From positions 186,001-250,000 of the forward strand of contig NZ_JSXI01000016.1 of the NCBI RefSeq assembly GCF_000803065.1: a stretch of 64,000 bases of DNA, given 5' to 3'. The notes below the pieces were generated by a model, which did no database searches, was not told the origin of the DNA, and saw only the letters and a list, made by a program, of their open reading frames with translations. A program made the translations under genes and the position numbers. Each line of letters begins with the position of its first letter. Positions within the stretch are counted from its first letter, which is position 1. Of the stretch, positions 1 through 64,000 are shown piece by piece. Source of the stretch: Sphingomonas sp. ERG5 (GTDB taxonomy: Bacteria > Pseudomonadota > Alphaproteobacteria > Sphingomonadales > Sphingomonadaceae).

Positions 1-2
1 AA

Positions 3-1226
3 GATCCCGACAAGGTTCAGCAATGGCGTCGTTTCACTGGTCGCCTGGCCGCTGATTGGAAGCCCAATCTGTCCTTTACCGACAGTACTTTGCTCTACGC
101 CTCATTTTCACATGGCTATAAAGCGGGCGGCGCAAATCCCCGAAGTCAGGTCTCCAATCCGGATTTTGCCAATTACACCACCTTGACTGATTCATTTCAG
201 CCGGAGGATGTCAACGCGTTTGAGATCGGCACCAAGAATCAGCTCGCCGGTGGCAAGTTGATGTTCAGTGCGGCGGCATTTTACAACGACTATAAGAAAT
301 ATCAGATATCGCAGCTGATCGATCGCGGTTTCCATACCGAGAACTTCGATGCGCGGACGATGGGTCTGGAGTTCGAGGGTGCCTGGATTCCCTCGCGCCA
401 TTTCCGGATCGGCGCTACCTTCGGGTATCTCAATACCAAGATCGGCAAGGGGCAATATTCGATCGACGTGATGGATCGGCTTCAAGGGCATGATGATTGG
501 GTCGTGCTGCGCCCCTGGGCGCAAAGTCCCAATACTTGCGTGGCCCCAAGGGAAGTTGTCGCGCGGTTGCTTAATTCCCCCGTGTTTATCAGTTCGGGGG
601 TGACGGGTACGCCGCCTGCGGATTGGAAGCCGGGCGATCCTCCGCGGTTTGCTAATGGTATTGGCATCTTCACGAGGCTGTTGTGCGAATCGCCCAATTT
701 TTTCCCAGGCAGATTCTCGCCGGGCAGCCTGCTTTCCCAGCCCTTCTTCGGCAATGTGGTCTACGATCCCACATCGGGTTATGATCCCAGTCAGCCATCA
801 AGCTATGATCCGGCCAATCCATCAAACTATGGCGCTCCCAATCAGGGGCGGGGTTTTGGCGCCAATGTTGGCGGGCATCAGCTCCCCAACGCTCCGCATT
901 TCACCTTCAATGTGGGCGCGCAATACACCTTTTTCCTCAATGACTGGCAGCTCGGCCTGCGTGGCGACTATTATCGTCAATCGAGTAGCTACGCACGGAT
1001 ATACAATACCGCTTATGACAAGCTGAAAGGTTGGGGTAATGGTAATATTGCGATAACGCTAACACGGCCGCAATCAAACCTGACATTCCAATTCTATATC
1101 AAGAATGTCTTCAATAGCACACCGATAACTGATGCATTTACCGGGCCAGATGAGCTTGGTAACTTTACCAATGTCTTCACGCTTGATCCACGGCTCTACG
1201 GACTTAACGTAAAAGTAGGGTTCTAA
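3..1226 (+). CDS. TonB-dependent receptor, C-terminal part (5' end outside the window)
   Basis: The frame is already open at the first base, so the signal peptide and plug lie upstream. The visible 407 residues are outer-membrane beta-barrel: strands such as LYASFSHGYKAGG, the FSAAAFYNDYKKYQ hairpin, PEDVNAFEIGTK (common in sphingomonad receptors), and a last strand ending KVGF with the terminal Phe used in barrel assembly. Bases about 760-850 encode a Tyr-Asp-Pro/Pro-Ser-rich stretch with YDP three times, probably an extracellular loop. The substrate cannot be read from the sequence. Family assignment is firm. Confidence 0.9.
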   Translation, partial: DPDKVQQWRRFTGRLAADWKPNLSFTDSTLLYASFSHGYKAGGANPRSQVSNPDFANYTTLTDSFQPEDVNAFEIGTKNQLAGGKLMFSAAAFYNDYKKYQISQLIDRGFHTENFDARTMGLEFEGAWIPSRHFRIGATFGYLNTKIGKGQYSIDVMDRLQGHDDWVVLRPWAQSPNTCVAPREVVARLLNSPVFISSGVTGTPPADWKPGDPPRFANGIGIFTRLLCESPNFFPGRFSPGSLLSQPFFGNVVYDPTSGYDPSQPSSYDPANPSNYGAPNQGRGFGANVGGHQLPNAPHFTFNVGAQYTFFLNDWQLGLRGDYYRQSSSYARIYNTAYDKLKGWGNGNIAITLTRPQSNLTFQFYIKNVFNSTPITDAFTGPDELGNFTNVFTLDPRLYGLNVKVGF

Positions 1227-1491
1227 ATAATTAAGGATAGTATTTTAGCTTCATTTTGGCTCAAATTATATTTTATAATAGCTATAATTATGCTATTTAC
1301 GAAGATGCAAAGGTGAGTCGCTGTCTTGATATTTCAATATCAGGGCGTGATATCTTTGTATCAAGTGAACTAGATAAATAAAAACAAAAGGAGAGTGCAT
1401 GGAGAGATATATTATAGTCGAGTTTTATTAGTAGAACCGTAGCTATATATAATTAGGTGCATACTTAATAATATCTGAAAGGTATTCGAAA
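1227..1491. other. AT-rich intergenic region
   Basis: This 265-base spacer is far richer in A and T than the surrounding genes, with many TATA/ATTATA runs. It probably holds the promoter for the small exported protein at 1492 and perhaps the receptor terminator, but no clean hairpin or -35/-10 pair could be singled out. Its composition fits a locally acquired or fast-evolving segment. Confidence 0.5.
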
Positions 1492-2007
1492 ATGAAATCT
1501 CTTTTGAAATCCGCTCTTGTGCTCACGACCGCAGTTGGCCTGTCGTCAGGCCCTGGCTATGCGCAGCAAATCTCGCCGATGGGGCTTGGTGCAAGTGTTA
1601 CGGCATCTGGCACTATTGAAGTCAGCGTTCTTGGCCTCGGCAGAAGGACGTGCGGAATCACGATGACCGGTACCGTGACCCGGGTGGGTTCGGTATCGCC
1701 GGCTGTCACTGGCGAAATGACCTTCACGGCCGGCACGGCAACGGGCACGAATTGCACCTCAACCGGCACCGGTTCCACCATTTGGCCGGTTAAGATTGAA
1801 ACGACGCTGCCCAGCACGCAGTTCAACAAGGTGCGGATCACCCAATTGTCGTTCAGCACGCCATTCGGCCCCTGCACAACGACCAACACGTTGGTTGATT
1901 GGAATAACTCAGCATCGACCGCGTTCACAACGTCTGCAGTGACGGTGGGCTTTTGCACCGTGCACACGATGAATGTGGTGGTTACTCCATCAATGACCGT
2001 TCTTTAA
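1492..2007 (+). CDS. Small exported Thr/Ser-rich protein, possibly PraB-like
   Basis: 171 residues. An N-terminal signal peptide of about 24 residues (MKSLLKSALVL...GYAQQ) is followed by a low-charge, Thr/Gly/Ser/Val-rich beta-type domain with four Cys (RRTCGIT, TNCTS, GPCTT, GFCTV). It is a diverged paralogue of the next gene: both share CxxTMxGTVTxVG, FTxGTAT, TPxGxC and a WNNS motif. The pattern recalls the secreted PraA/PraB (alkane-oxidation activator) family, from memory only. A strong hairpin lies just downstream. Probably periplasmic or extracellular; function unknown. Confidence 0.7.
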   Translation: MKSLLKSALVLTTAVGLSSGPGYAQQISPMGLGASVTASGTIEVSVLGLGRRTCGITMTGTVTRVGSVSPAVTGEMTFTAGTATGTNCTSTGTGSTIWPVKIETTLPSTQFNKVRITQLSFSTPFGPCTTTNTLVDWNNSASTAFTTSAVTVGFCTVHTMNVVVTPSMTVL

Positions 2008-2021
2008 ACTACTGAATTTGT

Positions 2022-2045
2022 GGCATGGCGGTTTTCCGCCATGCC
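2022..2045 (+). terminator. Hairpin terminator after the first small exported protein
   Basis: Perfect 10-bp stem GGCATGGCGG / CCGCCATGCC with a TTTT loop, 15 bases after the stop codon at 2007. No long U-tract follows, so it could work as a stem-only terminator or protect the mRNA 3' end. Confidence 0.6.
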
Positions 2046-2229
2046 GCATCTTCTCCAGCTGAGAATGGTAAGAGAAGAACCATCTTGCCGTTTAGAAGAC
2101 GATCTCCGGTAATAGCGTTCAGGAATTTCTTGGAAGCGGCAGTATTCTTCCTGGTCCGCTAAGCGGACTCACGATGAATTAGTTAAATATAAGTAATATT
2201 TAGGCTATTTGTAATTTTGGAGTACCTCA

Positions 2230-2739
2230 ATGAGAAAGTCGGTTTTGCTTGGCGGCATGATCGCCTCCTCGGCTTTGTCGATAGCTTCGCCTGCCTTGGC
2301 AAACCCGATCGCCTCACCTGTGCTTGGCGCGCCGGTCAATGTGACGGGCGCTATCAGCACTACCGTGCTGGGTTTCCTATTCAACGCGACCTGCAATGTC
2401 ACGATGTCGGGAACAGTGACGAGCGTCGGAACGGCGACGACTCCAGGGGTCGTCACTTTTACCTCGGGCACCGCGACCGACATACCGGGAGGGGCCGTCT
2501 GTAACGACCAGACATTGGGTACCGTTACATTTCCCATTATCGCCCGAACGACATCGCAATCGGTGCTGACGATTGATCAACTGAAACTCACCACCCCGCT
2601 GGGAACTTGCACAAAGAACAATGTTCCGGTGGCATGGAATAATTCAACATCCGGCGGAACCATAAGTACGGCCGCCGGCATCTGCACTTCTGTCACTGGG
2701 ACGTTGCAGACAGTGTCCAGTCCGATTGTCATCGGCTGA
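2230..2739 (+). CDS. Small exported protein, paralogue of the 1492 gene
   Basis: 169 residues with a signal peptide (MRKSVLLGGMIASSALSIA, cleavage near ALANP). The mature part aligns with the upstream gene: TGxIxxxVLG, TCNVTMSGTVTSVG, FTSGTAT, TPLGTC, WNNS, with four Cys at matching places. The domain is predicted all-beta and exported. The start is preceded by TTTGGAGTACC, giving GGAG at good spacing. That leader plus the signal-peptide region is almost the same as at the following gene, although the mature domains differ. Possible PraB-like family; function unknown. Confidence 0.7.
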   Translation: MRKSVLLGGMIASSALSIASPALANPIASPVLGAPVNVTGAISTTVLGFLFNATCNVTMSGTVTSVGTATTPGVVTFTSGTATDIPGGAVCNDQTLGTVTFPIIARTTSQSVLTIDQLKLTTPLGTCTKNNVPVAWNNSTSGGTISTAAGICTSVTGTLQTVSSPIVIG

Positions 2740-2830
2740 AGCTTCGATCGGCAAGGCGGAAGTTCGTCATGCAGTTTCTTCGCGGAAAGCCGGGATTGTC
2801 AGAATTCTCGAGTAACTTTGGAGTATCCCA

Positions 2831-3280
2831 ATGAGAAAGTCGGTTTTTCTTGGCGGCATGATGGCCTCCTTGGCTTTGTCGATCGCAGTGCCTGCCTATG
2901 CGGCAGACGGTAAACCCGCCTTCAGCATCAAGACGCCGCTCGAAAAGCTGGCTGCCAATCCCGGCGCCAACGCCGTGCTCGACCGTGAGCTGCCTGGCTT
3001 CACCACCTTGCCGCAATATGAGCAGTTCAAGACCATGAGCATCGACGCGCTGGAAGCGATGTTCCCCAACGTCATTCCGCATGAGCGTATCGTGGCGATC
3101 GATGCAGCGCTGAAGGCGCTCCCCGCCGATGGCGGTACGGTCGGCACGCCTGCGCCGGGTGCCGATGCAGCCAGCGCTGCCACCGCGTCGGTCGCTGCCG
3201 CGCCGACGGCCCCCGCTTCTTCGCCGGTACCTGCTTCAGGCGCTACGCCGGCATCGGCCCCGGAAACTGCGCCGCGCTGA
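2831..3280 (+). CDS. Small exported protein with helical domain and Ala/Pro-rich tail
   Basis: 149 residues. Signal peptide MRKSVFLGGMMASLALSIA is cleaved near AYAAD. Residues about 28-95 form a helical segment (TPLEKLAANPGANAVL, LPGFTTLPQYEQFKTMS, VIPHERIVAIDAAL). From memory it resembles a short module found at the C-terminus of secreted esterases and glycosidases in sphingomonads and Caulobacter. The tail (about 105-149) is low-complexity Ala/Pro/Thr/Ser, perhaps a cell-wall or linker region. The signal peptide and RBS match the 2230 gene while the mature part is unrelated. Function unknown. Confidence 0.7.
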   Translation: MRKSVFLGGMMASLALSIAVPAYAADGKPAFSIKTPLEKLAANPGANAVLDRELPGFTTLPQYEQFKTMSIDALEAMFPNVIPHERIVAIDAALKALPADGGTVGTPAPGADAASAATASVAAAPTAPASSPVPASGATPASAPETAPR

Positions 3281-3357
3281 CCGGGCCGACCCGGTTTACC
3301 TGTCGGAGGCCGGCCTCGGGTCGGTCACCTGGTCGAGTTTCCTCCCCTCTCGCTCCG

Positions 3358-3401
3358 GGCATGATGAAACCTCGTTCGACCGGACGAGGTTTCGTCATGC
3401 C
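3358..3401 (+). terminator. Strong hairpin terminator
   Basis: 17-bp stem GGCATGATGAAACCTCG / CGAGGTTTCGTCATGCC, with one T-G wobble, around a 10-base loop. It sits 77 bases after the stop of the small exported protein and before the phosphatase, and probably ends the accessory block. Confidence 0.7.
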
Positions 3402-3508
3402 TTGGGGAAGGGGCGCGTCACGCTTGCGGGGCAATGCGGAAAACGGGTGGACGGTCCCGGGCAAGAAAACGCGTCCACGTAAGAACCGCGAGTTGAAAGT
3501 GCGAGGCG

Positions 3509-5137
3509 ATGGAGATTGGTCGGCGGGAACTGGTGCTGATGGGTGGTTTCGGGTTCGGCGCGGCGGCGCTGGCCGGACCGGCTGCGATGGCGGCGACACT
3601 GCGGGCAAATGGTTTCACGCATAATGTCGCAAGCGGTGAGCCGGGCCCCAACTCGGCATTGCTATGGACGCGCTATGTCCCGGCCCATGGCGGCGAAACC
3701 CGGCTGACTGCCGAGGTTGCGGAAACACCTGATTTCAAGACGATCAAGGCCGGCGGGGTCGCAGTCGCGCGGCGCGGGGACGATTATACGGCACGCGTCA
3801 CGGTAGCCGGGCTGGAGCCCGCGCGATTCTATTATTACCGCTTCATCGCCGCAAATGGCGCGGTGTCGCCGATCGGTCGCACGCGTACCTTGCCGGTCGG
3901 GCCGGTCGGGCGTTTCTGCCTTGGTGTATTTTCCTGCGCCAATATGCCCAATGGCTGGTTCAACGCCTATGCCCATGCCGCGGCGCGCGATGATATCGAT
4001 CTGATGGTTCACACCGGTGACTATTTCTACGAATATCAACGCGGCTATTATCCCAATGCGCAAAAGGCGGTGGCCGGGCGGATGATCGAGCCGCCGACCG
4101 AGGCGATCCGGCTGGCCGATTATCGGCTGCGCCTCGCGTGTTACCGTGCCGATCCGGATCTGCAGCGACTGCATCAGATGTTCCCGATGATCGCGCAGCG
4201 TGACGATCATGAACTGGGCAATGACAGCTGGGCGCATGGCGCCGAAAACCATACCCCCGATGAAGGCGATTATGAGGTGCGCAAGCGTGCCTCGATCAAG
4301 GCCTATAATGAATGGCTGCCGGTGTCGGGGCAGAGTTGGTCGAGTTATGAAGTCGGCGATCTGGCGACGATCTTTCGCCCGGAAACCAGACTCACCGCGC
4401 GTAGCGCCTGGCTTGACATGCGTCCCGCGGTGGAGGCAGCGGGCGACCCGGTGGCCAATCTGATCGCGCTGCGCGACGGGCCATTGGCCGACCCGAAGCG
4501 CACCTTGATGGGCGATACCCAGGAACAATGGCTGTATCAGGGGATGGCGCAGTCCAAACGACGCGGCGCCAAATGGCAGGTCGTGTCGCAGCAAGTCCTG
4601 GTTGGCCAGCAGAAGCTGCCCGAACTGCCCCAGGCCATGCTGTCCAACCTGAAACTTCCCCCCGAGGGCGCCGCGTATCTCAAGGCGATCAATGCCGCGG
4701 CGAAAGCGGGCCTTCCCGCCGACCTCGACGGCTGGGCCGGTTTTCCCGCCGCGCGCGCGCGCTTCCTCAGCGCCGCGCAAGCTGCCGATGCCGATCTGAT
4801 CGTCCTGTCCGGCGACAGCCATAATGCCTGGGCATTCGATCTGGCCCAGGACGGAAGGCCGGCGGGCGTGGAATTCGGCGGGCACAGCGTCACGTCGCCG
4901 GGGCTTGAGGAATATATCTCCGTGCCGCCGGCTCTGGTCGGGCAATTCTTCGTCAACGCCAGCCCGGAGCTCAAATGGGCGGAGACCAGCAGCCGCGGCT
5001 ATATGGCGATTGAACTGACCCCGGAAAAAGTCACTGGCGAATGGGTCATGATGGAAGGCGTGAAGACGCGGTCGCTCGCCACCCGACCCAGTCGGAAAAT
5101 GCAGGTGGAACGAGGGCGGCGGATCTTTTCGCCCTGA
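3509..5137 (+). CDS. phoD: PhoD-type alkaline phosphatase/phosphodiesterase, Tat-exported
   Basis: 542 residues. A Tat signal (GRRELVLMG, cleavage near AMAAT) is followed by a small N-terminal Ig-like domain (THNVASGEPGPNSALLWTRY, the usual PhoD opening) and the metallophosphatase domain. Metal-binding motifs are visible: FSCANMPNGWFNAY, MVHTGDYFYEYQRG, AQRDDHELGND, and VLSGDSHNAWAF near the C-terminus. PhoD enzymes release phosphate from phosphomonoesters and diesters in the periplasm using Fe and Ca. Length is normal. The next gene, also Tat-exported, follows after about 90 bases. No Pho box was recognised upstream. Confidence 0.9.
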   Translation: MEIGRRELVLMGGFGFGAAALAGPAAMAATLRANGFTHNVASGEPGPNSALLWTRYVPAHGGETRLTAEVAETPDFKTIKAGGVAVARRGDDYTARVTVAGLEPARFYYYRFIAANGAVSPIGRTRTLPVGPVGRFCLGVFSCANMPNGWFNAYAHAAARDDIDLMVHTGDYFYEYQRGYYPNAQKAVAGRMIEPPTEAIRLADYRLRLACYRADPDLQRLHQMFPMIAQRDDHELGNDSWAHGAENHTPDEGDYEVRKRASIKAYNEWLPVSGQSWSSYEVGDLATIFRPETRLTARSAWLDMRPAVEAAGDPVANLIALRDGPLADPKRTLMGDTQEQWLYQGMAQSKRRGAKWQVVSQQVLVGQQKLPELPQAMLSNLKLPPEGAAYLKAINAAAKAGLPADLDGWAGFPAARARFLSAAQAADADLIVLSGDSHNAWAFDLAQDGRPAGVEFGGHSVTSPGLEEYISVPPALVGQFFVNASPELKWAETSSRGYMAIELTPEKVTGEWVMMEGVKTRSLATRPSRKMQVERGRRIFSP

Positions 5138-5224
5138 CCCCGCGCGCACCGACCGACTCCCCACTCAATCAAGTCACGAAACTGCCGAAAATTCGAATTT
5201 CCCCGATCTTTGAGGACCAATGAC

Positions 5225-6778
5225 ATGATGAACCAGGACGAGAATTTATCGCAAGTACGGCGCAATTTCCTGAAAGTGGCGGCGATGACGGGTGTCGCGA
5301 CGCTGCTTCCCGGCGGCGCGTTCGCCCGCGCCGTGGCCGAGCCCGCAGCCGATTTCGCCAGCATGGACGCCACCGGTCTGGCCGCGGCGATCAAGGCGCG
5401 CAAAATCTCTCCGCTGGAGGCGGTCAATGCCGCCATCGCCCGTGCCCAGGCGGTACAGCCGCAGATCAACTGCATCAGCCAGGAACTGTACGATCGTGCG
5501 CGCAAGCATGTTCCCGCGATCAACCCGGCTGGACCGTTCGCTGGCGTGCCGATGATGATCAAGGACGAGGCCGACGTCGCCGGAACGGCGAAGCATTTCG
5601 GTTCCAAGCTGGACAAGCTGACGCCGATTGCGAAAGAGAATGACCAGTTGGTCGAGATGATCGAGCAATCGGGCTTCAACATCTTTGCTCGCACGACGAT
5701 GCCCGAGTTCGGCATCCTGCCGACCACTGAAACGCTTGCTTATGGCGTGACGCGCAATCCGTGGAATCTGGATCATACGCCGGGCGGATCCTCGGGCGGG
5801 GCGGCGGCGGCGGTTGCCGCCGGTATCATTCCATTGGCGCATGGTTCGGACGGCGCCGGCTCGCTGCGCATTCCGGGGAGCGTGTGCGGACTGGTCGGCA
5901 TGAAGCCGTCGCGCGATCGCCTTTCCGGCCCGTTGAGCATCGTCAACGGCAAGATGGATGTCAGCGGCTTTCTGGGTGAATCATTCTGCCTCTCGCGCAC
6001 CGTGCGCGATACCGCCAATATGCTCGCATTGCTTGAAATGAAGGGTGCCGGGGCGGTCTATCCACCGATCGGCAAGGTGACCGGGCCAGGCGCCAAAAGG
6101 CTGCGCGTCGGTTATATCATGAACAGTCTGGGGGATCATACGCCGGTGCCGGAAGTGGCCGAGGGCGTGAATTCGACGCTGAAACTGCTTGAATCGCTTG
6201 GTCATCATGTCAGCCCGGTCAAATGGCCATTCGACGGCGCGACCTTTGTTGAGGATTTCACCGTCGTCTATCTCGCCCGGGCCAACGAAGCCAAGAAGCT
6301 GCTTCCCCCGGGAACCAGTGTGGACCCCAAGATTCTGCGCGCGCTGGTTGAGCCTGTTTCCTTCAGCATGAGCCAATTGGCCGAAGACGTGCCGGAAGAC
6401 ATGGTGGCGAAATGCTATGCGCGCATCGCGGCGGCGTCCAAGGCCTATTTCGGGCTGTTCGACACCATTGATATCCTCGTCACCCCGGTCCTGCTCAAGC
6501 CGCCAGCCCGGATCGGCGACATCAACGGCTCCTTGCCGGTGGCGGTGGTGATGCAGCGGCTCAACAATTATGCCGATTATACCATGCTGCAGAACGCGAC
6601 CGGCGGACCCGCGCTGAGCTTGCCGATGCACTGGACCAGGGATGGCTTGCCGGTTGGCGTGCAGTTCGCCGGACCGTTGGGCGGCGATCGCGCGCTGCTG
6701 GAGCTCTCCTTCGAACTTGAGGCCGCTCAGCCCTGGGCGCAGCGTCGACCGCCGCTCTGGGCACCCTCCAAGGTCTGA
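5225..6778 (+). CDS. Amidase-signature hydrolase, Tat-exported
   Basis: 517 residues from ATG 5225, chosen because GAGGA sits 8 bases before it; an in-frame TTG at 5210 has no ribosome site. A Tat signal (VRRNFLKVAAMTG) precedes the amidase-signature domain. The Ser-cisSer-Lys triad is visible: Lys in MIKDEADVAG, the GGSSGGAAAAVAAG loop and GSDGAGSLRIPG. The family hydrolyses amides (glutamyl, aryl, aliphatic or fatty-acid); the substrate is unknown. The Tat signal suggests periplasmic action, as with the phosphatase before it. It is not GatA, which is cytoplasmic. Confidence 0.88.
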   Translation: MMNQDENLSQVRRNFLKVAAMTGVATLLPGGAFARAVAEPAADFASMDATGLAAAIKARKISPLEAVNAAIARAQAVQPQINCISQELYDRARKHVPAINPAGPFAGVPMMIKDEADVAGTAKHFGSKLDKLTPIAKENDQLVEMIEQSGFNIFARTTMPEFGILPTTETLAYGVTRNPWNLDHTPGGSSGGAAAAVAAGIIPLAHGSDGAGSLRIPGSVCGLVGMKPSRDRLSGPLSIVNGKMDVSGFLGESFCLSRTVRDTANMLALLEMKGAGAVYPPIGKVTGPGAKRLRVGYIMNSLGDHTPVPEVAEGVNSTLKLLESLGHHVSPVKWPFDGATFVEDFTVVYLARANEAKKLLPPGTSVDPKILRALVEPVSFSMSQLAEDVPEDMVAKCYARIAAASKAYFGLFDTIDILVTPVLLKPPARIGDINGSLPVAVVMQRLNNYADYTMLQNATGGPALSLPMHWTRDGLPVGVQFAGPLGGDRALLELSFELEAAQPWAQRRPPLWAPSKV

Positions 6779-7212
6779 TCGGATCGGCGGGCAAGTATAT
6801 TGGCAGTAACTTGTCCCGCTATATTTTGGGTTTCGCGTTGACGCTCGCTACACTGACTCGATTTGGCGAATTGCGGAGTGTTTTGGTTCCGTCGCAGTAA
6901 CAATAAGACAAAGACGAAGCCAGAATGCTCCGCCCGGACAGTGTTTCGCTGATGGACAGTCTTGTAGATAAGAGAAGATTACTGAAACTTGCTTTTTGAT
7001 TTGAAAAGGCTCAATACTGAGCGAACGTTAACAGCTTGTCAGGATGCCATTGCGTGCCTGGTCATCAGTGGATCGAGCGACTCTCGGTCATGGGCGTCCA
7101 CCGATCAGCGCGGTCCGGATGATGGTCGGTTATGCCGCAGTTTGACGGCGCAACGGCGCTTCGGGCAAGAGCCCCCAAACCTGAAGAGGTACATATCTTT
7201 GAGGCTGAATCG
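6779..7212. other. Intergenic region upstream of the TetR regulator
   Basis: 434 bases between the amidase stop and the preferred TetR start. It holds an AT-richer stretch (about 6960-7020) that may carry the promoter, but no clear palindrome, hairpin or convincing ORF was seen. If the TetR gene starts at ATG 7132, the last 80 bases are coding. Confidence 0.4.
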
Positions 7213-7887
7213 TTGAACAAGACTCCCCAGGTAAACGGCGCTTCCCAGAAAAAGACCCGGTCCAAACCGACCTTGATGCCCAAGCAAGCCCGCGCCATTC
7301 AAACCCGCGAGCATTTGCTCGATGTCGCCGGAGCGCTTCTCGCCGAGGTTGGCCTTGAGGATATCTCGACCAATTTGATCTGTGCTCGTGCGGGCATGAG
7401 CCCACCGGCGCTCTATCGGTATTTTGCCGACAAGCACGCCGTGCTGGAAGCGCTCGGCATGCGTCTGATGGAACGGCAGAATTCGTTGCTGATCGATTGG
7501 ATCGAAGGCAATATGAATCTGGGCATCGAGGGCATGCTCGAAAAGACCGAGGAGATTCTGCGGCGCACTGCCGAGATCACCGCGGCCGAGCCAGGCGGCA
7601 TCTGGATCGAACGCGCGCTGCACGCGTCCCCGAGACTGTCTCACATCCGCATCGAATCCCATCGGTTCGTGACGGACGCGCAACTCGAAATCGTTTCCGC
7701 GATGCTGCCGGATGTGCCCAGAGATGTCTTGTGGCGGCGGATCAGGTTCATGATCGAGCTCGCTTATGCCGCGCATGAAATGATGAGCGAGGAAGACCGG
7801 ATTTCGCCCGAGGCGGTTTATGCGGAAACCGGGCGCATGATGCGATTTGTGCTGCTGGGAGACGATGGCTTCGTAAAGGGAAGCTGA
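7213..7887 (+). CDS. TetR/AcrR family transcriptional regulator
   Basis: 224 residues from TTG 7213, which has GAGG 8 bases upstream; an in-frame ATG at 7132 (251 residues) lacks a ribosome site. After a basic leader, the HTH runs from IQTREHLLDVAGALL through DISTNLICARAGMSPPALYRYFADKHAVLEAL, a textbook TetR recognition helix (PPALYRYFADK). The C-terminal helical domain has no assignable ligand. It stands alone: the amidase upstream and the lipoprotein downstream are on the same strand but well spaced. Family certain, target unknown. Confidence 0.85.
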   Translation: MNKTPQVNGASQKKTRSKPTLMPKQARAIQTREHLLDVAGALLAEVGLEDISTNLICARAGMSPPALYRYFADKHAVLEALGMRLMERQNSLLIDWIEGNMNLGIEGMLEKTEEILRRTAEITAAEPGGIWIERALHASPRLSHIRIESHRFVTDAQLEIVSAMLPDVPRDVLWRRIRFMIELAYAAHEMMSEEDRISPEAVYAETGRMMRFVLLGDDGFVKGS

Positions 7888-8059
7888 TCTGAAAGTTGTG
7901 CCAGGCCGACATTCCCTTGCGACTTGCTTCGGTCGGCTCTTGCAAGAATGGTATTTATCACTATCGTTTTGACAGGTGGGCTGCGCTCGATCTGATTGGA
8001 ACGGTGTGTCCCGCATGTCCTCAACGCTGGAGCATCCGGCACAATTGAGCGGATAGTCC

Positions 8060-8371
8060 ATGCGGTTATTGATCTCTCTGCTTCTTGCCCTCGCGCTGTC
8101 AGCCTGTGCGACCCCCGAAGCGCGCCTGCGTTCGGGACTGATCGACATGGGCCTGCCGGAGGCACAATCGACCTGCATGGCGGATCGTATGGCGCACAAG
8201 CTCTCGGTCACGCAGCTTCGACGCATCTCGGCGCTGGGCAGCCTGAGAAACCAGCCGCTCGATAAGCTCTCCCAGGAGGAGTTTCTCCACAAGATCCGCG
8301 CGCTTCGTGACGGCGAGATCCTTGCCGTGACTCTCAAGGCGGCCGCCGGCTGCGCATTCGGCTTTCGGTGA
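8060..8371 (+). CDS. Small putative lipoprotein
   Basis: 103 residues. MRLLISLLLALALSAC is a lipoprotein signal with the lipobox LSAC, acylated Cys at residue 16. The mature part is a short helical segment with SGLIDMGLPEAQSTCMADRMAHKLS and further Cys residues near positions 41 and 99. Its pattern (short, two internal Cys, ends GCAFGFR) is shared by small hypothetical lipoproteins in sphingomonads, in my recollection. It is separated from the TetR gene by 172 bases and shows no operon partner. Function unknown. Confidence 0.7.
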   Translation: MRLLISLLLALALSACATPEARLRSGLIDMGLPEAQSTCMADRMAHKLSVTQLRRISALGSLRNQPLDKLSQEEFLHKIRALRDGEILAVTLKAAAGCAFGFR

Positions 8372-8476
8372 GGTCAGGCGAGTGACATGCCTGTGCGGCG
8401 GTGGTTGCGTGGCGGCGTCTTCTTCGGCAGGAACGTTGGCAAATCAGGCTGACCATGACCACCGGGAGATTGACGA

Positions 8477-8821
8477 ATGACCATCACGCGCCTCGATGCC
8501 GGACCCCGTATGAGCCAGGCCGTGATCCATGGTGATACCGTCTATCTGGCCGGGCAGGTCGGCGCACCGGGTGAAAGCGTCACCGCGCAGACCGAAGCGG
8601 TCCTGGCGCAGGTCGAGGCGCTGCTGGCGCGTGCCGGCAGCGACAAATCGAAGATCCTGATGGCGACGATCTGGCTTGCCGACATGGCCGATTTTGCCGA
8701 GATGAACGCGGTCTGGGATGTGTGGGTCGGCGGGCTGGATGCCCCTGCGCGCGCGACCGGCGAGGCGAAGCTCGCCACACCGGCCTATAAGGTCGAAGTG
8801 ATCGTCATCGCCGCGCGCTGA
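8477..8821 (+). CDS. RidA family protein (reactive imine deaminase-like)
   Basis: 114 residues, normal RidA length. Shows the YjgF/RidA features: opening RMSQAVIHGDTVYLAGQVG, AQTEAVLAQVEALLARAGSDKSKILMATIWLADMADF, the Arg of APARATGEAKLATP that binds the substrate carboxylate, and the final VEVIVIAA strand. RidA proteins hydrolyse enamine/imine intermediates made by PLP enzymes; this one lacks the full RidA-I motif and may be in a RidA4-7 subgroup. GGGAG lies upstream of the ATG. Cytoplasmic. Confidence 0.88.
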   Translation: MTITRLDAGPRMSQAVIHGDTVYLAGQVGAPGESVTAQTEAVLAQVEALLARAGSDKSKILMATIWLADMADFAEMNAVWDVWVGGLDAPARATGEAKLATPAYKVEVIVIAAR

Positions 8822-9313
8822 GCGCAGGGCGCCCGGTCCCGGCGTGGCGCCTTTGTGAAACAGGTGTCACAAGGTGCGCCAGGTCGGTCACGCATCATCC
8901 TTCTTCGCGCGCGGTCCAAATGGCGTGGGGCGTCGGTCATCGACGATTCAACACCGCCGGCACCTCTGCCAATGTCGCCGGCAATGGATGCACGCTCGCG
9001 TCCGCGGCGCTCTTTCGCATCATGAAGATCGAACAGTCGTTCATCGGCACCGGCGCATCCCACCGGGCAGTGCCGCCGCATCTCTCCACACCGGCAAAAT
9101 ATCGGATCGTCGTGCGGATCGGGGCTGCTTCGCCATTTCCCGATATTCCCGCAGCGCACCGGCAAAATTCCCGTGCCGCTCCATCGAAATTCCCGCAGGA
9201 TTTCCCGCAGATTCCCGCAGAACGCCCAAAAAAGCATTGTCCCGCAGCAAGTCCCGCAGCTGCGGGAAAATGCTGACAGCGCGGCAGGTTTTCGCGCCTG
9301 CCGCAGTGCCCGG
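8822..9313. other. Intergenic region with CCCGCAG repeats, convergent between ridA and hutD
   Basis: 492 bases between converging genes. No supported coding frame. Bases 8848-8880 can fold into an imperfect hairpin (GGCGCCTTTGTGA / TCACAAGGTGCGCC) that may end the ridA transcript. Bases 9140-9267 carry six CCCGCAG copies and one perfect 16-bp palindrome, described separately. Confidence 0.5.
9146..9267. repeat. Cluster of CCCGCAG repeats ending in a perfect 16-bp palindrome
   Basis: The heptamer CCCGCAG occurs at about 9148, 9192, 9204, 9213, 9241 and 9253, mostly as TTCCCGCAG. The last copy is followed at once by its complement, making the perfect palindrome TCCCGCAGCTGCGGGA at 9252-9267. 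It lies 47 bases downstream of the hutD stop. It may be a protein-binding array, a stem-forming mRNA end, or a local simple repeat. Confidence 0.6.
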
Positions 9314-9889
9314 TTACGCCGGGCGTATGGCGATCAGCAGCCCCGATCCGGTAACGTCGAGCATTTGGTCTTCGCCGCTGCCTGCGCCCATCAGCAGCGC
9401 GTCGAACCGGTCAAGCCGGCTGGCCGTCGCCCCGCACCGGATCTCCATGTCGCTGGTCGCGATCAGGACATGGACCGCAGCCAGGTCAGCCGCGATGCGG
9501 ATCGTGCCGGCCGGCTGATGCCGGATCGCGCCGGTGAACAGGCCGCGCCGGACCATCAGGTTCAGGTCGGTGACGGGGCCGTCGACTGGCTTGCCGTTCA
9601 CGGCCACGTCGCCGGGAAAGGGGTGGGCGGCGGTTTCCGGCGTCAGCGTGACTGGCTCGCCCGCGCCGAAATCGAGTTCGAGCCGCCCCTGAAGCACCAT
9701 GAGCGTGCGGTCGATGTCCGCGAAGGAAGAGAAGGGCCCCGCTTCGCGGACTTCGGCCATGCTCAGCCGCCAGTCGAAATCATCCATCGTGCTACCGGCG
9801 GGAAAGGTGCAGATGTCCCGCGTGACGCCGCCGCCATTCTTCCACGGGCGCGCGACGCGATCGGCGGCACGAAGGATGTCGTGCTTCAT
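9314..9889 (-). CDS. hutD: HutD family protein
   Basis: 191 residues, normal for HutD, a double-cupin protein found in hut operons. Visible family features: start [21 protein letters not shown] (WKNGGG is the signature), [29 protein letters not shown] and [15 protein letters not shown]. HutD is proposed to buffer histidine breakdown intermediates, but its biochemical role is unsettled. It is the last gene of the hutI-H-G-U-D run, and its ATG overlaps the hutU stop by four bases (ATGA), so it is translationally coupled. Confidence 0.9.
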
Positions 9890-11553
9890 CCCAGGATACC
9901 AGGCAGGTCTAGACCCTTTTCCCGTGCGCAGTCGAGCGCGATGTCATAGCCCGCATCGGCATGGCGCATCACGCCGGTGGCGGGGTCGTTCCACAGCACG
10001 CGCTCCAGCCGCTGCGCGGCTTCGGGGGTGCCGTCGGCGACGATCACCATGCCGGAATGCTGCGAATAACCCATGCCGACGCCGCCGCCATGATGCAGCG
10101 ACACCCAGGTCGCGCCCGATGCGGTATTGAGCAGCGCATTGAGCAAGGGCCAGTCTGACACTGCGTCGGATCCGTCCCGCATCGCTTCGGTCTCGCGGTT
10201 GGGGCTGGCGACCGAACCGCTGTCGAGATGATCGCGGCCGATCACCACTGGCGCCTTGAGCTCACCGCTGGCGACCATTTCGTTGAACGCGAGACCCAGG
10301 CGATGGCGATCGCCGAGGCCGACCCAGCAGATCCGTGCCGGCAAGCCCTGGAAGTGGATCTTCTCCCGCGCCATGTCGAGCCAGCGGTGGAGGTGTGCGT
10401 TGTCGGGCAGCAATTCCTTCACCTTGGCGTCGGTCTTGTAGATATCCTCCGGATCGCCCGACAGCGCCACCCAGCGGAACGGGCCGATGCCGCGGCAGAA
10501 CAGCGGGCGGATATAGGCGGGGACGAAGCCGGGGAAATCGAACGCGTTGGCGACGCCTTCGTCCTTCGCCACCTGGCGGATATTATTGCCGTAATCGACC
10601 GTCGGCACGCCCGCTTGCTGGAAGTCGAGCATTGCCTGGACATGCACCGCCATCGACGCCTTGGCTGCCGCCGCGACCGCATCGGGCTCGCGTTCCCGGC
10701 GCTCGACCCATTCGGCGACGGTCCAGCCGGCGGGGAGATAGCCGTTGATCGGATCATGCGCCGAAGTCTGATCGGTCAGCAGGTCCGGGCGGATGCCGCG
10801 CCGAAACATCTCGGGCAGGATCTCGGCGGCATTGCCGAGCAGGCCGACCGAGATCGCCTTGCCCTCGGCCTTGGCCTGGTCGAGCAGCGCCAGCGCGTCG
10901 TCGATCGTCTCCGCCGCCTTGTCGAGATAGCCGGTGCGCAGCCGCATCTCGATGCGGCTCGGCTGGCATTCGATCGCCAGGCAGGATGCGCCCGCCATCA
11001 CCGCGGCAAGCGGCTGGGCGCCGCCCATGCCGCCCAGACCGGCGGTCAACAGCCAGCGGCCGGTCAGGTCGCCGTTATAATGCTGGCGGCCCATTTCGAC
11101 AAAGGTCTCGTACGTGCCCTGAACGATGCCTTGCGTGCCGATATAGATCCACGAACCCGCGGTCATCTGGCCGTACATCGCCAGGCCCTTGCGATCGAGC
11201 TCGTTGAAATGCTCCCAATTGGCCCATTTGGGCACCAGGTTGGAATTGGCGATGAGCACGCGCGGCGCATCCTTATGGGTGCGGAACACGCCGACCGGCT
11301 TGCCCGACTGAACCAGCAGCGTCTCGTTGTCTTCGAGGCGCCGGAGCGTCTCGACGATCCGGTCGAAGCTTTGCCAGTCGCGCGCGGCGCGGCCGATGCC
11401 GCCATAGACGACCAGCTCTTCGGGGCGCTCGGCGACATCGGGATGGAGATTGTTCATCAGCATCCGCAACGGGGCTTCGGTCAGCCAGCTTTTCGCCGAA
11501 AGCTCGGTGCCGGTGGCGGCGCGGATGACGCGGCTATTGTCGATACGGCTCAT
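9886..11553 (-). CDS. hutU: Urocanate hydratase
   Basis: 555 residues, the standard length. Converts urocanate to 4-imidazolone-5-propionate with NAD+ as a tightly bound electrophile. Diagnostic stretches include [24 protein letters not shown] near the start, [14 protein letters not shown] (nucleotide-binding region), [20 protein letters not shown], and [17 protein letters not shown] near the C-terminus. AAGGA precedes the ATG. It follows hutG after a 15-base gap and overlaps hutD by four bases. Cytoplasmic; second step of histidine degradation. Confidence 0.97.
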
Positions 11554-11568
11554 GGTGGCGGTCCTTTC

Positions 11569-12378
11569 TCAGGCGCGGGCGAAGGCGAGGCATGCCTTCA
11601 GGATATCGGTCAGGGTGGCGGCGAGCGGCGCCGCGAAATCGGGGTCGAACGGCGTCGGCCAGTTGGCGGGCGTCGGCGCGTCCGGCTCGGGCATATAGCC
11701 ACGGATCGCGAGCTCCATCTGGATGGTATGGACGCCCTCGTTCGGGCGGCTGTAGTGACGCGTTGTCCAGCCGCCCTTGAAGCGGCCGTTGAGGATATGG
11801 CTGTGCCCGCTCGCTGCGCAGATCGCCGCGACGGCGGCGGCCAGTTCGGGCGCGCAGGTGGTGCCGTCATTGGTGCCGATGTTGAACTGCGGCAACTCGC
11901 CCTCGAACAGGCGCGGAATGCGGCTGCGGATCGAATGCGCGTCGTAGAAGACGATGGTGGGATGGGTGGTGCGCAGCCGGGCGACTTCTCCGGCAAGCGC
12001 GGCGTGATAAGGGTCGAACCAGGTCGCGCGGCGGCGGGCGATCTCCGCTGCGTCGGGCGGAGTCGCGGCGTAAAGCGGCGCGCCGTCGAAATCGGTCGTC
12101 GGGCACAGCTCGGTCGTTGCTTGCCCCGGATAGAGCGACGCGCCCGATGGATCGCGGTTGCAGTCGATCACGCTGCGCGAGATGCGCGTGCGCACCGTGG
12201 TCGCGCCGAGCTCGCGCGCAAAGGCGTAGAGCTGGTCGATCCACCAATCGGCATCGCGCCGCGCCAGCCAGGGCGACACGAACTGGCCTTCAAGCTCGGG
12301 CGGCAACTCGGTCCCGGTGTGCGGGAACGCGATGATCAGCGGCGCCTCGCCACGATGGACCTCGAGCCAGTCGCTCAT
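11569..12378 (-). CDS. hutG: N-formylglutamate deformylase
   Basis: 269 residues from ATG 12378, whose ATGA overlaps the hutH stop; the frame stays open upstream into hutH but only as a shadow. Begins [26 protein letters not shown], with the metal-binding His of the zinc amidohydrolase fold, then [39 protein letters not shown] and a [11 protein letters not shown] segment. It hydrolyses N-formylglutamate to glutamate and formate, the last step of the five-enzyme hut route, and so needs HutF, which is present divergently. Confidence 0.95.
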
Positions 12379-13907
12379 GCCGTCACGCCGGGCAAGTCGA
12401 GCCCCGCCGCCTTGACCAGCGCGCCCGAGCGGATAAGCAGGTTCGCGGCTTCCATATCGGGATGGAAATGCCGGTCGTCGGTGAGCGTCGGCACCTCTCG
12501 GCGCAACCGCGCGCGCGCCGCTTCGAGCGCGGCGCTCGATGCCAGCGGGGCATGGAAATCGCAGCCCTGGCTGGCGGCGAGCAGTTCGATGCCGATCACC
12601 GCGCTGGCATTGGCGGTCATGTCGAGCAGTCGCCGTGCGCCATGCGCCGCCATCGACACATGATCCTCCTGATTGGCGGAGGTGGGGATCGAATCGACGC
12701 TCGCGGGATAGGCGCGCTGCTTGTTCTCGGACACGAGGGCGGCGGCGGTGACCTGCGGGATCATGAAGCCCGAATTGAGCCCCGGGCGCGGCGTGAGGAA
12801 AGCGGGCAGGCCGGACAATGCGGGATCGACCAGCATTGCGATCCGCCGTTCCGCGATCGACCCGATTTCGCACACCGCCAACGCGATCATGTCGGCGGCG
12901 AAGGCGACCGGCTCGGCATGGAAATTCCCGCCCGACAAGGCTTCGTCGGTCTCGGCGAAGATCAGCGGATTGTCCGACACGCCATTGGCTTCGGTCTCCA
13001 GCGTGAACGCGGCCTGGCGCAAGATGTCGAGCGCGGCGCCCATCACCTGGGGCTGGCAGCGCAGGCAATAGGGATCCTGCACGCGAGCATCGTCGACCAG
13101 ATGGCTGGCGCGGATCGCCGACCCTGCCATCAGTGTGCGCAGCGCATCGGCGGTTTCGATCTGGCCGCGATGCCGGCGCAGCGCCTGGATGCGCGGGTCG
13201 AACGGCGTATCCGATCCCTTGGCCGCTTCGGTCGAGAGCGCGCCGGTGACCAGCGCCGACTGGAACAGCCGCTCCGCCTCGAACAGTCCGGCAAGCGCAT
13301 TGGCGTTGGAGAATTGCGTGCCGTTGAGCAGCGCCAGCCCTTCCTTCGGGCCGAGTTCGAGCGGTGTGAGGCCCGCCTCCTTCAGCGCGATATCGGCGGG
13401 CTTCCGCGCATCGCCGATGATGATGTCGCCGACGCCGATCATCGCTGCGGCCATATGCGCCAGCGGTGCGAGGTCGCCACTCGCGCCGACCGAGCCCTGT
13501 GCCGGGATCATGGGGGTGAGGCCGAGGCGCAGCATAGCCTCAAGCAGTGCCACCGTTTCGGGCCGCACGCCGGATGCGCCCTGAGCGAGGCTGGCGAGCT
13601 TCAGCGCCATCATCAGGCGTATCACCGGCACCGGAGAGGGGTCGCCGGTCCCAGCGGCGTGGCTCAGCACGATGTTGCGCTGGAGCGTGGCGAGATCCTC
13701 ATCGCCGATGCGCACGCTCGCCAGCTTTCCGAAGCCGGTGTTGATGCCATAGACTGGCTGCCCCTTGGCGAGGATACGGGCAACGGCGTCCGCGCTGGCG
13801 CGGATCACCGATGCCGAAGCCGGATCGAGGCCAGCCGGAGCACCGCGATAGATGGCGCGCCATTGCGCCAGCGTCACAGCGCCGGGAACCAGGGTAATAT
13901 CGGTCAT
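12375..13907 (-). CDS. hutH: Histidine ammonia-lyase
   Basis: 510 residues. Deaminates histidine to urocanate. The Ala142-Ser143-Gly144 triad ([14 protein letters not shown]) that cyclises into the MIO electrophile is intact, and [11 protein letters not shown] carries the catalytic Tyr. Other family motifs: [32 protein letters not shown] and [11 protein letters not shown]. Its start overlaps the hutI stop by four bases and its stop overlaps the hutG start by four, which indicates tight translational coupling in the hutI-H-G-U-D operon. Confidence 0.97.
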
Positions 13908-15103
13908 TTGCCTCTCCAGACGCGGGCATGGAGCGGGTTCAGCCCCATGCGATAAACAAGCTCGGCGGGACGCTCGATGTCCCAGATCGCGAGGTCGCAG
14001 CTCTTGCCGGCCTCAAGCGTGCCGGTTTCTCCATGAAGACCAAGTGCGCGCGCGGCGTTGCGGGTGACACCGGCAAGGCATTCGTCGACGGTCAGCCGGA
14101 ACAGGGTCGCGGCCATGTTCATGGTGAGCAGCAGCGAGGTCAGCGGTGACGTGCCCGGATTACAATCGGTGGCGATCGCTATCGCTATGCCGGCTGCACG
14201 CAACGCGTCGATCGGCGGCAGTTTCGTCTCGCGTACGAAATAGAAAGCCCCGGGCAGCAAGGTCGCGACGGTGCCGGCCCGGGCCATTGCGGCGATGCCG
14301 TCATCGTCGAGATATTCGAGGTGATCGGCGGAAAGCGCACCGTAGCGCGCGGCCAGCGCCGCACCGTGGAGGTTGGACAGCTGTTCGGCATGGAGCTTGA
14401 CCGGAAGTCCCCGCGCTGCCGCGGCTTCGAAAACACGCTGTGTCTGTGCCGCGGAAAAACCGATGCCTTCGCAAAACGCATCGACCGCGTCGGCCAGGCC
14501 GGCATCGGCGACCGCCGGGATCATCGCGTTGCAAACCGAGTCGATATATCCGTCCGGGTCGCCCGCATATTCGGGCGGCAGCGCATGAGCGCCGAGAAAG
14601 GTCGTGGCGACGCGCACTGGCCGATGCGTGCCGAGCGCGCGTGCCGCGCGCAGCATGCGCAGTTCGGCATCGAGCGCGAGGCCATAGCCCGATTTGATCT
14701 CGATGGTGGTGACCCCCTCGGCGATCAATGCATCGAGGCGGGGGAGGGCGGAGGCGACGAGTTGTTCTTCGCTCGCGGCGCGTGTTGCCTTCATCGTCGA
14801 GACGATGCCGCCGCCGGCGCGCGCGATTTCTTCATAGGAGGCGCCGTTGAGCCGCAATTCGAATTCATGTGCGCGATCGCCGCCATGGACGAGATGGGTG
14901 TGGCAATCGATCAGGCCGGGCGTGATCCATCGGCCCGCGCAGTCGATCGTCTCAAGGGCGTCAAAACCGGGGGCATCCGCCACAGCGCCGGCATAGACGA
15001 TTCGCCCGGCGCTGGCGGCGATAACGCCCTTGTCCTCGATACCAAGGCCATTGCCCGCCATCGTTGCGAGGCGCGCATTGGTCCAGATCCTGTCACACTG
15101 CAT
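13904..15103 (-). CDS. hutI: Imidazolonepropionase
   Basis: 399 residues from ATG 15103, preferred because GGGGA sits 8 bases upstream; an in-frame TTG two codons earlier is too close to it. An amidohydrolase-fold metalloenzyme: [20 protein letters not shown] has the HxH metal pair, [12 protein letters not shown] and [11 protein letters not shown] follow, [10 protein letters not shown] holds the catalytic Asp, and the protein ends in a [15 protein letters not shown] strand. It opens imidazolone-propionate to N-formimidoylglutamate. First gene of the leftward hut operon, divergent from hutF across a HutC-type operator. Confidence 0.95.
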
Positions 15104-15159
15104 GCGCAATTTCCCCGTCCGGGATCACTGAAGTCGATCATTGCACCGCCGCGCTAGAA

Positions 15160-15169
15160 TGTATAGACA
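15160..15169. promoter_or_regulatory. Predicted HutC operator between hutI and hutF
   Basis: TGTATAGACA is a near-palindrome with the GT-N-TA-N-AC core known for operators of the HutC subfamily of GntR regulators. It is the only such site noticed in the 93-base divergent spacer, 28 bases before the hutF start and 57 before hutI. With hutC as second gene of the rightward unit, this fits repression of both arms with relief by urocanate. Confidence 0.6.
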
Positions 15170-15196
15170 TAAAACCACAGGAGGCCAGAAACGACC

Positions 15197-16573
15197 ATGA
15201 CTGTCGACGCCGAACCGGCTGTGAGCCATCACTTCGCATCCGTGCTTCTGGCCGATGGCTGGGCCCGGAATGTCCGTTTGTCGGTCAGCAATGGCCTGAT
15301 CACCGCGATCGAGCGCGAGGTCCCGGTCGCTCCGGGCGATGAACGGCATCAGGTTGCCGTGCCGGGCATGCCCAACCTCCACAGCCATGCCTTTCAACGT
15401 GGCATGGCCGGCCTTGCCGAGGTGCGCGGCGCGAGCGACGACAGTTTCTGGACCTGGCGCGAGGTCATGTACCGATTCGTCGATCGGCTCTCGCCCGACG
15501 ATCTCCGCGTGATCGCGTCGCTCGCCTATCTGGAGATGCTGGAGAGCGGCTTCACCCGTGTCGGCGAGTTTCACTATCTCCACCATGACCGCGACGGCAC
15601 GCCCTTCGCCGATCCGATCGAGATGAGCGCTGCGATCTTCGCCGCTGCCGGGGAGACCGGCATCGGGCTGACGCATCTGCCGGTGTTCTACGCGCATTCC
15701 GGTTTTGGCGGCGCGATGCCCGGCACGGGGCAGCGGCGCTTCCTGCATGATCCCGACGGTTTTGCGCAATTGCTTGATCGGCTTCGCGTCGCGGCGGCAC
15801 CGTTGGACGACGCGATCATTGGCCTTGCCCCGCACAGCCTGCGCGCCGTGACGCTGGAAGAACTCCGCCTGCTGGTGGATCTCGCCGGAGCGGCGCCGAT
15901 CCACATCCATATCGCCGAGCAGGTGAAGGAGGTTGAGGATTGCATCGCCTGGAGCGGCGCGCGGCCGGTCGAATGGCTGCTCGATCATGCCGCGGTCGAT
16001 CGTCGCTGGTGCCTGGTCCACGCCACGCACGTCACCGACGCGGAAGCGAAAGCCATTGCCGCCAGCGGTGCGGTGGTTGGCCTGTGCCCCATCACCGAAG
16101 CCAATCTCGGCGACGGCATTTTTCCCGCGCAACCGTTTCTGGCAGCGGGCGGCGCTTATGGCATCGGATCGGATTCGAACGTTCTGATCGATGCGACGGA
16201 GGAAATGCGCCTGCTCGAATATGGCCAGCGGCTGGCCGGTCTCAAGCGCAACGCGCTCGCGCGCGGGCCGGGCGGGTCGACGGGGCAGGACATTTATCTC
16301 GCCGCGCTTGCGGGCGGTGGGCAGGCACTTGGCGTCGATCCGACGATTGCCGTGGGGCAGGCCGCTGATTTCGTCACGCTCGACCGGTCCAATCCCAGCC
16401 TGATCGGTCGCGAAGAAGGTGCGCTGCTCGACGCGCTGGTGTTCGCCGGCGGGCGGTCGGCGATCGATTCGGTCTGGCGTCGCGGCCGCAAGCTGGTTAG
16501 CGGCGGCCGTCACCTGAGTCGCGACCCGATCGTCGCGAACTATCGGCGGGTGCTGGAGAAACTGATCCTGTGA
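15197..16573 (+). CDS. hutF: N-formimidoylglutamate deiminase
   Basis: 458 residues, standard for HutF. Converts N-formimidoyl-L-glutamate to N-formylglutamate and ammonia. Amidohydrolase fold: VPGMPNLHSHAFQRGMAGLAEVRG has the HxH metal site, FTRVGEFHYLHHD, IHIHIAEQVKEVEDC and WCLVHATHV carry further ligands, and AYGIGSDSNVLID supplies the Asp. AGGAGG precedes the ATG. Presence of HutF plus HutG defines the five-step branch. The stop overlaps the hutC GTG start by four bases. Confidence 0.96.
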   Translation: MTVDAEPAVSHHFASVLLADGWARNVRLSVSNGLITAIEREVPVAPGDERHQVAVPGMPNLHSHAFQRGMAGLAEVRGASDDSFWTWREVMYRFVDRLSPDDLRVIASLAYLEMLESGFTRVGEFHYLHHDRDGTPFADPIEMSAAIFAAAGETGIGLTHLPVFYAHSGFGGAMPGTGQRRFLHDPDGFAQLLDRLRVAAAPLDDAIIGLAPHSLRAVTLEELRLLVDLAGAAPIHIHIAEQVKEVEDCIAWSGARPVEWLLDHAAVDRRWCLVHATHVTDAEAKAIAASGAVVGLCPITEANLGDGIFPAQPFLAAGGAYGIGSDSNVLIDATEEMRLLEYGQRLAGLKRNALARGPGGSTGQDIYLAALAGGGQALGVDPTIAVGQAADFVTLDRSNPSLIGREEGALLDALVFAGGRSAIDSVWRRGRKLVSGGRHLSRDPIVANYRRVLEKLIL

Positions 16574-17286
16574 CCCTGTCGCTGCATGAACGCATTCGCA
16601 CCGACATCGAGGCGGGCATTCTTTCCGGCAAGCTCGCGCCGGACCAGCGCATCCCGGTCGAGCATGAATTGATGCAGACATATGGCTGCTCGCGCATGAC
16701 CGTGAACAAGGCGTTGTCGGCGCTGGTTGCCGCCGGTCTCATTGATCGCCGCAAGCGCGCGGGATCGTTCGTCGCGCGGCCCAAGGTCGATTCGATGGTC
16801 CTCGACGTGCCGGACCTGGCCGCCGAAGTGGCGAAGCGCGGCGGCGTATATCGCTACCGGCTTCTCACGCGCATGGTGCGTGCGCCCGATCGCGACAATA
16901 GTGAAGAGCGGGCATTGGCCGGGACCGGAAGGTTGCTCCAGATCGACGGCGTTCATCTCGCCGACGGCGTGCCGCTGGCGGTCGAGCGCCGCCTGATCAG
17001 CCTGAACGCGGTACCGGCGATCGAGGAGATCGACCCCGAAGTCGAATCTCCCGGCGGCTGGTTGCTGCGTCATGTGCCCTGGACCGAAGCGGAGACCCGT
17101 ATTTCCGCGGTGTCGGCGGAGGGCGAAACCGCAGCCTTGCTCGGGGTCGATCCGACAACACCCTGCCTGTTGGTCGAGCGCCAGACCTGGCGCGGCAAGG
17201 AACGCGTCACCTCAGTGCAGCAATGCTTTCTCGGCGACCAATATAGCCTGGTCGCCCGGTTCGGGCACGGCGTGCCGGCGAAGTAA
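16570..17286 (+). CDS. hutC: GntR-family repressor of the hut genes
   Basis: 238 residues, GTG start inside the hutF stop (GTGA overlap). Residues 1-70 are the winged HTH (LHERIRTDIEAGILSGKLAPDQRIPVEHELMQ split over a typical GntR layout, GCSRMTVNKALSAL, GLIDRRKRAGSFVA). Residues about 85-235 are the UTRA effector domain, which binds urocanate in HutC proteins. Operon position with hutF and the GT-N-TA-N-AC site upstream support the HutC role. A convergent spacer with a palindrome follows. Confidence 0.93.
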   Translation: MTLSLHERIRTDIEAGILSGKLAPDQRIPVEHELMQTYGCSRMTVNKALSALVAAGLIDRRKRAGSFVARPKVDSMVLDVPDLAAEVAKRGGVYRYRLLTRMVRAPDRDNSEERALAGTGRLLQIDGVHLADGVPLAVERRLISLNAVPAIEEIDPEVESPGGWLLRHVPWTEAETRISAVSAEGETAALLGVDPTTPCLLVERQTWRGKERVTSVQQCFLGDQYSLVARFGHGVPAK

Positions 17287-17479
17287 GTTGACGCTTGCGA
17301 CTTGGCACTACGCTAGGTCAGCCTTTGCGCCGATGGCGCTGTGGCAACGATGTTTTTTGACATTGGGAAAGAGCGAGCCGGCATCGGTCCGGCGACGAAA
17401 GACATGCCCGTTGCTGCGTGATGGTTGAATCACCGTCGGCGATAGGGGCGAGCGGTTGCAGCTGTGGAAGGAGCAGCGA

Positions 17480-17512
17480 GAGATATGTTACACCGGTAGT
17501 GTAACATATCTC
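17480..17512. promoter_or_regulatory. Perfect 14-bp inverted repeat, TetR-type operator candidate
   Basis: Arms GAGATATGTTACAC and GTGTAACATATCTC around a CGGTA spacer. The TTACAC-N5-GTGTAA core and arm length resemble autoregulatory operators of TetR regulators. No U-tract follows, so it is a weak candidate for an intrinsic terminator. Confidence 0.5.
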
Positions 17513-17581
17513 CTCCGTCGCCGACAGAAGGGGTTTATATAATAGTTATATATATCAGCTATTTAATATGATTCCGATGAC

Positions 17582-17610
17582 TTGGGACGCCCCCGGGCAT
17601 TTGCCAAAGC
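17582..17610 (+). pseudogene. Possible N-terminal remnant of a TetR-family gene
   Basis: The codons from TTG 17582 read LGRPRAFAK, close to the (R)GRPRAFD motif that opens many TetR regulators. An ATG at 17568 is one reading frame off, as if one base were lost. The similarity is only about eight residues; after that the sequence is the end of the opposite-strand reductase gene. The call rests mainly on its position behind the palindrome and AT-rich promoter-like stretch. Confidence 0.3.
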
Positions 17611-18390
17611 CTACGCGCCGGGCCTTGCCGTTATGCGCGACAGGATTTCGTCGAGACCCTCGCTGAGGCTGGCGAACAGCCCGAGATCCGAAACATGTTT
17701 CAGCAGTTGCTCGTTCAACCCGCCCAGCGTCGCGTGGTCCGCCGCGAGCGCCGCGAAACTCTGGTCCGGTGCCTCGATCGCCGTTCTGGAGAGACCGTCG
17801 AAAATGCTCGCGACATAATGGCGGGCTTGCGCTTCGGTCACGCCATTGTGCGTCAGCCAGGAGGAAATGGCCCCCGCGAACGCCAGATAGGACGCCATCG
17901 TCCCAGTTGCGGCGGTCAGCGCGTCGAACACCTCCGGCCGGTCCACCTGGATCGATGTGCCGGTGCGGTCGAACAATGCTGCGGCGATCGGGTCGGGTGG
18001 AAAGATCGCGGTGGGGCCTCGCCCAAGCGCGACTGAGGGAAGCGGCACGGCTTTCGAGACGGTCGGTGCCGGGTTGGCCAGACCGGTCAGTGCGTCGAGC
18101 GACAGCGTCGCGATCAGGCTGATGACATGATGGTCCGCCCGGAACCGCAGCGCAGGGATGACGTCCCGCGCGATCTGCGGCCGCACCGCCAAAATGACCA
18201 CGTCGCTCTCGTCCAGCACCGCCTGGTTGGAGGCAGCAACGCGAACATGCGGGAATTCCTGTGCGAGCGCGGTGGAGATGGCGACACTGCGCGGCGAGAC
18301 ATGGATCACGCCCTGATCGGCGAAGCTCGTGCCCAGGCCGTGGATGATCGCCGATGTGATGGCGCCGGTGCCGATAAAACCAAGTCTCAT
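17611..18390 (-). CDS. Pyrroline-5-carboxylate reductase-like NADP-binding protein
   Basis: 259 residues from ATG 18390, which has GGAG 6 bases upstream; a longer in-frame extension lacks support. N-terminal Rossmann fold MRLGFIGTGAITSAIIHGLG binds NADP, followed by DESDVVILAVRPQIARDV and a SKAVPLPSVALGRGP segment typical of ProC relatives. The C-terminal helical domain (about 165-259) is diverged and lacks an obvious GSGPAY-type dimerisation motif, so the substrate may not be pyrroline-5-carboxylate. Convergent with hutC and separated by an unusual spacer. Confidence 0.75.
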   Translation of the reverse strand: MRLGFIGTGAITSAIIHGLGTSFADQGVIHVSPRSVAISTALAQEFPHVRVAASNQAVLDESDVVILAVRPQIARDVIPALRFRADHHVISLIATLSLDALTGLANPAPTVSKAVPLPSVALGRGPTAIFPPDPIAAALFDRTGTSIQVDRPEVFDALTAATGTMASYLAFAGAISSWLTHNGVTEAQARHYVASIFDGLSRTAIEAPDQSFAALAADHATLGGLNEQLLKHVSDLGLFASLSEGLDEILSRITARPGA

Positions 18391-18547
18391 ATCATGCTCC
18401 GGGCCTGGGATGACCGCGACGGGGTCTGCGGTGCTCACAACGCGAAGATCATGATCGGGTCAAGTCGCGTGGCGTTGGCAAAAATGAAGGTTTGCGAATG
18501 GAGGAAGCGGAACGCTATCCCCTCTATCCCGGGGTGAGAGAGCATGA

Positions 18548-19123
18548 ATGATCGTGATCGACAGCAGCGAAATCCTTGCCTTTGCCGATGATGCGGCATG
18601 GGAAGCATGGCTGGCCGATCATCATGCGGAGTCGAGCGGCGTCTGGCTGCTGATCGGCAAGAAGAGTTCCAAAAAAGCAGCGCTCGCGATCAGCGACGCG
18701 CTCGATGTCGCGCTTTGCCATGGCTGGATCGACAGCCAGCGCAAAGGATATGACGCGAACCATTATCTGCAGCGCTACTCGCCGCGCCGGTCGAAAAGCC
18801 CCTGGTCGAAACTCAATGTGGCGCGTGTCGAGGCGCTGAACGATGCCGGGCGCATGCGGCCGGGCGGATTGGCCGAGGTCGCTCTCGCGCAAGCGGATGG
18901 CCGCTGGGCGGTGGCGTATGAATCGCAGCGCATCGCGACGCTGCCGGATGATCTGTCCGCCGCGCTGAAGCTCGACGCACGCGCCAGTGCTGCGTACGAG
19001 CGGCTCGACCGGTCGGGACAATATGCCGTCGCCTTGCCGATCCTGAAAGCGACCACGCCCGCGGCCCGGGCAAGCCGGCTGGAGAAGCTGGTGGCGAAAC
19101 TCGCGGCGGATGCACCGGATTGA
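18548..19123 (+). CDS. YdeI/OmpD-associated family protein
   Basis: 191 residues. Family motifs visible: EAWLADHHAESSGVWLLIGKK near the start split by DDAAWEAW, ALDVALCHGWIDSQRKGYD, YLQRYSPRRSKSPWSKLN, GRWAVAYESQ and a C-terminal LPILKATTPAARASRLEKLV. The family (DUF1801/YdeI) is linked to bacteriocin or peptide resistance in some bacteria, but the chemistry is unknown. Cytoplasmic; no signal peptide. It stands alone on its strand before the TetR gene. Confidence 0.8.
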   Translation: MIVIDSSEILAFADDAAWEAWLADHHAESSGVWLLIGKKSSKKAALAISDALDVALCHGWIDSQRKGYDANHYLQRYSPRRSKSPWSKLNVARVEALNDAGRMRPGGLAEVALAQADGRWAVAYESQRIATLPDDLSAALKLDARASAAYERLDRSGQYAVALPILKATTPAARASRLEKLVAKLAADAPD

Positions 19124-19153
19124 CGCCTTGTAATCCGCGTGCCCAGTTCATAT

Positions 19154-19176
19154 AAACGAGTAAGCACTCACTCATT
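19154..19176. promoter_or_regulatory. Operator of the TetR regulator, copy 1
   Basis: Read on the minus strand it is AATGAGTGAG-N6-CTCGTTT. The same 17 defined bases with the same 6-base gap occur at 19773-19795 in front of the SDR gene, in the opposite orientation. It ends 9 bases before the TetR start, where autorepression would be expected. Confidence 0.65.
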
Positions 19177-19185
19177 GGATATGAA

Positions 19186-19758
19186 ATGGCCCGCCCGTTA
19201 AGCGAAGAAAAGCGCGATGCGATCCTGGTCGCGGCGACCGATGCGGTGGCCGCGCTGGGCACTGGCGCGCCGACCGCCAAGATCGCCAGGGCGGCCGGCG
19301 TCGCCGAGGGGACGTTGTTCACCTATTTCCCGACCAAGGACGACTTGCTCAACGCACTCTATCTTGAGCTCAAAAGCGATCTGCATGGCGCGATGATGAC
19401 GACCTATCCCGCATCTGGCGCGTTGCGCGAGCGCGGTCGTCATGTGTGGGACCGGTTCATCGACTGGGGCGTGGATCACGCCGCGAAAAGCAAGGCGATG
19501 CGCCAATTGTCAGTGTCCGATCGAATTTGCGCGGCAAGCCGGCAATCGGGAAACGCCGCGTTCGGCGACGCGGAGGCCCTGTTGAGGGATGCGATGGCGA
19601 TGGGGGCGCTCAAGGACCAGTCAATCGCCTTTGTCGGCGCGATCATGCAGGCGCTCGCCGAAACCACCGTGCAGTTCATCGAACAGGATCCCAAGGCACG
19701 CAGCCGGTACAAGCAGGCCGGGTTTGACGCGTTCTGGAGCGCGCTGACCAAGCCGTGA
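19186..19758 (+). CDS. TetR/AcrR family transcriptional regulator
   Basis: 190 residues. HTH: ARPLSEEKRDAILVAATDAV, TAKIARAAGVAEGTLFTYFPTKDDLLNAL. The remainder is the helical ligand-binding domain with no assignable effector. Its start is preceded, and the next gene is preceded, by nearly identical 23-bp sites in opposite orientation, so it most probably represses itself and the adjacent SDR gene. Family certain; the controlled pathway is presumably the metabolism of an alcohol or ketone handled by that dehydrogenase. Confidence 0.9.
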   Translation: MARPLSEEKRDAILVAATDAVAALGTGAPTAKIARAAGVAEGTLFTYFPTKDDLLNALYLELKSDLHGAMMTTYPASGALRERGRHVWDRFIDWGVDHAAKSKAMRQLSVSDRICAASRQSGNAAFGDAEALLRDAMAMGALKDQSIAFVGAIMQALAETTVQFIEQDPKARSRYKQAGFDAFWSALTKP

Positions 19759-19772
19759 TGTTTTGAAGATAA

Positions 19773-19795
19773 AATGAGTGAGCAAGCGCTCGTTT
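19773..19795. promoter_or_regulatory. Operator of the TetR regulator, copy 2, in front of the SDR gene
   Basis: AATGAGTGAG-N6-CTCGTTT, matching copy 1 at 17 of 17 defined positions. It covers an ATG at 19774, which argues that this ATG is not the SDR start and that translation begins at 19813. Confidence 0.65.
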
Positions 19796-19812
19796 CCATT
19801 GAAGGACGTATC

Positions 19813-20748
19813 ATGAAAGATTTTGGCATCGACGACATTCCCTCTCAGGCAGGGCGGCTCGCATTGATCACCGGTGCAACCGGCGGTCTGGGTTATGAGA
19901 CCGCACTGGCGTTGGCCGGTGCCGGCGCCGATGTGGTGCTGACCGGTCGCAATCCGACCAAGGGCGAAGTGGCGCTGAAGCAGATCCGCGCAATCCATCC
20001 GAATGCGACGCTCCGCTATATGGATCTGGATCTGTCCGACCTGAAAAAAGTGGCGGCGTTCACCACGCGCTTTTCGGGCGAGCATCAATCGCTCGACCTG
20101 CTGATCAACAATGCCGGCGTGATGATGCCCCCCGCTCGCAACATCACGGCGGACGGGTTCGAATTGCAGTTCGGCACCAACTATCTCGGACATTTCGCAC
20201 TGACCGGGCGGTTGTTGCCGCTGCTGTGCCGGGGCGATGCGCCCCGCGTCGTCAATCTCAGCAGCGGCGCGCATCGGTTGCAGGCGGCGATCCATTTCGA
20301 CGACCTGCAATGGGAGCGGCGCTACAAGCCGTGGCGGGCCTATGCCCAGTCCAAGCTCGCGATGATCCTGTTCGCCTTCGAGTTGCAGCGCCGCAGCGAC
20401 CGGCATGGATGCGGCCTGATGAGCAACGCAGCGCATCCGGGCTATGCCCGCACCGGGCTGCAGAGTTCGGGACCCGGGTTGGGCCGGACCGGCCCATCAC
20501 CGCTGCAACGGCTGAGCAGCGTGATGGAACCGTTCATGTCGCAGACGGCGGCGGCCGGGGCGCTGCCGACCCTGTTCGCGGCAACCGCGCCCGATGCGGT
20601 GCCCAAGGGCTATTATGGGCCGAAGGGGCCGTTCGAACTGACCGGGCGGGTCGGCAATGCGGTGGTGGGCAAGGAGGCACGAGATGAAACCGTGGCCGCC
20701 AGATTGTGGGAAGTATCGGAAGAGCTCACTGGCGTTCGCTTTCCCTGA
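19813..20748 (+). CDS. Short-chain dehydrogenase/reductase
   Basis: 311 residues from ATG 19813, which has GAAGGA 6 bases upstream; an in-frame ATG at 19774 lies inside the operator. Classical SDR elements: cofactor motif LITGATGGLGYETALALAG (TGxxxGxG), LDLLINNAGVMM (NNAG), VVNLSSGAHR (catalytic Ser), and YAQSKLAM (YxxxK). The length of over 300 residues resembles retinol dehydrogenase/WWOX-like SDRs. The arginine in TGRNPTKGE after strand 2 suggests NADP preference. Likely repressed by the adjacent TetR protein. Confidence 0.9.
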   Translation: MKDFGIDDIPSQAGRLALITGATGGLGYETALALAGAGADVVLTGRNPTKGEVALKQIRAIHPNATLRYMDLDLSDLKKVAAFTTRFSGEHQSLDLLINNAGVMMPPARNITADGFELQFGTNYLGHFALTGRLLPLLCRGDAPRVVNLSSGAHRLQAAIHFDDLQWERRYKPWRAYAQSKLAMILFAFELQRRSDRHGCGLMSNAAHPGYARTGLQSSGPGLGRTGPSPLQRLSSVMEPFMSQTAAAGALPTLFAATAPDAVPKGYYGPKGPFELTGRVGNAVVGKEARDETVAARLWEVSEELTGVRFP

Positions 20749-20768
20749 AACGGAGGCGAAGGAGCGGC

Positions 20769-22152
<1,384 letters not shown>

Positions 22153-22154
22153 GC

Positions 22155-22526
22155 ATGAAGATCGGTGAGCTTGCGCGTGCGGCGGGCATATCGACGTCGC
22201 GTATCCGCTTTTACGAGGACAAGGGCCTCATCCCGCCCGCGGCACGCGGCGCGAACGGCTATCGCGACTATCCCGCCGCGACGCTGGAAGGGCTGCGCAT
22301 GATCGTGCTCGCACAGTCGCTTGGCTTGTCGCTGGCGGAGATCAGGGCGAGCGCGCCCGCGGACGGTTCGCTGCCGAACTGCGCCGATGCGCGGGTGATC
22401 CTGAGCACCCGGCTGGCCGATATCGATGCTCATCTCGCCCGCCTGACCGCGATGCGCGCGCGGATCGTTGCGATGATGGATCATGAATTGCCGGCCGGAA
22501 CGATCGCCACCGCCTTGAAACGCTGA
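22155..22526 (+). CDS. MerR family transcriptional regulator
   Basis: 123 residues. N-terminal winged HTH: MKIGELARAAGISTSRIRFYEDKGLIPPAARGANGYRDY, in the MerR order (KIGELA, IRFYE, GLI, R.YRDY), then a coiled-coil helix about 75-112. No metal-binding Cys cluster is present (one Cys, in LPNCADAR), so an organic or redox signal is more likely than a metal. Divergent from the OYE gene, whose promoter has MerR architecture, so it is the likely activator of that gene. Confidence 0.9.
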   Translation: MKIGELARAAGISTSRIRFYEDKGLIPPAARGANGYRDYPAATLEGLRMIVLAQSLGLSLAEIRASAPADGSLPNCADARVILSTRLADIDAHLARLTAMRARIVAMMDHELPAGTIATALKR

Positions 22527-22628
22527 GCAGATCGCACGCGAGATTGCTTGCCGGAATGTCGGCATGGTATCCGCGCCAGCGCGCCGGTCGGGTGCGCCGT
22601 CCATCAACTTACTTCAGGGCCGTCCGCG

Positions 22629-23771
22629 ATGAATCCGCTTTATGCCTCGCTCGGCACCACCATCTTCGAAATCATGTCGGCGCGCGCCCGTGCGACCGGC
22701 GCGATCAATCTCGGACAGGGCTTTCCCGACGGGCGTGGGCCGGAGGATGTGCTGGCCGAGGCGGCGCGTGCGCTGATCGAGGAATCGAACCAATATCCGC
22801 CGATGCTCGGCATTCCCGCGCTGCGTGAGGCCGTCGCGGCACATTATGCCGTGCATCAGGGGCTCGACCTCATACCGGCCGAGGTGATCGTCACCTCGGG
22901 CGCGACCGAGGCGCTGGCCGCGACGATTTTCGCGCTGATCTCGCCGGGCGACGAAGTGGTGATGTTCCAGCCGCTCTATGATGCCTATTGGCCGCTGGTC
23001 GTGCGCGCCGGCGGCGTGCCGAAGCTGGTTGGGCTGGAGCCGCCCGAATGGCGCATCACCGCCGAAGCGCTGTCGGCGGTCGTAAGCACGCGCACGAAGC
23101 TGGTGATCCTCAATTCGCCGCTTAATCCGACCGCGACCATGGCGTCCAACGCCGAACTGGCCTTGCTCGCCGATTTCTGCGTCGCGCATGATGCGATCGC
23201 GATCTGCGACGAGGTGTGGGAGCATGTCGTGTTCGACGGTGGCGTGCATCGCTCGCTGATCGGCTTTCCGGGCATGCGCGAACGCACGGTCAAGATCGGT
23301 TCGGCGGGCAAGATTTTCTCGCTCACCGGGTGGAAGGTCGGCTGGATGTGCGCCGCTCCGCCGCTGGCGGCGGTGCTGGCCAAGGCGCATCAATTCCTGA
23401 CCTTCACCACACCACCCAATCTCCAGGCCGCCGCCGCTTTTGGACTGGCCAGGGATGTCCGTTATTTCGAGGAAATGCGCGCCGCGTTCCAGCGCTCGCG
23501 CGACCGGCTGGCGGCGGGATTGACCGGCCTTGGCTATGCCGTGCTGCCAAGTGCGGCGACCTATTTCCTGTCTATCGATCTCAGCCGCTCGGGCGTCGAT
23601 ATGGGGGATGTCGCATTCTGCGAATGGCTGGTCGAAGAGGCGGGCGTCGCCTCGATCCCGGTCTCGGCATTCTATGTCGAGGCGCCGGTGACCAATGTCG
23701 TGCGGCTGTGCTTCGCCAAGGCCGATGCGACGCTCGACGAAGCGCTGGAGCGGATGCGGGTGCGGCCTTGA
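22629..23771 (+). CDS. Class I/II PLP aminotransferase, methionine/kynurenine-type
   Basis: 380 residues from ATG 22629, matching the normal family start (MNPLYASLGTTIFEIMS); an upstream in-frame ATG lacks homology. PLP fold: INLGQGFPDG, SGATEALAATIFAL, LNSPLNPTATMAS, AICDEVWEHVVFDG, and the Schiff-base Lys in IGSAGKIFSLTGWKVGW. The motif set resembles YbdL/kynurenine aminotransferases. With the methionine salvage genes 2.3 kb away it could act as the transaminase of 2-keto-4-methylthiobutyrate. This substrate assignment is inferred. Confidence 0.85.
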   Translation: MNPLYASLGTTIFEIMSARARATGAINLGQGFPDGRGPEDVLAEAARALIEESNQYPPMLGIPALREAVAAHYAVHQGLDLIPAEVIVTSGATEALAATIFALISPGDEVVMFQPLYDAYWPLVVRAGGVPKLVGLEPPEWRITAEALSAVVSTRTKLVILNSPLNPTATMASNAELALLADFCVAHDAIAICDEVWEHVVFDGGVHRSLIGFPGMRERTVKIGSAGKIFSLTGWKVGWMCAAPPLAAVLAKAHQFLTFTTPPNLQAAAAFGLARDVRYFEEMRAAFQRSRDRLAAGLTGLGYAVLPSAATYFLSIDLSRSGVDMGDVAFCEWLVEEAGVASIPVSAFYVEAPVTNVVRLCFAKADATLDEALERMRVRP

Positions 23772-23781
23772 TGCTGTGCGC

Positions 23782-24612
23782 TCACCCGGCCATGCGCGGC
23801 AGCCACATCCCCATAAAGGCGCCGAAGATGCCGATAGCGACCCCGGCGGTGAGCACGAACAACAGCCCCGCCATCGCGAACTTGCCGGTCACGCCGCCTC
23901 GATCCTGCGCGCGCAGATAGAGTTCGAGCACCACCAGCGGCACCAGATAGCAGCCATAGGCCCAGAAGCGGACGAACGGACCGTCGAACCCCTTCCCACC
24001 GATCCCGACCGGGCCGTTATTGACGATGATCCACAGCATCAGCCCGACGCGGAAGAACCACACCCCGCTAACCAGGATGAAGGTGCGGAGCGCCCAGCGG
24101 CGATGCACGGCGATCTTGCGAGCGAGCGCGTAGCGCCAGGCCAGTGCCGCGCAGGCCAGGATCAGGGCGGCGTTGATGCTGATCCCGAAGCGCATCGAAA
24201 AGCCGCCGGCCGTGCCGCGCGTCCACACCATATATAATCCGGTCAGGCTCATCACGATCGCGGTCAGAATGTACAGCCGCCCGTTCCAGCGATGAAAGGG
24301 CAGGGCGCGGGCGCGAAGATACGGCACCAGTTGTAGCGGCCCGCCGACAGTGATGATGATCGCGAGCAGCAGGTGCGCGGCAAGCGCGACATTGCCGATC
24401 GTGCCGCCTGCGACATAGCCGCCGACCAGCACATCGTTCCATTTCTGGAAATTCCCCACCGTCGCGGCACCGCCGTAGAAGCTGGCGATATAGGCGACGA
24501 ACAGCCATTGTCCGATGACCGCCGTCGCATACCAGAAAATCGCCGACGCCTTGAGCGCCCTCGTCGCCGCGGATCGCAATGCCGTTGAACCGGCCGCAAC
24601 AGTTTTGTCCAT
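23782..24612 (-). CDS. DUF2306 multi-pass membrane protein
   Basis: 276 residues. About seven transmembrane helices: FWYATAVIGQWLFVAYIA, LAAHLLLAIIITVGGPLQL, LYILTAIVMSLTGLYMVW, NAALILACAALAWRYA, FILVSGVWFFRVGLMLW, AYGCYLVPLVVLELYL and MAGLLFVLTAGVAIGIFGA. Motifs PLQLVPYLR...RWNGRLYI and HRRWALRTF are typical of DUF2306. Function unknown; some relatives are thought to carry heme or be stress-linked. Divergent from the AraC regulator, so possibly its target. Confidence 0.8.
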   Translation of the reverse strand: MDKTVAAGSTALRSAATRALKASAIFWYATAVIGQWLFVAYIASFYGGAATVGNFQKWNDVLVGGYVAGGTIGNVALAAHLLLAIIITVGGPLQLVPYLRARALPFHRWNGRLYILTAIVMSLTGLYMVWTRGTAGGFSMRFGISINAALILACAALAWRYALARKIAVHRRWALRTFILVSGVWFFRVGLMLWIIVNNGPVGIGGKGFDGPFVRFWAYGCYLVPLVVLELYLRAQDRGGVTGKFAMAGLLFVLTAGVAIGIFGAFMGMWLPRMAG

Positions 24613-24726
24613 CCTTGTCCCTCCGGACGCCCCTTCTGGTTCTCGTCCGGCGATAGAGCGGCTATGACCTCCGGCACATGACCGTGAAGATCAAAAACCT
24701 GACTTTCGGCTCGCAGGAGCGTCCCG

Positions 24727-25740
24727 GTGGCTGAGCCCACGGTGTCGGCCGGCTATGCGGACAATCTGCTGCAGTTCGCGGTGTCGAGAGGCGCTGACCG
24801 GCAGCAGCTTTGCGACCTGTCGGCGATCGATCCCGGCGATCTGTCCGACCCGGACAATCGCGTACCGCTCACGCAGTACGTCGCGCTGATGCGTGCCGCC
24901 AAGCAGCTGTGCGACGCGCCCGCTTTGGCGCTCGAGCTCGGTGCGGAGAAGGACTTCAAGGAAATCTCGGTCGTCGGCCTGATCTGCTACGCCGCGCCGA
25001 CCATGGGCGAGGCCTTTGCCGAACTGAGCCGTTATGCCCGACTCGCGGCCGAAGTCGATCTGCCCGGGGTTGGCGGGCGGTTCGAGCTGGCCTGGATCGA
25101 CGGGGAGCTATGGATGGTCGACCGGCGGTCCGACCCGAACAGCTTTCCGGAGATGACCGAAGCGACCTGGTCGCGGTTCATCTGCGAAACCGCGCGCCAT
25201 TTCCCCGACGCCCCTTTCGCCAAGGCAGTGCATGTCACGCATCCCGCGCCGGACTATCGCGCCGATTATGATCGTATCCTGAAGGCGTCGGTCACCTTCG
25301 ACAGCGACAGGAACGCGATCATGATCGACCCGTCCTGGCTGTCGATCGAACTGCATCAGCCCAATCGCTATGTCTTCGGGGTGCTCAGCGAGCATGCCGA
25401 CCGGTTGCTCAAAAACCTTGAGAACGCGCAAACGATGCGGGGGCGGGTCGAAAGCCTGTTGATCCCGATACTGCACCGGGGCGATGTCGGCATGGATGAT
25501 GTCGCCGGGCAGATGAAGCTCAGCCGTCAGTCGCTCTACCGCCGGCTGAAGGACGAAGGCGTCAGTTATGAGGCGTTGGTCGACGATCTGCGCCACCGCA
25601 TGGCGCTGCATTATCTGAGTGGCGGGAAGACCTCAGTGAACGAGACGGGGTATCTGGTCGGCTTTTCCGATCCGAGTTCCTTCTCACGGGCGTTCAAGCG
25701 CTGGACGGGCACGAGTCCGCGCGGATGGAAAGCGCGCTAG
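24727..25740 (+). CDS. AraC family transcriptional regulator (OruR/ArgR-like N-terminal domain)
   Basis: 337 residues, GTG start with AGGAG 7 bases upstream. Residues about 20-205 form the Arabinose_bd-type domain (VPLTQYVALMRAAKQL, LGLICYAAPT-like FKEISVVGLICYAAPT). Residues 230-337 are the double HTH: MDDVAGQMKLSRQSLYRRLKDEG, MALHYLSGG, VNETGYLVGFSDPSSFSRAFKRWTGTSPR. Divergent from DUF2306 with a 114-base spacer. Ligand unknown. The stop overlaps the tail of the next gene on the other strand by four bases. Confidence 0.92.
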   Translation: MAEPTVSAGYADNLLQFAVSRGADRQQLCDLSAIDPGDLSDPDNRVPLTQYVALMRAAKQLCDAPALALELGAEKDFKEISVVGLICYAAPTMGEAFAELSRYARLAAEVDLPGVGGRFELAWIDGELWMVDRRSDPNSFPEMTEATWSRFICETARHFPDAPFAKAVHVTHPAPDYRADYDRILKASVTFDSDRNAIMIDPSWLSIELHQPNRYVFGVLSEHADRLLKNLENAQTMRGRVESLLIPILHRGDVGMDDVAGQMKLSRQSLYRRLKDEGVSYEALVDDLRHRMALHYLSGGKTSVNETGYLVGFSDPSSFSRAFKRWTGTSPRGWKAR

Positions 25741-26030
25741 TCAGCCTCACCATTTCGACGGCGTCCAAGCAGCGTGCGCATGCGCCGGCGTAGCATTGGG
25801 AGCGCCAGCACGATGGCATAGGCAACCCCGACGCAGGCCATGCTGGTTCTCAGCGCGGCGTCTTTCCCTTCGCCGCATTCCCGAGCGGTGATCTCCATCG
25901 TGCAATCGCCCATCACCGCGATCATAAACACTATAAAGGCGATCGGCAGGAAGCAGATGGTGATGAAGAGAAAGCGTTTATGCTTCCCATCGACCTGGTT
26001 CTTTGCGTTGTTCATGCGGCCATCTAGCAT
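25737..26030 (-). CDS. Small two-helix membrane protein
   Basis: 97 residues. Two transmembrane segments (LFITICFLPIAFIVFMIAVM and TSMACVGVAYAIVLALPM) with Cys residues in the loop (GDCTMEITARECGEGK) and an Arg-rich C-terminus (RRRMRTLLGRRR), which suggests the tail stays in the cytoplasm. Start could be ATG 26030 or 26015. Tail-to-tail overlap of four bases with the AraC gene. No homologue recognised; no operon partner. Confidence 0.55.
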   Translation of the reverse strand: MLDGRMNNAKNQVDGKHKRFLFITICFLPIAFIVFMIAVMGDCTMEITARECGEGKDAALRTSMACVGVAYAIVLALPMLRRRMRTLLGRRRNGEAD

Positions 26031-26068
26031 CTTCTTGACGGCGGTCGCATCAGCAGGAAGGTTGAAGG

Positions 26069-27100
26069 CTAAACCCGATCGAGCAGCCCCCGCTCAGTCA
26101 GATACCCAGTCACCAATCGCGCGGGCGTGACATCGAACGCCGGGTTGGCGGCAGTCGAGGCCGTCACCCGGATGCTCCCGCCTTCGCCCGAAACATGCGT
26201 CACTTCGTCGCCGGAGCGTTCCTCGATCGGTACGTCGGCGCCGGTCGCGGTGTCGGCATCGAAGGTCGTATAGGGCAAGGCGACATAGAAAGGCACGCCG
26301 GTGTCCTTCGCCGCCAGCGCCTTCAGATAGGTGCCAATCTTGTTGCAGACATCGCCGTTCGCGGTCACCCGGTCAGTGCCGACGATCACCGCATCGACCT
26401 GGCCCGTCATCATCAGGTGCCCGCCGGCATTGTCGACAATCACCGTGTGCGGCACGCCATGCCCGGCCAGCTCGAACGCGGTGAGCAGTGCGCCCTGGTT
26501 GCGCGGGCGCGTCTCATCGACCCAGACATGCACTGGAATGCCGGCGTCATGCGCGAGATAGATCGGCGCGGTCGCGGTGCCGTAATCGACCGTCGCCAGC
26601 CAGCCGGCATTGCAATGCGTCAGGATGTTGAGCGGACGATCAGGATGCTGCGCATGTAACGTGCGGAACAGCGCGAGGCCATGTTCGCCGATCGCGCGGT
26701 TCAACTCGACATCCTCGTCACAGATCGCATCGGCCCGTGCAAAGGCGGCGGCGGCGCGATCGGCGGCGGGCAGGGTGCGCACCGCCTCGACCACCTTGTC
26801 GAGCGCCCAGCGCAGATTGACTGCCGTCGGCCGCGACGCGAGCAACAGCCGATAGGCCCGATCAAGTGCCGCGTCGGACCCATCCTCGGCCAGCGCCATC
26901 GCCAGACCATAGGCGGCGGTCGCGCCGATCAGCGGCGCGCCACGCGTCCACATCTCGCGGATCGCGCGTTCGGCTTCTTCGGCGTTGCGCAATTCGACCC
27001 AATTGACGGTCCAGGGCAAGTCGCGCTGGTCCATGATCCGCGCGCCGCGCCCATCGGCGGTGCGCGTGATCGAGCGCTGGTGCGTGCCGTGCAGCTTCAT
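26069..27100 (-). CDS. mtnA: S-methyl-5-thioribose-1-phosphate isomerase
   Basis: 343 residues, normal length. Isomerises MTR-1-P to methylthioribulose-1-P in methionine salvage. Diagnostic segments: IREMWTRGAPLIGATAAYGLA, ILTHCNAGWLATVDYGTA (catalytic Cys), VDNAGGHLMM, VDAVIVGTDRVTANGDVCNKIG (catalytic Asp), IPIEERSG-like VPIEERSGDEV, and FDVTPARLVTGYLTERG. Last gene of the leftward mtnB-D-C-A run; its ATG overlaps the mtnC stop by four bases. Confidence 0.95.
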   Translation of the reverse strand: MKLHGTHQRSITRTADGRGARIMDQRDLPWTVNWVELRNAEEAERAIREMWTRGAPLIGATAAYGLAMALAEDGSDAALDRAYRLLLASRPTAVNLRWALDKVVEAVRTLPAADRAAAAFARADAICDEDVELNRAIGEHGLALFRTLHAQHPDRPLNILTHCNAGWLATVDYGTATAPIYLAHDAGIPVHVWVDETRPRNQGALLTAFELAGHGVPHTVIVDNAGGHLMMTGQVDAVIVGTDRVTANGDVCNKIGTYLKALAAKDTGVPFYVALPYTTFDADTATGADVPIEERSGDEVTHVSGEGGSIRVTASTAANPAFDVTPARLVTGYLTERGLLDRV

Positions 27101-27729
27101 GCGCTCACCTCATCGAACGTGGCGATATCGCCCGCGCCGCCGGTCCGGTCGATCAGCAGCGCTTCCATCCCGGCGGCGCGGGCGGCGGCGATCTCTTCGG
27201 GCGTGTCTGACAGGAACAGGATGTCAGCCGGCGCTTCGCCGATCGCCGCGGCGATTGCGGTATAGGAAGCCGCTTCGCGCTTCGGTCCGGTGGTCGTGTC
27301 GAAATAGCCGGAGAAGAGCGGCGTCAGATCGCCCGCGTCGCTATGGCCGAAAAGCAACGCCTGCGCCGCGATCGAGCCAGACGAGAAGACATGAAGGGCC
27401 ACGCCCGCCTCATGCCAGCGGCGCAGCGCCGCGACCGCGTCGGGATAGACATGGCCGGTGAACCCGCCCGATTTATATCCATCGGCCCAGATCATCCCCT
27501 GCAGCGTCTTGAGTGGCGTCGCCTTGCGATCTTCATCGATCCAACGGATCAGGGTGGCGACCGGATCACTCGCCTCGATCGCCTCGACGTCGGCCAGGAT
27601 CGGCGCGGCTTCTGCCGGATGGGCCGCGACCCAGTCCGCCAGCCGTGCCCGCGCGTAGGGAAACAGCACATCGGCGACGAAGGCGATGCTCGACGTCGTG
27701 CCCTCGATATCGGTGACGATCGCCTTCAT
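27097..27729 (-). CDS. mtnC: Acireductone synthase (enolase-phosphatase E1)
   Basis: 210 residues from ATG 27729. HAD-family enzyme beginning AIVTDIEGTTSSIAFVADVLF, with the nucleophile Asp and DxE variant typical of MtnC. Also KTLQGMIWADGYKSG, HVFSSGSIAAQALLFGHS (HAD motif II) and DILFLSDTPEEIAAARAAGM (motif IV). Enolises and dephosphorylates 2,3-diketo-5-methylthiopentyl-1-P to acireductone. One base separates it from mtnD, and it overlaps mtnA by four. Confidence 0.95.
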   Translation of the reverse strand: MKAIVTDIEGTTSSIAFVADVLFPYARARLADWVAAHPAEAAPILADVEAIEASDPVATLIRWIDEDRKATPLKTLQGMIWADGYKSGGFTGHVYPDAVAALRRWHEAGVALHVFSSGSIAAQALLFGHSDAGDLTPLFSGYFDTTTGPKREAASYTAIAAAIGEAPADILFLSDTPEEIAAARAAGMEALLIDRTGGAGDIATFDEVSA

Positions 27730-27730
27730 G

Positions 27731-28273
27731 TCAGGCGGTAACGGGCTCGTGACGTGGAAAGCGGTCCGCGATATCGCTGCCGGTAAAGCGCGCGACCCAG
27801 CCATCGGGGTTCACGAACAGCCGGATCGCGGTGAAGTTCGGCGTCGGGCCCATGTCGAACCAGTGACGCATGCCGGCAGGGACCGAGATCAGATCGCCTT
27901 TGGTGCACAGCATGTTGAACACCCGGCCGCCCTCATGCAGCGTGAACAGCCCTTCGCCATCGACGAAGAAGCGCACTTCATCCTCGCCATGGGTATGTTC
28001 GGCGAGGAACTTGCCGCGCAGTGTGGCGCGATCGGGATGATCGGGCGCGAGCGCGACGACATCGACCGACTGGTATCCCGCCTCCGCCTTCAAGGCCTCG
28101 ATCTCGGGTGCGTAGACTTGCAGGATCGTGTCGGCGGTCACCGCCTCGCGCGTCGGCCAGCGTTCGAACCGCACGCCGATCGTCTCCAGCGCGGCGGCGA
28201 TCGTCGCCACGTCGCGGGTATCGATCAACGCCGCTGTGCCATCGTTTTCATTGAAGATCTGCAACCGGCTCAT
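27731..28273 (-). CDS. mtnD: Acireductone dioxygenase
   Basis: 180 residues from ATG 28273, overlapping the mtnB stop by four bases (ATGA). Cupin with the metal set HTHGEDEVRFF (HxHx4E) and a later His in GMRHWFDMGP. The Fe form gives 2-keto-4-methylthiobutyrate and formate, the Ni form gives CO; the sequence does not tell which metal is bound. Typical start MSRLQIFNEND. Operon position is correct for the pathway. Confidence 0.95.
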   Translation of the reverse strand: MSRLQIFNENDGTAALIDTRDVATIAAALETIGVRFERWPTREAVTADTILQVYAPEIEALKAEAGYQSVDVVALAPDHPDRATLRGKFLAEHTHGEDEVRFFVDGEGLFTLHEGGRVFNMLCTKGDLISVPAGMRHWFDMGPTPNFTAIRLFVNPDGWVARFTGSDIADRFPRHEPVTA

Positions 28274-28902
28274 GTCGCACTCCCGTTCCTGAACCCGATC
28301 TCGGCCAGTTCCGCGGCGATCATCCACTCCACGGCCTCGATCACGCGCTCCGCCTCGGCCAGGTCCTTGCCCCAGCCATACAGGCCATGGGCGCGGATCA
28401 GATAGGCCGGCGCGCTGCCGGGTTTAGCGAGCAAGGATGACATCTTTGCGTCGATCACTGCCATATCCTGGCTGTTGTCGACGATCGGCAGGACGATTCG
28501 TGTTTCGTGCGTCGTGGTGCCGGGCAGCGCCTTGAGCATCTCATGACCTTGCAGGGTCCAGCCGGTCAGGTCGGGAAAGGCCCGGGTCAGTCCGACGGCC
28601 GTGGCCGAATGGCTGTGCAGCACTGCGCCGGTCTCGGGAAAATCGCGGTACAGCGCCAGATGCAGGGCGGTTTCGGCGGACGGCTTCTTGCCGTCGAGCG
28701 AGGTGCCCGATGCGTCGACGCGCATCACATCGTCTTCGGTCAGCCGGCCCTTGTGCCGGCCCGAAACGGTGACCGCGAAGCTGCCGTCATCGAGCCGCAC
28801 CGAATAATTGCCCGATGTCGCCGGGGCCCAGCCCTTGCTGTCGAGCCAGCGCCCGACCGCGACGATACCGCTGCGTGCCTCGGCAAAGCTGCTGGCGGCC
28901 AT
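28270..28902 (-). CDS. mtnB: Methylthioribulose-1-phosphate dehydratase
   Basis: 210 residues, class II aldolase fold. Shows GWAPATSGNYSVRLDDG, SAETALHLALYRDFP, LHSHSATAVGLTR (HxH zinc pair), LQGHEMLKAL and YLIRAHGLYGWGKDLAEAERV (third His). Dehydrates MTRu-1-P to the diketone used by MtnC. First gene of the mtn operon. The tRNA-Gly gene lies 44 bases upstream in the same direction, so the operon promoter must sit near or share transcription with the tRNA. Confidence 0.94.
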   Translation of the reverse strand: MAASSFAEARSGIVAVGRWLDSKGWAPATSGNYSVRLDDGSFAVTVSGRHKGRLTEDDVMRVDASGTSLDGKKPSAETALHLALYRDFPETGAVLHSHSATAVGLTRAFPDLTGWTLQGHEMLKALPGTTTHETRIVLPIVDNSQDMAVIDAKMSSLLAKPGSAPAYLIRAHGLYGWGKDLAEAERVIEAVEWMIAAELAEIGFRNGSAT

Positions 28903-28945
28903 CGGGTCGATCCTCAGACTATGGATAAAGGGAGCGGTAGGAAAA

Positions 28946-29019
28946 TGGAGCGGGTAGCGGGAATCGAACCCGCGTATTCAGCTTGGAAGGCTGCTGCACT
29001 ACCATTGTGCTATACCCGC
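28946..29019 (-). tRNA. tRNA-Gly(UCC)
   Basis: Read on the minus strand: acceptor GCGGGTA pairs with TACCCGC, D-arm GCAC/GTGC, anticodon loop CTTCCAA with anticodon TCC (plus-strand bases 28985-28987), T-arm CGGGTTCGATTCCCG, discriminator T and an encoded CCA (28946-28948). Decodes GGA/GGG glycine codons. No repeat marking an integrated element was noticed beside it. Confidence 0.95.
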
Positions 29020-29161
29020 CTATGCCAGCGCCCGTCCGGTTCGAACGATTTGCCGACATGGTTCCGCCGTGCGGATAGCGTGGGGCGAATGTCCGCGCAA
29101 GTCGGCTGCGCACGTTCCAATCATGCTGGCCGTTTATGCTGGCGCTTGGCAAGCGGGCGCG

Positions 29162-29695
29162 ATGGTGCTTTGGACAGAGGCGATGGCGGAACTTCAACCG
29201 AGCGGCCTGGCCCAGGTCTTCATGGAAAGCCGTGAGCGATTGCTGCGGTTCCTTGCCGCGCGCGGTGCCGGGGAGGCGGCGGAGGATTTGCTCCAGGAAT
29301 TGTGGGAACGGGTGTCGGCGGCGCCGGCACAGCCGGTCGCGGCGCCGCTTGGCTATCTCTACCGCGCCGCCGAAAACCTGATGCGCGACCGGTATCGCGC
29401 CGATACCAGCCGGGCGCGCCGCGAACAGGATTATGTCGATGCGACTGACGCTGTCGTCGCCGAACCCGGTATCGAACGCGCGCTTTTGGCACGGGAAAGG
29501 CTGCGCGCGGTGGAGGCGGCGCTTTCCGCGCTTGGGCCGCGCGCGGAACAGGTGTTTCGCCAGTACCGACTGGACGGAGTCGGCCAGGCGGACATCGCGC
29601 GCAGTCTCGGGGTCAGCCTCAGTACGGTGGAAAAGGATCTGCAGCGGGCGTATCGTGCGCTCGGCGCGCTTCGGGAGAGCGACGATGCGGAATAG
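29162..29695 (+). CDS. fecI: FecI-like ECF RNA polymerase sigma factor
   Basis: 177 residues from ATG 29162; ATG 29183 is an alternative and neither has a strong ribosome site. Region 2: RERLLRFLAARGAGEAAEDLLQELWERV split around the helix and PLGYLYRAAENLMRDRYR. Region 4: LGPRAEQVFRQYRLDGVGQADIARSLGVSLSTVEKDLQRAYRAL, the FecI-type STVEKDL helix. It is followed by fecR and a receptor with an STN domain, the full cell-surface-signalling set. It should drive the receptor once FecR relays an outside signal. Confidence 0.92.
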   Translation: MVLWTEAMAELQPSGLAQVFMESRERLLRFLAARGAGEAAEDLLQELWERVSAAPAQPVAAPLGYLYRAAENLMRDRYRADTSRARREQDYVDATDAVVAEPGIERALLARERLRAVEAALSALGPRAEQVFRQYRLDGVGQADIARSLGVSLSTVEKDLQRAYRALGALRESDDAE

Positions 29696-29722
29696 CCCGA
29701 TCAGCTTCGTCTTGTCAGGGAC

Positions 29723-30682
29723 ATGCGCATGAACCCGCCCTTCTCCGACTCGATTCGCGACCAGGCACAGCTTTGGACGATCCGCCTGAGCGATGCCGCG
29801 TTTGATGATTGGGATGGTTTCACAGCGTGGCTGGAAGAGAATCCCGTCCATAACACCGCCTATGAGCTGGCGGTCGCGCACGATGCGTCGACCGTCGAGA
29901 CATTGCGGACGGCACCGCGCCCGATCATTCCTGCCATGCCCGCGGCTGTGCCGCCGCGTGTGTCGCGGCGCATATGGGTCGGCGGGGCGATGGCCGCTGC
30001 CATCGCCGGGGTCATCGGCTTTACGACGCTGCGCGACACGGCCTCGCCTTATATCGTCGAAACCGGGCCAGGCGTGCACCGCACGGTGACCCTCGCGGAC
30101 GGCAGCAGCATCATGCTCAATGGCGGAACGCGACTTCTGCTCGATCATGCCGCGCCGCGCCGTGCGACGCTGGAACGGGGCGAAGCGTTGTTTACCGTGC
30201 GTCATGACGATCGCGACCCGTTCGAGCTCAAGGTGGGCGGGACAAAGCTGGTTGATGTCGGCACGGTCTTCAATGTCGTGCGCGACGTCGGGGCAACGCG
30301 GCTCGCGGTGAGTGAGGGGGCGGTGATCTACGCCCCCGATGCCGATGCGGTCAGGCTCGATGCAGGACAAGCGCTTGTCGCGGCGGACGGTATTCGCCCG
30401 GTCAGGGTGCAGGTCGAGGCGACAAGCGTCGGCGCCTGGCGGAGTGGACAGCTGGTTTACAGCAATGCCCCGCTGGCAACCATTGCCGACGATCTGTCGC
30501 GCAATCTGGGCAAGCCGGTCAGTGCGACCGGGACTGCCGCAGCGCTGACGTTCACCGGAATCATCAACCTCGACACCAAGGCGGCCGATCCGATCGGGCC
30601 GATCGCGCCATTGCTTGGCGTCCGGGCCGAGCGTAATGCGCTGGGCTGGACTCTGACCCGGCCGGACCGTGCACCTCGCTAG
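29723..30682 (+). CDS. fecR: FecR-type sigma regulator
   Basis: 319 residues. N-terminal cytoplasmic DUF4880 region (RDQAQLWTIRLSDAAFDDWDGFTAWL, with NPVHNTAYE), one transmembrane helix about residues 82-102 (RRIWVGGAMAAAIAGVIGF), then the periplasmic FecR domain (VHRTVTLADGSSIMLNGGTRL, GEALFTVRHD, VGTVFNVV, VSEGAVI) and a C-terminal STN-like part (LVYSNAPLATIADDLSRN). It relays the receptor state to the sigma factor. Its end overlaps the receptor start by 14 bases. Confidence 0.92.
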   Translation: MRMNPPFSDSIRDQAQLWTIRLSDAAFDDWDGFTAWLEENPVHNTAYELAVAHDASTVETLRTAPRPIIPAMPAAVPPRVSRRIWVGGAMAAAIAGVIGFTTLRDTASPYIVETGPGVHRTVTLADGSSIMLNGGTRLLLDHAAPRRATLERGEALFTVRHDDRDPFELKVGGTKLVDVGTVFNVVRDVGATRLAVSEGAVIYAPDADAVRLDAGQALVAADGIRPVRVQVEATSVGAWRSGQLVYSNAPLATIADDLSRNLGKPVSATGTAAALTFTGIINLDTKAADPIGPIAPLLGVRAERNALGWTLTRPDRAPR

Positions 30683-33149
30683 ACCTCTTCTTGCCATAAC
30701 CTGCATGATCGCCGCGACCTCGGCCGAGGCGCGGGAGCGGCGCAACGTCAACGTGCCCGCGATACAACTCGACCAGGCGATCGTCCTGCTCGGACGTCAG
30801 ACCGGCGCGAGCATCGGGCTGCGCGATCGGCGCGTGGCCACGCTCAAGGTGCGCGCCGTCAACGGAAAACTCGATCCCGCGCAAGCACTTGCGACGATGC
30901 TGCGCGACTCGGGTGCGATGGCGCGGCAGGTTGCGCCGGGGGTGTTCGTCGTCGAAGCTGCGGCGCCAATGCCGACCAACCGGCCAAGAGCCGCATTCAG
31001 GCCGGCGCCGCCACCCGAACCGAGCGAGGCGATGGGCGATATCATCGTGACGGCCGCCAAATATGATCGGCGGCTGCGCGATTTGCCGGGCATGGCGGCA
31101 ATCGTCCAGGGACGCGATCTGTCGTTCGCCGAGAGTGGTTTGGGATCGGACGCGATCGAGGCGCGCGTCGCCAGCGTTGCCTCGACGCATCTCGGCGCGG
31201 GGCGCAACAAGCTGTTCATTCGCGGCGTTGCGGATTCGAGCTTCACTGGCCCGACCCAGTCGACCGTCGGTCAATATTGGGGTGATACGCGGATCAACTA
31301 TAGCGCGCCCGACCCGAGTCTCAGGCTTTACGATGTCCGCTCGGTCGAGGTGCTGGAAGGGCCGCAGGGTACGCTCTATGGAGCGGGCTCGCTCGGCGGG
31401 ATCATCCGCATCGTGCCCGAAGTGCCGGGCATGGGGCTGGCCTCCGCGCGGGCATGGAGCGGCCTTTCCGCCACCCAGCACGGCAAGCCCGGCGGCGATG
31501 CGGGGGTGATCGTCAACTTGCCGGTCTCGGGCGACACATTGGCTATTCGCGGGCTCGCTTATGGCGGCATCGATGGCGGCTATATCGATGATCGCGGACG
31601 CGGCCTCCGCGACGTCAACCGGGTCGAGACGATCGGTGGGCGCGCGACACTGCGCTTTTCCCCCAGCGATGACTGGACGGTCGATATATCGGGCAATTAC
31701 CAGCGTATCGCCGGCGATGACGCGCAATATGCCGACCGTCATGACCTCAGCCGGTCGAGCGCGCTTGCCCAGCCCTATCGCAATAAATATCTGCTCGGCG
31801 AAATCGTGATCGCCAAGGATTTCGGGCAGGCGCGCCTGGTCTCATCGACCGGCATCGTCGACCAATATGTCGCAGAACGCTTCGACGCGACGCCGCCGGG
31901 CGGCCTGGCCAAGGCCTATGACCAGGTCAGCCGGATCAGGATGGTCAGCTCCGAAACCCGCCTGTCGCATAGCGGCGAGAATGGCGATGGCTGGGTAATT
32001 GGCGTGAGCGCGCTGAGCACCATCACGCGCCAGAACCGAACCTTCGACCGGCAATTCGTGCAAGCGGACGAGGCGGTGGGTGCTTATGAACTGGTTGCCT
32101 TTCCCGTGGTGGGGCCGGGTGGGCTGGTCACCGTGCCCTTCCTCACCTCGGATGTGGTCGGGGTCCGCAATCGCGTCGATGAGGCGACATTGTACGGAGA
32201 GGCGACGATCGTGCCGTTGCCCTGGCTGTCGCTGACTGGCGGTGGGCGGCTGACCCATTCACGGCTGTCAGGCCGGGCGCTTGACCGCCCCGAAGAACTG
32301 GAGTTCCGTCTCGACCAGGAAGCGCAGGGCCAGCGCACCGAGACGCGCTTTCTGCCGTCGCTTGCCGTCTCGCTGCGCCCGGCCGATCGGATCACCGCCT
32401 TCATTCGCTATCAACAAGGCTATCGTCCCGGCGGCCTGTCGGTGGGCACAGACATCGTTCAATATTATAAGGGCGACGAAGTCGAGACCGGGGAGATCGG
32501 TCTACGCTATGCCGGCACTCATCGCTTCGACATATCGCTTACCCTTGCTCACACGCGCTGGCGCGACATTCAGGCCGATTTGATCGACACATCGGGGTTT
32601 CCGATCACCGCCAATATTGGCGACGGCCGGATCACCTCGGCGGGGGTCAGCGCGCATTGGCGGCCCGTACCGCGCCTTGAGCTGCAGGGCGCGGTCTATC
32701 TCAACAAGTCCGAGGTCACGACGCCGACGGCAGCACTCGTCGCAGCCTATGCCGCCGACAAGAGCGGGCCGGCGCAACCCCATGCCGCGAAACGTGCCGG
32801 GCCGTCGCTGCCCAATGTCGCGGATGCGAGCGGGTTGGTCAGGGCGCGCTATTCGGCGCCGTTTGGCAATATCGGCTATTTCACGCTCGATGCCTATGCA
32901 CGCTATGTCGGTCAGTCGCGGCTCGGCATCGGGCCGGTGCTGGGTCGTCCGCAGGGTGATACGCTCGATACCGGCATCGAGCTCAGGTTCGGCGATGAGC
33001 GCCGGGGACTGACCGTGTCGCTGACCAATCTGCTCGATGAAGAAGGTAATCGGTTTGCTCTGGGCAGCCCGTTCCTGATGAACGGGGCGAACCAGATCAC
33101 CCCGCTTCGCCCGCGCAGCATCCGCATCGGTTTCGATGCCAGCTTTTAG
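30669..33149 (+). CDS. TonB-dependent receptor with N-terminal signalling (STN) domain
   Basis: 826 residues, GTG start inside the end of fecR. Signal peptide to about residue 22, STN domain about 25-95 (VNVPAIQLDQAIVLLGRQTG, FVVEA), linker with Pro-rich stretch, TonB-box-like GDIIVTAAKYD at about 123, plug (LFIRGVADSSF, VEVLEGPQGTLYGAGSLGGI), and a 22-strand barrel ending RIGFDASF. The STN domain passes the ligand-bound state to FecR. Iron-siderophore or another scarce nutrient is likely; the ligand is not readable. Confidence 0.94.
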   Translation: MHLARPLLAITCMIAATSAEARERRNVNVPAIQLDQAIVLLGRQTGASIGLRDRRVATLKVRAVNGKLDPAQALATMLRDSGAMARQVAPGVFVVEAAAPMPTNRPRAAFRPAPPPEPSEAMGDIIVTAAKYDRRLRDLPGMAAIVQGRDLSFAESGLGSDAIEARVASVASTHLGAGRNKLFIRGVADSSFTGPTQSTVGQYWGDTRINYSAPDPSLRLYDVRSVEVLEGPQGTLYGAGSLGGIIRIVPEVPGMGLASARAWSGLSATQHGKPGGDAGVIVNLPVSGDTLAIRGLAYGGIDGGYIDDRGRGLRDVNRVETIGGRATLRFSPSDDWTVDISGNYQRIAGDDAQYADRHDLSRSSALAQPYRNKYLLGEIVIAKDFGQARLVSSTGIVDQYVAERFDATPPGGLAKAYDQVSRIRMVSSETRLSHSGENGDGWVIGVSALSTITRQNRTFDRQFVQADEAVGAYELVAFPVVGPGGLVTVPFLTSDVVGVRNRVDEATLYGEATIVPLPWLSLTGGGRLTHSRLSGRALDRPEELEFRLDQEAQGQRTETRFLPSLAVSLRPADRITAFIRYQQGYRPGGLSVGTDIVQYYKGDEVETGEIGLRYAGTHRFDISLTLAHTRWRDIQADLIDTSGFPITANIGDGRITSAGVSAHWRPVPRLELQGAVYLNKSEVTTPTAALVAAYAADKSGPAQPHAAKRAGPSLPNVADASGLVRARYSAPFGNIGYFTLDAYARYVGQSRLGIGPVLGRPQGDTLDTGIELRFGDERRGLTVSLTNLLDEEGNRFALGSPFLMNGANQITPLRPRSIRIGFDASF

Positions 33150-33327
33150 CAGGAACAGGCCGCCGTTGCCGAAATACGCTCTCCCACGCGTTTTCAGATA
33201 GACGCGTAAAAATTCCTCTGCGGGTTTGCTCGACCGGTTCCGTCTGAATGTCGGGGAGGGGCCGCGCCCGATAAGCTCAAATAATGGGCGTTTCTTTCCC
33301 GAGCACATCAGCTTGCCCGAGGAACGT
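33150..33327 (+). promoter_or_regulatory. Spacer with candidate ECF-type promoter for the autotransporter
   Basis: 178 bases between receptor and autotransporter. It carries AAAAATT (33208-33214), CGGGTTT (33221-33227) and CGTCTGA (33241-33247). This layout resembles FecI-family promoter regions of sphingomonads, in my recollection, and would place the start about 80 bases before the ATG. No terminator hairpin follows the receptor, so read-through is also possible. Confidence 0.25.
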
Positions 33328-36300
33328 ATGCGTCATTTGCTAGCCACGACCTGTCTCACACCGATCCTTTTCGCCGCACTGCCGGCCGCCGCGCAGACCA
33401 CGATCACCACCAAGGTGACGACGCCGGTATTGACCGCCACGGCGGCCAACGGCCAGCCTTCGGACGTCACCATCACCTCGACCGGATCGGTCGAACCGAC
33501 CGGCGGCAATGCGGTCACGCTCAACAGCGCGAACAATATCAAGAATGAGGGTAAGATCCTCATCACCGACGCCAACAACGCGAACGGCATCTTTGTCGCG
33601 GCAGGCGGTTCGGGCACGATCACCAATAGCGGTTCGATCGTGATCGACGAAACCTATACCCCGACCGATACCGACAAAGACGGCGATCTCGATGGACCGT
33701 TTGCGCTGGGCACCAATCGCTTCGGCATTCGCACCGCCGATGGCGTGGGTTTCACCGGCAGCATCGTCAACAGCGGTACGATCACCGTTGAGGGCAATGA
33801 TTCGGGCGGCATCCGGCTTGGTGGGCCAGTGACCGGATCAGTCACCAGCAGCGGCACGATCACCGTCACGGGTGACCGGGCGGTCGGTGTGCGCACCGAT
33901 GCGGTCTCGGGCAATGTGAAGCTGAGCGGCACGATCACCGTGCAGGGTAAGGATGCGGTCGGTGTTGCGGCCGATGGCGACATCGGCGGGCAATTCTCCG
34001 TCCAGGGCAATGTCACTGCGTCCGGATATCGCAATATCGCCGGTGACCCGGCCAAGCTCGACGCCGACGATTTGCTGCAGGGCGGTCCGGCTGTCCGCGT
34101 TTCGGGCAATGTCGGTGGTGGCATCCTGTTCGATGCGCCGCCGCCGGATCTGAATCCTAACGACCCCGACGAAGACAAGGACGGCATCCCCGACAAGGAC
34201 GAAGGTACCGCCAAGATCGTCTCAAACGGCGCGGCGCCCGCAGTGGTGATCGGATCGGCGACGCGCGACCTGACGATCGGTGCAGTGGCCGGCGATACGG
34301 GCAATCATTCGGTCGTGGTCAAGGGATCGATTGCCGGTAACGGCATCTTTGCGGGGGTCGATGGGACCGGCATGTCGATCGGCGGCCAGGGCAGGGCGGT
34401 CAATCTCGGCAACGGCATTTCGGTTTCCGGCACCGTCGCAGCGACCAGCAAGGCGAACGCCACCGCGTTGAAGGTCGGTGCGGGCACAACGATGCTGGAA
34501 ACGCTGAACAGCGGTACGATCACGGCCACGGGCGGGACGGATTCAGCGCATCAGACCCGCGCGATCTCGGTCGAGACCGGCGCGTCGATGCCGACGTTGC
34601 GCAACTCGGGCACGATCAGCGCCGCGACGGCGGGTCAGGGCACCGCGACCGCGATCTACGACGCATCGGGCACATTGAAGCTGATCGAAAATAGCGGCGT
34701 TATCGGCGCGAGCGGATCGACCGATGCGAGCCGTAACATTGCGATCGATCTTCGCTCGGTGACGAGCGGCGCGACCATCAAGCAACTGGTCGCCGCGACC
34801 GGCAAGGCCGCACCCTCCATCTCGGGCGCGATCCTGCTCGGCAGCGGCAATGACCTGTTCGATCTGGCGGACGGATCCTATACCGGCACGGTCGATTTCG
34901 GCGCGGGCGACAACAAGTTCGCCTTGAGCGGCGATGCTGTGCAGAGCGGCGGAATCCGCTTCGGCGCGGGCGCCGACACGCTGTCGCTCGCCGGTACCGC
35001 CAAGACCAATGGCGATGTCCTGTTCGGGGCCGGGGCCAATACCATGACCCTTGCCGACGGCACATCGCACACCGGCCGCATCCAGTTCGAAGGGGGCGCC
35101 GACACGCTCACGCTGTCGGGTACCTCGAAGATCACCGGCGATGTCGATTTCGGCTATGGTGCCGATACCCTGACTCTGGGAGCCGGCACGTCAATCCGTG
35201 GCAATCTGTTCCGGGCGAACGGCGCTGCGGCAAACATCTCCGGCCTGCTTGACCTTACCAATACCGGTTCGGTCGCGCTGTCGTCGCTCAATGTCACGGC
35301 GACGGGCATGATCGGCGTCAACATCAACAGCGTGACCGGCACTGTCACGAGCTACGACGTGTCCGGCAATGCAACTTTTGCCGCCGGGTCGAAGGTGCTG
35401 GTGCGTCTCGACAGCGTCACACGGGCGCAGGGTGTCTACACGATCGTCCGCGCGGGCAGCATCACGGGCGGCAACAACCTGGCGGCCAGCGACATGCTGT
35501 TGCCTTTCCTGTTCACCGGCAGTCTCGCAACCGATCCGACCAACACGTCGATCAAGCTGACCATCGCGCGCAAGAGCGCCGCACAGCTTGGTGTCACGAC
35601 CGGCTCGGCCACGGCATTGGACGCGGTTCTCGCGGTGATCGACAAGGATGCGAAGATCTCGGCGACGATCCTTGCGATCGGCGATGGTGCGACATTCCGC
35701 CAGCGTTATTCGAGCTTTTTGCCCGATTATGCCGGCGGTGCGTTCGAATCCGTCACTCAGGCATCGCGTGCCACCGCCCGGTTCCTGCAGGATCCCAACC
35801 CGAATGTCACCGATATGGGAGCATGGGGTTTCTGGTTGCAGCAGGTGGCGTGGGGCACGTCGAAGAATCTCGGCAGCACCTCGGCCTATGACGTCAACGG
35901 TTATGGCGTCAACGGCGGGATAGAAATCAGCCTGGGCGGCGCGGGACGCGTCGGCGTCGGGCTGGCGTATCTGAGCGGCACCGATGGCGATGGGTCGAAC
36001 GACAACGAGATCCAGTCGAGCCAATACGAAGCGGCGGTGCACTGGCGCGGGCGCTGGGGTGGTCTGGCGGCAAGCGCGCGCGCCTCGGCGGCGACGATCA
36101 ATTTCGACAGCGTGCGGCGTTTCGACGGCAGTTTCAACAATCAGGCGTTCAATCGTACCGCGGACGGCAAATGGAACGGCAAGCTCTATTCCGCCGCTGG
36201 TACGCTTTCCTATGACCTGCGGGTCGGCAAGCGGCTGCATTTGCGCCCGATCGCCGCGGTCGATTACTACCGCTTGACCGAGAAGGCACATGCCGAGACG

Positions 36301-36663
36301 GGTGGCGGCGACGCCTTCAACCTGATCGTCAGCCAGCGCAAGAGTGACGAACTCGCGGCAACGGGTTCGGTCGCGCTCGGCTATGACTTCGGCAGTCTCG
36401 ATCCCGAAGGCATGTGGCTGAGAGTCAATGTCGAGGGCGGTCGCCGCGAACTCGTCGGCGGGTCGCTCGGCGCGACGGTGGCACGCTTCTCGACCGGCAA
36501 CAGCTTCACGCTGACGCCGGAAGATCGCAAAAGCGGCTTTATCGGCCGGCTCGGCGTGTCCGGTGGCCGCGGACCGTTCGCTCTCTCGGCCGAGGCCAGC
36601 GCGGAACAGCAGCAGGGCCATGCCGCAGTCGCGTTCCGGCTGGGGTTGAAGATCGGCATGTGA
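33328..36663 (+). CDS. Type Va autotransporter, large Gly/Thr-rich adhesin-like passenger
   Basis: 1111 residues from ATG 33328 (GAGGA 5 bases upstream; starts MRHLLATTCL with signal cleavage near AAAQT). The passenger, residues about 25-820, is a predicted beta-helix built on recurring NSGTITV and FGAGADTLTL units; three AGCGG(T/C)ACGATCACCGT copies at 33772, 33850 and 33925 repeat every 25-26 codons. A calcium-binding-like insert (NDPDEDKDGIPDKDEG) lies near residue 280. The barrel starts near residue 828 (GAWGFWLQQVAWG) and runs to the end. Surface display or release is expected. Confidence 0.9.
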   Translation: MRHLLATTCLTPILFAALPAAAQTTITTKVTTPVLTATAANGQPSDVTITSTGSVEPTGGNAVTLNSANNIKNEGKILITDANNANGIFVAAGGSGTITNSGSIVIDETYTPTDTDKDGDLDGPFALGTNRFGIRTADGVGFTGSIVNSGTITVEGNDSGGIRLGGPVTGSVTSSGTITVTGDRAVGVRTDAVSGNVKLSGTITVQGKDAVGVAADGDIGGQFSVQGNVTASGYRNIAGDPAKLDADDLLQGGPAVRVSGNVGGGILFDAPPPDLNPNDPDEDKDGIPDKDEGTAKIVSNGAAPAVVIGSATRDLTIGAVAGDTGNHSVVVKGSIAGNGIFAGVDGTGMSIGGQGRAVNLGNGISVSGTVAATSKANATALKVGAGTTMLETLNSGTITATGGTDSAHQTRAISVETGASMPTLRNSGTISAATAGQGTATAIYDASGTLKLIENSGVIGASGSTDASRNIAIDLRSVTSGATIKQLVAATGKAAPSISGAILLGSGNDLFDLADGSYTGTVDFGAGDNKFALSGDAVQSGGIRFGAGADTLSLAGTAKTNGDVLFGAGANTMTLADGTSHTGRIQFEGGADTLTLSGTSKITGDVDFGYGADTLTLGAGTSIRGNLFRANGAAANISGLLDLTNTGSVALSSLNVTATGMIGVNINSVTGTVTSYDVSGNATFAAGSKVLVRLDSVTRAQGVYTIVRAGSITGGNNLAASDMLLPFLFTGSLATDPTNTSIKLTIARKSAAQLGVTTGSATALDAVLAVIDKDAKISATILAIGDGATFRQRYSSFLPDYAGGAFESVTQASRATARFLQDPNPNVTDMGAWGFWLQQVAWGTSKNLGSTSAYDVNGYGVNGGIEISLGGAGRVGVGLAYLSGTDGDGSNDNEIQSSQYEAAVHWRGRWGGLAASARASAATINFDSVRRFDGSFNNQAFNRTADGKWNGKLYSAAGTLSYDLRVGKRLHLRPIAAVDYYRLTEKAHAETGGGDAFNLIVSQRKSDELAATGSVALGYDFGSLDPEGMWLRVNVEGGRRELVGGSLGATVARFSTGNSFTLTPEDRKSGFIGRLGVSGGRGPFALSAEASAEQQQGHAAVAFRLGLKIGM
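33772..33941 (+). repeat. In-frame passenger repeats of the autotransporter
   Basis: AGCGG(T/C)ACGATCACCGT occurs at 33772-33788, 33850-33866 and 33925-33941, spaced 78 and 75 bases (26 and 25 codons). Each encodes a SGTITV rung of the beta-helix. Further diverged copies lie near 33613 and 34510. They could recombine and change passenger length. Confidence 0.75.
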
Positions 36664-36668
36664 AGGTC

Positions 36669-36702
36669 CGAACCGTCCCTCGCTCCGGCGGGGGACGGTT
36701 CG
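36669..36702 (+). terminator. Hairpin terminator after the autotransporter
   Basis: Perfect 11-bp stem CGAACCGTCCC / GGGACGGTTCG around a 12-base loop, starting 6 bases after the stop. No strong U-tract follows. Confidence 0.65.
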
Positions 36703-36792
36703 AAGATCATCCTGTCTTTACCGCCAAATCATCACCGCGCGGCGCGCGCGCCGATAGATCCTTCACGGCTTGCTTACCATTCGGCCGTATCA

Positions 36793-38097
36793 GTGGCGGT
36801 CATGTTTCATGATACCGCACTCGCCCGCGCCGCAAAGGCCGACCCTCGGCCGAAATCGGCCGTCAGCGCGGGCTGCGGCATGGCTGGCCTCGCCGGCTTG
36901 CTGATCTGGATCGCGCTGGCGCGCCATTACAATATGGATGGCCCTTACGCCGCGCTGGTCAATGTCGCCGCATGCGGCGTGCCGATGGTATTGTGGTCGG
37001 TGCTGGTCGACAAGGTTCACCTCAATCCGACGACCGGTGTCGATTGGTTGTCACCCAGGCCGTGGCGCGAGACGCTCGATATCAGCCTGGCCAAGCTCGC
37101 CGGTTTGTGGGCCACCTGGGCGGCGATCGCGCTGATCTACGCCACCGGGCGATTCTATTGGCAAGGCAATTTCCAATTCGCGATGTGGTGCTTCCAGGTC
37201 GCGGCGCCTGCCTTGTTCATCCTGTCGGTCCCTTATGTGCTGTGGATGGACCGCCGCCTGGTCGAACCGAAAGACGGTGCGTGGGCGCTCGGAGCCTGGT
37301 TGATGGGCCTCAAGGAGCCGGTCGCGAAGGAAGCAATCTATAATCACTTGCGCAGCTGGGCCGTGAAGGGGTTCTTCCTCGCCTTCATGCTCGCGATCGT
37401 GCCGGGTGGTTTTGGCGAATTCATCCGCGGCGATGTCTCGCAGGTGCTGCGCGACCCGGTCGCGCTCGCCAACTGGCTGATCACCTTCATGTTCCTGATG
37501 GACGTCGCGTTCGCGACGGTTGGCTATATCCTCACGTTCCGCGCGCTCGATTCGCATATCCGCAGCGCGACGCCGTACGCCGCCGGCTGGATGAGCGCGC
37601 TGATCTGCTATCCGCCGTTCATCCTGATGGGCGATAATGGACCGCTGGATTATCATCCCGGCACCTCGGAATGGTCGGTCTGGTTCGCCGGGCATCCGAT
37701 CATCCTGACATTGGTCGGTGCGGTGCTGGTCGGGCTGACCGCAATCTATGCCTGGGCGACGATCGCCTTCGGCTTCCGCTTCTCCAACCTGACGCATCGC
37801 GGTATCCTGACGCACGGGCCGTACGCCTTTTCGCGCCACCCCGCCTATCTGTCCAAGAACCTGTTCTGGTGGATCTCGGTCATCCCGTTCCTGACCACCG
37901 GCAGCCTGACCGATGCGGTGCGCGCGACGATCCTGATGGGCGTGGTCAGCGGCATCTATTACTGGCGCGCGCGGACGGAGGAATGGCATCTCGGCCTTGA
38001 CCCGGCCTATCAGGAATATTCCGCCTGGATGGCGCGCAACGGGCTGGTTCCGCGCTTCTTCGCCTGGGTGATGGGCAAGCCGCTGCCGACCAAATAG
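36793..38097 (+). CDS. Multi-pass membrane protein with isoprenylcysteine methyltransferase (ICMT)-like C-terminus
   Basis: 434 residues; GTG 36793 or ATG 36802 may be the start. About ten transmembrane helices. The C-terminal part has the ICMT/PEMT-type signature GPYAFSRHPAYLSKNLFWW, then EEWHLGLDPAYQEYSAWM, which binds S-adenosylmethionine in related enzymes. The N-terminal half (VDKVHLNPTTGVDWL, DVAFATVGYILTFRALDSHIRS) is not in the short ICMT family, so this is a longer relative that may methylate a lipid. Convergent with the ECF42 gene after only 15 bases. Confidence 0.7.
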   Translation: MAVMFHDTALARAAKADPRPKSAVSAGCGMAGLAGLLIWIALARHYNMDGPYAALVNVAACGVPMVLWSVLVDKVHLNPTTGVDWLSPRPWRETLDISLAKLAGLWATWAAIALIYATGRFYWQGNFQFAMWCFQVAAPALFILSVPYVLWMDRRLVEPKDGAWALGAWLMGLKEPVAKEAIYNHLRSWAVKGFFLAFMLAIVPGGFGEFIRGDVSQVLRDPVALANWLITFMFLMDVAFATVGYILTFRALDSHIRSATPYAAGWMSALICYPPFILMGDNGPLDYHPGTSEWSVWFAGHPIILTLVGAVLVGLTAIYAWATIAFGFRFSNLTHRGILTHGPYAFSRHPAYLSKNLFWWISVIPFLTTGSLTDAVRATILMGVVSGIYYWRARTEEWHLGLDPAYQEYSAWMARNGLVPRFFAWVMGKPLPTK

Positions 38098-38112
38098 CGG
38101 TCGGTCCGGGGC

Positions 38113-39372
38113 TCAGGCCAGCGCCGCCGCGCGCTCCGTCATCAACTCCCGCTCGCGCGTGCTGCGCGCCAGATCGGCCGCCCGAAGCAGCGCGGCGCGT
38201 GCTTCCTCGATCCGGCCGAGTTTCGTCAGGAAGTCGCCCCGGACACTGAACAGCAAATGATAGTCATCCAGCCTGCCATCGGCCATGATCTCATCGACCA
38301 GCGCGAGTCCGGTCGCGGGGCCGAACGCCATCGCCCTGGCGACAGCGCGGTTGAGCGCCACCACCGGCGACAGCAGGGTGTCGAGCAGTGCGTCATAATG
38401 CGCCGCGATCCGCCGCCAGTCGGTGGCCTCCGGCGTCAGCGCCCGCGCATGACAGGCGGCGATCGCCGCCTGTAGCGTATAGGGACCGGAAGGGGCGGCG
38501 AACCCCTCGGCGATTGCCAGTGATTTGAGTCCGCGTTGCATCAGGAAGCGATCCCAGCGCGACCGGTCCTGATCGAGCAGCAGCACGGGCGTGCCATCCG
38601 GTGCGATACGCGTGGGCAAGCGCGAAGCCTGCAATTCCATCAGCGCGAGCAAGCCATGCACCTCGGCATCGTCGGGCGTGAGGCCGGCGAGGATCCGGCC
38701 CAGGCGTATCGCCTCTTCGCACAGAGCGGGTCGTGTCCAGCTGTCGTCGGACGCCGGTGAATAGCCTTCGCCAAAGATCAGATAGATTACTTCCAGGACG
38801 GAGGAGAGACGCGCATCGCGCTCGGCGCCGCGCGGGACTTCATAGGCGACCTCCGCCTTGGCCAGCGTTCGCTTGGCGCGCACGATGCGCTGCGCGATGG
38901 TGGATTCGGACGACAGGAACGCGCTGGCGATCTCTTCGGTCGACAATCCGCCGATCAGCCTCAGGGTCAGCGCGACGCGCGCTTCGGTCGCGAGCATGGG
39001 GTGGCAGGCGGTAAAGATCAGCGCGAGCAGTTCGTCGCCAATCTCGTCATCGATCGCCGCTTCGATCTCCGCCTCGACCGATGCGTTCACCGGTTCGAGT
39101 CCATCAGCCAGTTCGCGGTGTTTCTGGTCGATCATGCGCGACCGGCGGAATCCATCGATCGCGCGTCGCTTGCCGGCTGCCATCAGCCACGCGCCTGGAT
39201 TACGCGGTACGCCTTCCTCAGGCCATTGCCGGAGGGCGGCTTCGAGCGCTTCCTGCGCCAGTTCCTCGGCAAGCGAAAGGTCGCGCGTGCTGCGCGCCAG
39301 TCCGGCGATCAGCCTGGCGGATTCGATCCGCCAGACCGTCTCGACCGCTCGCGCTGCATCCGCCATTCCCAT
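38113..39372 (-). CDS. ECF42-type RNA polymerase sigma factor
   Basis: 419 residues. N-terminal sigma regions 2 and 4: AEELAQEALEAALRQWPEEGVPRNPGAWL and LIGGLSTEEIASAFLSSESTIAQRIVRAKRTLA. Then the DUF6596-type, TPR-like C-terminal extension of about 240 residues (VLEVIYLIFGEGYSPASDD, DDYHLLFSVRGDFLTKLGR) that marks ECF42 and can replace an anti-sigma factor. ECF42 genes pair with a YCII/DGPF protein, here immediately upstream and transcribed in the same direction with a 43-base gap. The signal is unknown. Confidence 0.92.
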   Translation of the reverse strand: MGMADAARAVETVWRIESARLIAGLARSTRDLSLAEELAQEALEAALRQWPEEGVPRNPGAWLMAAGKRRAIDGFRRSRMIDQKHRELADGLEPVNASVEAEIEAAIDDEIGDELLALIFTACHPMLATEARVALTLRLIGGLSTEEIASAFLSSESTIAQRIVRAKRTLAKAEVAYEVPRGAERDARLSSVLEVIYLIFGEGYSPASDDSWTRPALCEEAIRLGRILAGLTPDDAEVHGLLALMELQASRLPTRIAPDGTPVLLLDQDRSRWDRFLMQRGLKSLAIAEGFAAPSGPYTLQAAIAACHARALTPEATDWRRIAAHYDALLDTLLSPVVALNRAVARAMAFGPATGLALVDEIMADGRLDDYHLLFSVRGDFLTKLGRIEEARAALLRAADLARSTRERELMTERAAALA

Positions 39373-39415
39373 GCCGCGAGTTTAGACATGGGAACGGCGG
39401 AGGCAACTCAAGGGA

Positions 39416-39853
39416 TCAGGCCTTGGTTTCGCCGTAGCTGCCGGTCTGATCGCGCATCGCCTGTTCGCGTTCCTGCAGTTCGGGCGTGAACGCCTCACCG
39501 AAATCGGCGGGATCGAACACCCGGCGAATCTCGATTTCATGCTGAAGGCCATCCGGGTTCGGCACGCGGCGGATCCATTCGATCGCCTCGTCCATCGACT
39601 TGACCTGCAATAGCCAGAAGCCGGCGATCAATTCCTTGGTCTCGGCAAACGGACCATTGAGCACACTGGTCCTGTCGCCGTCGAACCGGACCCGCGCGCC
39701 CTTTGACGATGGATGCAGGCCTTCGCCGGCCAGCATGACGCCAGCCTTGACCAGTTCCTCGTTAAACGTCGTCATTTCGGTCAGCAGCCGCTCGCTCGGC
39801 ATGACGCCTGCTTCGCTGTCCGCACTGGCTTTGATGATCACCATCACACGCAT
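39416..39853 (-). CDS. YCII/DGPF-domain protein
   Basis: 145 residues from ATG 39853 (GGAG 6 bases upstream). Starts MRVMVIIKASADSEAGVMPS with the YCII fold. NGPFAETKELIAGFWLLQVKSMDEAIEW carries the NGPF/DGPF motif. C-terminus about 110-145 is charged. YCII proteins are dimers thought to have enzymatic or ligand roles. Conserved genomic partner of ECF42 sigma factors, probably co-transcribed with it and part of its regulon. Confidence 0.88.
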   Translation of the reverse strand: MRVMVIIKASADSEAGVMPSERLLTEMTTFNEELVKAGVMLAGEGLHPSSKGARVRFDGDRTSVLNGPFAETKELIAGFWLLQVKSMDEAIEWIRRVPNPDGLQHEIEIRRVFDPADFGEAFTPELQEREQAMRDQTGSYGETKA

Positions 39854-40339
39854 GATTTGCTCCATTCATCACGAGCGACCCCGGGATGTTTCACCCCGTT
39901 GAAGATACACTCTGACGACACGTCGAGCGAGCAATGCGAATATCGACATGGCTTTGCAAAATTTTTTCGGCGCAGCGAAAAAAAGATGACGAAGCGGTTC
40001 CGAGGAGTGGACGGCCCTGCCGAATTGGCGACCTGTTATCGCCTGATTTTCGCGAATATTTTTTCTTGCCTGTCATGTTGGCGATCGGATGCGATTTATA
40101 CGCCCCTTTTCAACAGGTTGATGCAGGTTCACCTGTTATTGAATAACAGGTGAAAAACAGGTCGATAACAGGTGAAGGGAGGGCTTGTTATGGCGTTGAC
40201 AAGCGGCCTGACCGCCGTCGCCAACGGCACGACATTGCTGGTTTTTCATGATGAGAAGGAGCGGCCGGAGTCTGGCGCTCCGTGTGGTGCGATCCTGACC
40301 CCATGCGTGTCGGCGTTGAATCGCGACCTCCTTCCCGCC
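39854..40339. other. 486-base intergenic region upstream of the YCII/ECF42 genes and after gshA
   Basis: Holds an AACAGGT repeat array (described separately) and T/A-rich runs near 39960 (AATTTTTTCGG, GAAAAAAAG) and 40055. A ribosome-site-like GGGAGGG precedes ATG 40190, but the frame that follows runs antisense into gshA and is not supported as a gene. An RNA gene is possible and cannot be judged here. Confidence 0.4.
40031..40176. repeat. AACAGGT repeat array with 27-bp near-palindrome
   Basis: (A)TAACAGGT or its complement appears six times: ACCTGTTATCG at 40031, CAACAGGT at 40111, ACCTGTTATT at 40131, AATAACAGGT at 40142, AAACAGGT at 40156 and GATAACAGGT at 40164. Copies three and four form a perfect inverted repeat with arms of 13 bases around one G (40128-40154). 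No T-run follows, so a terminator is less likely than a protein-binding array. It lies 178-323 bases upstream of the YCII gene. Confidence 0.65.
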
Positions 40340-41731
40340 CTAGAAGCGCATCTCGTCATAGACCTTCGAAACGTCGCCGCCCCAAACGCCGTGATAGCGC
40401 TCGAGCAGCACCTCGGCCGGCACCTTGCCCGATCGTACGATGTCGCGCAGCGGATCGAGGAAGCCCGTCTCGTTGCTGCCCGACGCATCCATCCGCGACC
40501 GCGCGGTCAGGCCGGCATTGGCGATGTCGAGCACTTCTCCGGCAATGTCGCGCAGCGTGCCGCCGCCGGGGATCGGCGCATTCAGCGCCAGCCTGGGCAC
40601 CGCGTCGCGCAGTGCCTGGCGCTCCCCGATCGTCCAGTGCTTGACCACATCCCATGCCGCGTCGAGCGCGGCATTGTCGTAGAGCAAGCCGACCCACAAA
40701 GCGGGCAGGGCGCAGATCTTGTTCCACGGTCCGCCATCGGCGCCGCGCATTTCGAGAAAGGTCTTGAGCCGCACCTCGGGGAAAGCGGTCGACAGATGGT
40801 CGGCCCAGTCATCGACCGTCGGCAACTCGCCCGGCAGGACCGAGAGTTCGCCCTTCAGGAAGTCACGGAAGCTGAGGCCCGCCGCGTCGATATACTTCCC
40901 ATCGCGATAGACGAAATACATCGGCACATCGAGCGCATAGTCGGCGTAGCGTTCGTATCCGAAGCCGTCTTCGAACACGAAGGGCAGCATGCCGGTGCGC
41001 GCCGGGTCGGTGTCCGACCAGATATGGCTGCGGTACGACAGCATGCCGTTGGGCTTGCCCTCGGTGAAGGGCGAATTGGCGAACAGGGCGGTCGCAAGCG
41101 GCTGCAGCGCCAAGCCAACGCGAAACTTCTTCGCCATATCGGCTTCGGTTTCATAGTCGAGATTGACCTGGATGGTGCAGGTGCGGAGCATCATGTCGAG
41201 GCCCATCGACCCGACGCGCGGCATATGCCGCAGCATGATCGCATAGCGGCCCTTGGGCATGATCGGCAGCTCGGCGCGGCTCTTGTCGGGCCACATGCCA
41301 AGGCCGAGGAAACCGATGCCGAACCTGTCGCCGATCGCCTTGACCTGTTCGAGGTGACGGCCGGTTTCGGCGCAGGTCTCGTGCAGATTGTCGAGCGGCG
41401 CCCCCGACAGCTCGAACTGGCCGGCGGGCTCCAGGCTGACGCTGCCGTCCGCACCGCTGAGCGCGATGACCCTGCCACCTTCTTCAAGGGTGCCGCCCTC
41501 CAGCACCGGACGCCAGCCATAATCGGTCAGCGCGTCGAGCAAGTCCTTGATCCCGCCCGGTTCGTCATAGCTTGGCGCGTGATGATCGGAGAGGGAATAG
41601 ACGAACTTCTCATGCTCGGTGCCGATGCGCCAATCCTTGATTGGCTTCTCGCCCTTGGCGAAGCTGGCGACGAGTTGATCGCGGCTCTCGATGACCGCTG
41701 CGTTGCTCTTTGAAACGGTCTTTGTGCTCAT
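40340..41731 (-). CDS. gshA: Glutamate-cysteine ligase, plant/alphaproteobacterial type
   Basis: 463 residues from ATG 41731. First step of glutathione synthesis. Plant-type GCL features: WRIGTEHEKFVYS, GGTLEEGG, VSLEPAGQFELSGAPL, MPKGRYAIMLRHMPRVGSMGLDMMLRTCTIQVNLDY, and RFKTFLEMRGADGG-type RLKTFLEMRGADGG with ALWVGLLYD. Length fits this family rather than the E. coli type. Stands upstream of nothing on its strand except the intergenic array. Cytoplasmic. Confidence 0.95.
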   Translation of the reverse strand: MSTKTVSKSNAAVIESRDQLVASFAKGEKPIKDWRIGTEHEKFVYSLSDHHAPSYDEPGGIKDLLDALTDYGWRPVLEGGTLEEGGRVIALSGADGSVSLEPAGQFELSGAPLDNLHETCAETGRHLEQVKAIGDRFGIGFLGLGMWPDKSRAELPIMPKGRYAIMLRHMPRVGSMGLDMMLRTCTIQVNLDYETEADMAKKFRVGLALQPLATALFANSPFTEGKPNGMLSYRSHIWSDTDPARTGMLPFVFEDGFGYERYADYALDVPMYFVYRDGKYIDAAGLSFRDFLKGELSVLPGELPTVDDWADHLSTAFPEVRLKTFLEMRGADGGPWNKICALPALWVGLLYDNAALDAAWDVVKHWTIGERQALRDAVPRLALNAPIPGGGTLRDIAGEVLDIANAGLTARSRMDASGSNETGFLDPLRDIVRSGKVPAEVLLERYHGVWGGDVSKVYDEMRF

Positions 41732-41779
41732 GGCGCGCATGTAGCGCTGGCAAAGGCCGGACGCTAGTGGGGCGGCTTA

Positions 41780-42520
41780 TTACCAGTCGCCTTTGGCCGC
41801 CATCCACACCGCAATGGCTGCCGCCGCAGCGGTATCCGCGCGCAGGATCCTTGGCCCAAGGCCAATTCCGACGGCATCCGCGACGGCGCGAATCGCCTCG
41901 CGTTCGTCGCTGTCGAATCCACCCTCGGGCCCAACGAGAATCGCCGCCGGCCCGGTCGCATTCCGCATTGCCTCGAACGCCGGCACGCCGCCGGTTTCGT
42001 CGGCGAAGAACAATGTCCGTCCGGCCGGCCAATCGCGCAGCAAAGCCGCCAGCTTGACCGGCTCGGCCAGCTGGGGAATCGCGGTCCGCCCGCATTGCTC
42101 GGCGGCTTCTATCATGTGCGCGCGCAGCCGGTCGAGATTAAGCCGGTCGACCACCGTGCGCCGTGTCGGTACCGGCACGATCCGCGCGACGCCCAGCTCG
42201 CACGCCTTCTCGATCGCCCAGTCGATCCGGCCTTTCTTCAGCGGCGCCATGCACAACCAGAGATCGGGCACCGCCTCGCGCTCGCGCAGGCGTTCGGTCA
42301 CGTCGAGCATCAGGTCGCGCTTGCCGACCGCGCTGGCCACGCCGAGCCATTCGCCGGTCCTGTCGTCGAACAATTTGACCGGATCGCCGACCTTCATGCG
42401 CATGACCGAAGCGAGATAATGCGCTTGCGGCCCGTCGATGCGGATTGGCCCGGGCGCGAGTTCGGCCTCAACGAACAGGCGCGGCGTCGATTGCGGCGGC
42501 CAGGCGGGGGTAGCGGGCAT
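41780..42520 (-). CDS. rsmE: 16S rRNA (uracil1498-N3)-methyltransferase
   Basis: 246 residues. N-terminal PUA-like part (AHYLASVMRMKVGDPVKLFDD), then SPOUT domain with a knot: KKGRIDWAIEKACELGV, PTRRTVVDRLNLDRLRAHMIEAAEQCGRTAIP, ILVGPEGGFDSDEREAI (GPEGG motif) and GLGPRILRADTAAAAAI. Methylates U1498 of 16S rRNA using S-adenosylmethionine. Upstream of gshA in the same direction, with a 48-base gap; rsmE and gshA are commonly adjacent in alphaproteobacteria. Confidence 0.96.
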   Translation of the reverse strand: MPATPAWPPQSTPRLFVEAELAPGPIRIDGPQAHYLASVMRMKVGDPVKLFDDRTGEWLGVASAVGKRDLMLDVTERLREREAVPDLWLCMAPLKKGRIDWAIEKACELGVARIVPVPTRRTVVDRLNLDRLRAHMIEAAEQCGRTAIPQLAEPVKLAALLRDWPAGRTLFFADETGGVPAFEAMRNATGPAAILVGPEGGFDSDEREAIRAVADAVGIGLGPRILRADTAAAAAIAVWMAAKGDW

Positions 42521-42665
42521 GGAGTCGTCCTAGCCATGCTGCGCGGCGCCGTCACCCCATGGATATTGCAAAGGACCAAGCGCCGCTTGCACGGGCAAAA
42601 GCGAAGGTCGGTCGCGCCTGTGTCGGGCGAGGGCTAGAGACGACGGCAAACAAGGGGAGCCGTCC

Positions 42666-43298
42666 ATGCCGACCACCGCCAGCTTGCTCGCTTTTGCTCT
42701 GCTCGCTTTGGGCATGGCCCTGACGCCGGGGCCGAACATGATCTATCTGATTTCGCGTTCGATCGGGCAGGGACCCAAGGCAGGCTTCATTTCGCTTGGC
42801 GGCGTCGCGCTTGGTTTTCTGTTCTACATGCTGTGCGCGGCGTTTGGCATCACCGCGTTCATGATGGCGGTGCCCTTTGCCTATGACGCTTTGCGTATCG
42901 GTGGCGCGCTGTATCTCCTCTATCTTGCCTGGCAGGCGATCCGGCCCGGTGGCCGATCGCCCTTTCAGCTGCGCGACCTGCCGGTCGATGGCCCGCGCCG
43001 CCTGTTCGCCATGGGCTTCGTCACCAATTTGTTGAATCCGAAGATCGCGGTGATGTACCTTTCGCTGCTGCCGCAATTCATCGACCCGCATCGCGGCAGC
43101 GTGCTGGTCCAGTCGCTGGTGCTGGGATCGGTGCAGATCGTGGCGAGCGTCAGCGTCAATGCGATCGTCGCATTGATGGCCGGCTCGATCGCCACCTTCC
43201 TGGCCGGGCGTCCGCGCTGGGCGACCGTGCAGCGCTGGATCATGGCGACAATGCTTGGCGGTCTCGCGGTGCGCATGGCGACTGAGGCGCGGCGATAA
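42666..43298 (+). CDS. LysE/RhtB-family amino acid exporter
   Basis: 210 residues, six transmembrane helices. Family start LLALGMALTPGPNMIYLISRSIGQGPKAG, with the G-x-(3)PGPN-type motif, then LGGVALGFLFYMLCAAFG, ALYLLYLAWQAIRPG and FAMGFVTNLLNPKIAVMYLSLLPQF. Exports amino acids or homoserine lactone-type molecules; substrate unknown. Divergent from rsmE, monocistronic. Confidence 0.9.
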   Translation: MPTTASLLAFALLALGMALTPGPNMIYLISRSIGQGPKAGFISLGGVALGFLFYMLCAAFGITAFMMAVPFAYDALRIGGALYLLYLAWQAIRPGGRSPFQLRDLPVDGPRRLFAMGFVTNLLNPKIAVMYLSLLPQFIDPHRGSVLVQSLVLGSVQIVASVSVNAIVALMAGSIATFLAGRPRWATVQRWIMATMLGGLAVRMATEARR

Positions 43299-43361
43299 CG
43301 AGCGCTTTGAAATCCGCACTGTTCCGATATGATAAGGACTAGTCGATCGCAGGGGGCAAGA

Positions 43362-43781
43362 TTGAAAGCGCCATGTCTCGCAGTCCCGTTGATGCTGGCG
43401 CTGGCCGGCTGTCAGGCGCAGCAAGAGCAAACCGGGTATGCGGCCAGCCAGCCGAACCGTGGCCGCTATGTCGGAATTGGTCTCTACAACGCCGGCCCGC
43501 TCTGGCCCAAGTTGAAGCTTGCCGATCCGCCTAAGGACAAGCCGGTTGACGTGGCCGCTCCGACTCTTGCTGACGACTCGACCATCATCGTGGTGGTCGA
43601 CAGCGAAACCGGGGAAATCCGTCAGTGCGGTGATATGTCGGGTTACTGCGCGCGCTCCAACCCATGGTCGAAGACTGCGCTCGGCGCGCCGGTAAGCCTG
43701 ACCAAACATGCCGCCGATCTGGTGCGTGAGGAGAAGGCGACGGCCGACACGGAAGCCGATCCGTTTCCCAAGGCGCGTTGA
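43362..43781 (+). CDS. Putative lipoprotein of unknown function
   Basis: 139 residues from TTG 43362, which has AGGGGGC 6-7 bases upstream and yields a compact lipoprotein signal (KAPCLAVPLMLALAGCQ, lipobox LAGC). ATG 43329 would add 11 residues. The mature part has two further Cys (RQCGDMSGYCA), which may bond, and a conserved-looking YVGIGLYNAGPLWPKL start. Found between the exporter and ubiA on the same strand. No family recognised. Confidence 0.65.
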   Translation: MKAPCLAVPLMLALAGCQAQQEQTGYAASQPNRGRYVGIGLYNAGPLWPKLKLADPPKDKPVDVAAPTLADDSTIIVVVDSETGEIRQCGDMSGYCARSNPWSKTALGAPVSLTKHAADLVREEKATADTEADPFPKAR

Positions 43782-43828
43782 TCGTGTAAGCCTGTTGCCG
43801 ATCGCGGCGCATGGTCTAGACACGCCGT

Positions 43829-44746
43829 ATGTCTCCCGCCGAACTCACGCCTGACACCGAGCATCGCGGCCTGGTCGGCGCGCTGCCCGCCGCGATCCGG
43901 CCGTTCGCGCTGCTTGCCCGTTTCGACCGGCCGATCGGCTGGTGGCTGCTGTTCTGGCCCGGGGCCTGGGCGGTCGCGCTGGCCGGCGGGGCGATCGCGC
44001 GCTGGGATTTGATCCTGTGGCTGCTGCTCGGCGCGATCGCGATGCGTGGGGCGGGGTGCGTCTATAACGACATTGTCGACCGCGATCTCGACAAGCAGGT
44101 CGCGCGCACGCGCAGCCGGCCGCTGGCAAGTGGTGCGGTGTCGCTCAGGGCGGCCTGGACGTGGCTCGTGCTACTGTGCCTGATCGGGCTCGTCGTGCTG
44201 CTGCAACTCCGCCCTTATGCGGCCGTGGTCGCGGCGCTCAGCCTGGCGCCGGTTGCCGCCTATCCGTTCATGAAGCGCATCACCTGGTGGCCACAGGCCT
44301 GGCTCGGTATCGTCTTCTCCTGGGCGGCTTTGGTCGGCTGGAGCCAGATCGCTGGCATGCTCACCGTGCCGGGCCTATTGCTCTATGCCGGGTCGATCGC
44401 CTGGGTGATCGGCTATGACACGATCTATGCGCTGCAGGATCGCGAGGATGATGCGCTGATCGGGGTGCGGTCCTCCGCGCTGCGCATGGGCACCCGGGTG
44501 CGTCCGGGTGTCGCCGGTTTCTATGCGGTCGCGCTGGCGCTGTGGGGTGGGGCGATCTGGCTGATCCGGCCGGACCTGCTGGCGCTCGCCGCGTTGCTGC
44601 CGGTGGCGCTGCACTTCGCGTGGCAGATCATGACGCTTGACCCAGCCGACGGCGCGGGCGCGTTGCATCGGTTCCGCAGCAATCGGTTTGCAGGGTTGCT
44701 GGTGTTCGGCGCCTGCTTCGTGGTGGGGACGGCATCGACGCTGTGA
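43829..44746 (+). CDS. ubiA: 4-hydroxybenzoate polyprenyltransferase
   Basis: 305 residues, about nine transmembrane helices. Both Asp-rich prenyl-diphosphate motifs are intact: NDIVDRDLDKQVARTRSRPL (NDxxDxxxD) and YALQDREDDALIGVRSSA (DxxxD). Also FDRPIGWWLLFWPGAW. Attaches the polyprenyl chain to 4-hydroxybenzoate in ubiquinone synthesis. Starts 47 bases after the lipoprotein. A hairpin follows. Confidence 0.95.
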   Translation: MSPAELTPDTEHRGLVGALPAAIRPFALLARFDRPIGWWLLFWPGAWAVALAGGAIARWDLILWLLLGAIAMRGAGCVYNDIVDRDLDKQVARTRSRPLASGAVSLRAAWTWLVLLCLIGLVVLLQLRPYAAVVAALSLAPVAAYPFMKRITWWPQAWLGIVFSWAALVGWSQIAGMLTVPGLLLYAGSIAWVIGYDTIYALQDREDDALIGVRSSALRMGTRVRPGVAGFYAVALALWGGAIWLIRPDLLALAALLPVALHFAWQIMTLDPADGAGALHRFRSNRFAGLLVFGACFVVGTASTL

Positions 44747-44793
44747 GCGTGGACGCCCCGGCTGGGGCGATCTCGAATTGACCTGATCCACCA

Positions 44794-44822
44794 CTCCCCG
44801 TTCGTTTCGAACGGAAGGGGAG
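44794..44822. terminator. Hairpin between convergent ubiA and the GFA gene
   Basis: Outer stem CTCCCC / GGGGAG and inner stem TTCG / CGAA separated by a small internal loop. It lies between genes converging from both sides, so it can end either transcript. Confidence 0.55.
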
Positions 44823-44847
44823 AAATTCTGCCTAGTCCGATATCACC

Positions 44848-45198
44848 CTAAAAGCTCGCGCCGTCGATCTTCTTCAGCGTGAGGGTGTCGAGGTCGATCG
44901 ACGGGACGCAGCGTAGATTGATCGCCGCCATGCGTGCGCCGCCGGGTCCGGTGCCGGTCGCGAAGGGCTGGCAGCCACAGGTTTCGCAGAAGCGGTGTTC
45001 GATATTGTGCTTGTTGAACAGCCACTCGCTGGTCACTTCTTCGCCGGCGGTGACGCGGAACTGGTCGATCGGTACGAAGTCCAGCAACAGGCCCTTGCGG
45101 CGGCAATGCGAACAGTTGCAGCTCATCGCGGTGGTCGGCGCATCGCCCTCGACTTCGAACGTCACCGCGCCGCAATGGCAGCTACCGGCATAGGTCAT
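44848..45198 (-). CDS. GFA family zinc-binding protein (glutathione-dependent formaldehyde-activating-like)
   Basis: 116 residues, AGGAG upstream. Zn-binding CxC and CxxC motifs: SCHCGAVTFEVEGD, CNCSHCRRKG, and FCETCGCQPFATG. The family includes Gfa/CENP-V-type proteins; only the founding members are tied to formaldehyde and glutathione, and even that has been questioned. A monocistronic gene convergent with ubiA. Cytoplasmic. Confidence 0.88.
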   Translation of the reverse strand: MTYAGSCHCGAVTFEVEGDAPTTAMSCNCSHCRRKGLLLDFVPIDQFRVTAGEEVTSEWLFNKHNIEHRFCETCGCQPFATGTGPGGARMAAINLRCVPSIDLDTLTLKKIDGASF

Positions 45199-45451
45199 GG
45201 TCCGCTCCTGATGTTTCCGCTATGTTCCGTTGGCTAGCGCGTCTCCGACGACAGGTCAATTGCGGATCCCAACTCTATCCCCGACGATAGCGAATGCGCG
45301 CGGCGGCCAATAAGAGCGGCCGGGCGGGATCATTCCGGTGCCCCGCGAAAGAGCGCGCCGGACCGGCTCGATCTGCCGGACCGGCTTCAAGCTGCGCGCC
45401 GTGGTGCGCGTGGTGGTTGCGCCAACGCTCCCCTCCACCTAAGTCCGCCCG

Positions 45452-46798
45452 ATGCTGACCACCGATCAGGCGCGCGACCGCGCCGCTGACATCGTCGCCC
45501 GTGCCAAAGCCGCCGGAGCAGATGCCGCCGATGCCGTCTATGCCGCCGATACGGCGCTCGACGTCTCCGTTCGCCTTGGCGCGCTCGAAGATGTCGGCCG
45601 GTCGGAAAGCGCCGAGCTCGGCTTGCGCGTCTTTGTCGGCCAGCGCTCGGCCAGCGTCTCGACTTCCGACCTGTCGGCCGATGCGCTGAAGGCGCTGGTC
45701 GACCGCGCCGTGGCGATGGCGCGCGAAGCCCCGGAAGATGCCTGGGCCGGGCTCGCGCCGGCGGACCGGCTGATGCGCGGCAATGCGCCGCAGCTCGATC
45801 TCGACGATGGCGGCGAGGTCACGCCGCCCGAACTCAAGGCCGCGGCGCTGGCCGCCGAAGACGCCGCCCGCGCGGTGCCGGGCGTGTCGAACAGCGAAGG
45901 CGGCGGTGCCAGCGCCTCGCGCTCGATCTGGGCGCTCGCCACCAGCCATGGTTTCGCGGCGGCCTATGCCGCGACCGGCTATGGCATTTCCGCCAGCGTG
46001 CTGGCGGGCGAGGGCGGGGCGATGGTGCGCGATTACGCGCATCATGGCGCGCGTCACCGGGTTCGGCTGGAGGATGCCGCGACGGTCGGCGCGCGCGCCG
46101 GCGAACGCGCTGTCGCCCGCGCCAATCCGGCGACCGTGAAGAGCGGCGCGATGCCGGTCATCTTCGATCCGCGCATCGGCTCCAGCATGCTCGGCCATCT
46201 GATCGGCGCGATCTCGGGCCAGGCGATCACGCGCAAGACCAGCTTCCTGCTCGACGCGCTCGGCACGCGCATCTTCGCCCCCGGCGTGATCATTGCCGAC
46301 GATCCGCACCGCCCGCATGGCCTGCGCTCGCGCCCGTTCGATGGCGAAGGCCTGCCGGTTTCGCCGACCGAGTTCGTGTCCGACGGCATGCTCGAAACCT
46401 GGTTGCTCGACAGCGCGTCGGCGCGGCAGCTCGGGCTCGAGCCGACCGGCCACGCCGCGCGCGGCGTCGGCGGCAATCCCGGTGTGGCGACGAGCAACCT
46501 GTTCATGGCGGCCGGCAGCACCCCGCCCGAGACGCTGATCGCCGATGTCGCGCACGGCATCTACGTCACCGAATTGATCGGCATGGGCGTCAACGGCGTG
46601 ACCGGCGATTACAGCCGTGGCGCGGCCGGTTTCCTGATCGAGGGCGGCGAGATTGCCGGGCCTGTGGCGGAGTTCACCATTGCGGGCAATCTCAGGGATA
46701 TGTTCCTGGCGCTGACCCCGGCCAATGATCTCGAATTCCGCTACGGCAGCAATGTGCCGACGATCCGCATCGACGGGATGACGGTGGCCGGTGCCTGA
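45452..46798 (+). CDS. pmbA: TldD/PmbA-family modulator, PmbA (TldE)
   Basis: 448 residues. TldE-type features: VRLGALEDVGRSESAELGLRVFVGQRSASVSTSDLS, SGAMPVIFDPRIGSSMLGHLIGAISGQAI, SFLLDALGTRIFAPGV, GVGGNPGVATSNLFM, and C-terminal GYIAGNLRD-type FTIAGNLRDMFLALTPANDLEF. Lacks the HExxxH zinc motif of TldD, as expected for PmbA; with TldD it forms a peptidase that matures peptides and degrades CcdA. tldD was not seen in the window. Confidence 0.92.
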   Translation: MLTTDQARDRAADIVARAKAAGADAADAVYAADTALDVSVRLGALEDVGRSESAELGLRVFVGQRSASVSTSDLSADALKALVDRAVAMAREAPEDAWAGLAPADRLMRGNAPQLDLDDGGEVTPPELKAAALAAEDAARAVPGVSNSEGGGASASRSIWALATSHGFAAAYAATGYGISASVLAGEGGAMVRDYAHHGARHRVRLEDAATVGARAGERAVARANPATVKSGAMPVIFDPRIGSSMLGHLIGAISGQAITRKTSFLLDALGTRIFAPGVIIADDPHRPHGLRSRPFDGEGLPVSPTEFVSDGMLETWLLDSASARQLGLEPTGHAARGVGGNPGVATSNLFMAAGSTPPETLIADVAHGIYVTELIGMGVNGVTGDYSRGAAGFLIEGGEIAGPVAEFTIAGNLRDMFLALTPANDLEFRYGSNVPTIRIDGMTVAGA

Positions 46799-47582
46799 CA
46801 GGCGCGTTCACGAAGCTTTGGCCGACCAGATCGCGGCCATCGCGGCGGAGGCCGGCGCGTTCGCGTTCGCCAAATGGCGCACCGACTTCAAGCGCTGGGA
46901 AAAGGCGCCCGGCAATCCGGTGTGCGAAGTCGATCTGGAGGTCAATGTCCTGATCCGCCAGCGGCTCGAAGCATTGCTGCCCGACGCCGGCTGGCTGTCG
47001 GAAGAGACGGTCGACAATCACGATCGCCTGGCATGCGACCGCCTGTGGGTGGTCGATCCGATCGACGGCACGCGCGACTATATTCGTGGTCGCGCCGGCT
47101 GGGCCGTGTCGATCGCGCTGATCGAGCAAGGCCAGCCGGTGATCGGCGTGCTCGATGCGCCCGCACGCGAGGAAGTGTGGCGCGCCGAGGCAGGCAAGGG
47201 CGCGACGCTCAACGGTGTGGCGATCCATGCCGGCACCCGTACCGACTTTCCCGGATCGCGCGTGCCGACCGACACGCTGCCCAAGGTCGACAGCGATCTG
47301 GTCGCGGTCGACAAGCCCAATTCGATTGCACTCCGCATCGCGATGGTCGCCGCCGACCAGGCCGATCTCGTCGCGACGCTGCGCTGGGGCAATGAATGGG
47401 ATGTCGCGGCGGCGGTGCTGATCGCGGCCGAGGCCGGCGCGACGGTCAGCGACGCGCTGGGCCAGAAGCTCAAATTCAATACGCCGAGCGCGCAGGCATT
47501 CGGCGTGCTGGCGACCACCCCGGGGATCCATGCCGCCGCAGTCGAGCGGCTGGGCGAGCGGGCCAGGGCACTGTCCAAATAG
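46791..47582 (+). CDS. Inositol monophosphatase-family phosphatase, CysQ-like
   Basis: 263 residues, GTG start overlapping the pmbA stop by eight bases. Metal-binding motifs: LSEETVDNHDRLACDRLWVVDPIDGTRDYIRG (SEE and DPIDGT) and the later WDVAAAVLIAAEAGA. Also PVCEVDLEVNVLIRQRL. The family splits inositol phosphate or 3'-phosphoadenosine-5'-phosphate; the close pattern suggests CysQ-like 3'-nucleotidase activity, but specificity cannot be set. Coupled to pmbA, an arrangement seen in other alphaproteobacteria. Confidence 0.88.
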   Translation: MPDRRVHEALADQIAAIAAEAGAFAFAKWRTDFKRWEKAPGNPVCEVDLEVNVLIRQRLEALLPDAGWLSEETVDNHDRLACDRLWVVDPIDGTRDYIRGRAGWAVSIALIEQGQPVIGVLDAPAREEVWRAEAGKGATLNGVAIHAGTRTDFPGSRVPTDTLPKVDSDLVAVDKPNSIALRIAMVAADQADLVATLRWGNEWDVAAAVLIAAEAGATVSDALGQKLKFNTPSAQAFGVLATTPGIHAAAVERLGERARALSK

Positions 47583-47594
47583 GATTGCCCTGGC

Positions 47595-49085
47595 TCATCC
47601 CGGCAGGGTGAAGGGCGGATAGCGCAGTGCAGACACGCAGCCGGTATCGAGCCCCCTGGCGGTGCCGGCGGCATAGAGGCTGGTCGAGAGCGCGACCGTG
47701 CAGTCATTATAGGGCGTATGTCCGGCCGGCAGGACGACATGAATGCCATTGGGAAAAGAGCGCAGCATCAGATCGCCCCAGGGTGGCGGCGTCACCGGAT
47801 CCACCTCACCCGAGATAATCAGCACCGGGACATTCGATTTGACCGGCGCATAATATTCCTTCGGAACGGGCGGTCTGGGCCAGACCGCGCATGCCGCCAT
47901 CTGACTTCTGACACGCTGGTCGCCGATAAAGCTTCCCTTCGTCGCGCGCGCGACCTCCTCCGGCCGGATGCGCCGGACATCCTCGGCGCAGGTAAAGGAG
48001 AGGAGCAGGCCAGTGCGAACGCTTTTGGCAAGGCCGCGGCTGCTCTGCATGGCGGCTTCGGCGAACGGCGCAAGATTTCCGGCCCGGGCATCCCGGAGCA
48101 GGCGCGGCACCCGCCGGCCCGCCTCCGCCGAATAGAGCATGACGCGAAGCGCATCGGCGAAACCCGATGCGGAGAGGCTGACCTGCAAGGGCGCGTGCGT
48201 GACTGGATGTGGGATGGTCACCCGCTCGGGCCTGGTGCGGAGCCGATGCAAGACAGTCCGGAGATCGTCGCTGATATGAGGGTAAGCGGCATGACAGGGG
48301 GCCTCGGCGGCGCATTGCCGGACAAGGAGATTAAAGGCACGCTGCGCGGCGGCCGCATGATAGAGCGGCGCGCGATTGTCCACCGGCACCGAACCGTTCA
48401 GCACGGCCGCGCGCACATGATCGCCAAACATATGGATGTAGATCAGCGCCGCGCGCGTGCCATAGGATCCGCTGTCGATATTGATTGTCTTGAAGCCCAT
48501 CGCCTGCCGGAGATCGTCCAGATCACGCATCGCGGCCATGGTGGTATATTGCGTTAGATCCGCGTGCCGCTGCAGCTCGTCACGACAGGCGGCGAGACCG
48601 GCGCCCGCCGCCAGAAAGGGCTCGAGATAGCCTGCCGGCGCCTCGTCCGAACCGACGGGACAGTCGAGCGCATGACCCTCGCCGGTGCCGCGTACATCCA
48701 TGAAGACCAGATCATGATCGGCGAACTGTCCCGCCTTGTAATCGGATGCGAGCTCGGTCGCGGCCTGGCCGGGGCCGCCGCCCAGCACGAAGATCGGTTC
48801 CCGGACCTTGCCCGAGCTGGCCGGGAGCACGATCACCCGCAGCGGTAGCGTTCGTCCGCCTGTCTGCCGGTTTTCCGGTACGGTGAAGATGCCGCATTTC
48901 GCGTCCCGCCCGGGACCGCCGGTCGCATCCGAGCCGCTGGGCCGCGCGACGCGACACGGCGTCAGTGACAATCCGACTGCCGGATCGGCTTGCGCTGACG
49001 GCCGGGAGAGCTCGGCAGGAGCCGGTGACGCGATCGTGGCGCAACTCATCAGAAGCGCCAGCAAACTCGACCAGGATCGCTGCAT
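47595..49085 (-). CDS. Exported alpha/beta hydrolase with TAP-like C-terminal domain
   Basis: 496 residues from ATG 49085. Signal peptide MQRSWSSLLALLMSCATIAS. Catalytic set: nucleophile in DSGSYGTRAAL, Asp in SGEVDPVTPP, His in LPAGHTPYND. Also VLGGGPGQAATELA, FMDVRGTGEG and the TAP-like lid. Cys residues are plentiful for an exported protein. Family members are tripeptidyl- or prolyl-type aminopeptidases; substrate unknown. Divergent from a TipAS-type MerR regulator. Confidence 0.85.
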   Translation of the reverse strand: MQRSWSSLLALLMSCATIASPAPAELSRPSAQADPAVGLSLTPCRVARPSGSDATGGPGRDAKCGIFTVPENRQTGGRTLPLRVIVLPASSGKVREPIFVLGGGPGQAATELASDYKAGQFADHDLVFMDVRGTGEGHALDCPVGSDEAPAGYLEPFLAAGAGLAACRDELQRHADLTQYTTMAAMRDLDDLRQAMGFKTINIDSGSYGTRAALIYIHMFGDHVRAAVLNGSVPVDNRAPLYHAAAAQRAFNLLVRQCAAEAPCHAAYPHISDDLRTVLHRLRTRPERVTIPHPVTHAPLQVSLSASGFADALRVMLYSAEAGRRVPRLLRDARAGNLAPFAEAAMQSSRGLAKSVRTGLLLSFTCAEDVRRIRPEEVARATKGSFIGDQRVRSQMAACAVWPRPPVPKEYYAPVKSNVPVLIISGEVDPVTPPPWGDLMLRSFPNGIHVVLPAGHTPYNDCTVALSTSLYAAGTARGLDTGCVSALRYPPFTLPG

Positions 49086-49126
49086 GTCTCGTCTCCCGCT
49101 TGCATCACCCGGCACAGCGCGGGAGT

Positions 49127-49166
49127 CTCCCTGTTAAAGCCAATTAACAGCGAGAGTAACAGGGAG
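49127..49166. promoter_or_regulatory. CTGTTA/TAACAG half-site cluster upstream of the hydrolase
   Basis: CTCCCTGTTA (49127-49136) and TAACAGGGAG (49157-49166) form a 10-bp inverted repeat 20 bases apart. Inside it CTGTTAA-N6-TTAACAG (49131-49150) is a second, tighter repeat. The cluster is 42 bases upstream of the hydrolase start, on the side of the MerR gene. The TAACAGG heptamer also recurs in the 40.1 kb array. Confidence 0.5.
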
Positions 49167-49253
49167 CGAGCGGCATTTTTGGCGCGGGCGGGGGTGTTGA
49201 ATCGAGCGCGGCATCGCTGATTCAGATAATGACCATTGCCGATGATCGACCTG

Positions 49254-49284
49254 TTGACCCTTACGCGACGTGAGGGACTATATC
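49254..49284 (+). promoter_or_regulatory. MerR-type promoter of the TipAS regulator
   Basis: -35 TTGACC (49254-49259), 19-base spacer, -10 TATATC (49279-49284). The spacer holds CCCTTACG-N3-CGTGAGGG with one mismatch. The 19-base gap with a dyad is characteristic of promoters that a MerR protein untwists, so the regulator probably activates its own gene. Confidence 0.65.
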
Positions 49285-49312
49285 GCGATCCCGCGGAGAC
49301 AAAGGATCGGAA

Positions 49313-50086
49313 ATGAAAAGCTATACCGTCAGCAGATTGGCGCGATTGTCCGGCATATCCGTCCGGACACTGCACCATTATGACGATATCGGCCTTCTGA
49401 AGCCCGCGTCTACCGGCAGTAACCGTTACCGCTATTATGGCGAAGAGGAATTGTTGCGCTTGCAGCAGATCCTCATTCACCGCGCGCTCGATATTCCGCT
49501 GTCGCAGATCGGCGCGATCCTCGATGCGCGGGATTTCGACCGCCTTGCCACGCTGCAAAAGCAACGCGAGCGGCTTGAAGAGCAAGCGGAGCGCTACGCC
49601 GGGATGGTCAGGACGATCGACCGCACGATCGCCCGATTGAAGGGAGAATGCGCCATGACGGACGCGGAACTATATTCGGGTGTCGTTTCACCCGAGAAAC
49701 AGGCCGAATACGGAAGCTGGTTGGTCGAACGTTATGGATCCGGGGTGACGCCGCATATCGAGGCGAGCCGGACGGCGATGGCGGACCAGACCGAGGCGGC
49801 GCGCGCCGCGTCGATGAAGGCACTCGAAAGCATCGAGACCGCACTGGCCGACGCGTTGCGCCACGGCGTCTCGCCGCAGGCGGCGACGCTCGATCCGCTG
49901 ATCGAACGTCATCGCGCCTGGGTCGGATCGAGCTGGGGCAGGGAAGCGACGCCGCCGGCCTATGCCGAGCTTGCCGATGTCTATGAGCATGCCGACTTCC
50001 GCGCCCGATATGAGTCGATCGAACCCGGGTTCGCCGATTATCTCATGACGGCGATACGCAGCTGGGCGACGCGGCAGGCGTATTAG
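49313..50086 (+). CDS. MerR family regulator with TipAS antibiotic-recognition domain
   Basis: 257 residues, AAAGGA 6 bases before the ATG. HTH: YTVSRLARLSGISVRTLHHYDDIGLLKPA, then the coiled coil (DRLATLQKQRERLEEQAERYA), and the C-terminal TipAS domain about 130-257 (YGSWLVERYGSGVTP, HADFRARYESIEPGFADYL-type AEADVYEHADFRARYESIEPG). TipAS binds thiopeptide-like or peptide ligands in known members. Its own promoter has the 19-base MerR spacer. Divergent from an exported hydrolase. Confidence 0.92.
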   Translation: MKSYTVSRLARLSGISVRTLHHYDDIGLLKPASTGSNRYRYYGEEELLRLQQILIHRALDIPLSQIGAILDARDFDRLATLQKQRERLEEQAERYAGMVRTIDRTIARLKGECAMTDAELYSGVVSPEKQAEYGSWLVERYGSGVTPHIEASRTAMADQTEAARAASMKALESIETALADALRHGVSPQAATLDPLIERHRAWVGSSWGREATPPAYAELADVYEHADFRARYESIEPGFADYLMTAIRSWATRQAY

Positions 50087-50096
50087 TGAGGGGGAA

Positions 50097-50122
50097 GCGC
50101 CGGGCCTTTCCTGGCCCGGCGC
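50097..50122. terminator. Bidirectional hairpin between convergent MerR and NmrA-like genes
   Basis: Perfect 10-bp stem GCGCCGGGCC / GGCCCGGCGC with a TTTCCT loop, 11 bases after the MerR stop and 10 before the end of the convergent gene. Confidence 0.7.
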
Positions 50123-50131
50123 CTGAGCCCG

Positions 50132-50995
50132 TCACCCCGGCTGCCGGTCGACGAGGTCGCGTATGTAACGTTCGAGCGTCGTCGGTCCATGGATGGAGTC
50201 GACCAGATGGAAGCCCTTGTCGAGTGCGAGTCCGGTCATGCGTGAGTAGGATTCCGCAGCAGGCTGGGAGAAGCCGAGCTTGAGATAGGTGGCGACCCAC
50301 TGCTCGCGCGGGGTGACGACGACTTCGACCTCTCGTCCAAGCGCGGCCGCGAAGGCCTTGGCGACATCCGCCGACGAGTAACGCTTAGGTCCCTCGATGA
50401 AGCGGACGCCATCGTCGTCGATGGGCGACGTCAGGCGCTCGGCCGCGATCACGCCAAGATCGCGTGGCGCCACCATCGGGATCTCGAAGTCCGCGGGGAA
50501 GTTGGTCTGCAGCTTGCCCGTCTTCCGGATGCCCTCGAGCTGGGCATCCCAGTTGCTCATATAGTAACCTGCGCGATTGATCGCTGCTGGTATCGGCTGT
50601 GCGCGCAGGCCCTCCTCGAGTTCCCACAGCGTGTTGGAGTCGCCAATTCGCTCGCCCGGCTGTGCAGCGGCGGTGGACTCGGCGACGACCTTTTCGAGCC
50701 CGGACCCTGCGAGTGCCGCGACGATCTTCGCGGCCGTTTCGCGCTCGACGACGTCGGTGTCGGTCGTGATCTCGGCCGGCGGGTTCAGCAGAAACGCGCG
50801 ACGCCCAAGCCGGAACGCGGCGCGCAGCGATTCCACGTCGTTGACGTCGGCGACGGCGGTTTCGGCTCCCAGTCCGGCGGCGCTGCTGCCATGTGTGGCG
50901 TCGCGCGTGACAATTGTCACTGCCTCACCACGTTTCAACAAAGTCTCTGCAAGGGCCGAACCAACATGGCCACTACCGCCCATGATCACATACAT
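50132..50995 (-). CDS. NmrA-like NAD(P)-binding protein
   Basis: 287 residues from ATG 50995, with GGAG 6 bases upstream; ATG 51001 sits directly on that site. Rossmann start MYVIMGGSGHVGSALAETLLKRG (GGxGxxG), VTIVTRDATHG, RRAFLLNPP, and IPAAINRAGYYMSNW, like NmrA/YbjT proteins that act as redox sensors or epimerase-like enzymes. No catalytic YxxxK. Directly downstream of a WYL regulator with a 65-base gap holding an inverted repeat, so it may be the regulator's target. Confidence 0.82.
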   Translation of the reverse strand: MYVIMGGSGHVGSALAETLLKRGEAVTIVTRDATHGSSAAGLGAETAVADVNDVESLRAAFRLGRRAFLLNPPAEITTDTDVVERETAAKIVAALAGSGLEKVVAESTAAAQPGERIGDSNTLWELEEGLRAQPIPAAINRAGYYMSNWDAQLEGIRKTGKLQTNFPADFEIPMVAPRDLGVIAAERLTSPIDDDGVRFIEGPKRYSSADVAKAFAAALGREVEVVVTPREQWVATYLKLGFSQPAAESYSRMTGLALDKGFHLVDSIHGPTTLERYIRDLVDRQPG

Positions 50996-51038
50996 GCTCA
51001 TCTCCTGACTGACTGCCGGGACGAAATACCATTTCGGG

Positions 51039-51055
51039 CTGACAGTTCCTGTCAG
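51039..51055. promoter_or_regulatory. Inverted repeat between the WYL regulator and the NmrA-like gene
   Basis: CTGACAG-TTC-CTGTCAG, a perfect 7-bp dyad, 43 bases upstream of the NmrA-like start and 5 after the regulator stop. It may be the regulator's operator or part of a leader hairpin. Confidence 0.45.
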
Positions 51056-51060
51056 GAGCG

Positions 51061-51747
51061 TCACAGCGCGATGAACGGCTCCAGCGCGCGATAGTCGCCA
51101 AGCAACAGCCGGCGCGAACGCGGTGGCCGTTCGTCGACAGTCTCGGCTTTGCCGATCCGGTCGATCCGAAAGTTGCGAAAGGCCGCGCGCGTCTCGCACC
51201 ATGCGGCGAGCAGTTCCACTTCATCGAACCAGCCGATGGCGACGGGCCACACGATCCTTTCGCTGCGACCACCATTGAGGGAAACATAGTGGATCCGCAG
51301 TTTTCGCTCGCGCGCGAGGGCGTCGCGGACGATGCCGAGCGCCATTGTCTGCTGGTCGGTCGGTGGCGCGACCAGCAGAGGACAGGCGGCCGATGCGGCG
51401 TCGTCGAACAAAGCCGGCAGCACGGCGGCCAGCTTGCTGCGGGCCGAGGCAGCCGATGCAGCGAGCGCCCCGTCTCCGCGACGGAGCACGAAGCGTAGTC
51501 CGAGCAGGATGGCGGCCGCCTCGCCCGCGTCGAACGCGAGCGGCGGAATAAAGAAATCGTCGCGCAGGACATATCCAAGGCCTGCGGCGCCGTCGATCAC
51601 TGCGCCTTGTCGATTGAGCGTCGCGATGTCGCGGTAGATCGTGCGTTCACTCACGCCAAAGATGGCGCCCAATGTCATGGCCGTCGCCGGCAGGCGTCTG
51701 TTCCGCAGCTCCTGCAACAGCCCAAGCAGGCGTTCGCTTCTTGTCAT
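51061..51747 (-). CDS. HTH/WYL-domain transcriptional regulator (YafY-like)
   Basis: 228 residues. N-terminal HTH_11: RSERLLGLLQELRNRRLPATAMTLGAIFGVSERTIYRDIATLNRQG. Then FFIPPLAFDAGEAAAILLGLRF and the WYL-like sensor (RKLRIHYVSLNGG, VWPVAIGWFDEVELLAAWCETRAAFRNFRIDRI). Such proteins bind nucleotides or small molecules. Immediately upstream of the NmrA-like gene on the same strand, so autoregulation plus control of that gene is likely. Confidence 0.9.
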   Translation of the reverse strand: MTRSERLLGLLQELRNRRLPATAMTLGAIFGVSERTIYRDIATLNRQGAVIDGAAGLGYVLRDDFFIPPLAFDAGEAAAILLGLRFVLRRGDGALAASAASARSKLAAVLPALFDDAASAACPLLVAPPTDQQTMALGIVRDALARERKLRIHYVSLNGGRSERIVWPVAIGWFDEVELLAAWCETRAAFRNFRIDRIGKAETVDERPPRSRRLLLGDYRALEPFIAL

Positions 51748-52098
51748 TCCGATTTCCGTTCTGGACTGGCAGGGAAATAAAATCGACCCGAAAACCGTTC
51801 ATGGCCTCCTGCAGCGAGCTGCCGCGGGTGCTCGCAACAACCCGGGGCCCCTACGTCTTGCCGGGCAGAGCCTTCCGCACCAGAGGACGGCAGCCCGGAC
51901 AGACGCCAGATCGGTCCGTCCAGCCGCGAACTCGGCGTTAACGCAATCGATCATTACCCAGCGCCCACCGCCGATGGACCGAACCTCTGTTATTGGGGCG
52001 ATTCCAGTTCTGCTGCTTTGCGGCTACGCTCGGCAGCTTTCGGTGCCGCCCCTGCGCGCCGAAACACACGCTCAACCGCAGCCTGAGGAAAATACCGC
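51748..52098. other. Intergenic region between the WYL regulator and the acetyltransferase
   Basis: 351 bases between divergent genes. A short frame from ATG 51974 begins with a signal-like stretch but is out of frame with the acetyltransferase and has no ribosome site; not annotated as a gene. No clear hairpin or palindrome seen. Confidence 0.35.
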
Positions 52099-52659
52099 AT
52101 GTCGAATGAGGACGGCACCAGGATCATCCCCCGACGAACGCCGGAATCAGCGGCGATGGTGGCCAGCGTCAAGCGGGCGATGGCGATCACCCCGGTTCTC
52201 AACCGATTGACGTTCGACGATGCGGACGAGGTCCGGGCCATGTTCGGCGACTTGACCGGCAATACGCTGGACGAGGGCTTTTCGCTGATCCCGCCATTCT
52301 ACACCACTGGCGGGGAGAATATCCGCGTTGGGCGCAATGTGTTCATCAACCAGAATTGCACCATGTACGACCTTGGCGGGATCGACATTGCCGATGACGT
52401 GATGATCGGGCCGAACGTCAGCATCATCACCTCGGGCCATCCTATCGAACCGTCGCAGCGGCGTGCTGCCGTGATCGCCAAGCCGATCGTGATCGAGCGA
52501 AACGTGTGGATCGCCGCCGGCGCGATGATCATCGGCGGAGTGACGGTGGGCGAAAATTCGGTCGTGGCGGCGGGCTCGGTCGTTACCAGGGACGTCCCCG
52601 CGAACAGCCTTGTCGGCGGGAATCCGGCGCGGGTCATTCGTTCGATTGCTGAGGGCTGA
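52099..52659 (+). CDS. Sugar O-acetyltransferase, NodL/LacA/maltose-acetyltransferase type
   Basis: 186 residues. Left-handed beta-helix hexapeptide repeats: GENIRVGRNVFINQNCTMYDLGGIDIADDVMIGPNVSIIT, then the catalytic His in SGHPIEPSQRR, and IVIERNVWIAAGAMIIGGVTVGENSVVAAGSVVTRDVPANSLVGGNPARVIR. N-terminal Mac domain with FDDADEVRAMFGDLTG. Transfers acetyl from acetyl-CoA to a sugar; acceptor unknown. The acyltransferase after it is on the same strand, so both may modify the same glycan. Confidence 0.9.
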   Translation: MSNEDGTRIIPRRTPESAAMVASVKRAMAITPVLNRLTFDDADEVRAMFGDLTGNTLDEGFSLIPPFYTTGGENIRVGRNVFINQNCTMYDLGGIDIADDVMIGPNVSIITSGHPIEPSQRRAAVIAKPIVIERNVWIAAGAMIIGGVTVGENSVVAAGSVVTRDVPANSLVGGNPARVIRSIAEG

Positions 52660-52752
52660 AGAAGCGTCCGCAACCGGGTCGGTGGCCGATGACCGCCGGG
52701 CGGGATTGCGCCACTTTCGGGAAATCGACAGGGTGTCGGCTCGTGGGGGCAA

Positions 52753-54678
52753 ATGATGCGCAGCTATCGCAAGGACATCGATGGGTTGCGCGCGCTCGCG
52801 GTGCTGCCGATCACATTTTTCCATGCCGGCATTCCCGGCTTTTCCGGCGGCTTCATCGGCGTCGACGTGTTTTTTGTCATCTCGGGCTTCCTGATTACCG
52901 CGATCATTGCGCGTGATTTGTCGGCCCGGCGTTTTTCCTATGCCGATTTTTACGAGCGGCGCATCCGGCGGATCTTTCCCGCGCTGGCCGGCATGCTGCT
53001 GTTTTCGCTCGCCGCCGCCTATTTCCTGCTGTTGCCCAGCGAATTGCCCGATTTCGGGGCCAGCGTCGTTGGGACCGTCGTGTTCGTCTCGAACTTCGTC
53101 TTCTACAAGCAATCGGGATATTTTGACGGCGCGGCGGACGAAAAACCACTGCTCCACACCTGGTCGCTTGGAATCGAAGAACAATTCTACATCATTTTCC
53201 CGGTCCTGTTGTTCCTGATCCTGCGCTTCGCGCCCCGATATGCCCGCCAGGTCATCGCGCTTTGTGCGGGGCTGTCGCTCGCCGCGTGCATCTACATCAC
53301 GCCGATCGGGGGATCGGCGGCATTCTATCTGATCCCGACGCGCGCCTGGGAATTGCTCGCCGGATCGCTCATCGCATTGGGCGCCGTGCCGAAGATCGCG
53401 CCGGCTTTTTGGCGGGCTGCGCTATCCGGTGCGGGCATCGCGCTGATCATTGCGGCAATCGTCCTGTTCAACAGCGAGACACGGTTCCCCGGAACCGCGG
53501 CGCTGCTGCCGGTGGCCGGATCAGCGCTGGTCATCGCTTATGGCGAAGGAACGGCGACGGCCCGGCTGCTGTCGCTCAGGCCACTCACCTTTATCGGGCT
53601 GATCTCCTATTCGCTGTATCTCTGGCACTGGCCGCTGATCGTGTTCGGGCGCGATCTCGGTCTGCTCGACGGGCGGATCGGGCCGGCCATTGCGATCGTG
53701 CTGCTGTCGATTGCCGCAGGGTATCTTTCCTACCGCTTTGTCGAAACGCCGTTCCGCAATCGCAGCCTGTTTTCCCGGCAGCGTATCTACAGGCTGGCAA
53801 CCGTCGGTGCCGCCATCCTGTTGGGCTGGGGCTTTTCCTACCAATATTCCAATGGTCTGCGGTCGCGCTTTTCACCCCAACTGCTTGCGTTCGACGATGG
53901 CCAGTATGATTTCAGCTCAAAGCGGGAGGCCTGTCTTTCCGTGACCGGAACCGCCGACCCGGCGCGCGCGTGCGTGTTTGGCGGGAAAACCGCCACCAAG
54001 GCGCTGTGGGGGGATAGTCACGGCCTCGAACTCGCCGTCGCGCTCGGCAACGCCGCGCACCCTTTGCGGTCGATCACCTATTCATCATGCCCGCCCGCGC
54101 TTGATTTCGACCAACCGGGCAGGCCGGACTGCACGGCGCACAACGCGCTCGTCGCGCGCTACCTGATCGATCATCCGGAAATCCATAACGTCGTCATCGT
54201 CGCTCACTACACCGCGTATCTGAAGGTCCCCGGATTTCAGCCGGGCTTCGTCAAAACCGTGGACATGTTGGTCGGGGCGGGAAAGTCAGTGGTCATTATC
54301 GGCCCGACGCCTGGGGAAAATACCCGCAACGTGCCAAGACGGCTGGCGCGTTCCGGTCACTATCTCGTTCCCAGAAGCGACTATCTTGAGCGGCAAAAGC
54401 AGGTCATCGCGATGCTCGGCGTTCTGCAGGCGAAGGGTGCGAAGGTCATCTGGCCAAGCGATTATTTTTGCGACGCGGCACACTGCCGAGTCACGTTGGA
54501 CGGGAAGCCGATCCTGTTCGACGAGCACCATCTCAGCATGACCGCCGCGCGATATCTGGCGGATCGGATCGCACCACTGATCGAGCATGGCGACACCGAG
54601 GATGCCTTGCCGCACGGAGTCTCATCGGCGCGCGGATCGGCTCCGGCTGTCGGATCGCGCCACCCGTCCATGGAATAA
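52753..54678 (+). CDS. OafA/YrhL-type acyltransferase with C-terminal SGNH domain
   Basis: 641 residues. N-terminal acyltransferase-3 part, about 10 transmembrane helices, with DIDGLRALAVLPITFFHAG (conserved R and H), GFIGVDVFFVISGFLI and LYLWHWPLIVFGR. Residues about 390-620 are an extracytoplasmic SGNH domain: KALWGDSHGLEL and the DxxH pair in DEHHLSMTAARYL. These proteins move acyl groups across the membrane and then onto surface polysaccharide. Substrate unknown. RBS weak. Confidence 0.9.
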   Translation: MMRSYRKDIDGLRALAVLPITFFHAGIPGFSGGFIGVDVFFVISGFLITAIIARDLSARRFSYADFYERRIRRIFPALAGMLLFSLAAAYFLLLPSELPDFGASVVGTVVFVSNFVFYKQSGYFDGAADEKPLLHTWSLGIEEQFYIIFPVLLFLILRFAPRYARQVIALCAGLSLAACIYITPIGGSAAFYLIPTRAWELLAGSLIALGAVPKIAPAFWRAALSGAGIALIIAAIVLFNSETRFPGTAALLPVAGSALVIAYGEGTATARLLSLRPLTFIGLISYSLYLWHWPLIVFGRDLGLLDGRIGPAIAIVLLSIAAGYLSYRFVETPFRNRSLFSRQRIYRLATVGAAILLGWGFSYQYSNGLRSRFSPQLLAFDDGQYDFSSKREACLSVTGTADPARACVFGGKTATKALWGDSHGLELAVALGNAAHPLRSITYSSCPPALDFDQPGRPDCTAHNALVARYLIDHPEIHNVVIVAHYTAYLKVPGFQPGFVKTVDMLVGAGKSVVIIGPTPGENTRNVPRRLARSGHYLVPRSDYLERQKQVIAMLGVLQAKGAKVIWPSDYFCDAAHCRVTLDGKPILFDEHHLSMTAARYLADRIAPLIEHGDTEDALPHGVSSARGSAPAVGSRHPSME

Positions 54679-54756
54679 AGCGGCTATCGCGCTGTCACCG
54701 CCATGGCGCCCTATGGTAGCGGCGGATGTCCGATGCGTGTCAGTAGGGGTCAGAAT

Positions 54757-55665
54757 ATGCGCCGATATGGGGTTTGCGGCATCCTCGCCGTGATGCTGGC
54801 GGCCGTCACATCGACGATAGCGGTCGCGCGCGCGCCGTCGCGGAGTTCGCCGCTTGCCGGGACGATCGCGGCGGATTCCTACAAGGATCTGGAAGCGAAG
54901 GCGTCACGCGGCGCGATCGCCTTATGGGCGCTTGGCGCGATCGAGGAGCATGGGCCGCATTTGCCGCTGATGACCGATGTCGTCGTGCCGTCGGGACAGT
55001 TGCGGATCGCAGCAGCGGCGCTCGACCGGCGTGGCGTGGCGAGCGTCACCGTGCCGCCCTATTATTGGGGCGTGAACAATGTCACCGGCGCGTTTGCGGG
55101 ATCGATCACGATCCGCCCGGAAGTGATGACCGAATTGATGCTGGACGTGTTCCGCAGCATGGCGAAGGCCGGAATCAAACGGATCTACTGCGTCACCGGG
55201 CATTTCGATGCCGCTCACGCCGGGACGATCGCCGCGGCGGTGAAGCGGGCGAATGACGAGAAGATCATCGAGGCGCGCTTCGTGGTCCCGGCGCCGCTCG
55301 GCAAGCGGCTTGAGCTCGTGTCCGGCCAGTCCGGCGCACTCTTCGCGGCATGGCCCGCCCCGCCGGCCGGCGAACCGGATCTCCATGCCGGCGAGATGGA
55401 AACCTCGGCGATGCTCGACCTAGCCCCCGAGTTGGTAAAGCAGGACATTGCCAGGGCGCTGCCGCCGACCGACCTGACGCCGGACCAGCTTGCCGGCTGG
55501 CGCAAGGGCGGGGACACCGCCCGGTCGATCACGCCGTCGGGCTATCTCGGGCGGCCTGCGGATGCGACGGCGGCGAAGGGGCGGGCGCGACTGGCGCTCG
55601 AGGGCGAGGCTTATGCCGATGCGATCGGCGGCGATCTGAAGGGCGGTGGCGCTTCCGGGAATTAG
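54757..55665 (+). CDS. Exported creatininase-family amidohydrolase
   Basis: 302 residues from ATG 54757. Signal peptide MRRYGVCGILAVMLAAVTS, cleavage near AVARA. Metal set of the creatininase fold: LGAIEEHGPHLPLMTDVVV (Glu, His, Asp), VTGHFDAAHAGT (His-type motif), and DLHAGEMETSAML (Glu). Most relatives are cytoplasmic; the export signal is the unusual point. ATG 54733 and 54703 are weaker starts. Substrate unknown. Follows the acyltransferase on the same strand. Confidence 0.8.
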   Translation: MRRYGVCGILAVMLAAVTSTIAVARAPSRSSPLAGTIAADSYKDLEAKASRGAIALWALGAIEEHGPHLPLMTDVVVPSGQLRIAAAALDRRGVASVTVPPYYWGVNNVTGAFAGSITIRPEVMTELMLDVFRSMAKAGIKRIYCVTGHFDAAHAGTIAAAVKRANDEKIIEARFVVPAPLGKRLELVSGQSGALFAAWPAPPAGEPDLHAGEMETSAMLDLAPELVKQDIARALPPTDLTPDQLAGWRKGGDTARSITPSGYLGRPADATAAKGRARLALEGEAYADAIGGDLKGGGASGN

Positions 55666-55698
55666 GTGGGGCGAATGTTTTTGGGTCAAAAACCGGCT

Positions 55699-56094
55699 TC
55701 AATATCCATCGATACCACTGACAGATTCGAGAAATACCAGGCCATGCTCACGCCTCTTGCCGGTGCTGAGCTGCAGATCCATCACGGAATCATCTTCTTC
55801 CGCTTGCAGCCATTCCAGCACGGTTTGGCGCTGGTCCGAGGTGAGGCCGTGATCCACGATTTGCCAAACGCAAGCCAGGTCGCGGTCCGGATGGGCCGCA
55901 CGTTCTTCAATGGTCAATGGGCGGGTGTAGGCACGCCCCATATCGAACCTGAAGATGAATTCGCCATCGCTGACGCGGAATGCCGCGTGGCCGAAATCGT
56001 CGCGGCCGCCCGAAATGCTGCGGATCGTCAGATTCCTGCCGGACCTGTCGGGACGCGTGACAGGCAATCCCTTGTCGTAGAGCACCCAGACCAT
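55699..56094 (-). CDS. Conserved hypothetical protein, third gene of the telA-xpaC operon
   Basis: 131 residues, ATG 56094 with GGAG 10 bases upstream and a 6-base gap after xpaC. Begins MVWVLYDKGLPVTRPDRSGRN; contains GEFIFRFDMGRAYTRPLTIEERA and a DHGLTSDQRQTVLEWL helix. No signal or membrane segment. Unknown family. Gap to the creatininase gene is 33 bases and convergent. Confidence 0.65.
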   Translation of the reverse strand: MVWVLYDKGLPVTRPDRSGRNLTIRSISGGRDDFGHAAFRVSDGEFIFRFDMGRAYTRPLTIEERAAHPDRDLACVWQIVDHGLTSDQRQTVLEWLQAEEDDSVMDLQLSTGKRREHGLVFLESVSGIDGY

Positions 56095-56100
56095 CGGGCG

Positions 56101-56808
56101 TCAGCTCCCCAACCCGTCCTCGCGATACTTGATCTCCAGGAACCGCCCGCGCGTCGCCAGCAAATTGAGGTCGCCCTCGGCCAGTTGCGCCGACATGCCG
56201 GCAATCTGCTCGTCGATCACCTTCAGCCCGTCGGCGAGCTGCTGGTCGGGCGTCTTGCCATTGCGCTCGATGCCGCGCAGCGCCTGGGGCACCCTGGAAT
56301 AGCCCTTGAGCAATTCGGGCAATTGTTCGCCGATCAGCTTGCGCACTTCCGCCGCAGCCGGTTCCTGCTCGTTGAGGTCGACCATCTGTGGCGTGAGCGC
56401 CTCCAGCCGGACGCCGATCCCGTCGACCAGCGTCTGGGCCGGTGCGGGCAGGGCGGGGCGCTGCGATTCGAGCCATTGCTCGGTCTTCATCGGCAGCAGC
56501 TTGAGCGGCGTCTGGCCGAAGGTTTCCGGCTTCACCTCGGGTACGGTCGGGAAGATTGCGAACAGCAAGGTCGCCGCGATCAGCGCCGCCATCACCAGCA
56601 TCGCGCCGCCGATGCCGAGCGGCACGATCCAGCCGACGACCACCGCCGCGATCAGGATCACGGCATCGGCCGCTGCAATCCGGCCCAGCCGGGTCATGAT
56701 CTCGGTACCCTGGCGTTTGCGCCGCCGCGCCGACAATGCCGCCGACCGCTCGCGCGTGCGGTCGAGATATTCGGTGCTGCGCGCGATCTGGCGATCGACG
56801 TCGGTCAT
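56101..56808 (-). CDS. XpaC-like 5-bromo-4-chloroindolyl phosphate hydrolysis family protein
   Basis: 235 residues from ATG 56808. N-terminal basic helix, then two hydrophobic segments (ADAVILIAAVVVGWIVPLGIGG and GAMLVMAALIAATLLFAI), then a long helical C-terminal part with KTEQWLESQRPALP and GYSRVPQALRGIERNG. In B. subtilis xpaC is adjacent to the telA homologue yaaN. The same pair here supports the call. The enzymatic name is historical, and the role is unknown. Confidence 0.65.
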   Translation of the reverse strand: MTDVDRQIARSTEYLDRTRERSAALSARRRKRQGTEIMTRLGRIAAADAVILIAAVVVGWIVPLGIGGAMLVMAALIAATLLFAIFPTVPEVKPETFGQTPLKLLPMKTEQWLESQRPALPAPAQTLVDGIGVRLEALTPQMVDLNEQEPAAAEVRKLIGEQLPELLKGYSRVPQALRGIERNGKTPDQQLADGLKVIDEQIAGMSAQLAEGDLNLLATRGRFLEIKYREDGLGS

Positions 56809-56824
56809 GCTGCAACCTTCATTA

Positions 56825-58024
56825 TTACAGAGCCTCGAGCTTGAACGTCTCGCCGCCCGATCCGCTATTCTGCGACTGGCCTTCGGCCCGCGCGATATAG
56901 CCCTTCGACTTTTCGACTTCGGTGCCGAGCGCATTGACCGTGGTCTTCATCGAGTCGAGCGCCTTCAGCTTGAACGTGTCGATCGCGTCCATCGTGTCAT
57001 AGATGTTCTGGAACGCGCGCTGCAGCGTTTCGAGCGGAATGGTCGAGGCCGCCGCCTGTTCGTGGATCTGCGCGGTCTGGCTCTTGAGCAGCTTGCCGGT
57101 CGAATCGATGATCCCCGCGGTGGTGGTGTTGAGCGCGGTGATCTGTTCGAGCACGAGGCGCTGGTTGGTCAGCGCCTGCGCCACCGTCACGGCGGTCCGC
57201 AGCGCCGAGACCGTGGTGGTCGAGGCGCGATCGACGCCCTTCACCAGCTCGACATTGTTCTTCTTGACCAGGTCGAGCGCGAGATAGCCCTGCACCGTCA
57301 CCGCCATCTGAGTCAGCAGATCCTGCGTCCGCTGGCGAACATAGAAGAGCGCGGTCTCGCGGATCGCCTTGGCCTTGGCCGGGTCGGTGTGATCGAGCTC
57401 GTTGGCTTTGTCCTCGAGCTTTTCGTCCATCGTCTTGGACAGCATGATCATCTGTTCGAGCCGCCCCATCGCGGTCCACAGATTGGCGCGCTCGACGTCG
57501 ATCGCGGCATTGTCCATCAGCAGCTCATCCTTGCCACTGCCGAGCGACTTGAGGATCGAGGCGATGTGCGTCTGTGACGATTTATAGCCGTCGAAATAAT
57601 TGCGCATCTTGTTGCCGAAGGGGAGGATCCCGAAGATCTTGCGCGGCGCGGTCAGATTGCCGCGCCGGCCCGGGTCGAGATCCTCGACCGTGCGGCGCAA
57701 CTCGGCCAGGTCCTTGCCGACGCCGCTTTCCTGATCCATCGCCTTGGTCGGGCGATCGAGAAAGCGGTTCGACTGGCCGGCGGCCTCGCGGATTTCCTTC
57801 TGGCCCATCGCGCTGATCGCATCGACGCGTTTGCCGAATTCGGGCGAATTGACGTCCTGCGCGATCAGATCGTCGATGAACGTGTCGACGCGCGTCTGCA
57901 ATTGCGTGCGCGTGCCCGCATCGACCGGCACCAGGCCGACCGCCTTTTCGGCCGCGATCACCGGGACGGGATCGGGCGGGGTCAGCACCAGGTCGGGGGC
58001 CTGGGTATCAGTTGCGGTGGCCAT
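56825..58024 (-). CDS. telA: Toxic-anion resistance protein TelA family
   Basis: 399 residues from ATG 58024, GGAG 6 bases upstream. Features: helical repeats, FLDRPTKAMDQESGVGKDLAELRRTVEDLDPG, IFGILPFGNKMRNYFDGYKSSQTHI, the VKGVDRASTTTVSALRTAVTVAQALTNQRLVLEQ region and GETFKLEAL end. KlaA/TelA proteins give tellurite or toxic-anion resistance in some hosts, mechanism unknown. First gene of the telA-xpaC-hypothetical run. An inverted repeat lies 62 bases before the start. Confidence 0.85.
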   Translation of the reverse strand: MATATDTQAPDLVLTPPDPVPVIAAEKAVGLVPVDAGTRTQLQTRVDTFIDDLIAQDVNSPEFGKRVDAISAMGQKEIREAAGQSNRFLDRPTKAMDQESGVGKDLAELRRTVEDLDPGRRGNLTAPRKIFGILPFGNKMRNYFDGYKSSQTHIASILKSLGSGKDELLMDNAAIDVERANLWTAMGRLEQMIMLSKTMDEKLEDKANELDHTDPAKAKAIRETALFYVRQRTQDLLTQMAVTVQGYLALDLVKKNNVELVKGVDRASTTTVSALRTAVTVAQALTNQRLVLEQITALNTTTAGIIDSTGKLLKSQTAQIHEQAAASTIPLETLQRAFQNIYDTMDAIDTFKLKALDSMKTTVNALGTEVEKSKGYIARAEGQSQNSGSGGETFKLEAL

Positions 58025-58437
58025 GCTCTTCTCCAGCGTCACGTGTCGTGCCTTAGATGCCGCCGAACGCGATTACGTTCAACTGTATTAACGATGTAAT
58101 ACGCTTGTCTCTTTTGGCAAGCTGGGCGGTCATCAGGGTCGGCGGCGTCAATCTCGGCTGACGATACAGCATCGGCGGCGGGATGACTGCCCCTGTGTTG
58201 CGGCGTAAAACAGGATGCGCGCCTCCGTATGCCGGACCTTGGCGGCTCAACCCAAATTCCGCCGAGATTCGCTCGGGCTGTCGCGAACCGGCGGACGGTT
58301 GATGACAATATTGTGAAGCGCCGCCGCTAGTCCGCGCGCCGACACCTGCAGCAGGAAATGGATGTAACAGTTTGATATCACTGTTGACAGGCGGGTGATC
58401 GACTGGCTTCCTGCGCTCAAGAGATGGAGGCAATTGC
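58025..58437. other. 413-base divergent intergenic region (telA / exported protein)
   Basis: Holds the inverted repeat at 58086-58103. A GGAGG site at 58426-58430 serves the 58438 gene. The remaining sequence is GC-rich and shows no convincing ORF. Confidence 0.4.
58086..58103. promoter_or_regulatory. Inverted repeat upstream of telA
   Basis: GTATTA-N6-TAATAC, a 6-bp dyad 62 bases before telA, in an AT-rich patch. It could be an operator of the telA operon; no regulator gene is adjacent. Confidence 0.4.
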
Positions 58438-58947
58438 GTGATGGCCCCGAATCGCTCTCGACTCTATTTGCCGACAATGGCGTTTGCCATGGCGGCGATG
58501 GCGTTGCCCGGCGCCGTTCATGCCGGACCCGCGCCGCAAATCGCCGGGTTCCAGGCATTCCTGTTCAACAGCAGGACCGGCGCGCTGTCGCCGGATGTGC
58601 TCGCGGCGGGTACCCCGCTCGGCAATGTTCCGGCCGGCGACCAGGCTTCGGTTTCGACCCTGGTCGTGGTGCGGGTCGATTTCGGGAAGGACATGCCGAT
58701 CCCCGATGCCGCGCAAGTCCGGCTCGTCGCCAGCGAAGCCGGCCCCAGGACGCGCGGCAAGCCCGTCGCGCGGATCCTGCTCGACCGCACATCGAAAATC
58801 GGGCCGGTGGCGGCCGACGGCACGACTCATATCGGTTTCTGGCTGGCCGATACCGGCTGCCGGACGATCACCCTCAAAGCGACCTTGCTGAACGGCAAGG
58901 CCGGCGCGACCCGGGACTCTGAACTGCCCTTTGCCTGTTACGAATAG
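58438..58947 (+). CDS. Small exported protein of unknown function
   Basis: 169 residues, GTG start with GGAGG 7 bases upstream; ATG one codon later is alternative. Signal peptide MMAPNRSRLYLPTMAFAMAA, cleavage near VHAGP. The mature domain is beta-rich with two Cys (DTGCRTI, FACYE), likely a disulfide. It precedes by 26 bases a peptidoglycan-binding peptidase on the same strand and so is likely co-transcribed. It could be its partner or inhibitor. Not recognised. Confidence 0.7.
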   Translation: MMAPNRSRLYLPTMAFAMAAMALPGAVHAGPAPQIAGFQAFLFNSRTGALSPDVLAAGTPLGNVPAGDQASVSTLVVVRVDFGKDMPIPDAAQVRLVASEAGPRTRGKPVARILLDRTSKIGPVAADGTTHIGFWLADTGCRTITLKATLLNGKAGATRDSELPFACYE

Positions 58948-58973
58948 CGTGTCGTTTGCGATGGGAGACAGCA

Positions 58974-60173
58974 ATGCAATTGATCAGCGGCACGGTCGGT
59001 AGCGGCGGCGCCAACGCCATCAATGATGTGGCGCTGGTCCAGGCGATCCTGGTCAAGACGCAGCGCGCTGCGGCGACCGACCGCGCCGCGGGGCCCTATC
59101 TTGCCAGCTATGACGGTTCCGCCGGACCGGGCACGCTGGCCGCGATCGCGGCGTTCCAGGCCGATCATGTCTTCGTCACGGCCAACGGCCTCGCGGTTGC
59201 ACCCAATCCGCGTGCGACCGCCGGGCAAGTCGCGGCGGGCGATGCGACATGGGCCAAGCTGCTCGAGAAGGTACCGACCGAATTCGCCGATATGCGCGTG
59301 TTGATCGGTGGCCGGACGGTCTATGTCGCGGCGACCGCGGCGCAGCTTCAGGCGAAGCTCTCCGCGGCGGCGACCATGACGTTCACCAATGCGTTCCGCA
59401 CCCGGGTCAACGCCACGATAAACCGCATGCATACCGATCACGGCGTCGCGATCGGGGTCTGTCCGCAAGGCGACCGGCGAACCTTCCAGGCGCAATATGA
59501 TCTGCGCACCAGTGGGCGCGGCGTGACCAATGCCGGGCCCGGCGAGAGCAACCATAATTTCGGCATGGCGGTCGATCTGGGGTTCCAGGGCCTGAGATGG
59601 CTGCAGGCCACTGGCAGCGTGGTCACCAACGAGACCTGGTGGTTGCACGAGCTCGACAAGGTGCGTGCGGCGGAATCGCAGCGCTTCTGGGACGCCCTGC
59701 GTACGGCGGGGATCAATTCCGGGGCGTTTCGCGGGCCGGAGGCCGATCGTCCGCATTTGCAGAACTGGAACGATGCCGGCGTCAGCATGGCGGCGCGGCT
59801 GGCCAATCTGCTCACCATTTCGGGGACGATGCGGTGGGAAGGGCGGCGTGGCGGCTATAGTTGCGACCTGGGACTGGGCGGCGCGCTGATCCCGGTCGGT
59901 ACGGCGGTACAGGTGTGGAACCGGCAAGCGACGATCGCGCTTGCCGATCTGCAGCGCCTCCGAACGACCGCCGCCCAGCGGGCGGGCGCGCATGCGGGTG
60001 CGAATCCGGGCGCGCAGCCCAGGGCCGCGCCGGGCCAGCCGCCCCCCCGGGCTGGTGCCGCGGGCGCCGCACCGGCGCCGGCAACGGCCGCCGATGTCGA
60101 AGCGATGCAGCGCGAGTTGCGCCACCAGTTCGAGCTGGCCGATGCCAATTGGCAGAACTGGACGCCGCGCTGA
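58974..60173 (+). CDS. Peptidoglycan-binding M15-type metallopeptidase without signal peptide
   Basis: 399 residues from ATG 58974, GGGAGA 5 bases upstream. Residues about 15-75 are a PG_binding_1-like domain (INDVALVQAILVKTQ, GPGTLAAIAAFQADHV). Residues about 130-265 are M15-like: SNHNFGMAVDLGF (SxHxxGxAxD metal motif) and DRPHLQNW (last His). The tail is Ala/Pro-rich with a short helix. No signal peptide or membrane helix is visible, although substrate and fold imply a wall target. Such an order is known from phage endolysins and T6SS-type effectors. Confidence 0.75.
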   Translation: MQLISGTVGSGGANAINDVALVQAILVKTQRAAATDRAAGPYLASYDGSAGPGTLAAIAAFQADHVFVTANGLAVAPNPRATAGQVAAGDATWAKLLEKVPTEFADMRVLIGGRTVYVAATAAQLQAKLSAAATMTFTNAFRTRVNATINRMHTDHGVAIGVCPQGDRRTFQAQYDLRTSGRGVTNAGPGESNHNFGMAVDLGFQGLRWLQATGSVVTNETWWLHELDKVRAAESQRFWDALRTAGINSGAFRGPEADRPHLQNWNDAGVSMAARLANLLTISGTMRWEGRRGGYSCDLGLGGALIPVGTAVQVWNRQATIALADLQRLRTTAAQRAGAHAGANPGAQPRAAPGQPPPRAGAAGAAPAPATAADVEAMQRELRHQFELADANWQNWTPR

Positions 60174-60341
60174 TCCTGGGTCGCGTCGCCCGGAACCGTT
60201 GCCCAAGGCCGTTGTCCGGTCGATAATTCGACCTGTTCGAGCACCGCCAGTTTGGCGCTGTGCAACGTCGGCCCTTTTCGCAACGCAACATTTGCGCTAT
60301 CGGCGCGCGCTACATCTTCAAGCAAAGCACCGGATACACTT
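60174..60341. other. Intergenic region upstream of typA
   Basis: 168 bases with the promoter of typA expected. Contains a TCGATAATTCGACC stretch but no decisive -35/-10 pair. No ORF of its own. Confidence 0.35.
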
Positions 60342-62177
60342 ATGAGCCTCCGCAATGTGGCGATCATCGCGCACGTCGATCACGGCAAGACCACCCTGGT
60401 CGACCAGCTGTTCCGTCAGTCCGGCACGTTCCGCGACAACCAGCGCATCGAAGAACGCGCGATGGATTCGAACGATCTCGAAAAAGAGCGCGGCATCACG
60501 ATTCTGGCGAAGTGCACCAGCGTCGAGTGGGATGATCATCACGGCCACAAGACCCGCATCAACATCGTCGACACGCCCGGCCACGCCGATTTCGGCGGCG
60601 AAGTGGAGCGGATCCTGTCGATGGTCGACGGCGTCATCCTGCTGGTCGATTCGGCCGAAGGCGCGATGCCGCAGACCAAGTTCGTCACCGGCAAGGCGCT
60701 GGCGCTCGGCCTGCGTCCGATCGTCGTGGTCAACAAGGTCGACCGCAGCGACGCACGCATCCAGGAAGTGCTCGACGAAGTGTTCGACCTGTTCGTCAGC
60801 CTCGAAGCGACCGACGAGCAACTCGACTTCCCGGTACTCTATGCGTCGGGTCGCAATGGCTATGCCAGCACCGACGAGAATGCGCGCGAAGGCACGCTGA
60901 CCCCGATGTTCGAGACGATCGTCAAGCATGTGCCCGAGCCGAGCGCCGATCCCAATGGTCCGTTCAAGTTCCTCGTCACTCTGCTCGACCGCGACAATTT
61001 CCTTGGCCGCATCCTCACCGGCCTGATCTTCTCGGGCTCGGTCAAGACCAACATGGCGATCCACGCGCTGGATAATGACGGCAAGATCGTCGAGACCGGC
61101 CGTGCGTCGAAGATCATGGCGTTCCGCGGCCTTGAGCGTGTGCCGGTCGATGTGGCCAGCGCGGGCGACATTATTTCGATCGCCGGCCTGACCACCACCA
61201 CCGTGTCGAACACGATCTGCGACCCGAGCGTGAGCGAGCCGCTGCATGCGCAGCCGATCGATCCGCCGACACTGTCGATGCGCTTTGCGGTCAATGATTC
61301 GCCGATGGCCGGCCGCGAAGGCACCAAGGTGACCAGCCGCATGATCCGCGACCGCCTGTTCCGCGAGGCCGAATCCAACGTCGCGATCAAGGTCACCGAA
61401 GCTGCCGACCGTGACAGCTACGAAGTCGCCGGCCGCGGCGAGCTTCAGCTCGGCGTGCTGATCGAAACGATGCGCCGCGAGGGCTTCGAACTCGGCATCA
61501 GCCGCCCGCGCGTGTTGTTCAGCGAGGACGAGACCGGCGCCAAGACCGAGCCGTATGAAACCGTCATCATCGACGTGGACGAGGAATATTCGGGCACCGT
61601 CGTCGAGAAGATGAACATCCGCAAGGCCGAGATGACCGACATGCGTCCCTCGGGCGGCGGCAAGACCCGCATCACCTTCTCCGCGCCGTCGCGCGGCATG
61701 ATCGGCTATCATGGCGAATTCCTGTCCGACACGCGCGGCACCGGGATCATGAACCGGCTGTTCGAGAAATACGGCCCGCACAAGGGCAAGATCGAAGGCC
61801 GCAAGAATGGCGTGCTGATCTCCAACGGCGCGGGCGAAGCCAATGCCTATGCGCTCGGTCCGCTCGAAGAGCGCGGTATCCTGATGGTTGCACCGCAGGA
61901 AGCGCTGTACGAGGGCATGATCGTCGGTGAGAATGCCAAGACGGATGACCTTGAGGTCAATCCGATGAAGGCCAAGCAGCTGACCAACTTCCGTGCTTCG
62001 GGCGGCAAGGACGATGCGATCCGGCTGACTCCGCCGTGGCGGCTGACGCTGGAACAGGCGATCGCCTATATCGATGATGACGAACTGGTCGAAGTGACGC
62101 CGCGCTCGATCCGTCTGCGCAAGCGCTATCTCGATCCGAACGAACGCAAGCGCGCGAGCCGCGCGAAGGCGGCGTGA
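60342..62177 (+). CDS. typA: Translational GTPase TypA/BipA
   Basis: 611 residues from ATG 60342, the conserved start MSLRNVAIIAHVDHGKTTLV. G1 HVDHGKTT, G2 region RGITILAKCTS, G3 DTPGHADFGGEVER, G4 NKVDR. Then domain II, III and the TypA-specific C-terminal domain (GMIGYHGEFLSDTRGTGIMNRLFE, KRKRYLD-type LRKRYLDPNERKR). TypA binds 70S ribosomes and aids 50S assembly and stress response. Monocistronic with a strong terminator. Confidence 0.97.
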   Translation: MSLRNVAIIAHVDHGKTTLVDQLFRQSGTFRDNQRIEERAMDSNDLEKERGITILAKCTSVEWDDHHGHKTRINIVDTPGHADFGGEVERILSMVDGVILLVDSAEGAMPQTKFVTGKALALGLRPIVVVNKVDRSDARIQEVLDEVFDLFVSLEATDEQLDFPVLYASGRNGYASTDENAREGTLTPMFETIVKHVPEPSADPNGPFKFLVTLLDRDNFLGRILTGLIFSGSVKTNMAIHALDNDGKIVETGRASKIMAFRGLERVPVDVASAGDIISIAGLTTTTVSNTICDPSVSEPLHAQPIDPPTLSMRFAVNDSPMAGREGTKVTSRMIRDRLFREAESNVAIKVTEAADRDSYEVAGRGELQLGVLIETMRREGFELGISRPRVLFSEDETGAKTEPYETVIIDVDEEYSGTVVEKMNIRKAEMTDMRPSGGGKTRITFSAPSRGMIGYHGEFLSDTRGTGIMNRLFEKYGPHKGKIEGRKNGVLISNGAGEANAYALGPLEERGILMVAPQEALYEGMIVGENAKTDDLEVNPMKAKQLTNFRASGGKDDAIRLTPPWRLTLEQAIAYIDDDELVEVTPRSIRLRKRYLDPNERKRASRAKAA

Positions 62178-62183
62178 TTTTGG

Positions 62184-62213
62184 GGGCGTCCGGAGCGATC
62201 CGGGCGCCCTTTT
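62184..62213 (+). terminator. Rho-independent terminator of typA
   Basis: 11-bp stem GGGCGTCCGGA / TCCGGGCGCCC (one G-U) with GCGA loop, followed by TTTT, 6 bases after the typA stop. Confidence 0.85.
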
Positions 62214-62267
62214 CGTTGCAGTGCAGGACTCTCCCTGGAGCCGGTCGGTCCGGGACGTGGCAGGCGT

Positions 62268-63074
62268 TCAGCGGCGGAATTCGCTGAACGGCGTGGTCCG
62301 GAATCGGGCCACGGCAAGCTGATCATAATCGACCCAGCGATAGTCATATCCGCCGCCGCTATATTGCTGGACGAACAGGACGCGGCCGCGGGGCCACTCC
62401 GATCGTTGCTTGCAGGCGCTCAGATCGACCCAACGACATCCGTTCCGCCGCAATAATGCGGTGACCTGGGCAGCCGACATGGCGGGGGCATAGATATCGA
62501 TCGGTCGCTGGCCGCATATGCTGTTGGGCCGCGATATAAAGCTCACTCGCGTTCTGGGCGGAGTAGTGGGGGCGGCCTGCAGGGTCAGCCCGACCGAGGC
62601 GATGCGGCCGCCATTGGCGCGATCCGACAGCGCGAAGATCATGCCCTGTTCGGCATAGCGGGGGGATTGCTTCACGCGCAGCCGTTGATACGCCATTGCC
62701 TGCGCGTTGATCGGCGGGGTGGTGGTGAACACGGTCGCCGGTGTCGATACGGCCGGATCGACCAGCACCGGCTCAAATGGCAGGCCCGCAGCCTTTCGAC
62801 GTGCCATTTCGGCATAATAGGCGGTCCCGCTGCCGCCGGTTGAGAAGGAAGCCGTCGACCGCACGACCACGGCACCGAGCCGAAGCGCCCGGATCGGAAT
62901 TGCCGGTCCGGGGGAACGCCCGCCCGGAAATGTGATCGATGTGCGGCAAGTGGACAGAGCTGCCTCCGCCGACGGACCGACGCGCTCGGGCGGCGCAGCG
63001 GCGATCGCAAAAACCGGTCCGGCGCATAGTTGCGTCGCGATCAGGATCGGCCAGACGAAACGCGACGGTCGCAT
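62268..63074 (-). CDS. Exported Cys-rich protein, paralogue A
   Basis: 268 residues from ATG 63074 (GAAGGA upstream). Signal peptide with hydrophobic core RFVWPILIATQLCAGPVFA. Shared with the next gene: MARRKAAGLPFEP, AIPIxALRLG, TGGSxTAxxAEM, YQRL, MIFA, PRGRVLF, and a C-terminal YRWVDYDQL. Four Cys match in both (near TCRTS, SICGQ, NGCRW, SACKQ). No known domain recognised. Second of two tandem copies, after the PPDK-like gene. Confidence 0.65.
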   Translation of the reverse strand: MRPSRFVWPILIATQLCAGPVFAIAAAPPERVGPSAEAALSTCRTSITFPGGRSPGPAIPIRALRLGAVVVRSTASFSTGGSGTAYYAEMARRKAAGLPFEPVLVDPAVSTPATVFTTTPPINAQAMAYQRLRVKQSPRYAEQGMIFALSDRANGGRIASVGLTLQAAPTTPPRTRVSFISRPNSICGQRPIDIYAPAMSAAQVTALLRRNGCRWVDLSACKQRSEWPRGRVLFVQQYSGGGYDYRWVDYDQLAVARFRTTPFSEFRR

Positions 63075-63143
63075 AGACTTTTCCTTCGAAAAGGGGGCGG
63101 GCGAGAGAGCCTCCATCGAACCCCGGAGTCCCGCTCGCACGGT

Positions 63144-63923
63144 TCAGAAATAGTGCGCGGTCAGTAGGTCATAGTCCATCCAGCGATATTCATGACCGAT
63201 GCCGCTGCGCAACTGGCGGGCGAACAGTACCCGGCCGCGCGGCCGGTCCGAGCGGGCCGTGCAGCCGGACAGGCTGGCCCATCCGCACGGACGGTGGTCG
63301 AACAGCCCGGCGACCTGTGCAGTGGTCATCGCAGACGCATAGACCTGGATGGGCGGCTGGCATGTCTTGCCCGAAGGCGATCGGAACATAAGCGTCACTT
63401 TCGGCCTGCCGACGGGCGCCGCGGGCAAGGTGAGAACCAGGGCGGCGATCCGTCCGGTCGTTTTCGACACCGCCTGCGCGAAGATCATGCCGTCAGGGGC
63501 GTAGCGATTGCCTGAAACCTTCAGGGGTAGCCGCTGATACGGCAAAGCAAGTTGGGGAGTACCGGCCTCTGCAGCAAAAATGGCCGGCATCGCGGCCGCC
63601 GCCGGGTCGAAGATCTGCGGTTCGAACGGCAGCCCGGCGGCCTTGCGGCGCGCCATCTCCGCCATGTTCGCGGTGGCGCTGCCGCCGGTGGTGAACGACT
63701 CCTGCGCCCGGGCAACGGGCGATCCCAGGCGAAGCGCGGGGATCGGGATCGCCGTACCCGCGGACTGGCCCCCCGGTCTGACCACCGTGATCTTGCAGAG
63801 CGCCTCTTCCCGAAAGATCGGCGGCCCGACATAGTCGGGCTGGCGAGCGAACCTTGCGGAAAGCGGCGTCGTGCCGAGCATGGCCATGACCAGCAGTGGC
63901 GGGCCAAGGCACGACCCCCGCAT
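63144..63923 (-). CDS. Exported Cys-rich protein, paralogue B
   Basis: 259 residues. Signal peptide CLGPPLLVMAMLGTTPLSA. Aligns to paralogue A across most of its length, with the same four Cys (LCKIT, KTCQP, RPCGW, SGCTA), MARRKAAGLPFEP, PRGRVLFARQ and YRWMDYDLL. The PPDK-like gene ends one base before its ATG, so the three are likely one leftward operon. Probably periplasmic or secreted; function unknown. Confidence 0.65.
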   Translation of the reverse strand: MRGSCLGPPLLVMAMLGTTPLSARFARQPDYVGPPIFREEALCKITVVRPGGQSAGTAIPIPALRLGSPVARAQESFTTGGSATANMAEMARRKAAGLPFEPQIFDPAAAAMPAIFAAEAGTPQLALPYQRLPLKVSGNRYAPDGMIFAQAVSKTTGRIAALVLTLPAAPVGRPKVTLMFRSPSGKTCQPPIQVYASAMTTAQVAGLFDHRPCGWASLSGCTARSDRPRGRVLFARQLRSGIGHEYRWMDYDLLTAHYF

Positions 63924-63924
63924 C

Positions 63925-64000
63925 TCAGTTTCCTTTCACATAGTCGCGCGACTGCACGATCATGATCCGTCCGTCGACGACCAGCCATTCCACATCCTGC
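63925..64000 (-). CDS. C-terminal end of a PEP/pyruvate-binding ATP-grasp protein (partial)
   Basis: 25 codons at the window edge ending in TGA (63925-63927): QDVEWLVVDGRIMIVQSRDY. This matches the end of the N-terminal domain of PEP synthase and pyruvate phosphate dikinase (QDIEW...G.L.I.QSRP). It starts outside the window. The small size makes the call tentative. It abuts paralogue B. Confidence 0.45.
   Translation of the reverse strand, partial: QDVEWLVVDGRIMIVQSRDYVKGN

Follow-up and report, generated by a model that had tools for sequence, protein, structure and literature searches.

A FecI-type signalling cassette next to an autotransporter gene in Sphingomonas sp. ERG5: computational evidence for a probable sigma-dependent promoter shared among Sphingomonadales

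The window is the whole stretch of DNA that was analysed, 64,000 nucleotides of Sphingomonas sp. ERG5. Four open reading frames lie in a row on its plus strand, and the ORF list and profile searches identify them as a sigma factor gene, fecR, a receptor gene and an autotransporter gene. These four genes are as follows.

29162..29695, plus strand: FecI-like ECF sigma factor, 177 aa, with sigma-70 regions 2 and 4
29723..30682, plus strand: FecR-like anti-sigma/sigma regulator, 319 aa, PF04773; an alternative start at 29729 is possible
30669..33149, plus strand: TonB-dependent receptor/transducer, 826 aa, TonB plug and barrel; its GTG start overlaps fecR
33328..36663, plus strand: monomeric (type Va) autotransporter, 1111 aa, barrel PF03797

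The reading frame of the sigma factor gene is open on the plus strand from a GTG at 29069. The stop codon of the receptor gene ends at 33149 and the autotransporter gene starts with an ATG at 33328, so that the spacer between them is 178 nt long. The interval covered by the earlier note ends at 36702, 39 nt past the stop codon of the autotransporter gene (36663). The note's description of a sigma factor, FecR, a receptor and a 1111-residue autotransporter encoded on one strand, with a spacer of 178 bases, is confirmed by the ORFs and the profile searches.

The sigma factor has both ECF sigma regions 2 and 4, as a FecIR-type sigma factor should. FecR has the PF04773 domain, and its strongest hydrophobic segment starts at residue 84 as judged from hydropathy only, in agreement with the membrane segment of such regulators. 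A regular expression for the FecR Gly-Thr motif matches the protein of the window and 65 of 151 relatives, many of the aligned pieces being partial. The receptor was previously called an STN receptor. This name is supported by the alignment of its N-terminal residues 20-253 with FpvA, which spans the signalling domain and the plug, by a weak alignment of residues 10-99 with FecA, far under the model cut-off, and by the presence of Pfam STN in 7 of 22 aligned receptor orthologues, but Pfam STN itself does not match the receptor of the window. Together with the plug and the barrel, these results indicate a TonB-dependent receptor of the signalling type. The genome of the strain contains 17 FecR loci.

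The structure of the autotransporter was predicted from 46 aligned sequences with a mean pLDDT of 88. In this model a beta-helix passenger (approximately residues 23-750) is followed by linker helices (approximately 751-821) and a barrel (approximately 833-1111). The C-terminal PF03797 barrel, the helical linker and the likeness of the modelled barrel to those of EstA (Z 30.3), NalP and EspP identify the protein as a type Va autotransporter. The passenger beta-helix resembles those of Vag8 (Z 28.3, 399 residues aligned) and pertactin (Z 18.1), and its other fold neighbours are tailspikes and polysaccharide-active enzymes. The passenger is therefore likely, according to the model, to be a surface beta-helix. 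EstA in its barrel, and Vag8 and pertactin in their passengers, are like the autotransporter of the window in structure, but the sequence identity is 14-19%, so that no function can be transferred from them. The label 'adhesin' is a guess from the predicted fold, which is common to adhesins, enzymes and tailspikes.

The linkage between the sigma factor cassette and the autotransporter is widely kept in relatives. An autotransporter match at E <= 1e-20 is present in 74 of 295 genomes of the genus, and neighbourhoods from 72 of these 74 genomes give 77 loci, including five second copies and the window. At 67 of the 77 loci, a sigma factor gene of the same family is no more than 6.5 kb from the autotransporter gene and on its strand, before it in 40 and after it in 27. 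A second set consists of 80 named loci kept of at least 245 relatives, from Sphingomonas, Sphingobium, Sphingopyxis, Novosphingobium, Altererythrobacter, Croceibacterium and other genera. In this set, among the matches listed, the sigma factor gene is near the autotransporter gene on the same strand at 72 of the 80 loci (55 before, 17 after); the two sets overlap, so that they are not independent and their counts cannot be added. The earlier note had named loss of linkage in relatives as evidence against its proposal; it was looked for, and linkage proved to be widespread in the order.

The loci at which the sigma factor gene is missing from the examined stretch are of several kinds. The ten genus loci are L151, where the receptor gene adjoins the autotransporter gene and the contig begins there, L113, where a receptor gene of the same kind is approximately 8 kb from the autotransporter gene, L138, and seven others, the autotransporters of which are 35-40% identical to that of the window. 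At four of the eight named loci (L210, L222, L226 and L274), the contig extends barely or not at all to the side where the missing genes would be expected. At seven loci from other families of the order, where the autotransporter homologues are weak (25-33% identity), the cassette is not found. In a sample of 289 genomes from the whole class, 10, that of the window included, have an autotransporter match at E <= 1e-30. Conversely, 12 sigma-FecR-receptor cassettes come from genomes without a close autotransporter homologue, indicating that the switch also occurs without this autotransporter.

The spacer in front of the autotransporter gene contains the following features.

33208..33214, plus strand: AAAAATT, not conserved, not the -35 element
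33220..33245, plus strand: predicted sigma-dependent promoter of the autotransporter gene, GCGGGTT-N10-GTTCCGTCT, with -35 CGG and -10 CGTC
33221-33227 and 33241-33245, plus strand: the spacer elements CGGGTTT and CGTCT
33246..33327, plus strand: inferred 5' leader of the autotransporter mRNA, the initial part of which is kept in the three nearest loci

The core of the predicted promoter, [A/C]GG-N17-CGTC, is located at 33221-33244. Of 139 sigma-linked cassettes, 137 have this pattern in front of the autotransporter gene; the background frequency is 0.054 per 160 nt (about 5%). By the final rule, no site precedes the autotransporter gene in the two exceptions, L233 and L239. The match in L233 starts at residue 73, so the start of its autotransporter is poorly placed. 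Of 15 autotransporter genes of the genus and the order that have no cassette beside them, 14 lack the site, and only L113 has it; six of these genes are distant relatives, and the weak, unplaceable homologues L060 and L013 are excluded from the count. Four of the named autotransporter genes appear to be truly cassette-free; a site, of the CGG type, is present in L232 and absent from L200, L223 and L229. At the contig ends, the receptor-adjacent autotransporter genes of L210 and L274, with no sigma factor gene in the examined DNA, have no site, and the autotransporter genes of L222 and L226 are preceded by one.

In the nearest loci, L048 and L105, the promoter block is kept, and approximately 60 nt of spacer just upstream of it are unique to the window. 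The earlier note had compared AAAAATT, CGGGTTT and CGTCT with FecI-family promoters. CGG (within CGGGTTT) and CGTC, 17 nt apart, fit this comparison, and CGGGTTT and CGTCT are likely, from their conservation, to be the -35 and -10 elements. AAAAATT is not conserved: it is partly kept in L105, as AAAATTT, and replaced in L048 (CCTTTTGT). It was accordingly rejected as the -35 element and is at most an upstream A+T element.

The site of the window by itself is modest evidence and becomes convincing only when relatives are compared. In its initial form, the CGG-type pattern has an expected frequency of 0.003-0.004 per 200 nt on one strand, as estimated from the loci themselves and a reversed control. 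The exact form, CGGGWT-N10-GYTCCGTC, has a single match in the 5.74-Mb draft genome, at the site of the window. When one mismatch is allowed, this pattern is not enriched in the same genome (11 matches versus 9 in the control). A matrix trained without the clade of the window places the site 6th in its 18-kb stretch and the corresponding sites 4th in L105 and 1st in L048. Two positions on the minus strand within the next gene outscore the site of the window when the all-clade matrix is used. An early regular expression combining an A-tract with CGTCT does not match the window piece, and its eight matches among the 16 other FecR stretches are scattered and share no readable element. A difference of 1 nt in spacing between the promoter classes was also considered and dropped, as it disappears after alignment on GG, the spacing being N17 in both.

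The promoter proposal is strengthened because the recognition helix of the sigma factor and the base at the -35 element match. The helix is located as follows.

29633..29644, plus strand: codons K158 to Q161 of the region-4 recognition helix (TVEKDLQ), positions 158 and 161 being class-determining

The helix and the base before GG were read separately for every cassette. A sigma factor is present in 151 cassettes, 143 of which have a site by the first patterns, and removal of near-identical sigma factors leaves 95. These 95 are all drawn from the 143 site-bearing cassettes, and the set thus tests the class of the site and not its presence. At the two helix positions, 69 of the 95 sigma factors have S, A or G followed by R (R-type), and 26 have K and Q (Q-type). 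At the non-redundant autotransporter sites, R goes with AGG in 68 of 68 cases, the final R row (L049-type) being assigned by eye owing to its LES helix, and Q goes with CGG in 18 of 18 cases, with no crossing among the 86. Of 159 comparable sigma factor columns, just two, 158 and 161, share no residue between the classes, and both are in the recognition helix. These results lead us to propose a promoter code of one base and two residues, in which residues 158 and 161 (S/A/G and R, or K and Q) would choose A or C before GG. The class changes three times on the best sigma factor tree, and only one change is forced by well-supported branches. The match between helix and base may thus rest on one to three evolutionary events, and part of the concordance is explained by phylogeny.

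A second predicted site of the same type lies within the cassette.

29687..29712, plus strand: second predicted sigma-dependent site, GCGGAAT-N10-GCTTCGTCT, over the stop codon of the sigma factor gene and just before fecR

Its core is located at 29688-29711. The site at the junction of the sigma factor gene and fecR is of the CGG type in all 26 non-redundant Q-type cassettes. In the 69 R-type cassettes, the site before fecR is AGG in 33 and CGG in 3, and is missing in 33. The fecR site of the window is not among the best matrix matches of the window. No site of this type precedes the sigma factor gene of the window among the matrix matches listed. In the 27 genus loci in which the autotransporter gene comes first, the sigma factor gene follows closely after it, so that the sigma factor would belong to its own output. 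A conserved block at approximately 29058-29087 was considered as a promoter of the sigma factor gene; it adjoins a divergent tRNA-Gly gene and may belong to that gene.

These results suggest that the four genes very probably form one cell-surface-signalling unit, in which the sigma factor would drive fecR and the receptor gene from one site and the autotransporter gene from the other. By analogy with the family, the receptor would bind an extracellular ligand and signal through its N-terminal domain to FecR, and FecR would release or activate the sigma factor. The sigma factor would then read [A/C]GG-N17-CGTC, in this case CGG through the K158/Q161 helix. Transcription started before fecR and the receptor gene would reinforce the sensor, and transcription started before the autotransporter gene would place the beta-helix protein on the surface. 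An outside molecule probably decides when the surface protein is made, as the arrangement of sites and genes suggests. The proposal that the outside signal also controls the autotransporter is therefore one that linkage, site conservation and the helix/base match support computationally; promoter activity, signal dependence and export of the passenger are inferred.

The autotransporter gene might instead be transcribed by read-through from the receptor operon, the spacer site being no promoter. The gap is short (178 nt), the genes are on the same strand and there is no clear stop between them: terminator-like matches number 10 in the region versus 5.7 expected, and just one, a weak one of five pairs at 33275-33289, is in the gap, after the site. 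However, in a clade of 19 loci the gap between the receptor and autotransporter genes is approximately 0.7 kb, and in the two loci of this clade read in detail (L124 and L125) it contains an oppositely oriented gene, which in L124 weakly matches DUF697, and the site is immediately before the autotransporter gene. Moreover, the site precedes the autotransporter gene in all 27 genus loci in which this gene comes first, and it is kept while the adjacent spacer is gained or lost. Read-through is accordingly considered very unlikely.

Mere co-inheritance in one neighbourhood, with the autotransporter gene using a housekeeping promoter, would be consistent with the existence of cassette-free autotransporter genes (10 of 77 without a sigma factor gene in the examined DNA). 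It is judged still less probable than read-through, because linkage persists though the gene order differs, with the sigma factor gene before or after the autotransporter gene, because the site accompanies the cassette and is missing from most autotransporter genes that lack one, and because helix and base co-vary. The earlier note had also named a sigma-70 start in the spacer as evidence against it. A simple consensus scan, which is crude for this phylum, gives no sigma-70-like site on the plus strand between 28500 and 38000. Recognition of the spacer site by a different FecI paralogue of the strain is the least probable of these explanations. The 17 FecR loci offer candidates, and the matrix scores at three other FecR stretches (16.5 in L074, 14.4 in L067 and 13.9 in L071) exceed the 13.7 of the window, but these three hits are of the AGG type and not of the CGG type. 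Of the 16 other FecR stretches, 15 yield a FecI-like match, and EKDLQ is absent from all of these matches. In addition, the genome has a single copy of the exact CGG form, and the class of the site follows the adjacent sigma factor.

The preferred reading, a single signalling unit with the autotransporter as one of its targets, can be compared with known systems. The FecI-FecR-FecA and FpvA-type systems, as described in the available part of PMC9249621, likewise have a sigma factor, a regulator, a receptor with a signalling domain and a sigma-dependent promoter at the locus. The conserved, class-matched sites provide the predicted counterpart of this promoter in the window. These systems drive genes for transport of iron carriers, whereas the extra conserved target in the window is a surface protein. 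According to the available part of PMC2729926, the sigma factor of PUMA3 (VreA-VreR-VreI) of Pseudomonas aeruginosa raises expression of the adjacent TpsA/TpsB genes. PUMA3 is like the window in that genes coding for a large secreted protein adjoin those of a FecI-type sigma factor and a FecR-type regulator, a linkage also seen in other species. It differs in that VreA is transducer-like in its N-terminal half only and its exoprotein uses two-partner secretion (type Vb); the window has a full-length receptor and a one-piece type Va autotransporter, with class-matched sites at two places, and is thus not PUMA3-like in the strict sense. FecI-type signalling to a secreted protein is therefore already known from PUMA3/VreI, as far as this source goes; in the window the proposed target is an autotransporter.

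Control of an autotransporter by FecI/FecR is not found in the titles and abstract openings among the matches listed from the open-licence literature. PMC7142613 does not mention an autotransporter, FecI, FecR, a sigma factor, STN or an adhesin, and a term search gives no match in the SYK-6 iron paper PMC8599685. In the available part of a Collimonas paper (PMC12542777), autotransporter adhesins and fecIR are mentioned separately, with no link between them. By a rough count, the tags SLG_04340-04380 in the accessible part of the SYK-6 iron work (PMC7376174) are near the SYK-6 locus L253. Systems of the FecI/FecR/receptor kind are generally interpreted as switches for nutrient uptake, and here a conserved predicted target across many members of the order is a surface protein. 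If the proposed control is true, the sensing of outside molecules and display at the cell surface are one circuit, and the promoter code could help to predict the targets of many such sphingomonad systems, of which this strain has 17 FecR loci.

Taken together, these results make it rather likely that a module widespread in Sphingomonadales couples an external molecule to type V surface display, uses the 158/161 code, and is re-used for other envelope genes (M23 peptidase, HpcH-type aldolase and polysaccharide export). Among the cassettes without a close autotransporter homologue, nine have a class-matched site before other genes, picked from the matrix matches, and L173, L174 and L181 have no assigned site. 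These cassettes come from genomes with no match, or only a distant one, for the autotransporter of the window. In these cassettes, sites precede M23-peptidase-like ORFs (L175, L176, L178-L180 and L183) and HpcH-aldolase-like ORFs (L176, L177, L180 and L182), the latter divergent to the M23-like ORF where both are seen; the Pfam identities of both kinds of ORF were checked in L176 only. Such targets suggest that the switch may serve envelope functions in general. L181 encodes a 313-aa protein that matches no Pfam family, and the C-terminal part of this protein resembles an autotransporter barrel (tblastn, 30%). In L183, the gene for a YadA-head protein directly follows the receptor gene, and in L184 the site precedes a cluster of glycosyltransferase, Wzz-like and ABC-2 genes.

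In L175-L183, which are sigma-FecR-receptor cassettes of relatives without the autotransporter, the predicted sigma-dependent promoter site precedes the gene for an M23 peptidase and, in the divergent direction, the gene for an HpcH/HpaI-type aldolase, the Pfam check of these two identities covering L176 only. Two sites of this type are located in a further cassette, L184.

L176:6254-6919, + strand, M23 peptidase
L176:5303-6112, - strand, divergent HpcH/HpaI-type aldolase
L184:7296, site upstream of the sigma gene
L184:11465, site upstream of a glycosyltransferase/Wzz-like/ABC-2 cluster

Judging from the sequence, it is possible that the L184 sites place polysaccharide export under signalling control. 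In L183, a trimeric-autotransporter-like protein occupies the position of the monomeric autotransporter.

L183:5378-8104, - strand, 909-residue protein with YadA head repeats, encoded directly after the receptor gene

In three further loci, a divergent site faces a conserved protein of 81 residues, which is secreted-looking and Ala/Gly/Ile-rich, and ends with GDDSDSN at its C-terminus.

L054:5959, + strand, divergent site
L155:8809, - strand, divergent site
L163:11016, + strand, divergent site

The passenger of the window autotransporter contains two Asp-rich DxDxDG loops (D114-D122 and D281-D289), which are invariant or nearly so and look like calcium sites from their sequence.

Window 33667-33696, DxDxDG loop
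Window 34168-34203, DxDxDG loop

The autotransporter match in the nearest relative, L105 (G068:C1:674985-678316; 87% identical), lies in two frames that split near residue 864, indicating either a sequencing error or a broken gene. The predicted structure of the window autotransporter aligns over most of its length with BFVD A0A6J5KUW0 ('autotransporter', uncultured Caudovirales phage) with an E-value of 8.9e-31, at a TM-score of only 0.24; this entry is either phage-borne or mis-binned. The contig of L247 (Microvirga sp. SRT01) is identical in length and in match place to G122:C3 from the window's own genus, and the organism name on the L247 record is probably wrong.

A block at 29058-29087 of the window, between the sigma gene and a divergent tRNA gene, is kept in three loci and, by its sequence, could be the promoter of either gene.

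Window 28946-29019, - strand, tRNA-Gly, divergent from the sigma gene

A weak terminator-like hairpin at 33275-33289 is probably due to chance; it falls within the predicted leader, downstream of the promoter site and ahead of the autotransporter start codon.
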